Source of the DNA: Chloroflexota bacterium
GTDB lineage: Bacteria > Chloroflexota > Anaerolineae > Promineifilales > Promineifilaceae
Length of the DNA stretch: 13,518 bases
Assembly (NCBI GenBank): GCA_008501785.1
Contig: QQUD01000886.1
Coordinates: 1 to 13,518 of the forward strand
Reading direction: 5' to 3'
The notes below the pieces were generated by a model that saw only the letters and a list, made by a program, of their open reading frames with translations, was not told the DNA's origin and did not search any database. Below are positions 1 to 13,518 of the stretch, piece by piece. Position 1 is the first letter of the stretch. Each line of letters begins with the position of its first letter. The position numbers and the translations under genes are program-made.

Positions 1-2395
1 TGAGTTGGCCGATGATTACGGCCGTTTCCCCCCCCATCACCACCACATCCACATCCCCTTCCGCACCCGGCGGCACAACCAACCTGCGATGCTCCAGCAC
101 CACCTCACCGGGCTGCCACAAATGCGGTGGATACCGGCCCAAAACCGGCATATCTACCTGCGGTGACAACGATATATCCCCTTGAACCAAATCGAGAGCC
201 AATGGCATCTGCAACGGGATGTCAGATGCCTGCCACTGCAACTGGACAAACACAGATTGACCAGGAGCGACATTATTCCGATCTACTGTTGCTGCTTGCA
301 ACAACAGACCATCACCCATCTGCACAAAACCCTGATCTTGCAACACATTGGATGGATTGACGCTCAGGGCAAGCAAGTCATAAGGATTTGAGTTAACCCC
401 AATTTCTTGAATCAAAGATGTCTCTGCTGCTGTAAACCGCTGCCCAGCTTGATTGGAAAGGTCCAGCGTGCGTGGGCCTGCCCCCAAGTTTTGCTGAAAC
501 ACGGAGACACTAACTTGATAATCAAGCGGCGGGATGCCTTCTGGCAATGGAATGATGTGATACGTTGTGGTGGTGGCACCAACCGGCCAAAATGAAGGTG
601 GACGGCCGTTTTCATCCACAATCTCCTCATCTTTCCACGCCAATGACCAGCCTCCCACGTCTTGAAGTTGCAGCGAAACACCCAGCGGGTCAGGCGTAAG
701 GGCGTCTAATCGCCAACGGAGGGCGACCGTAACGGCCGTATCCGCCGCCGCCCCTTCTTCTACCCACACATCAGTTAGAGCTAACGATTCAAATTGAGCC
801 ACAACCGGCGTAAGATTCACAGGCGCAACCGGCTCATGCAATTGAAAACGGCGCACTCTCATATCATCAATCGACTCGACAATTTCTAAATAACCAGCAC
901 GTTCAAGCACAAACGGCACCACGTTTTGCCAATCGTGCGCCCCGCGTTTGTATTCAAGCACGAAGATTTGACGGGGAACGGCCGTTATCTCTGCCAAATG
1001 TTCCCACATCGATTCCCGCTGCTTCGTTCCTGGCATCTCAATGGCGGCATCCCCATCATATTCAAACGCTAGCGACCAATCCTCGTCTGGCACCAAAATC
1101 AAATCACCAGCTCCAGCTTCAGCTTCTAAATAAGCCGCAACACCACGGATATCATCTTTTGCCACACTTTGATCAAAAAAATAATCTTCGAGAGAGAAAT
1201 AAGAAAGAGCCAAGACACAGCCAATCAGCCCCACAGCCAGCACATTATAGACAAACCAACGCCAACTCGACAGCCGCACGCCACCCACCACAAAATAGGC
1301 GACCAATGGAAACACGCCCACCGCATAAATGGAAATGTAGCGCGGATGGGAAAAGGAACGCACGCTCCAAATAAAAAACGAGAAGGCCAACGGCAGTAAC
1401 CAAACCAACAACAAACGATAATAGTGGCTGCGCGAAGTTGTTTTCACCAAATGCCATATCATCAATCCAACAAAAGCTGCTGCCGTCAACAATGCCAAAA
1501 TCCGCACGTTATCTCGCGCCAACGAACCAGCCAATCCGGTGAAATGAAAGGTCCAAATTTGCTGCACGAGATAATCGAACGGGGCCGGCTCAGTCAAAAA
1601 GCGCCCCGTATCGACCCGCTTGCGCACGGCAATAAAATTAAACAAAACGGATACAAACCAAGGGAGACTAGCCAGCACGACAACTGCCTGGGTCATCAAC
1701 CAGCGCCACCATAACATCTTGTTCCGCTGATAAATGTGCCACAATAACCAAACATTGACAATAGCCACCAGCAAAAAAGTGATGTAATGTAAATGCACGC
1801 CTACCCATTCGGACACGCCCAATACAACCCACCAACGCCAATATAGATCCGGAGTGGGGGCTTTAGCCGGGTCGTGCAACCCATTCCGGCTAAAGCCTCC
1901 ACTCCGGTCAGAATGTGCAAATTTATTGCCGATTTTTGTAGCAGCTAACAGCATCGTCAGATAAACGAGCGGCAGCAGTGCATAAACGCGAGTTTCTTGT
2001 CCATATATAATAGAAAGCGGCGAAAGTGTAATCAGCAGCGTGGTCAACCCGATAATCCATTTGCCCTGAGGGAGTTTGGCAAACCAATAGCGGCAGGTGA
2101 TGTAAACGGCCGTTACCTGCACCCAACTTGCCAACACCGACAAATAGCGTCCCGTAAACGCAGACACCCCAACCAGTGACAGCCAACCCTTGAGCAAAAT
2201 AAAATACCCCGGCGGGTGCAGCCGCTGCGCCCTATCTGCCCAAATCTCACCCACCGAAGAGGTTGCCAAATGCAAACTAATCCCCTCATCCCACCAAAGG
2301 CTCTGCGCATCTAACCGAAAGACACGCACCGCAAACGCTATCAACAAAATGATTATCAGCATCGGTGTACGAAATTTGGCAAAATCCTTGCTCAA
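1..2395 (-). CDS. GT-C fold (family 39/PMT-like) membrane glycosyltransferase, 3' end cut by window
   Basis: The minus strand stays open from about 2419 to the window edge without a stop, so the C-terminus is missing; about 800 residues are visible. Counting from the ATG at 2419, an Asp-Glu pair after the first membrane helix (D44-E45 in LWWDEG) matches the catalytic acidic motif of lipid-linked-sugar GT-C enzymes. HPPGYF (68-73) and YGQETRVYAL (139-148) are also typical. About ten hydrophobic helices fill residues 20-430. A soluble beta-rich region follows (about 540 onward) resembling the tail of the upstream neighbour. Role inferred: transfer of a sugar from a polyprenyl-phosphate donor on the outer face of the membrane; donor and acceptor are unknown. 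I prefer the TTG at 2395 as start because GAGG (2407-2404) lies 8 nt before it, the same spacing as in two other genes here. The ATG at 2419 has no Shine-Dalgarno and touches a hairpin. Residues 171-190 come from an inserted palindromic repeat. The gene probably forms an operon with the upstream glycosyltransferase. Confidence 0.85.
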   Translation of the reverse strand, partial: MSKDFAKFRTPMLIIILLIAFAVRVFRLDAQSLWWDEGISLHLATSSVGEIWADRAQRLHPPGYFILLKGWLSLVGVSAFTGRYLSVLASWVQVTAVYITCRYWFAKLPQGKWIIGLTTLLITLSPLSIIYGQETRVYALLPLVYLTMLLAATKIGNKFAHSDRSGGFSRNGLHDPAKAPTPDLYWRWWVVLGVSEWVGVHLHYITFLLVAIVNVWLLWHIYQRNKMLWWRWLMTQAVVVLASLPWFVSVLFNFIAVRKRVDTGRFLTEPAPFDYLVQQIWTFHFTGLAGSLARDNVRILALLTAAAFVGLMIWHLVKTTSRSHYYRLLLVWLLPLAFSFFIWSVRSFSHPRYISIYAVGVFPLVAYFVVGGVRLSSWRWFVYNVLAVGLIGCVLALSYFSLEDYFFDQSVAKDDIRGVAAYLEAEAGAGDLILVPDEDWSLAFEYDGDAAIEMPGTKQRESMWEHLAEITAVPRQIFVLEYKRGAHDWQNVVPFVLERAGYLEIVESIDDMRVRRFQLHEPVAPVNLTPVVAQFESLALTDVWVEEGAAADTAVTVALRWRLDALTPDPLGVSLQLQDVGGWSLAWKDEEIVDENGRPPSFWPVGATTTTYHIIPLPEGIPPLDYQVSVSVFQQNLGAGPRTLDLSNQAGQRFTAAETSLIQEIGVNSNPYDLLALSVNPSNVLQDQGFVQMGDGLLLQAATVDRNNVAPGQSVFVQLQWQASDIPLQMPLALDLVQGDISLSPQVDMPVLGRYPPHLWQPGEVVLEHRRLVVPPGAEGDVDVVVMGGETAVIIGQL
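1849..1907 (-). repeat. 59-bp inverted repeat inserted in-frame in the glycosyltransferase gene
   Basis: Two 22-nt arms (1849-1870 and 1886-1907) are reverse complements with a single mismatch, separated by a 15-nt spacer. Each arm contains the smaller near-palindrome GGCTTTAGCC or its complement. The reading frame runs straight through, adding about 20 residues (SGGFSRNGLHDPAKAPTP) to a loop between two membrane helices. The residues are hydrophilic and unlike the flanking helices. The shape resembles translated palindromic elements (Rickettsia RPE type) or REP-like repeats; that assignment is inference. Confidence 0.8.
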
Positions 2396-2403
2396 AGCAA
2401 TTT

Positions 2404-2407
2404 CCTC
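2404..2407 (-). promoter_or_regulatory. Ribosome binding site GAGG supporting a TTG start
   Basis: On the minus strand AGAGGA lies 8 nt before TTG at 2395-2393. It sits inside the reading frame that would begin at the ATG at 2419. The same motif and spacing precede the S1 gene (TTG) and clpC (GTG), which argues that TTG is the real start. Confidence 0.5.
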
Positions 2408-2419
2408 TAAAATTTCCAT

Positions 2420-2458
2420 CGGACAGAAATAACATCGGTTTTTTGTTATTTCCGTCCG
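2420..2458 (-). promoter_or_regulatory. Strong hairpin between the two glycosyltransferase genes
   Basis: GGACAGAAATAAC (2421-2433) pairs with GTTATTTCCGTCC (2445-2457), with one G-T wobble on the minus-strand RNA, plus an outer C-G pair at 2420/2458. The loop is 11 nt. The hairpin starts 9 bases after the stop of the upstream gene and ends flush against the ATG at 2419. No U-run follows it on the minus strand, so it does not look like a standard intrinsic terminator. It may stabilise or separate the two coding parts of one mRNA, or control initiation of the second gene. Confidence 0.65.
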
Positions 2459-2467
2459 GTGGGAAAT

Positions 2468-5383
2468 CTATTCATTCACATCTATTGAAAATGGAAGGCT
2501 GATTTGGTCAGCCTGTATGTTTGCACCATCAGAATCAGTAATTGGGAAGCGTATACCTGAATCGGCCGTATACATGCCCACCACCACCTGATACTCTCCA
2601 GCAGGTGCATCTTCCGGCAGCACAATCACATATTCATCCACAATCACCTGACCAGCCACCCACAAATCAGTCGGTAATCCACCCGGCCAGCGATCATCCT
2701 GGGCCACAATCTGACCATCTGGCCCCACCAAATGCACAAATGCATTGTAAAGGACAGGCGGTTGCTGCAAAACTTGCCAGGTAAGCGTCACAGCCACATC
2801 CTCGCCAACAGATGCTTGCGTAGTTGCATCCACACCTAATAGTTGAACATCGTCACCAAATTGATAATTTAGCGACGTTTCAATGTCATTTGGCAGCGTA
2901 AAAAGGCGCTCCAGCGGGTTGACCGAAATGGTTCCTAAAACGGCCGTTTCCCCCACCCTATCTCCATTTTCATCCAGCAGCATCACCAGCACCGGGTACA
3001 CACCTTCCGCTAAATCAACAGGCACTGGCAGCAAATATTTTTCATGTACCAGTTCACCCGCTCGCCATGACTGCACAGGCCAGCGGCTTAACGGCCGTTT
3101 CACCACCACATCCCCAATTTGCAAACCTACCTGCCAGTCAGTTTCCGTCGGTTCCGATAACTGCCAATACAAATCAATCGGCAAATCTGTGCCGGTCACA
3201 ACCGACTCCCAGAGCGAATCGTACCCCAGCAGGCGTAGTCCAGCAGTGTCCCAAATAGCATCAATAGAATTGTCAATGGCGACCCGTGAAGCACTGATAA
3301 CAGATTCCAGCGGTTCCAATTTCAGTTCAGCCACCTGATAACTGATACCGGCAAAACGGCCGTTTTCTGTCAGTACCGGTAGTTGTGCCCCAGATTCCGT
3401 GTTAATCAACTCAACGTCAAGCTGATAAGTCGCTGGCGGCAACGCCAATGGCAAGGACAACCGATAATTAACCAAAGGCGTTTTGTCTGTCTGCCAATGT
3501 TCTGGATAAAAATAGGTATCGTTCAGCAAGGGTGTTTCCATGCTCGTCCAAATTTGGTCACATTCATCTGAGAGTGTGAATTTGACAGTGTAACGGCCGT
3601 TTTCACCTCCCTGCAGCAAATCCCAGACAGCCACAATCCGTACTTGCTCTTCGCCCACTTCCGCCGCAGCGCCCAACAGCTGCACTTGATTATCATACAC
3701 AACAGGCTCGGAGAGGGGTTCTGGAGAAATTGGTTGATCGGGAAACGGCCGTTCATACACCCACGCCTGTTCTAAACCACCATACTGAATGGTATACAAC
3801 AATTTTGCATTTTCTGTTCTTGCATCAAATTGAGCTTCATTCCCCTGGCGGCTCCCTGCCGAAACAACAAGGATGTCCGCCTGCCCCCAGGTGTCTGCTT
3901 CAAATAAAAAGGTATTTGGATAAAAAGGAGCAAAGGATGGGGCGGTTGGGGAAACGGCCGTTTTCCCCATATATTCCGGCTGATCAGCCAGCCATCGACC
4001 AGCCGCGCTCACACCCTCTCCCCACCCAATGGGCATCACAGACTCGGCAACGGCTGGACCACCCACCAACCAATTGTATGCCGACAAAGGGTAAAGAAGG
4101 TAGAAAAGCAAGTAAACAACCTGCAAAGCCACAGGAATCAACACCCCGAATTGAATTCCACGCCATTTTCTGACAAGCATGCGACTCCAGATAATTGTCG
4201 CAAATAGAGTCATGGCTGGGAAAACTGGCAGCACATATCTATCAAACTTCTTCGTCGCAATCGAAATACCTACAATAAAAAGAGTAGTCCAAACCAACAG
4301 CAAACCAATTACCCAGCCATCATATTGGCTCAAATCAGATGATCGTCGATTCTGCGAACCCCTTCGATTACGAATAATAAGCCAAAATGAAAGAAAGATG
4401 CCTGAAAATACAGTTGGACTCAAACGAAAAGCAAGCGCAATTGGATAAAAAATCGGGCCGTGATCAAAATCCACCTTCCCCAAAAAGAAGGTTGGTCGAA
4501 GCGCTTCAGCGATATGCCTACTGGCATTATTGTTCATCAGGTCCAAAACTTGAATCGGGGATAGCCACAATGCAGGAAAAAGCAAAAACAGTACGAGACA
4601 AAATGCAGTTAGCCATGCTGCTCCTTGCCATAAAAGCCATCGCATTCCTTCAACGGAACGATAACGACGCCACCAAATGATCAACATAAAACTGGCAGTC
4701 AATGGAGGTAACAATATAGCCGGGGATTTAGTTAACAGGGCCAGAGCGGCCATTGTGCCGGAAACGGCCGTATACCCCACCCGTTTTCTATTAGGCAAAT
4801 CAACCAACAAACCAACCAACAAACTAAGTAAGGAGAGCGTTGCAAACGTCGTCAAAAGAGCATCAACATGCAACAAACCTGACAAGCCAGCTAGAAACGG
4901 GTCAAACGCCAATAAGAGGGCAGCCGAAACAGCAACCGTATTGTTAAACAATTTGCGTGTCAACAGGAAAACAGCCGTTAGTCCCACACTATTCACCAGG
5001 GCCACAGCAACTCTTCCTGCAGATAAGAACATTGACAACTGGCGTAACGCCTGCATGTTTTCCGGGGCAAACCAGACAAGCTGGGTCAGCCAGGTATACA
5101 CGTCCGTGCTTGCAGGGTGCAAAATCATTTGCAGCGAAATTGCCGCAGCACCCAGCCAGGTCGTTATCACACCAGGATGCCCAGCAGTCAACGTACCCAA
5201 CCACTCTCCAGAGAGCAGCGCCTCTCGAAATTGGATAGAGCGGTATACCCAGATCAGTTCGTCGGGGGTGATGTACCGGGATACGGCCGTTAACCGCAGC
5301 AAAAAAGATAACAAAAAAACAAGCAAAGCTAGCTTATTGAAAGACCATTTATTTACAGAGAAATTTGACAACAATGATGCCAT
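2468..5383 (-). CDS. GT-C fold (family 39-like) membrane glycosyltransferase with beta-sandwich tail
   Basis: A complete 971-residue protein. A hydrophobic helix at about 17-35 is followed by ITPDELIWVY with the acidic pair D41-E42, the position of the catalytic Asp in PMT/ArnT-like enzymes. AGHPGVITTWLG (67-78) resembles the HPP loop, and HVDALLT (172-178) and KKFDRYVLPVFP (378-389) are further family hallmarks. Roughly ten to twelve membrane helices cover residues 17-435. The remainder is soluble and contains related beta-rich segments marked by VQLLG, LRLLG and VQLLG; the last holds WPGGLPTDLW. These are probably outer-surface carbohydrate-binding or packing modules (inference). The enzyme likely moves a sugar from a polyprenyl-phosphate carrier to an outer-surface acceptor. 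The next gene downstream is a paralogue of the same architecture. The ATG has no Shine-Dalgarno; a TATGAT box at 5397-5392 just upstream would give a very short or absent leader. Eight copies of ACGGCCGT lie in this gene. Confidence 0.9.
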   Translation of the reverse strand: MASLLSNFSVNKWSFNKLALLVFLLSFLLRLTAVSRYITPDELIWVYRSIQFREALLSGEWLGTLTAGHPGVITTWLGAAAISLQMILHPASTDVYTWLTQLVWFAPENMQALRQLSMFLSAGRVAVALVNSVGLTAVFLLTRKLFNNTVAVSAALLLAFDPFLAGLSGLLHVDALLTTFATLSLLSLLVGLLVDLPNRKRVGYTAVSGTMAALALLTKSPAILLPPLTASFMLIIWWRRYRSVEGMRWLLWQGAAWLTAFCLVLFLLFPALWLSPIQVLDLMNNNASRHIAEALRPTFFLGKVDFDHGPIFYPIALAFRLSPTVFSGIFLSFWLIIRNRRGSQNRRSSDLSQYDGWVIGLLLVWTTLFIVGISIATKKFDRYVLPVFPAMTLFATIIWSRMLVRKWRGIQFGVLIPVALQVVYLLFYLLYPLSAYNWLVGGPAVAESVMPIGWGEGVSAAGRWLADQPEYMGKTAVSPTAPSFAPFYPNTFLFEADTWGQADILVVSAGSRQGNEAQFDARTENAKLLYTIQYGGLEQAWVYERPFPDQPISPEPLSEPVVYDNQVQLLGAAAEVGEEQVRIVAVWDLLQGGENGRYTVKFTLSDECDQIWTSMETPLLNDTYFYPEHWQTDKTPLVNYRLSLPLALPPATYQLDVELINTESGAQLPVLTENGRFAGISYQVAELKLEPLESVISASRVAIDNSIDAIWDTAGLRLLGYDSLWESVVTGTDLPIDLYWQLSEPTETDWQVGLQIGDVVVKRPLSRWPVQSWRAGELVHEKYLLPVPVDLAEGVYPVLVMLLDENGDRVGETAVLGTISVNPLERLFTLPNDIETSLNYQFGDDVQLLGVDATTQASVGEDVAVTLTWQVLQQPPVLYNAFVHLVGPDGQIVAQDDRWPGGLPTDLWVAGQVIVDEYVIVLPEDAPAGEYQVVVGMYTADSGIRFPITDSDGANIQADQISLPFSIDVNE
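3948..3968. repeat. Longest palindrome built on the ACGGCCGT core
   Basis: GGGGAAA, CGGCCG and TTTTCCCC follow each other here, an almost perfect 21-bp palindrome with one extra T. Other copies keep only one outer arm, for example CGTTTCCCC at 23-31 and 2946-2954, and GGGGAACG at 973-980. This suggests that the full ancestral unit was about 20 bp. It lies inside the glycosyltransferase gene, where it reads as KTAVSPT. Confidence 0.75.
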
Positions 5384-5391
5384 AGCGGCTA

Positions 5392-5397
5392 ATCATA
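5392..5397 (-). promoter_or_regulatory. Possible -10 box for the glycosyltransferase operon
   Basis: TATGAT on the minus strand lies 8 nt before the ATG at 5383, which would place transcription start at or next to the start codon. That fits the missing Shine-Dalgarno. No convincing -35 box is seen at the right distance, so the call is weak. Confidence 0.3.
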
Positions 5398-5453
5398 ACC
5401 TAACGAAACTTGAAAAACTACCACTTCTGCTTGCCGTTTGCACGACAAATTAC

Positions 5454-5463
5454 TTCATATGAA
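5454..5463. promoter_or_regulatory. TTCATATGAA palindrome in the divergent intergenic region
   Basis: A perfect 10-bp palindrome between the divergent glycosyltransferase and S1 genes, about 26 bp upstream of the -35 box of the S1 promoter. It could be an operator half-pair, but short AT-rich palindromes arise by chance. Confidence 0.25.
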
Positions 5464-5488
5464 CTTTATTAACAGGAAGAATGTTATA

Positions 5489-5516
5489 TTGCCAACACCT
5501 TCAAACCCAGTATAAT
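5489..5516 (+). promoter_or_regulatory. Sigma70-type promoter of the S1 gene
   Basis: TTGCCA (5489-5494) and a perfect TATAAT (5511-5516) are separated by 16 nt. Transcription would start near 5523, leaving a leader of about 36 nt before the TTG at 5559. The ATG at 5481 lies upstream of this promoter and so would not be in the transcript. Confidence 0.7.
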
Positions 5517-5544
5517 CGTGAAAACGCTCGCATTTGTCGACAAA

Positions 5545-5550
5545 GAGAGG
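5545..5550 (+). promoter_or_regulatory. Ribosome binding site GAGAGG deciding the TTG start of the S1 gene
   Basis: Located 8 nt before TTG at 5559. The upstream in-frame ATG at 5481 has no comparable site and lies 5' of the promoter. Confidence 0.7.
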
Positions 5551-5558
5551 AAGACGAT

Positions 5559-6725
5559 TTGATAAAAGAAGCAGCAGAATCGAGCAATAGTGAAGCTGTT
5601 CATCCAATGGCATTCCTATTGGCCGAGGAACTTGATCTCCCTTCAGTGGGTGAAACACGTGAAGGTTGGGTGGTTGAGCACCGCAATAATGAAATACTCG
5701 TAGATATTGGCGCAAAGTCAGAAGGTGTTATTCCTGCACAAGAATTGCAAGAAATCGACCCGGCCATTAGAGAGCAAATGACAGTTGGCAGTCAGGTTAT
5801 TGTCTACGTCGTTAATCTTGAAGACCAACATGGCAACGTCATTGTTTCGTACACAATGGCGGCCGCTGAACGTGATTGGGTCATTGCCGAAGAACTAGCA
5901 AAATCCCAAGAAATTCACGAAGGTGAAGTAGTTGGTCAAAATCGCGGAGGATTGCTTGTAAAATTAGGTTTATTACGCGGTTTTGTCCCTAATTCCCAAT
6001 TAAGCAGGGAACGTAAATTTGGCAGTGGCACAAATCCAGAGGCATTAGCTAAGCTCATTGGAACGAAAATTTCCGTTAAAGTATTAGAAGTTGATGCCAA
6101 ACGGAATCGTTTAATTTTATCCGAAAAAGCTGCTACTCAATCAAGGCGTAAAGAAAAACGCGCAGAGCTTTTAAAAACATTACAAGAAGGTGATGAATAT
6201 GAAGGGCGCGTTATAAATCTAGCCGATTTTGGTGCATTTATAGATATTGGTGGTATAGAAGGTTTAGTCCATTTATCAGAATTAAGCTGGAAACGGATTA
6301 ACAAACCTGGTGATATACTTAAAGTAGGCGATCTGGTAAAGGTTCGAGTCTTAAACATCGACCGAGACCGAGAACGTCTGGCTTTGTCCATGAAACAGTT
6401 AGAGCCCGATCCGTGGACAATGATTGAAGATACTTATCAAGTCGGGCAATTATTGGAAGCAACAGTTACCAAAATTACGAAATATGGCGCATTTGCCCGT
6501 TTACACGATGATTACGGACTAGAAGGGTTAATCCATATTTCGGAACTTTCAGAAGAGCATATTGCACACCCAAGTGAAGTCATTGAGCCTTCACAAACGG
6601 TAACTGTACGTATCATTCGTATAGATCCGAAGCAACGACAGCTTGGTTTAAGTATCAAGCAAGTTTCTTCAGATAAATATGTGGAGGCTGATTTAGCGTT
6701 AATAACGGCCGTTCAAGGTTCATAA
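5559..6725 (+). CDS. rpsA: S1-domain ribosomal protein (bS1-like, four S1 repeats)
   Basis: The protein binds single-stranded RNA and, as part of or in contact with the 30S subunit, helps recruit mRNA. Its 388 residues hold four OB-fold S1 repeats at about 31-101, 118-190, 210-279 and 296-369. Repeats 3 and 4 are the most canonical (VINLADFGAFIDIGGIEGLV, ITKYGAFARLHDDYGLEGLI); repeats 1 and 2 are more diverged. Four repeats is the usual form in several Gram-positive-like phyla, against six in Escherichia coli. I chose TTG at 5559 because GAGAGG (5545-5550) lies 8 nt ahead and a promoter sits between this codon and the in-frame ATG at 5481. Starting there would add 26 residues poor in S1 character. 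clpC follows after 55 bp with no terminator seen, so the two are probably co-transcribed. One ACGGCCGT copy falls in the last codons. A general S1-domain RNA-binding protein other than bS1 remains possible. Confidence 0.88.
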   Translation: MIKEAAESSNSEAVHPMAFLLAEELDLPSVGETREGWVVEHRNNEILVDIGAKSEGVIPAQELQEIDPAIREQMTVGSQVIVYVVNLEDQHGNVIVSYTMAAAERDWVIAEELAKSQEIHEGEVVGQNRGGLLVKLGLLRGFVPNSQLSRERKFGSGTNPEALAKLIGTKISVKVLEVDAKRNRLILSEKAATQSRRKEKRAELLKTLQEGDEYEGRVINLADFGAFIDIGGIEGLVHLSELSWKRINKPGDILKVGDLVKVRVLNIDRDRERLALSMKQLEPDPWTMIEDTYQVGQLLEATVTKITKYGAFARLHDDYGLEGLIHISELSEEHIAHPSEVIEPSQTVTVRIIRIDPKQRQLGLSIKQVSSDKYVEADLALITAVQGS

Positions 6726-6767
6726 TCGCAACCTGGCAATCAGTCAACAGCCTTCACCAGTACAACC

Positions 6768-6772
6768 GAGGT
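6768..6772 (+). promoter_or_regulatory. Ribosome binding site GAGGT of clpC
   Basis: Located 8 nt before the GTG at 6781. It decides in favour of this GTG, from which the protein begins directly with the ClpC N-terminal domain. Confidence 0.7.
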
Positions 6773-6780
6773 AATAGCCG

Positions 6781-9291
6781 GTGAATTCAAAAAATTGGGA
6801 ACGCTTTACACAACGCGCTCGTCGCGTACTCAGTTTAGCTCAAGAAGAAGCTGAACGACTCAATCATAACTATATCGGCAGTGAACATGTTTTAATCGGG
6901 TTGCTACGTGAAGAAGGTGGTGTCGCTGGCCGTGTGCTGCGTGAACTCGGACTGGATGTCGCGCGCGTGCAGGCCATGGTAGAACGCCTTTCAGGTGGAC
7001 CAGGTACACGAACCCCTTTCACAAAAATCGAACTTTCGCCTAGCACAAAGCGTGTTTTAGAGCTGGCTGTTGAAGAAGCTCGCCGCATGGGGCAACATTA
7101 CATCAGCACCGAACATCTGTTATTAGGTATGGCTCGTCAAAATGAAGGTCTTGCCATTGATGTGCTGCGCAAATTCGGCATCAGTTCTGAACAGATTCGT
7201 CGTCAAACACGCCGCATGTTGAAAGAAAGCCCGGTTAGTTCATCAGAAAGCCGGACAACACCTCAACGCCCAGCTCGCAAAGAAAAAAGCAAAACACCCA
7301 TGGTCGATCAATTAGCAACTGACCTGACGGCTATGGCAGAAGAAAACAAGCTGGACCCAGTCATTGGCCGCAACATGGAAATTGAGCGGGTCATTCAAAT
7401 TTTGGCACGCCGTACCAAGAACAATCCAGCCTTGATTGGTGAACCAGGTGTGGGCAAAACAGCCATTATTGAAGGACTGGCACAGCGCATCATAAACGGC
7501 CGTGTTCCAGAAATCCTACATGGCAAACGCGTCCTCCAACTCGATGTTGGCAGTTTGGTTGCTGGTACGATGTACCGTGGTCAGTTTGAAGAACGTCTCA
7601 AGCGTGTCATCGAAGAGTTAAAATCAAGTGACTCGATCCTTTTCATTGACGAAGTTCACATGCTTGTTGGTGCAGGTTCTGCTGGCAGTTCAGTAGATGC
7701 AGCCAACATCTTAAAACCCGCTCTAGCTCGTGGCGAACTACAAACCATTGGCGCGACGACACTTGAAGAATATCGCAAGTATATTGAAAGTGATGCAGCC
7801 TTAGAACGTCGCTTTCAGCCAATTCATGTTGATGAACCGACTCCCGAAGAGACACTTCAAATCCTGCGCGGCATCAAAGGCGCGTATGAACAACACCACA
7901 ACCTCTTTATTACAGAGGAAGCGATTGAAGCGGCCGTTACGCTTTCTACACGCTACGTCACAGATCGGTTCTTGCCAGACAAAGCAATTGACCTCATCGA
8001 CGAAAGTGGTTCGCGGGTACGCATGTACCGCGCACCACAACCAGCTGACATTCGGGAAGCTTACGATTCGCTGCGTGAACTGCGTGAAGAACGCACACAG
8101 GCCCTTGAGTCTGGCGCACATGAACAGGCCGATGAGATTCGTTTACGCGAAGAAGAATTGCAACGCCGTTTAGATCAGCTGCGTGTCGGTGAAAGTGAAA
8201 GCGAATCCAATATCTCTGTTACTGCAGAAGATATTGCCGAAGTACTTTCAATGTGGACCGGCATTCCTGTCTACCAATTTACCCAAGAAGAGTCAGAACG
8301 ACTTCTGCAAATGGAATCGGCTCTAGCTGAACACATTGTTGGACAAAAAGAGGCGATTGAAGCCATCTCCAAGGCAGTACGTCGCGCCCGTGCCGGTCTT
8401 AAAGACCCGAAACGGCCGATTGGTTCCTTTATCTTCTTAGGACCTACAGGCGTTGGTAAAACAGAGTTAACCAAAGCATTAGCTCAATTCCTGTTTGGCA
8501 GCGACGAAGCCCTGGTTCAGCTTGATATGTCTGAATTCATGGAGCGTCACAGTGTGGCACGGCTGGTTGGTTCACCTCCAGGCTACGTTGGCTATGAAGA
8601 CGCTGGGCAGCTAACAGAAGCTGTACGCCGTCGCCCTTACTCCATCGTCGTTTTTGATGAAATTGAAAAAGCGCACCCTGAAGCTTTCAATATCCTGTTA
8701 CAAATTATGGAAGAAGGTCATCTGTCTGATGCAAAAGGCCAGAAAGTCAACTTCCAAAATGCGATTATCATCTTAACCTCAAATGTTGGGGCTGATACAA
8801 TTCGCCGTGGACCTAATTTAGGGTTTGCCTTCCAACGGGATTCAAAAACTGAAGGGGAAGCAAGTTACGCAGAAATGCGAAAAACATTGATGGATGAACT
8901 GAAGCGTCAGTTCCGCCCAGAGTTTATCAATCGCGTAGACAGTATCATCGTCTTCCGGCAATTGTCTGAAGAAGATATTCGTGAAATTGTTGACATCATT
9001 TTGCGTGAAGTCAATGAGCGACTGTCTGAACATGAACTCGGTATTTCAGCAACAGAACCTGCTAAAGATTGGTTAGGCAAGCATGGGTACGACGCCGAAT
9101 TTGGTGCACGTCCGCTGCGTCGCCTCATTCAAACTGAAGTTGAGGATCGTCTTTCTGATGCAGTGCTTTCTGGCAAGTTTACAAGCGGACAAACAGTTAT
9201 TGTTGATGTTGATGAAGAGGATACCATCGTTTTGCATAGTGAAGACACTTCTGAAGATGCAGTTGAAGAGGAAGCATTGCCTGCGTCCTAA
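6781..9291 (+). CDS. clpC: ATP-dependent Clp protease ATP-binding subunit ClpC
   Basis: A cytoplasmic AAA+ unfoldase that threads substrates into the ClpP peptidase. In order along 836 residues: the Clp N-domain with two repeats (about 1-150; [12 protein letters not shown] and [11 protein letters not shown]); first ATPase domain with Walker A GEPGVGKT (220-227) and Walker B FIDE (288-291); a middle region with a UVR-like coiled segment (about 430-470) typical of ClpC; second ATPase domain with Walker A GPTGVGKT (554-561) and Walker B VFDE (624-627); the LGF loop (680-682) that docks on ClpP; and a C-terminal D2-small domain ending near 815 in an acidic tail. All key residues are present, so it should be active. 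The length is normal for the family. Start is GTG with a good ribosome binding site. It follows the S1 gene without a terminator and ends in an intrinsic terminator. No ctsR, mcsA or mcsB lies beside it, unlike in Firmicutes. ClpB is excluded because the middle region is short. Confidence 0.96.
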
Positions 9292-9314
9292 CTGTTTCTT
9301 GTCATTCATATATC

Positions 9315-9341
9315 AAAAAGCCCGCTTGATGCGGGCTTTTT
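9315..9341. terminator. Intrinsic terminator, probably bidirectional
   Basis: AAAAAGCCCGC (9315-9325) and GCGGGCTTTTT (9331-9341) form an 11-bp stem with the loop TTGAT, followed by more T residues on the plus strand. The opposite strand also ends in a T-run (complement of the A-run at 9315-9319). It lies 24 bp after the clpC stop and 39 bp beyond the stop of the convergent LysM gene, so it can end both transcripts. Confidence 0.9.
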
Positions 9342-9379
9342 TTATTTCAATAAATCAGTTTATCGTGGTTGTTGTTTGC

Positions 9380-9877
9380 CTATGGATATGCTTCTGAGTC
9401 TGAGTCTGAGTCTGAGTCTGAAGATGAGGATGAGGATGAAGATGAAGAATTATCCGTAGAAAGATTAAGGTTGCCTATACTTAATACATCTTTATCAGGA
9501 CAATCAGGAATATAAATCCAATCCCCTGCATAAATTAAATCGAAATTGTAGTGACGGTTTGCATCTGAGATTGCATCAACAGTTGTGTTATATTGAACTG
9601 CAAGTTCAGAAAGTGTGTCACCGGGTTGAATCACATGTATTAAGCGCTCTGTTGCTGCAAAAATATGTTCGGGGGTGACTAAAGGCACTGGCGTAGATGT
9701 GGCAGGTAATGTGGTGGCAGTGGGAGGAACTGGGGTGTCTTCAATACGAGGTGTATCTTCCACAGCTTCAACTTGTTGCGCACCAGATGTTTCAGCACCA
9801 GTATCTTCAGACTCCCCGCCATTTCGACAAGCAACACCTACCAGTAATAACAATACAATTAACAATAATCTTCGCAT
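9380..9877 (-). CDS. LysM-domain lipoprotein with Ser/Asp-rich tail
   Basis: A 165-residue secreted protein, probably lipid-anchored. MRR plus a run of Leu/Ile/Val residues ends in GVAC (Cys 17), a signal peptide with a lipobox that is weak at -3 (Gly). A Glu/Thr/Pro-rich linker of about 65 residues follows. The LysM domain then runs from IHVIQPGDTLSELA to AGDWIYIPD (about 80-125), a fold that binds N-acetylglucosamine-containing glycans such as peptidoglycan. The tail contains a serine run followed by Ser-Asp repeats, encoded by a short tandem DNA repeat. I chose ATG at 9877 because GGAGG (9886-9882) stands just before it; an upstream TTG at 9892 would bury that site. There is no catalytic domain, so it is likely a binding or scaffold protein. 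It is divergent from the kinase gene and shares its control region, which hints at linked expression but does not prove it. Confidence 0.85.
   Translation of the reverse strand: MRRLLLIVLLLLVGVACRNGGESEDTGAETSGAQQVEAVEDTPRIEDTPVPPTATTLPATSTPVPLVTPEHIFAATERLIHVIQPGDTLSELAVQYNTTVDAISDANRHYNFDLIYAGDWIYIPDCPDKDVLSIGNLNLSTDNSSSSSSSSSSDSDSDSDSEAYP
9393..9449. repeat. Hexanucleotide microsatellite encoding the Ser-Asp tail
   Basis: TCTGAG is repeated four and two-thirds times at 9393-9420, followed by a degenerate run of GATGAG/GATGAA triplet pairs to 9449. The six-base unit keeps the frame, so slippage would change tail length without breaking the protein. Confidence 0.85.
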
Positions 9878-9998
9878 AAGGCCTCCACACAAAAATATTC
9901 TTGATTAAAGCCTAAACCAGTTTTTTAGAATAATAAATAAAGCCTTTAACAAACGACTTGAAACCGAATCAGGCAGGTTTTGGTAAATAGACATAAAC

Positions 9999-10027
9999 AT
10001 TATAGCAAAAGAAACGGCTTTTTTGAA
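9999..10027 (-). promoter_or_regulatory. Likely promoter of the LysM lipoprotein gene
   Basis: On the minus strand, TATAAT (10004-9999) is preceded by TGC, an extended -10. A weak -35, TTCAAA (10027-10022), lies 17 nt upstream. Transcription would start near 9992, giving a leader of about 115 nt. Confidence 0.5.
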
Positions 10028-10037
10028 GCAGTGGTAT

Positions 10038-10097
10038 CAATCGGAAGTCATATGCCTATTTTTCAAACGCACAAAAATAGGAATAAAGTCCCGATTG
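10038..10097. repeat. 60-bp two-part inverted repeat between divergent genes
   Basis: CAATCGG (10038-10044) pairs with CCGATTG (10091-10097), and CCTATTTTT (10055-10063) pairs with AAAAATAGG (10073-10081) around a 9-nt loop. A 10x9-nt internal loop separates the two stems. Neither strand has the T-run of a terminator. It lies just upstream of the likely LysM promoter and about 150 bp before the kinase start, so it could be an operator for a dimeric or tetrameric regulator, or a structured leader RNA. Confidence 0.65.
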
Positions 10098-10250
10098 CGT
10101 TCATATTAACCCAGGTCTTAAGATAGGTGAAAGAGAATTGCAATGAATATTAGTCTATCGTCACAACTAACAATTTATAAAATTTGTTGTAGGGATAGCT
10201 ATTGAAAAACTACTTATGAATAAAGAGAGATTTAGCATTACACAGATTAT

Positions 10251-12890
10251 ATGATCCCAAAAACAATAGGCCGCTACCGCATTAAGTCGGAGTTAGGTCG
10301 CGGGGGTATGTCTACGGTATACCTGGCTCACGATCTACACTTTGAACGGGATGTGGCCGTAAAATTACTGCCCTTGGAGTTGTTACACCAACCCACTTTT
10401 CGCCGGCGTTTTGAACGTGAAGCAAAAGTAGTTGCAGCTTTGGATCACCCCGCTATTGTGCCAGTCTACGATTTTGGAGAAGAAAGAGAACAGCCATTTT
10501 TGGTGATGCGATTTATGCCTGGCGGTTCTTTATCGGACCGCTTGAAGCAAGGGGCACTTTCCATTAAAGAAACAGCCAACATCATGAGTCGACTGGCACC
10601 TGCTTTAGATGAAGTGCATGCGCATGGCATTATTCACCGTGATTTAAAACCAAGCAATATTTTGTTTGATCAACGGCGCGATCCCTATATTTCTGATTTT
10701 GGTACAGCAAAACTGACACAAGCCCAAACGAAGTTGACAGATACGGGTGGGGCGGTTGGCACGCCAGCTTATATGAGTCCCGAACAGATTCAAGGGGACG
10801 CGGAACTGGACGGCCGTTCTGATATTTATTCACTTGGCATTATTTTGTTTGAAATGCTAACGGGACAACATCCGTACCAAACGAACACGCCGCTTGCTGT
10901 TGCCGTGAAGCATATTTTTGAACCAATTCCTTATATTCTGGATATGGTTCCTAATTTGCCTACTGAAAGCCAAGAAATTATTATGCAGGCAATGGCCAAA
11001 GATCGGACGCAGCGATATGTAACGGCCGTTGCCTTTGCTGCAGATTTAGCCCGTGTTGCCGACAAGATCGAAACTCGTATGTTACAAGCGCTTGCGAATC
11101 AGGAGGATCAACCCCAACCGGGTCGTTATGCCTTGTTGATAAAAAACAATGAATTTAATGATCCATTGCTTTCCCAATTAACTAAAAACGCATCAAATAT
11201 TGATGATTTGGGCGAGCTTCTGAAAAATCCAGCCATTGGTGCATTTGATGAAATAACCACGCTCCAAAATGAGCCATCCCACGTTATTCGCCGTGCCATT
11301 TCGCAATTTTTTACGGACAGGCAGCCTGATGATTTACTGCTCGTCTATTACACTGGACACGCCGCGATTGGGTCTCGCAGCCGCCTTTACCTGGCGGCAA
11401 ATAACACCGAACATAATTTACTGCGTGGTACGGCTATTCCAGCCGGCTTTATTGCAGATGAGATGGATAACAGTCAATCAACCCATCAGATACTCATTCT
11501 TGACTGCCATTTTAGTAATGCTATTGAAACGGATTTACCGAGTTTAGTGGGTCAAACGGTTAATTCTGGTGCGACTTTTGCGCGTAATGGACATGACCGG
11601 GTCGTTATTACGGCAACGGATAGTACACAATATAACTGGTTTAAAGATGAGGTTCGTGGAAAAGCCACCCCATCTCAATTTACCAAACACCTTATTCATG
11701 GATTACGCAGCGGTGCAGCTGACATTAATCAAGATGGTGATATTACAATTAATGAGCTTTTTGCTTATATATTTGATTGCGTGTCCCGAAATTCGGTTGA
11801 TGAGCACATTCAGATACCTCGGAAATGGACACCTCATTCGGTAAAGGATGGAGATGGGTTGGTAATTGGTTTTGCAAACGGGCAAGTAGCGAACAAAACG
11901 GCCGTTTCCAAACGCCACCCCGCCATCTCACAAGTCAAACAAACCAGATCGAGATTTTCCTTTTTAAACAAGCTGTCAAAATCAACGATTCATGTTTCTG
12001 CGATCACAATTTTGCTGTTGGCAATCGGTTTGTTATTTGTGACGGGTGGCAGTCGCACGAGTTTCAATAACAACGAACAAACTGCGGCAGCAGCAAATAT
12101 CATCCCATCACCAACGATGCCGCCAACGGCTGTTTCACCAACAAACACACCCGCAAGCACATCAACTGTTGAAAACAACAATGCTGCAAATAGCGAACCA
12201 TCCCCTGTGGCTGCAACTGAAACGAAGACTGTAGCGGAAACGGCCGTTATCACCCCATCTCCAAGCAAAACGAGTGAACCCACCAACAGCCCAACAAAAA
12301 CAACACCTGAAGCAACGGCAGCCGTAAACGAGACCATCACCACAATTGCACGGCTCTCATCTAGCCTATTTATTTCTCCAGATTCCGATTCACAAGAGGT
12401 AACATTTGTGGGAGCGGGAGAGCAAGTTGAAATTATAGGGCGCTCTAAATTTGGCGAATGGCTTTATGTACTTACTGAAGACCAAAATGAAGGCTACGTG
12501 TATGGACCTCGATTTGATTATGAAGGAGACTACAATTCATTACAAATAGTCCAAACATCTCCACCAAACAATAGCAGCACTCCACCTGCTGAGGAATCCT
12601 GTTCAGGCAATTGCCCCACCTTGAAACTCGACCTGTACGATCTGCCAAGCCCACGCTGCACAGAAGATAACAAATTCCGCACCATTTACATCCAGGGTCG
12701 AGGGGGCAACGACACCTTTACTTACTATTGGGATGGAGAATTCAAAGCTGGACCAACCTCTGATGGGTTTGGCTTTGATGTCAGCAGTGCCAACGGTTCT
12801 GCTGTAATTGGACGCGGCAAAGTTGTTTCAGGTGATGGACAAGTAGTAGAAAAAGAGCTGTTTGTCTCAAACTTTAGCTGCAATAACTGA
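10251..12890 (+). CDS. Transmembrane Ser/Thr protein kinase fused to a caspase-like (C14) domain and outer SH3-like domain
   Basis: An 879-residue protein. The Hanks-type kinase (about 8-270) has glycine loop GRGGMS (16-21), K38, E57, HRDLKPSN (129-136), DFG (149-151) and SPE (176-178), so it should be active. A caspase-like p20/p10 region (about 292-540) follows: YALLI start, YYTGH with His370, and LDCHFSN (417-423), where the usual catalytic Cys of DxCxSG is replaced by His420, leaving Cys419 one place early. An EF-hand loop lies at 491-502 (DINQDGDITINE). One membrane helix (about 581-598) is followed by a Thr/Pro/Ser-rich linker (about 610-695), an SH3-like domain (about 697-757) and a C-terminal beta-rich domain with four Cys (784, 788, 803, 877). 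Kinase and caspase-like domain are thus cytoplasmic, and the SH3 part outside may bind the cell wall. The combination suggests a receptor that turns an envelope signal into phosphorylation. Whether the caspase part is a protease or a pseudo-enzyme scaffold is open. ATG has no Shine-Dalgarno. Confidence 0.93.
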   Translation: MIPKTIGRYRIKSELGRGGMSTVYLAHDLHFERDVAVKLLPLELLHQPTFRRRFEREAKVVAALDHPAIVPVYDFGEEREQPFLVMRFMPGGSLSDRLKQGALSIKETANIMSRLAPALDEVHAHGIIHRDLKPSNILFDQRRDPYISDFGTAKLTQAQTKLTDTGGAVGTPAYMSPEQIQGDAELDGRSDIYSLGIILFEMLTGQHPYQTNTPLAVAVKHIFEPIPYILDMVPNLPTESQEIIMQAMAKDRTQRYVTAVAFAADLARVADKIETRMLQALANQEDQPQPGRYALLIKNNEFNDPLLSQLTKNASNIDDLGELLKNPAIGAFDEITTLQNEPSHVIRRAISQFFTDRQPDDLLLVYYTGHAAIGSRSRLYLAANNTEHNLLRGTAIPAGFIADEMDNSQSTHQILILDCHFSNAIETDLPSLVGQTVNSGATFARNGHDRVVITATDSTQYNWFKDEVRGKATPSQFTKHLIHGLRSGAADINQDGDITINELFAYIFDCVSRNSVDEHIQIPRKWTPHSVKDGDGLVIGFANGQVANKTAVSKRHPAISQVKQTRSRFSFLNKLSKSTIHVSAITILLLAIGLLFVTGGSRTSFNNNEQTAAAANIIPSPTMPPTAVSPTNTPASTSTVENNNAANSEPSPVAATETKTVAETAVITPSPSKTSEPTNSPTKTTPEATAAVNETITTIARLSSSLFISPDSDSQEVTFVGAGEQVEIIGRSKFGEWLYVLTEDQNEGYVYGPRFDYEGDYNSLQIVQTSPPNNSSTPPAEESCSGNCPTLKLDLYDLPSPRCTEDNKFRTIYIQGRGGNDTFTYYWDGEFKAGPTSDGFGFDVSSANGSAVIGRGKVVSGDGQVVEKELFVSNFSCNN

Positions 12891-12893
12891 TGA

Positions 12894-12956
12894 ATAACGA
12901 ATTGTGAATTAAGAGATCATTCACAATTCATTATTCGTTATTCACAATTCATTATT
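12894..12956. repeat. AT-rich repeat cluster between convergent genes
   Basis: ATTCACAATTCATTATT occurs twice (12919-12935 and 12940-12956), 21 bp apart. GAATTGTGAAT (12899-12909) is the inverted partner of ATTCACAATTC (12919-12929), giving an 11-bp stem with a 9-nt loop. AATAACGAAT at 12894 is also repeated inverted at 12931-12940. The second direct copy contains the stop codon and last residues of the minus-strand gene. It could help terminate both convergent transcripts, or be the remnant of a small mobile repeat. Confidence 0.7.
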
Positions 12957-13518
12957 TTCTTTTTCTTTCGCTGCCAGTCGTGTTGATGCAGTTGCCAGCC
13001 CGATGATAAACCAAAACACAGTTACTGCATGATGAAATTCTAAATTAAATAAATAATGATCAAACACCCCTGCAACCAATCCGCCCACCAGAGCCGCGTG
13101 CAACCCTAACCAAACTGCATCCTGCTGTGGGTTCGTTTTAAACCAGTTACGATGCAGAAATGCATAACCAAAAACCACAAAAATAATAGCAAAAAAGAAA
13201 AGAAGCCCGATCAATCCCATCATTTGGGCAATGGTCAAATACACATTGGCAACGCCCAAATAAATGTCAATATCTGGCGTGCCTGCAAAACCGACACCAA
13301 ACATTGGATACCGCTGAATCAGCCGCCATGCATCTTTGTATTCGCCAAAGCGCATTTGGGTGGCCAAATCTTGGCCCTGAAATCCTTCGGCAAATCGGGC
13401 CACATATTCCTGCATAAATGGCAAAAACAAAATCAACAGCCCGATAACGAGCATGTAGGGCAGCAGGCGCCGGTAACGCATGACAGCCACAAATCCTAAG
13501 CCTGCGGCGAGTCCCAGC
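12942..13518 (-). CDS. O-antigen polymerase/ligase-like membrane protein (Wzy/WaaL family), C-terminal part
   Basis: The frame is open to the right edge, so the N-terminal part is missing; 192 codons are visible. Four or more hydrophobic helices are present. Between them lies an outer loop with WRLIQRYPMFGVGFAGTP, the pattern of the Wzy_C family (a W..i...P.fGvG signature), and then NVYLTIAQMMGLIGLLFF, the usual helix after that loop. Members join or transfer lipid-linked glycan chains on the outer face of the membrane. This fits the two glycosyltransferases at the other end of the window, although the genes between are unrelated. The last residues (KENNEL) are encoded within an AT-rich repeat, so the C-terminus may have been altered by the repeat. 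A GTG at 13490 is not a convincing start because the helix continues upstream of it. Polymerase and ligase cannot be told apart from this part. Confidence 0.8.
   Translation of the reverse strand, partial: LGLAAGLGFVAVMRYRRLLPYMLVIGLLILFLPFMQEYVARFAEGFQGQDLATQMRFGEYKDAWRLIQRYPMFGVGFAGTPDIDIYLGVANVYLTIAQMMGLIGLLFFFAIIFVVFGYAFLHRNWFKTNPQQDAVWLGLHAALVGGLVAGVFDHYLFNLEFHHAVTVFWFIIGLATASTRLAAKEKENNEL

Follow-up and report, generated by a model that had tools for sequence, protein, structure and literature searches.

Why should a single palindromic octamer recur so often in one short piece of a chromosome? In the stretch analysed here (the window, 13,518 bases), ACGGCCGT has 19 exact copies, while 200 dinucleotide shuffles gave a mean of 0.15 and a maximum of 2. 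This bears out a sequence-only reading made earlier, which had set the 19 copies against about 0.2 expected by chance. The copies of ACGGCCGT, to which no strand is assigned, are as follows.

18..25, glycosyltransferase-like gene A, Thr-Ala-Val (TAV) frame
602..609, gene A, NGR frame
732..739, gene A, TAV frame
978..985, gene A, TAV frame
2106..2113, gene A, TAV frame
2940..2947, glycosyltransferase gene B (PMT_2), TAV frame
3091..3098, gene B, KRPL frame
3356..3363, gene B, NGR frame
3593..3600, gene B, NGR frame
3745..3752, gene B, ERPF frame
3954..3961, gene B, TAV frame
4764..4771, gene B, TAV frame
5283..5290, gene B, TAV frame
6705..6712, S1 gene, at its end, TAV frame
7496..7503, clpC, NGR frame
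10810..10817, Ser/Thr kinase gene, DGRS frame
11022..11029, kinase gene, TAV frame
11898..11905, kinase gene, TAV frame
12240..12247, kinase gene, TAV frame

The uneven density described earlier is evident: genes A and B, both glycosyltransferase-like (5.4 kb in all), hold 13 copies, the kinase gene four, and clpC and the S1 gene, at its end, one each. Thr-Ala-Val, the frame that had been called predominant, accounts for 12 of the 19, x-Gly-Arg for five and x-Arg-Pro for two. All 19 lie inside long ORFs, which served as gene calls in our scripts in place of a gene finder. However, this carries no weight, since the ORFs counted fill 12,840 of the 13,518 bases and chance alone would place all 19 inside them with a probability of about 38%. 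In larger samples the copies are not confined to coding sequence, as had been claimed: ACGGCCGT occurs at 0.90 per kb outside ORF calls versus 1.89 inside in 28 loci plus the window, and at 1.49 versus 1.94 per kb in 860 kb of genomes G026-G028.

Abundance and dialects of the octamer

We use HIP (highly iterated palindrome) for a palindromic octamer that lies far above Markov expectation genome-wide, at 300-2700 per Mb. The HIP1-like character proposed for ACGGCCGT holds genome-wide in relatives of the window, the named ones being Chloroflexota. Counted against a Markov model, as had been recommended, the word is far above expectation (48-fold in 303 kb), and at least 1,500 copies are present in 30 of the 56 genomes of one Anaerolineae order (Chloroflexota), hereafter HIP-rich, with a maximum of 15,176 in the 7.5 Mb of G027. 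The HIP-rich bacteria are uncultured; the genomes are of unknown completeness, and many of the stretches used are short contigs. Per Mb, 27 of the 30 HIP-rich genomes have ~990-2,100 copies, and G016, G031 and G051 have 420-515. The same letters read backward occur 4-459 times in the 30 genomes, and among the other Chloroflexota sampled (n=397) ACGGCCGT never rose above 471 copies.

Some relatives use dialects that keep the CGGCCG core, namely TCGGCCGA, GCGGCCGC or relaxed CGGCCG, and alternate octamers with the core shared or replaced were found among relatives, such as TGCCGGCA in G037, in a survey that covers genomes up to G048. TCGGCCGA reaches 9,414 copies in G030 and 7,668 in G041, and GCGGCCGC occurs 148 times against 4.2 expected in 101 kb of G020; no depletion of off-dialect octamers was seen in G030. 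Deviations from ACGGCCGT by one letter are concentrated at its first and last base, where two of the three end deviations are the best tolerated. Thus ACGGCCGA was found 66 times against 19.8 expected (3.3-fold), ACGGCCGC 60 times against 34.2 (1.8-fold) and CCGGCCGT 21 times against 33.7 (0.6-fold), while internal deviations range from 0.06 to 1.27-fold. Copies are scattered almost at random and cluster mildly (variance/mean 1.1-1.7 per 5 kb, at ~2 per kb in the contigs tested), and a 3-nt codon period is clear. Regular or helical spacing was rejected, as an 11 nt signal was weak in one of three contigs (2.45) and the others gave 0.57 and 1.09.

Conservation, footprint and strand skew

A comparison of sites between related genomes, also recommended earlier, found ACGGCCGT kept well above control octamers in three pairs. 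In directed counts, in which each shared site is counted twice, 58 of 59 sites were kept versus 0.565 for controls in L007/L009 (93.2% identity), 30 of 31 versus 0.393 in L002/L003 (89%), and 64 of 83 versus 0.244 in L001/L005 (82%). In L001/L005, four-fold ACG was unchanged in 30 of 31 cases within the motif versus 80 of 161 elsewhere, and four-fold GCC in 28 of 31 versus 306 of 448. ACGGCCGT acts at the DNA level, because it is found in all three frames and in noncoding DNA, and because its conservation exceeds that of its surroundings, four-fold sites included.

In close host pairs the extra conservation is restricted to 8 bp; among the 154 sites of distant host pairs, of which 60 are shared, identity at the two outermost bases is 0.72 and 0.70, no higher than the 0.746 baseline. 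Left and right flanks in hosts showed no pair correlation beyond composition. The earlier suggestion of a spread or maintained element of ~20 bp had therefore to be abandoned, the 8-bp footprint and uncorrelated flanks ruling out a mobile or copied 20-bp unit. In a first comparison, substitutions were raised within 40 nt of sites (0.083 versus 0.055), an excess that we put down to constraint; hypermutation beside sites was rejected, since four-fold divergence beside ACGGCCGT is not raised in hosts, and hence there is no sign of mutagenic breakage at host sites.

The outer arms (GGGGAAA / TTTCCCC) noticed in the window are real as composition but not as a copied unit. They are a strand skew of ~50 nt around chromosomal ACGGCCGT, each strand being G-rich before and C-rich after the word. 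Downstream on each strand of the window, C-G skew is 0.74 at 3-4 nt, 0.45 at 5-10 nt and 0.36 at 11-20 nt, and in G026-G028 four-fold skew at 5-10 nt is -0.56 upstream and +0.54 downstream (1,493 ORF sites). The skew is strong only at a genome's own octamer, and weak or absent at control words. It accompanies site presence, cleanly in one of two host groups, or one of three groups when phages are included; in host group A, homologous flanks without a site are still skewed (+0.149). The long skew is nearly missing in phages, so that whatever maintains phage sites can do without the imprint; there, skew in flanks lacking a site (+0.164) is not lower than in flanks that have one.

Among the matches listed, nine records with phage hallmark genes carry ACGGCCGT at 1.1-3.5 per kb, densities that are biased upward because phage records were chosen by motif (two copies within 34 nt); in G470 and G471, two of the 17 records counted among these matches, the word is about as frequent as chance predicts. 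The aligned parts of G462 and G468 do not differ. In phages at 78.2% identity, 50 of 62 directed sites were kept versus 0.223. The records appear to be viruses infecting HIP-rich bacteria. A phage scan with TCGGCCGA gave one pair per record and none dense, among the matches listed. The phage avoidance that marks restriction-modification was not seen, sites being enriched and conserved in these motif-selected records. A PAPS-reductase-like protein of phage G458 was rejected as DndC, its score falling far short of the cut-off for that family.

A putative reader of the word and rival explanations

The earlier observation is thus confirmed, and its interpretation partly supported. Strict preservation of ACGGCCGT, together with the local strand imprint, suggests that something in HIP-rich cells appears to act on it. 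We propose, with confidence evenly poised between acceptance and doubt, that ACGGCCGT is a HIP kept by selection on DNA and the recognition site of a putative lineage-specific trans-acting factor. Selection on the DNA itself, which we infer rather than protective repair, would retain the copies; a single factor would read the word through its CGGCCG core, the outer base pair changing between lineages; this factor would act on the chromosome and leave a strand-asymmetric imprint ~50 nt to each side; and resident phages would have taken up the same word. The proposal draws on the observed over-representation, DNA-level conservation, 8-bp close-pair footprint, dialects, phage carriage and site-accompanying skew. 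Set against it are the near-random spacing, the near lack of the long skew in phages, the unraised four-fold divergence beside host sites, the skewed flanks without a site in host group A and in phages, the end bases at baseline identity in distant host pairs, the undepleted off-dialect octamers of G030 and the scarcity of AddA/AddB-sized PF12705 frames.

More tentatively, and with rather less than even confidence, we speculate that ACGGCCGT and its dialects may serve a large clade in one order as a palindromic signal of self-DNA, read by a putative chromosome-processing enzyme that would leave its strand-asymmetric imprint at thousands of sites, mimicked by phages and plasmid-like elements, and remodelling a proteome in which Thr-Ala-Val is commonest. 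The role we favour, possible but on the unlikely side, is a Chi-like self-DNA mark in recombination or repair, which as a palindrome could be readable from either side, by an enzyme that in most genomes would not be AddAB or RecBCD.

The rival that survives best, though we judge it unlikely, is Elhai's model for HIP1 of methylation with mismatch repair, in which an orphan enzyme methylating cytosine in CGGCCG or GGCC would steer repair, whose bias would create and keep a functionless octamer. The architecture is that of HIP1 and its alternates, with a fixed hexamer core and a variable outer pair, and the best-tolerated deviations include two of the three end ones (ACGGCCGA and ACGGCCGC). Repair protecting existing copies would likewise lower loss rates. 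Under a drive that only adds copies, loss would run at the neutral rate; ACGGCCGT losses are rarer. A co-occurring solitary methyltransferase had been suggested in the sequence-only reading, and methyltransferase genes are indeed common in these genomes, but no family tested is common to all HIP-rich genomes searched. The search for PF00145 and PF01555 covered 22 genomes of the order, out of 56, plus G023 outside it; among the 16 HIP-rich genomes searched, PF00145 was found in eight, full-length PF01555 in 12, and neither in three (G001, G006, G016), an absence that is weak evidence in incomplete genomes. The most regular enzyme, a YhdJ-like orphan, was rejected as the HIP enzyme for being enriched but patchy (13 of 30 HIP-rich genomes versus 2 of 26 others, including one broken fragment). 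It adjoins a DsbA-like gene in both loci viewed; in NCBIfam it matches adenine enzymes best, though below cut-off, and in the PDB it matches enzymes of adenine, cytosine-N4 and unspecified type. D12 and DUF1156-like methyltransferases were also rejected, since many HIP-poor genomes have them too, and the D12 enzyme does not separate HIP-rich genomes from others. Moreover, Elhai's G-meC rule for HIP1 (PMC4390886) requires an outer G and C, and leaves the A/T and T/A outer pairs here unexplained. A solitary enzyme that methylates ACGGCCGT at CGGCCG or GGCC can only be called a conjecture.

Nucleoid marking, in which a very abundant sequence-specific nucleoid protein would bind the sites and phages would imitate the host chromosome, seems improbable to us. 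It agrees with the near-random scatter at ~2 per kb in the contigs tested and with sites in coding DNA, noncoding DNA and phages, but the close-pair evolutionary footprint is just 8 bp, and nucleoid binding alone does not explain the strand skew.

Uptake sequences of Neisseria and Pasteurellaceae occur at about 1 per kb, differ in dialect between relatives, and are oriented words that are scarce in phages. ACGGCCGT resembles them in abundance and dialects, and ComEC is present in 28 of 30 HIP-rich genomes, as would be expected if the octamer served natural transformation as a label of kin DNA whose dialects parallel those of Neisseria. Yet this is very improbable: ComEC is likewise present in 22 of 26 others and was rejected as a discriminating gene, the octamer is palindromic, and the motif-selected phage records carry and conserve it at host-like density, which uptake does not predict.

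Finally, the idea that ACGGCCGT is a by-product of frequent Thr-Ala-Val peptides, through codon usage or a protein motif, which the sequence-only reading had named as its possible undoing, is already refuted and has virtually no chance of being right: although the TAV frame holds 447 of 813 framed sites and Thr-Ala-Val outnumbers every other tripeptide in the loci examined (463 versus 66 expected), 447 of the 463 are encoded as ACGGCCGTN versus 68 expected, the remaining two frames hold 366 sites, noncoding DNA also carries copies, and four-fold sites inside the motif are conserved.

Comparison with Chi and HIP1

Chi (RecBCD/AddAB) is a short over-represented word recognised during DNA processing, and base composition near E. 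coli Chi is biased. ACGGCCGT is likewise short and over-represented, with biased composition nearby, but it is palindromic and denser than E. coli Chi. PF12705, the one domain searched for RecBCD, AddAB or AdnAB, was found in frames of at least 900 aa (AddA/AddB size) in 4 of 30 HIP-rich genomes (G007, G014, G015, G031) and 6 of 26 others. That 26 of the 30 have no such frame argues against a canonical Chi system.

The HIPs described in the literature that we found are from cyanobacteria only, and HIP function is still debated. A second HIP system from a different phylum, whose dialects can be mapped on a tree (the comEC tree being of a single gene and midpoint-rooted) and which comes with phages and a chromosomal imprint, separates explanations that one system could not. 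With the Chloroflexota HIP, codon usage and gain-only mutational drive can be dismissed, and uptake and restriction lose ground. Dialect-covarying gene content, strand skew and phage sites give starting points in the search for the factor, and the octamer represents a DNA-level signal able to reshape the amino-acid content of many proteins.

HIP1 is GCGATCGC, accompanied by alternate HIPs, in cyanobacteria (Elhai 2015, PMC4390886). HIP1 and its alternates are like ACGGCCGT in being GC-rich palindromic octamers that number hundreds to thousands per Mb, lie dispersed in genes and have a hexamer core, a variable outer pair, alternates in relatives and two end deviations best tolerated. ACGGCCGT is not HIP1 proper, that is, GCGATCGC in a cyanobacterium: it belongs to Chloroflexota, its core is CGGCCG, and no core-specific methyltransferase was found throughout. 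Unlike at ACGGCCGT, the ~50 nt skew is nearly absent at 225 HIP1 copies in one large cyanobacterial replicon; in two smaller HIP1 sets (26 and 24 copies) it is too noisy to judge. Moreover, low HIP1 was one of the signs by which foreign islands were recognised in S. elongatus (PMC3025956), whereas ACGGCCGT is dense in phage records.

Occurrence of the palindrome in the window and in related genomes

The palindromic octamer ACGGCCGT occurs in 19 exact copies in the window, compared with 0.15 in shuffles, which bears out the excess claimed by the sequence-only reading; its view that the frame is mostly Thr-Ala-Val also held (12 copies, with five read as x-Gly-Arg and two as x-Arg-Pro). All 19 copies lie inside ORFs, but because ORFs cover 95% of the window this says nothing for confinement to coding DNA. 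Such confinement, as had been claimed, does not hold for 28 loci plus the window (845 sites in 468 kb), where density is 1.89 per kb in ORF calls and 0.90 outside. The corresponding densities are 1.94 and 1.49 per kb in 860 kb of the genomes G026-G028, and 1.91 and 2.56 per kb in phage pieces.

Genes and other features of the window
Two glycosyltransferase-like membrane proteins, one matching PMT_2, the other truncated by the window end
S1 protein, ClpC, LysM protein, Ser/Thr kinase and O-antigen-ligase-like protein
1849-1908: long inverted repeat CCGGAGTGG...CCACTCCGG, arms GGCTTTAGCCGG-like, within glycosyltransferase-like gene A (spotted by eye)
9380-9892: LysM protein, ending in a stretch of serines and then Ser-Asp repeats

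Codon usage for Thr-Ala-Val (TAV), named beforehand as a possible full explanation of the copies, can be rejected. In the 28 loci and the window the sites are read as TAV (447), xGR (228) and xRP (138), and TAV is the commonest tripeptide (463 versus 66 expected); 447 of these 463 are encoded by ACGGCCGTN, compared with 68 predicted from codon usage.

By its S1 relatives the window belongs to Anaerolineae (Chloroflexota). ACGGCCGT is the top palindrome in 18 of 80 relative loci (L001-L011, L013-L018 and L020; 9 to 51 copies), and a further locus, L022, carries GCGGCCGC in its place (36 versus 1.1 expected). The genome-wide count proposed by the sequence-only reading extends the excess to the order of genome G007, which we take to be Promineifilales: whole-genome counts reach at least 1,500 copies in 30 of 56 genomes (HIP-rich, after highly iterated palindrome), the highest being 15,176 (G027), 15,031 (G026) and 14,867 (G028). 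In a phylum sample of 400 genomes, three of them from the order, the maximum outside the order was 471 copies.

Conservation of sites and composition of their flanks

Conservation was assessed by directed comparisons of aligned loci, in which a common site is counted twice, with octamers having six G/C and a CG as controls. At aligned positions, where gain and loss had been suggested as a check, sites were kept well above control octamers in every pair.

Sites kept in directed comparisons (identity; control octamers)
58 of 59 (93.2%; 0.565)
30 of 31 (89.0%; 0.393)
64 of 83 (82.1%; 0.244)
34 of 53 (76.6%; 0.146)
20 of 42 (73.7%; 0.102)
Window sites: 6 of 9 against L001, 6 of 10 against L002, 6 of 9 against L005 (controls 0.05-0.08)

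Four-fold positions within ACGGCCGT are also conserved, the distant pairs being small samples. By log-scale arithmetic, copies are lost about thirty times less often than control octamers in the closest pairs and about three times less often in distant ones. Biased repair that only creates copies predicts a neutral loss rate, so existing copies must be either selected for or protected.

In close host pairs (178 sites, 145 shared; baseline 0.863), the eight core bases show 0.92-0.98 identity and the folded flanks, 1 to 20 nt, 0.80-0.89. For the distant host pairs the baseline is 0.746 (154 sites, 60 shared); identity there is 0.73-0.84 at the six inner positions of the octamer and, at 0.72 and 0.70, does not rise above baseline at its two ends. 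Left and right flanks in ACGGCCGT hosts are not pair-correlated beyond composition; a slight excess occurs at the first flank base in phages and at T/A-dialect sites (dialects being palindromes of relatives with the same core, CGGCCG, and another outer pair). The earlier suggestion of a spread unit of about 20 bp with outer arms thus falls, as the extra identity in close pairs is that of the eight core bases.

Read on each strand, chromosomal copies have a C-rich 3' side and a G-rich 5' side, with A and T roughly even. At four-fold sites of G026-G028, C-G skew at 5-10 nt is -0.56 upstream and +0.54 downstream, falling to about 0.1 by 46-70 nt. The skew recurs in L001-L020, in noncoding bases (+0.32 at 5-10 nt), and around T/A- and G/C-dialect sites. 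Control palindromes have little or none of it, and so do one-off and off-dialect octamers, which reach no more than +0.07 at 5-10 nt. In ten phage or plasmid-like records the same preference appears at 1-4 nt from the site and is slight further out (-0.03 to +0.08 at 5-10 nt; G467, +0.14 at 11-20 nt).

Skew at 5-20 nt: shared sites; one-genome sites; homologous flank without site
Host group B: +0.343 (60 directed); +0.177 (57, 13 excluded); +0.011
Host group A: +0.264 (250 directed); +0.222 (70, 6 excluded); +0.149
Phages: +0.046 (106 directed); +0.127 (20, 1 excluded); +0.164

Comparison of flanks with and without a site indicates that skew accompanies the site, cleanly in host group B only. 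Mutation bias, repair bias or weak selection may produce it; four-fold divergence near sites is not raised in hosts. In the phage pairs (G455, G456, G461) this divergence is 0.23 at 3-10 nt from shared sites versus 0.35-0.41 beyond 70 nt, which is not so in hosts and may reflect mosaic segments.

Mobile elements and candidate enzymes

Phage records came from an IMG/VR scan for two ACGGCCGT copies within 34 nt; among the matches listed, 17 records were counted whole. Two were chance-like (G470, 6 copies in 221 kb; G471, 11 in 86 kb).

Phage records, ACGGCCGT copies and phage genes
G455: 93 in 40.4 kb; terminase, portal, head protease, tape measure
G456: 85 in 33.5 kb; tape measure
G458: 227 in 65.5 kb; terminase, portal, tape measure, endolysin
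G461: 57 in 30.7 kb; terminase, portal, head protease
G465: 106 in 46.2 kb; terminase
G467: terminase
G459, G462, G468: portal (G462 and G468 identical where aligned)

Between paired phages, sites are likewise retained: 50 of 62 directed sites where identity is 78.2% (control 0.223), and 38 of 45 where it is 78.6% (control 0.205). We infer the hosts of these phages from the motif alone. The 100-kb IMG/VR record G457 (L383, L442), with 226 copies and ParA, FtsK, SLT and an anti-repressor, has the look of a plasmid or a conjugative element. In G458 (L490, 1927-4661), a PAPS-reductase-like gene, scoring under the DndC cut-off, adjoins an SNF2-type helicase gene.

We commit to the reading that ACGGCCGT would be the recognition site of a trans-acting factor processing chromosomal DNA, exploited by phages, which would profit from matching the host word. 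Our first guess for the factor's role would be Chi-like self-marking with a non-AddAB enzyme. A modification system is our second guess. The sequence-only reading had proposed to look for a co-occurring solitary methyltransferase. PF00145 was found in 8 of 16 HIP-rich versus 1 of 7 other genomes searched, and full-length PF01555 in 12 of 16 versus 4 of 7. Across the order (30 HIP-rich genomes versus 26 others), the figures are 26 versus 11 for D12 at E < 1e-40 (enzymes presumably Dam-like in appearance), 13 versus 2, counting a fragment, for a YhdJ-like orphan methyltransferase (overall, long matches in 14 genomes and a fragment in one more), 26 versus 17 for DUF1156-like, 28 versus 22 for ComEC, and 4 versus 6 for PF12705 in frames of at least 900 aa; none of these seven follows the motif across the genomes searched. 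At the two loci viewed (L116, L132), the YhdJ-like orphan has a DsbA-like thioredoxin gene as its upstream neighbour.

Dialects and comparison with cyanobacterial palindromes

TCGGCCGA reaches 9,414 copies in G030 and 7,668 in G041, GCGGCCGC numbers 148 versus 4.2 expected in 101 kb of G020, and a relaxed form, CGGCCG with any ends, is used in G031, G051 and G052-G053. Two of three off-dialect palindromes are at zero both in G020 (ACGGCCGT 0 vs 2.2, TCGGCCGA 0 vs 2.2, CCGGCCGG 1 vs 5.8) and in G041 (ACGGCCGT 0 vs 2.4, GCGGCCGC 0 vs 5.0, CCGGCCGG 2 vs 4.0); G030 shows no such depletion (ACGGCCGT 3 vs 1.8, GCGGCCGC 5 vs 4.2). Genome G037 (L158, L179, L203, L231, L321) uses another palindrome, TGCCGGCA, which turned up as a reversed control (3,665 copies in 4.0 Mb; 21 versus 0.8 expected in 20.6 kb).

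In a comEC tree of 49 genomes, one clade takes nearly all users of CGGCCG words, the exceptions being G016 (HIP-rich, outside) and G038 (HIP-poor, inside); T/A, G/C and relaxed forms share one subclade with the ACGGCCGT user G050. Of the five aligned L022 sites, a single one, identical in every comparison, lies opposite ACGGCCGT in 10 of 17 HIP loci; no such match occurs at the remaining four. Among comEC columns common to at least three genomes, none matches ACGGCCGT to TCGGCCGA of G030 or G041, and several match it to CCGGCCGG or GCGGCCGC in some genomes. These patterns suggest that ends change in place at some sites and that other sites turn over.

Elhai 2015 (PMC4390886) treats HIPs of cyanobacteria, and its text contains neither 'chloroflex' nor 'cggccg'. 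Literature searches on the octamer (judged by title and start of abstract), on highly iterated palindromes, and on either with Chloroflexi or Promineofilum, covering few subscription papers, found no account of the system. With 37 copies in 50 kb versus 0.6 expected, AGGCGCCT is an alternate HIP in a plasmid of the cyanobacterium Calothrix sp. NIES-4105 (L639). ACGGCCGT is a HIP by sequence criteria and behaves like one, in agreement with its initial description as HIP1-like. Its long skew sets it apart from HIP1 of one cyanobacterial replicon, Kovacikia pA (225 sites), where skew is weak or absent (+0.16 at 3-4, +0.09 at 5-10 and +0.03 at 11-20 nt); in two further HIP1 sets, of only 26 and 24 sites, values spread from -0.05 to +0.18 at 5 to 20 nt.
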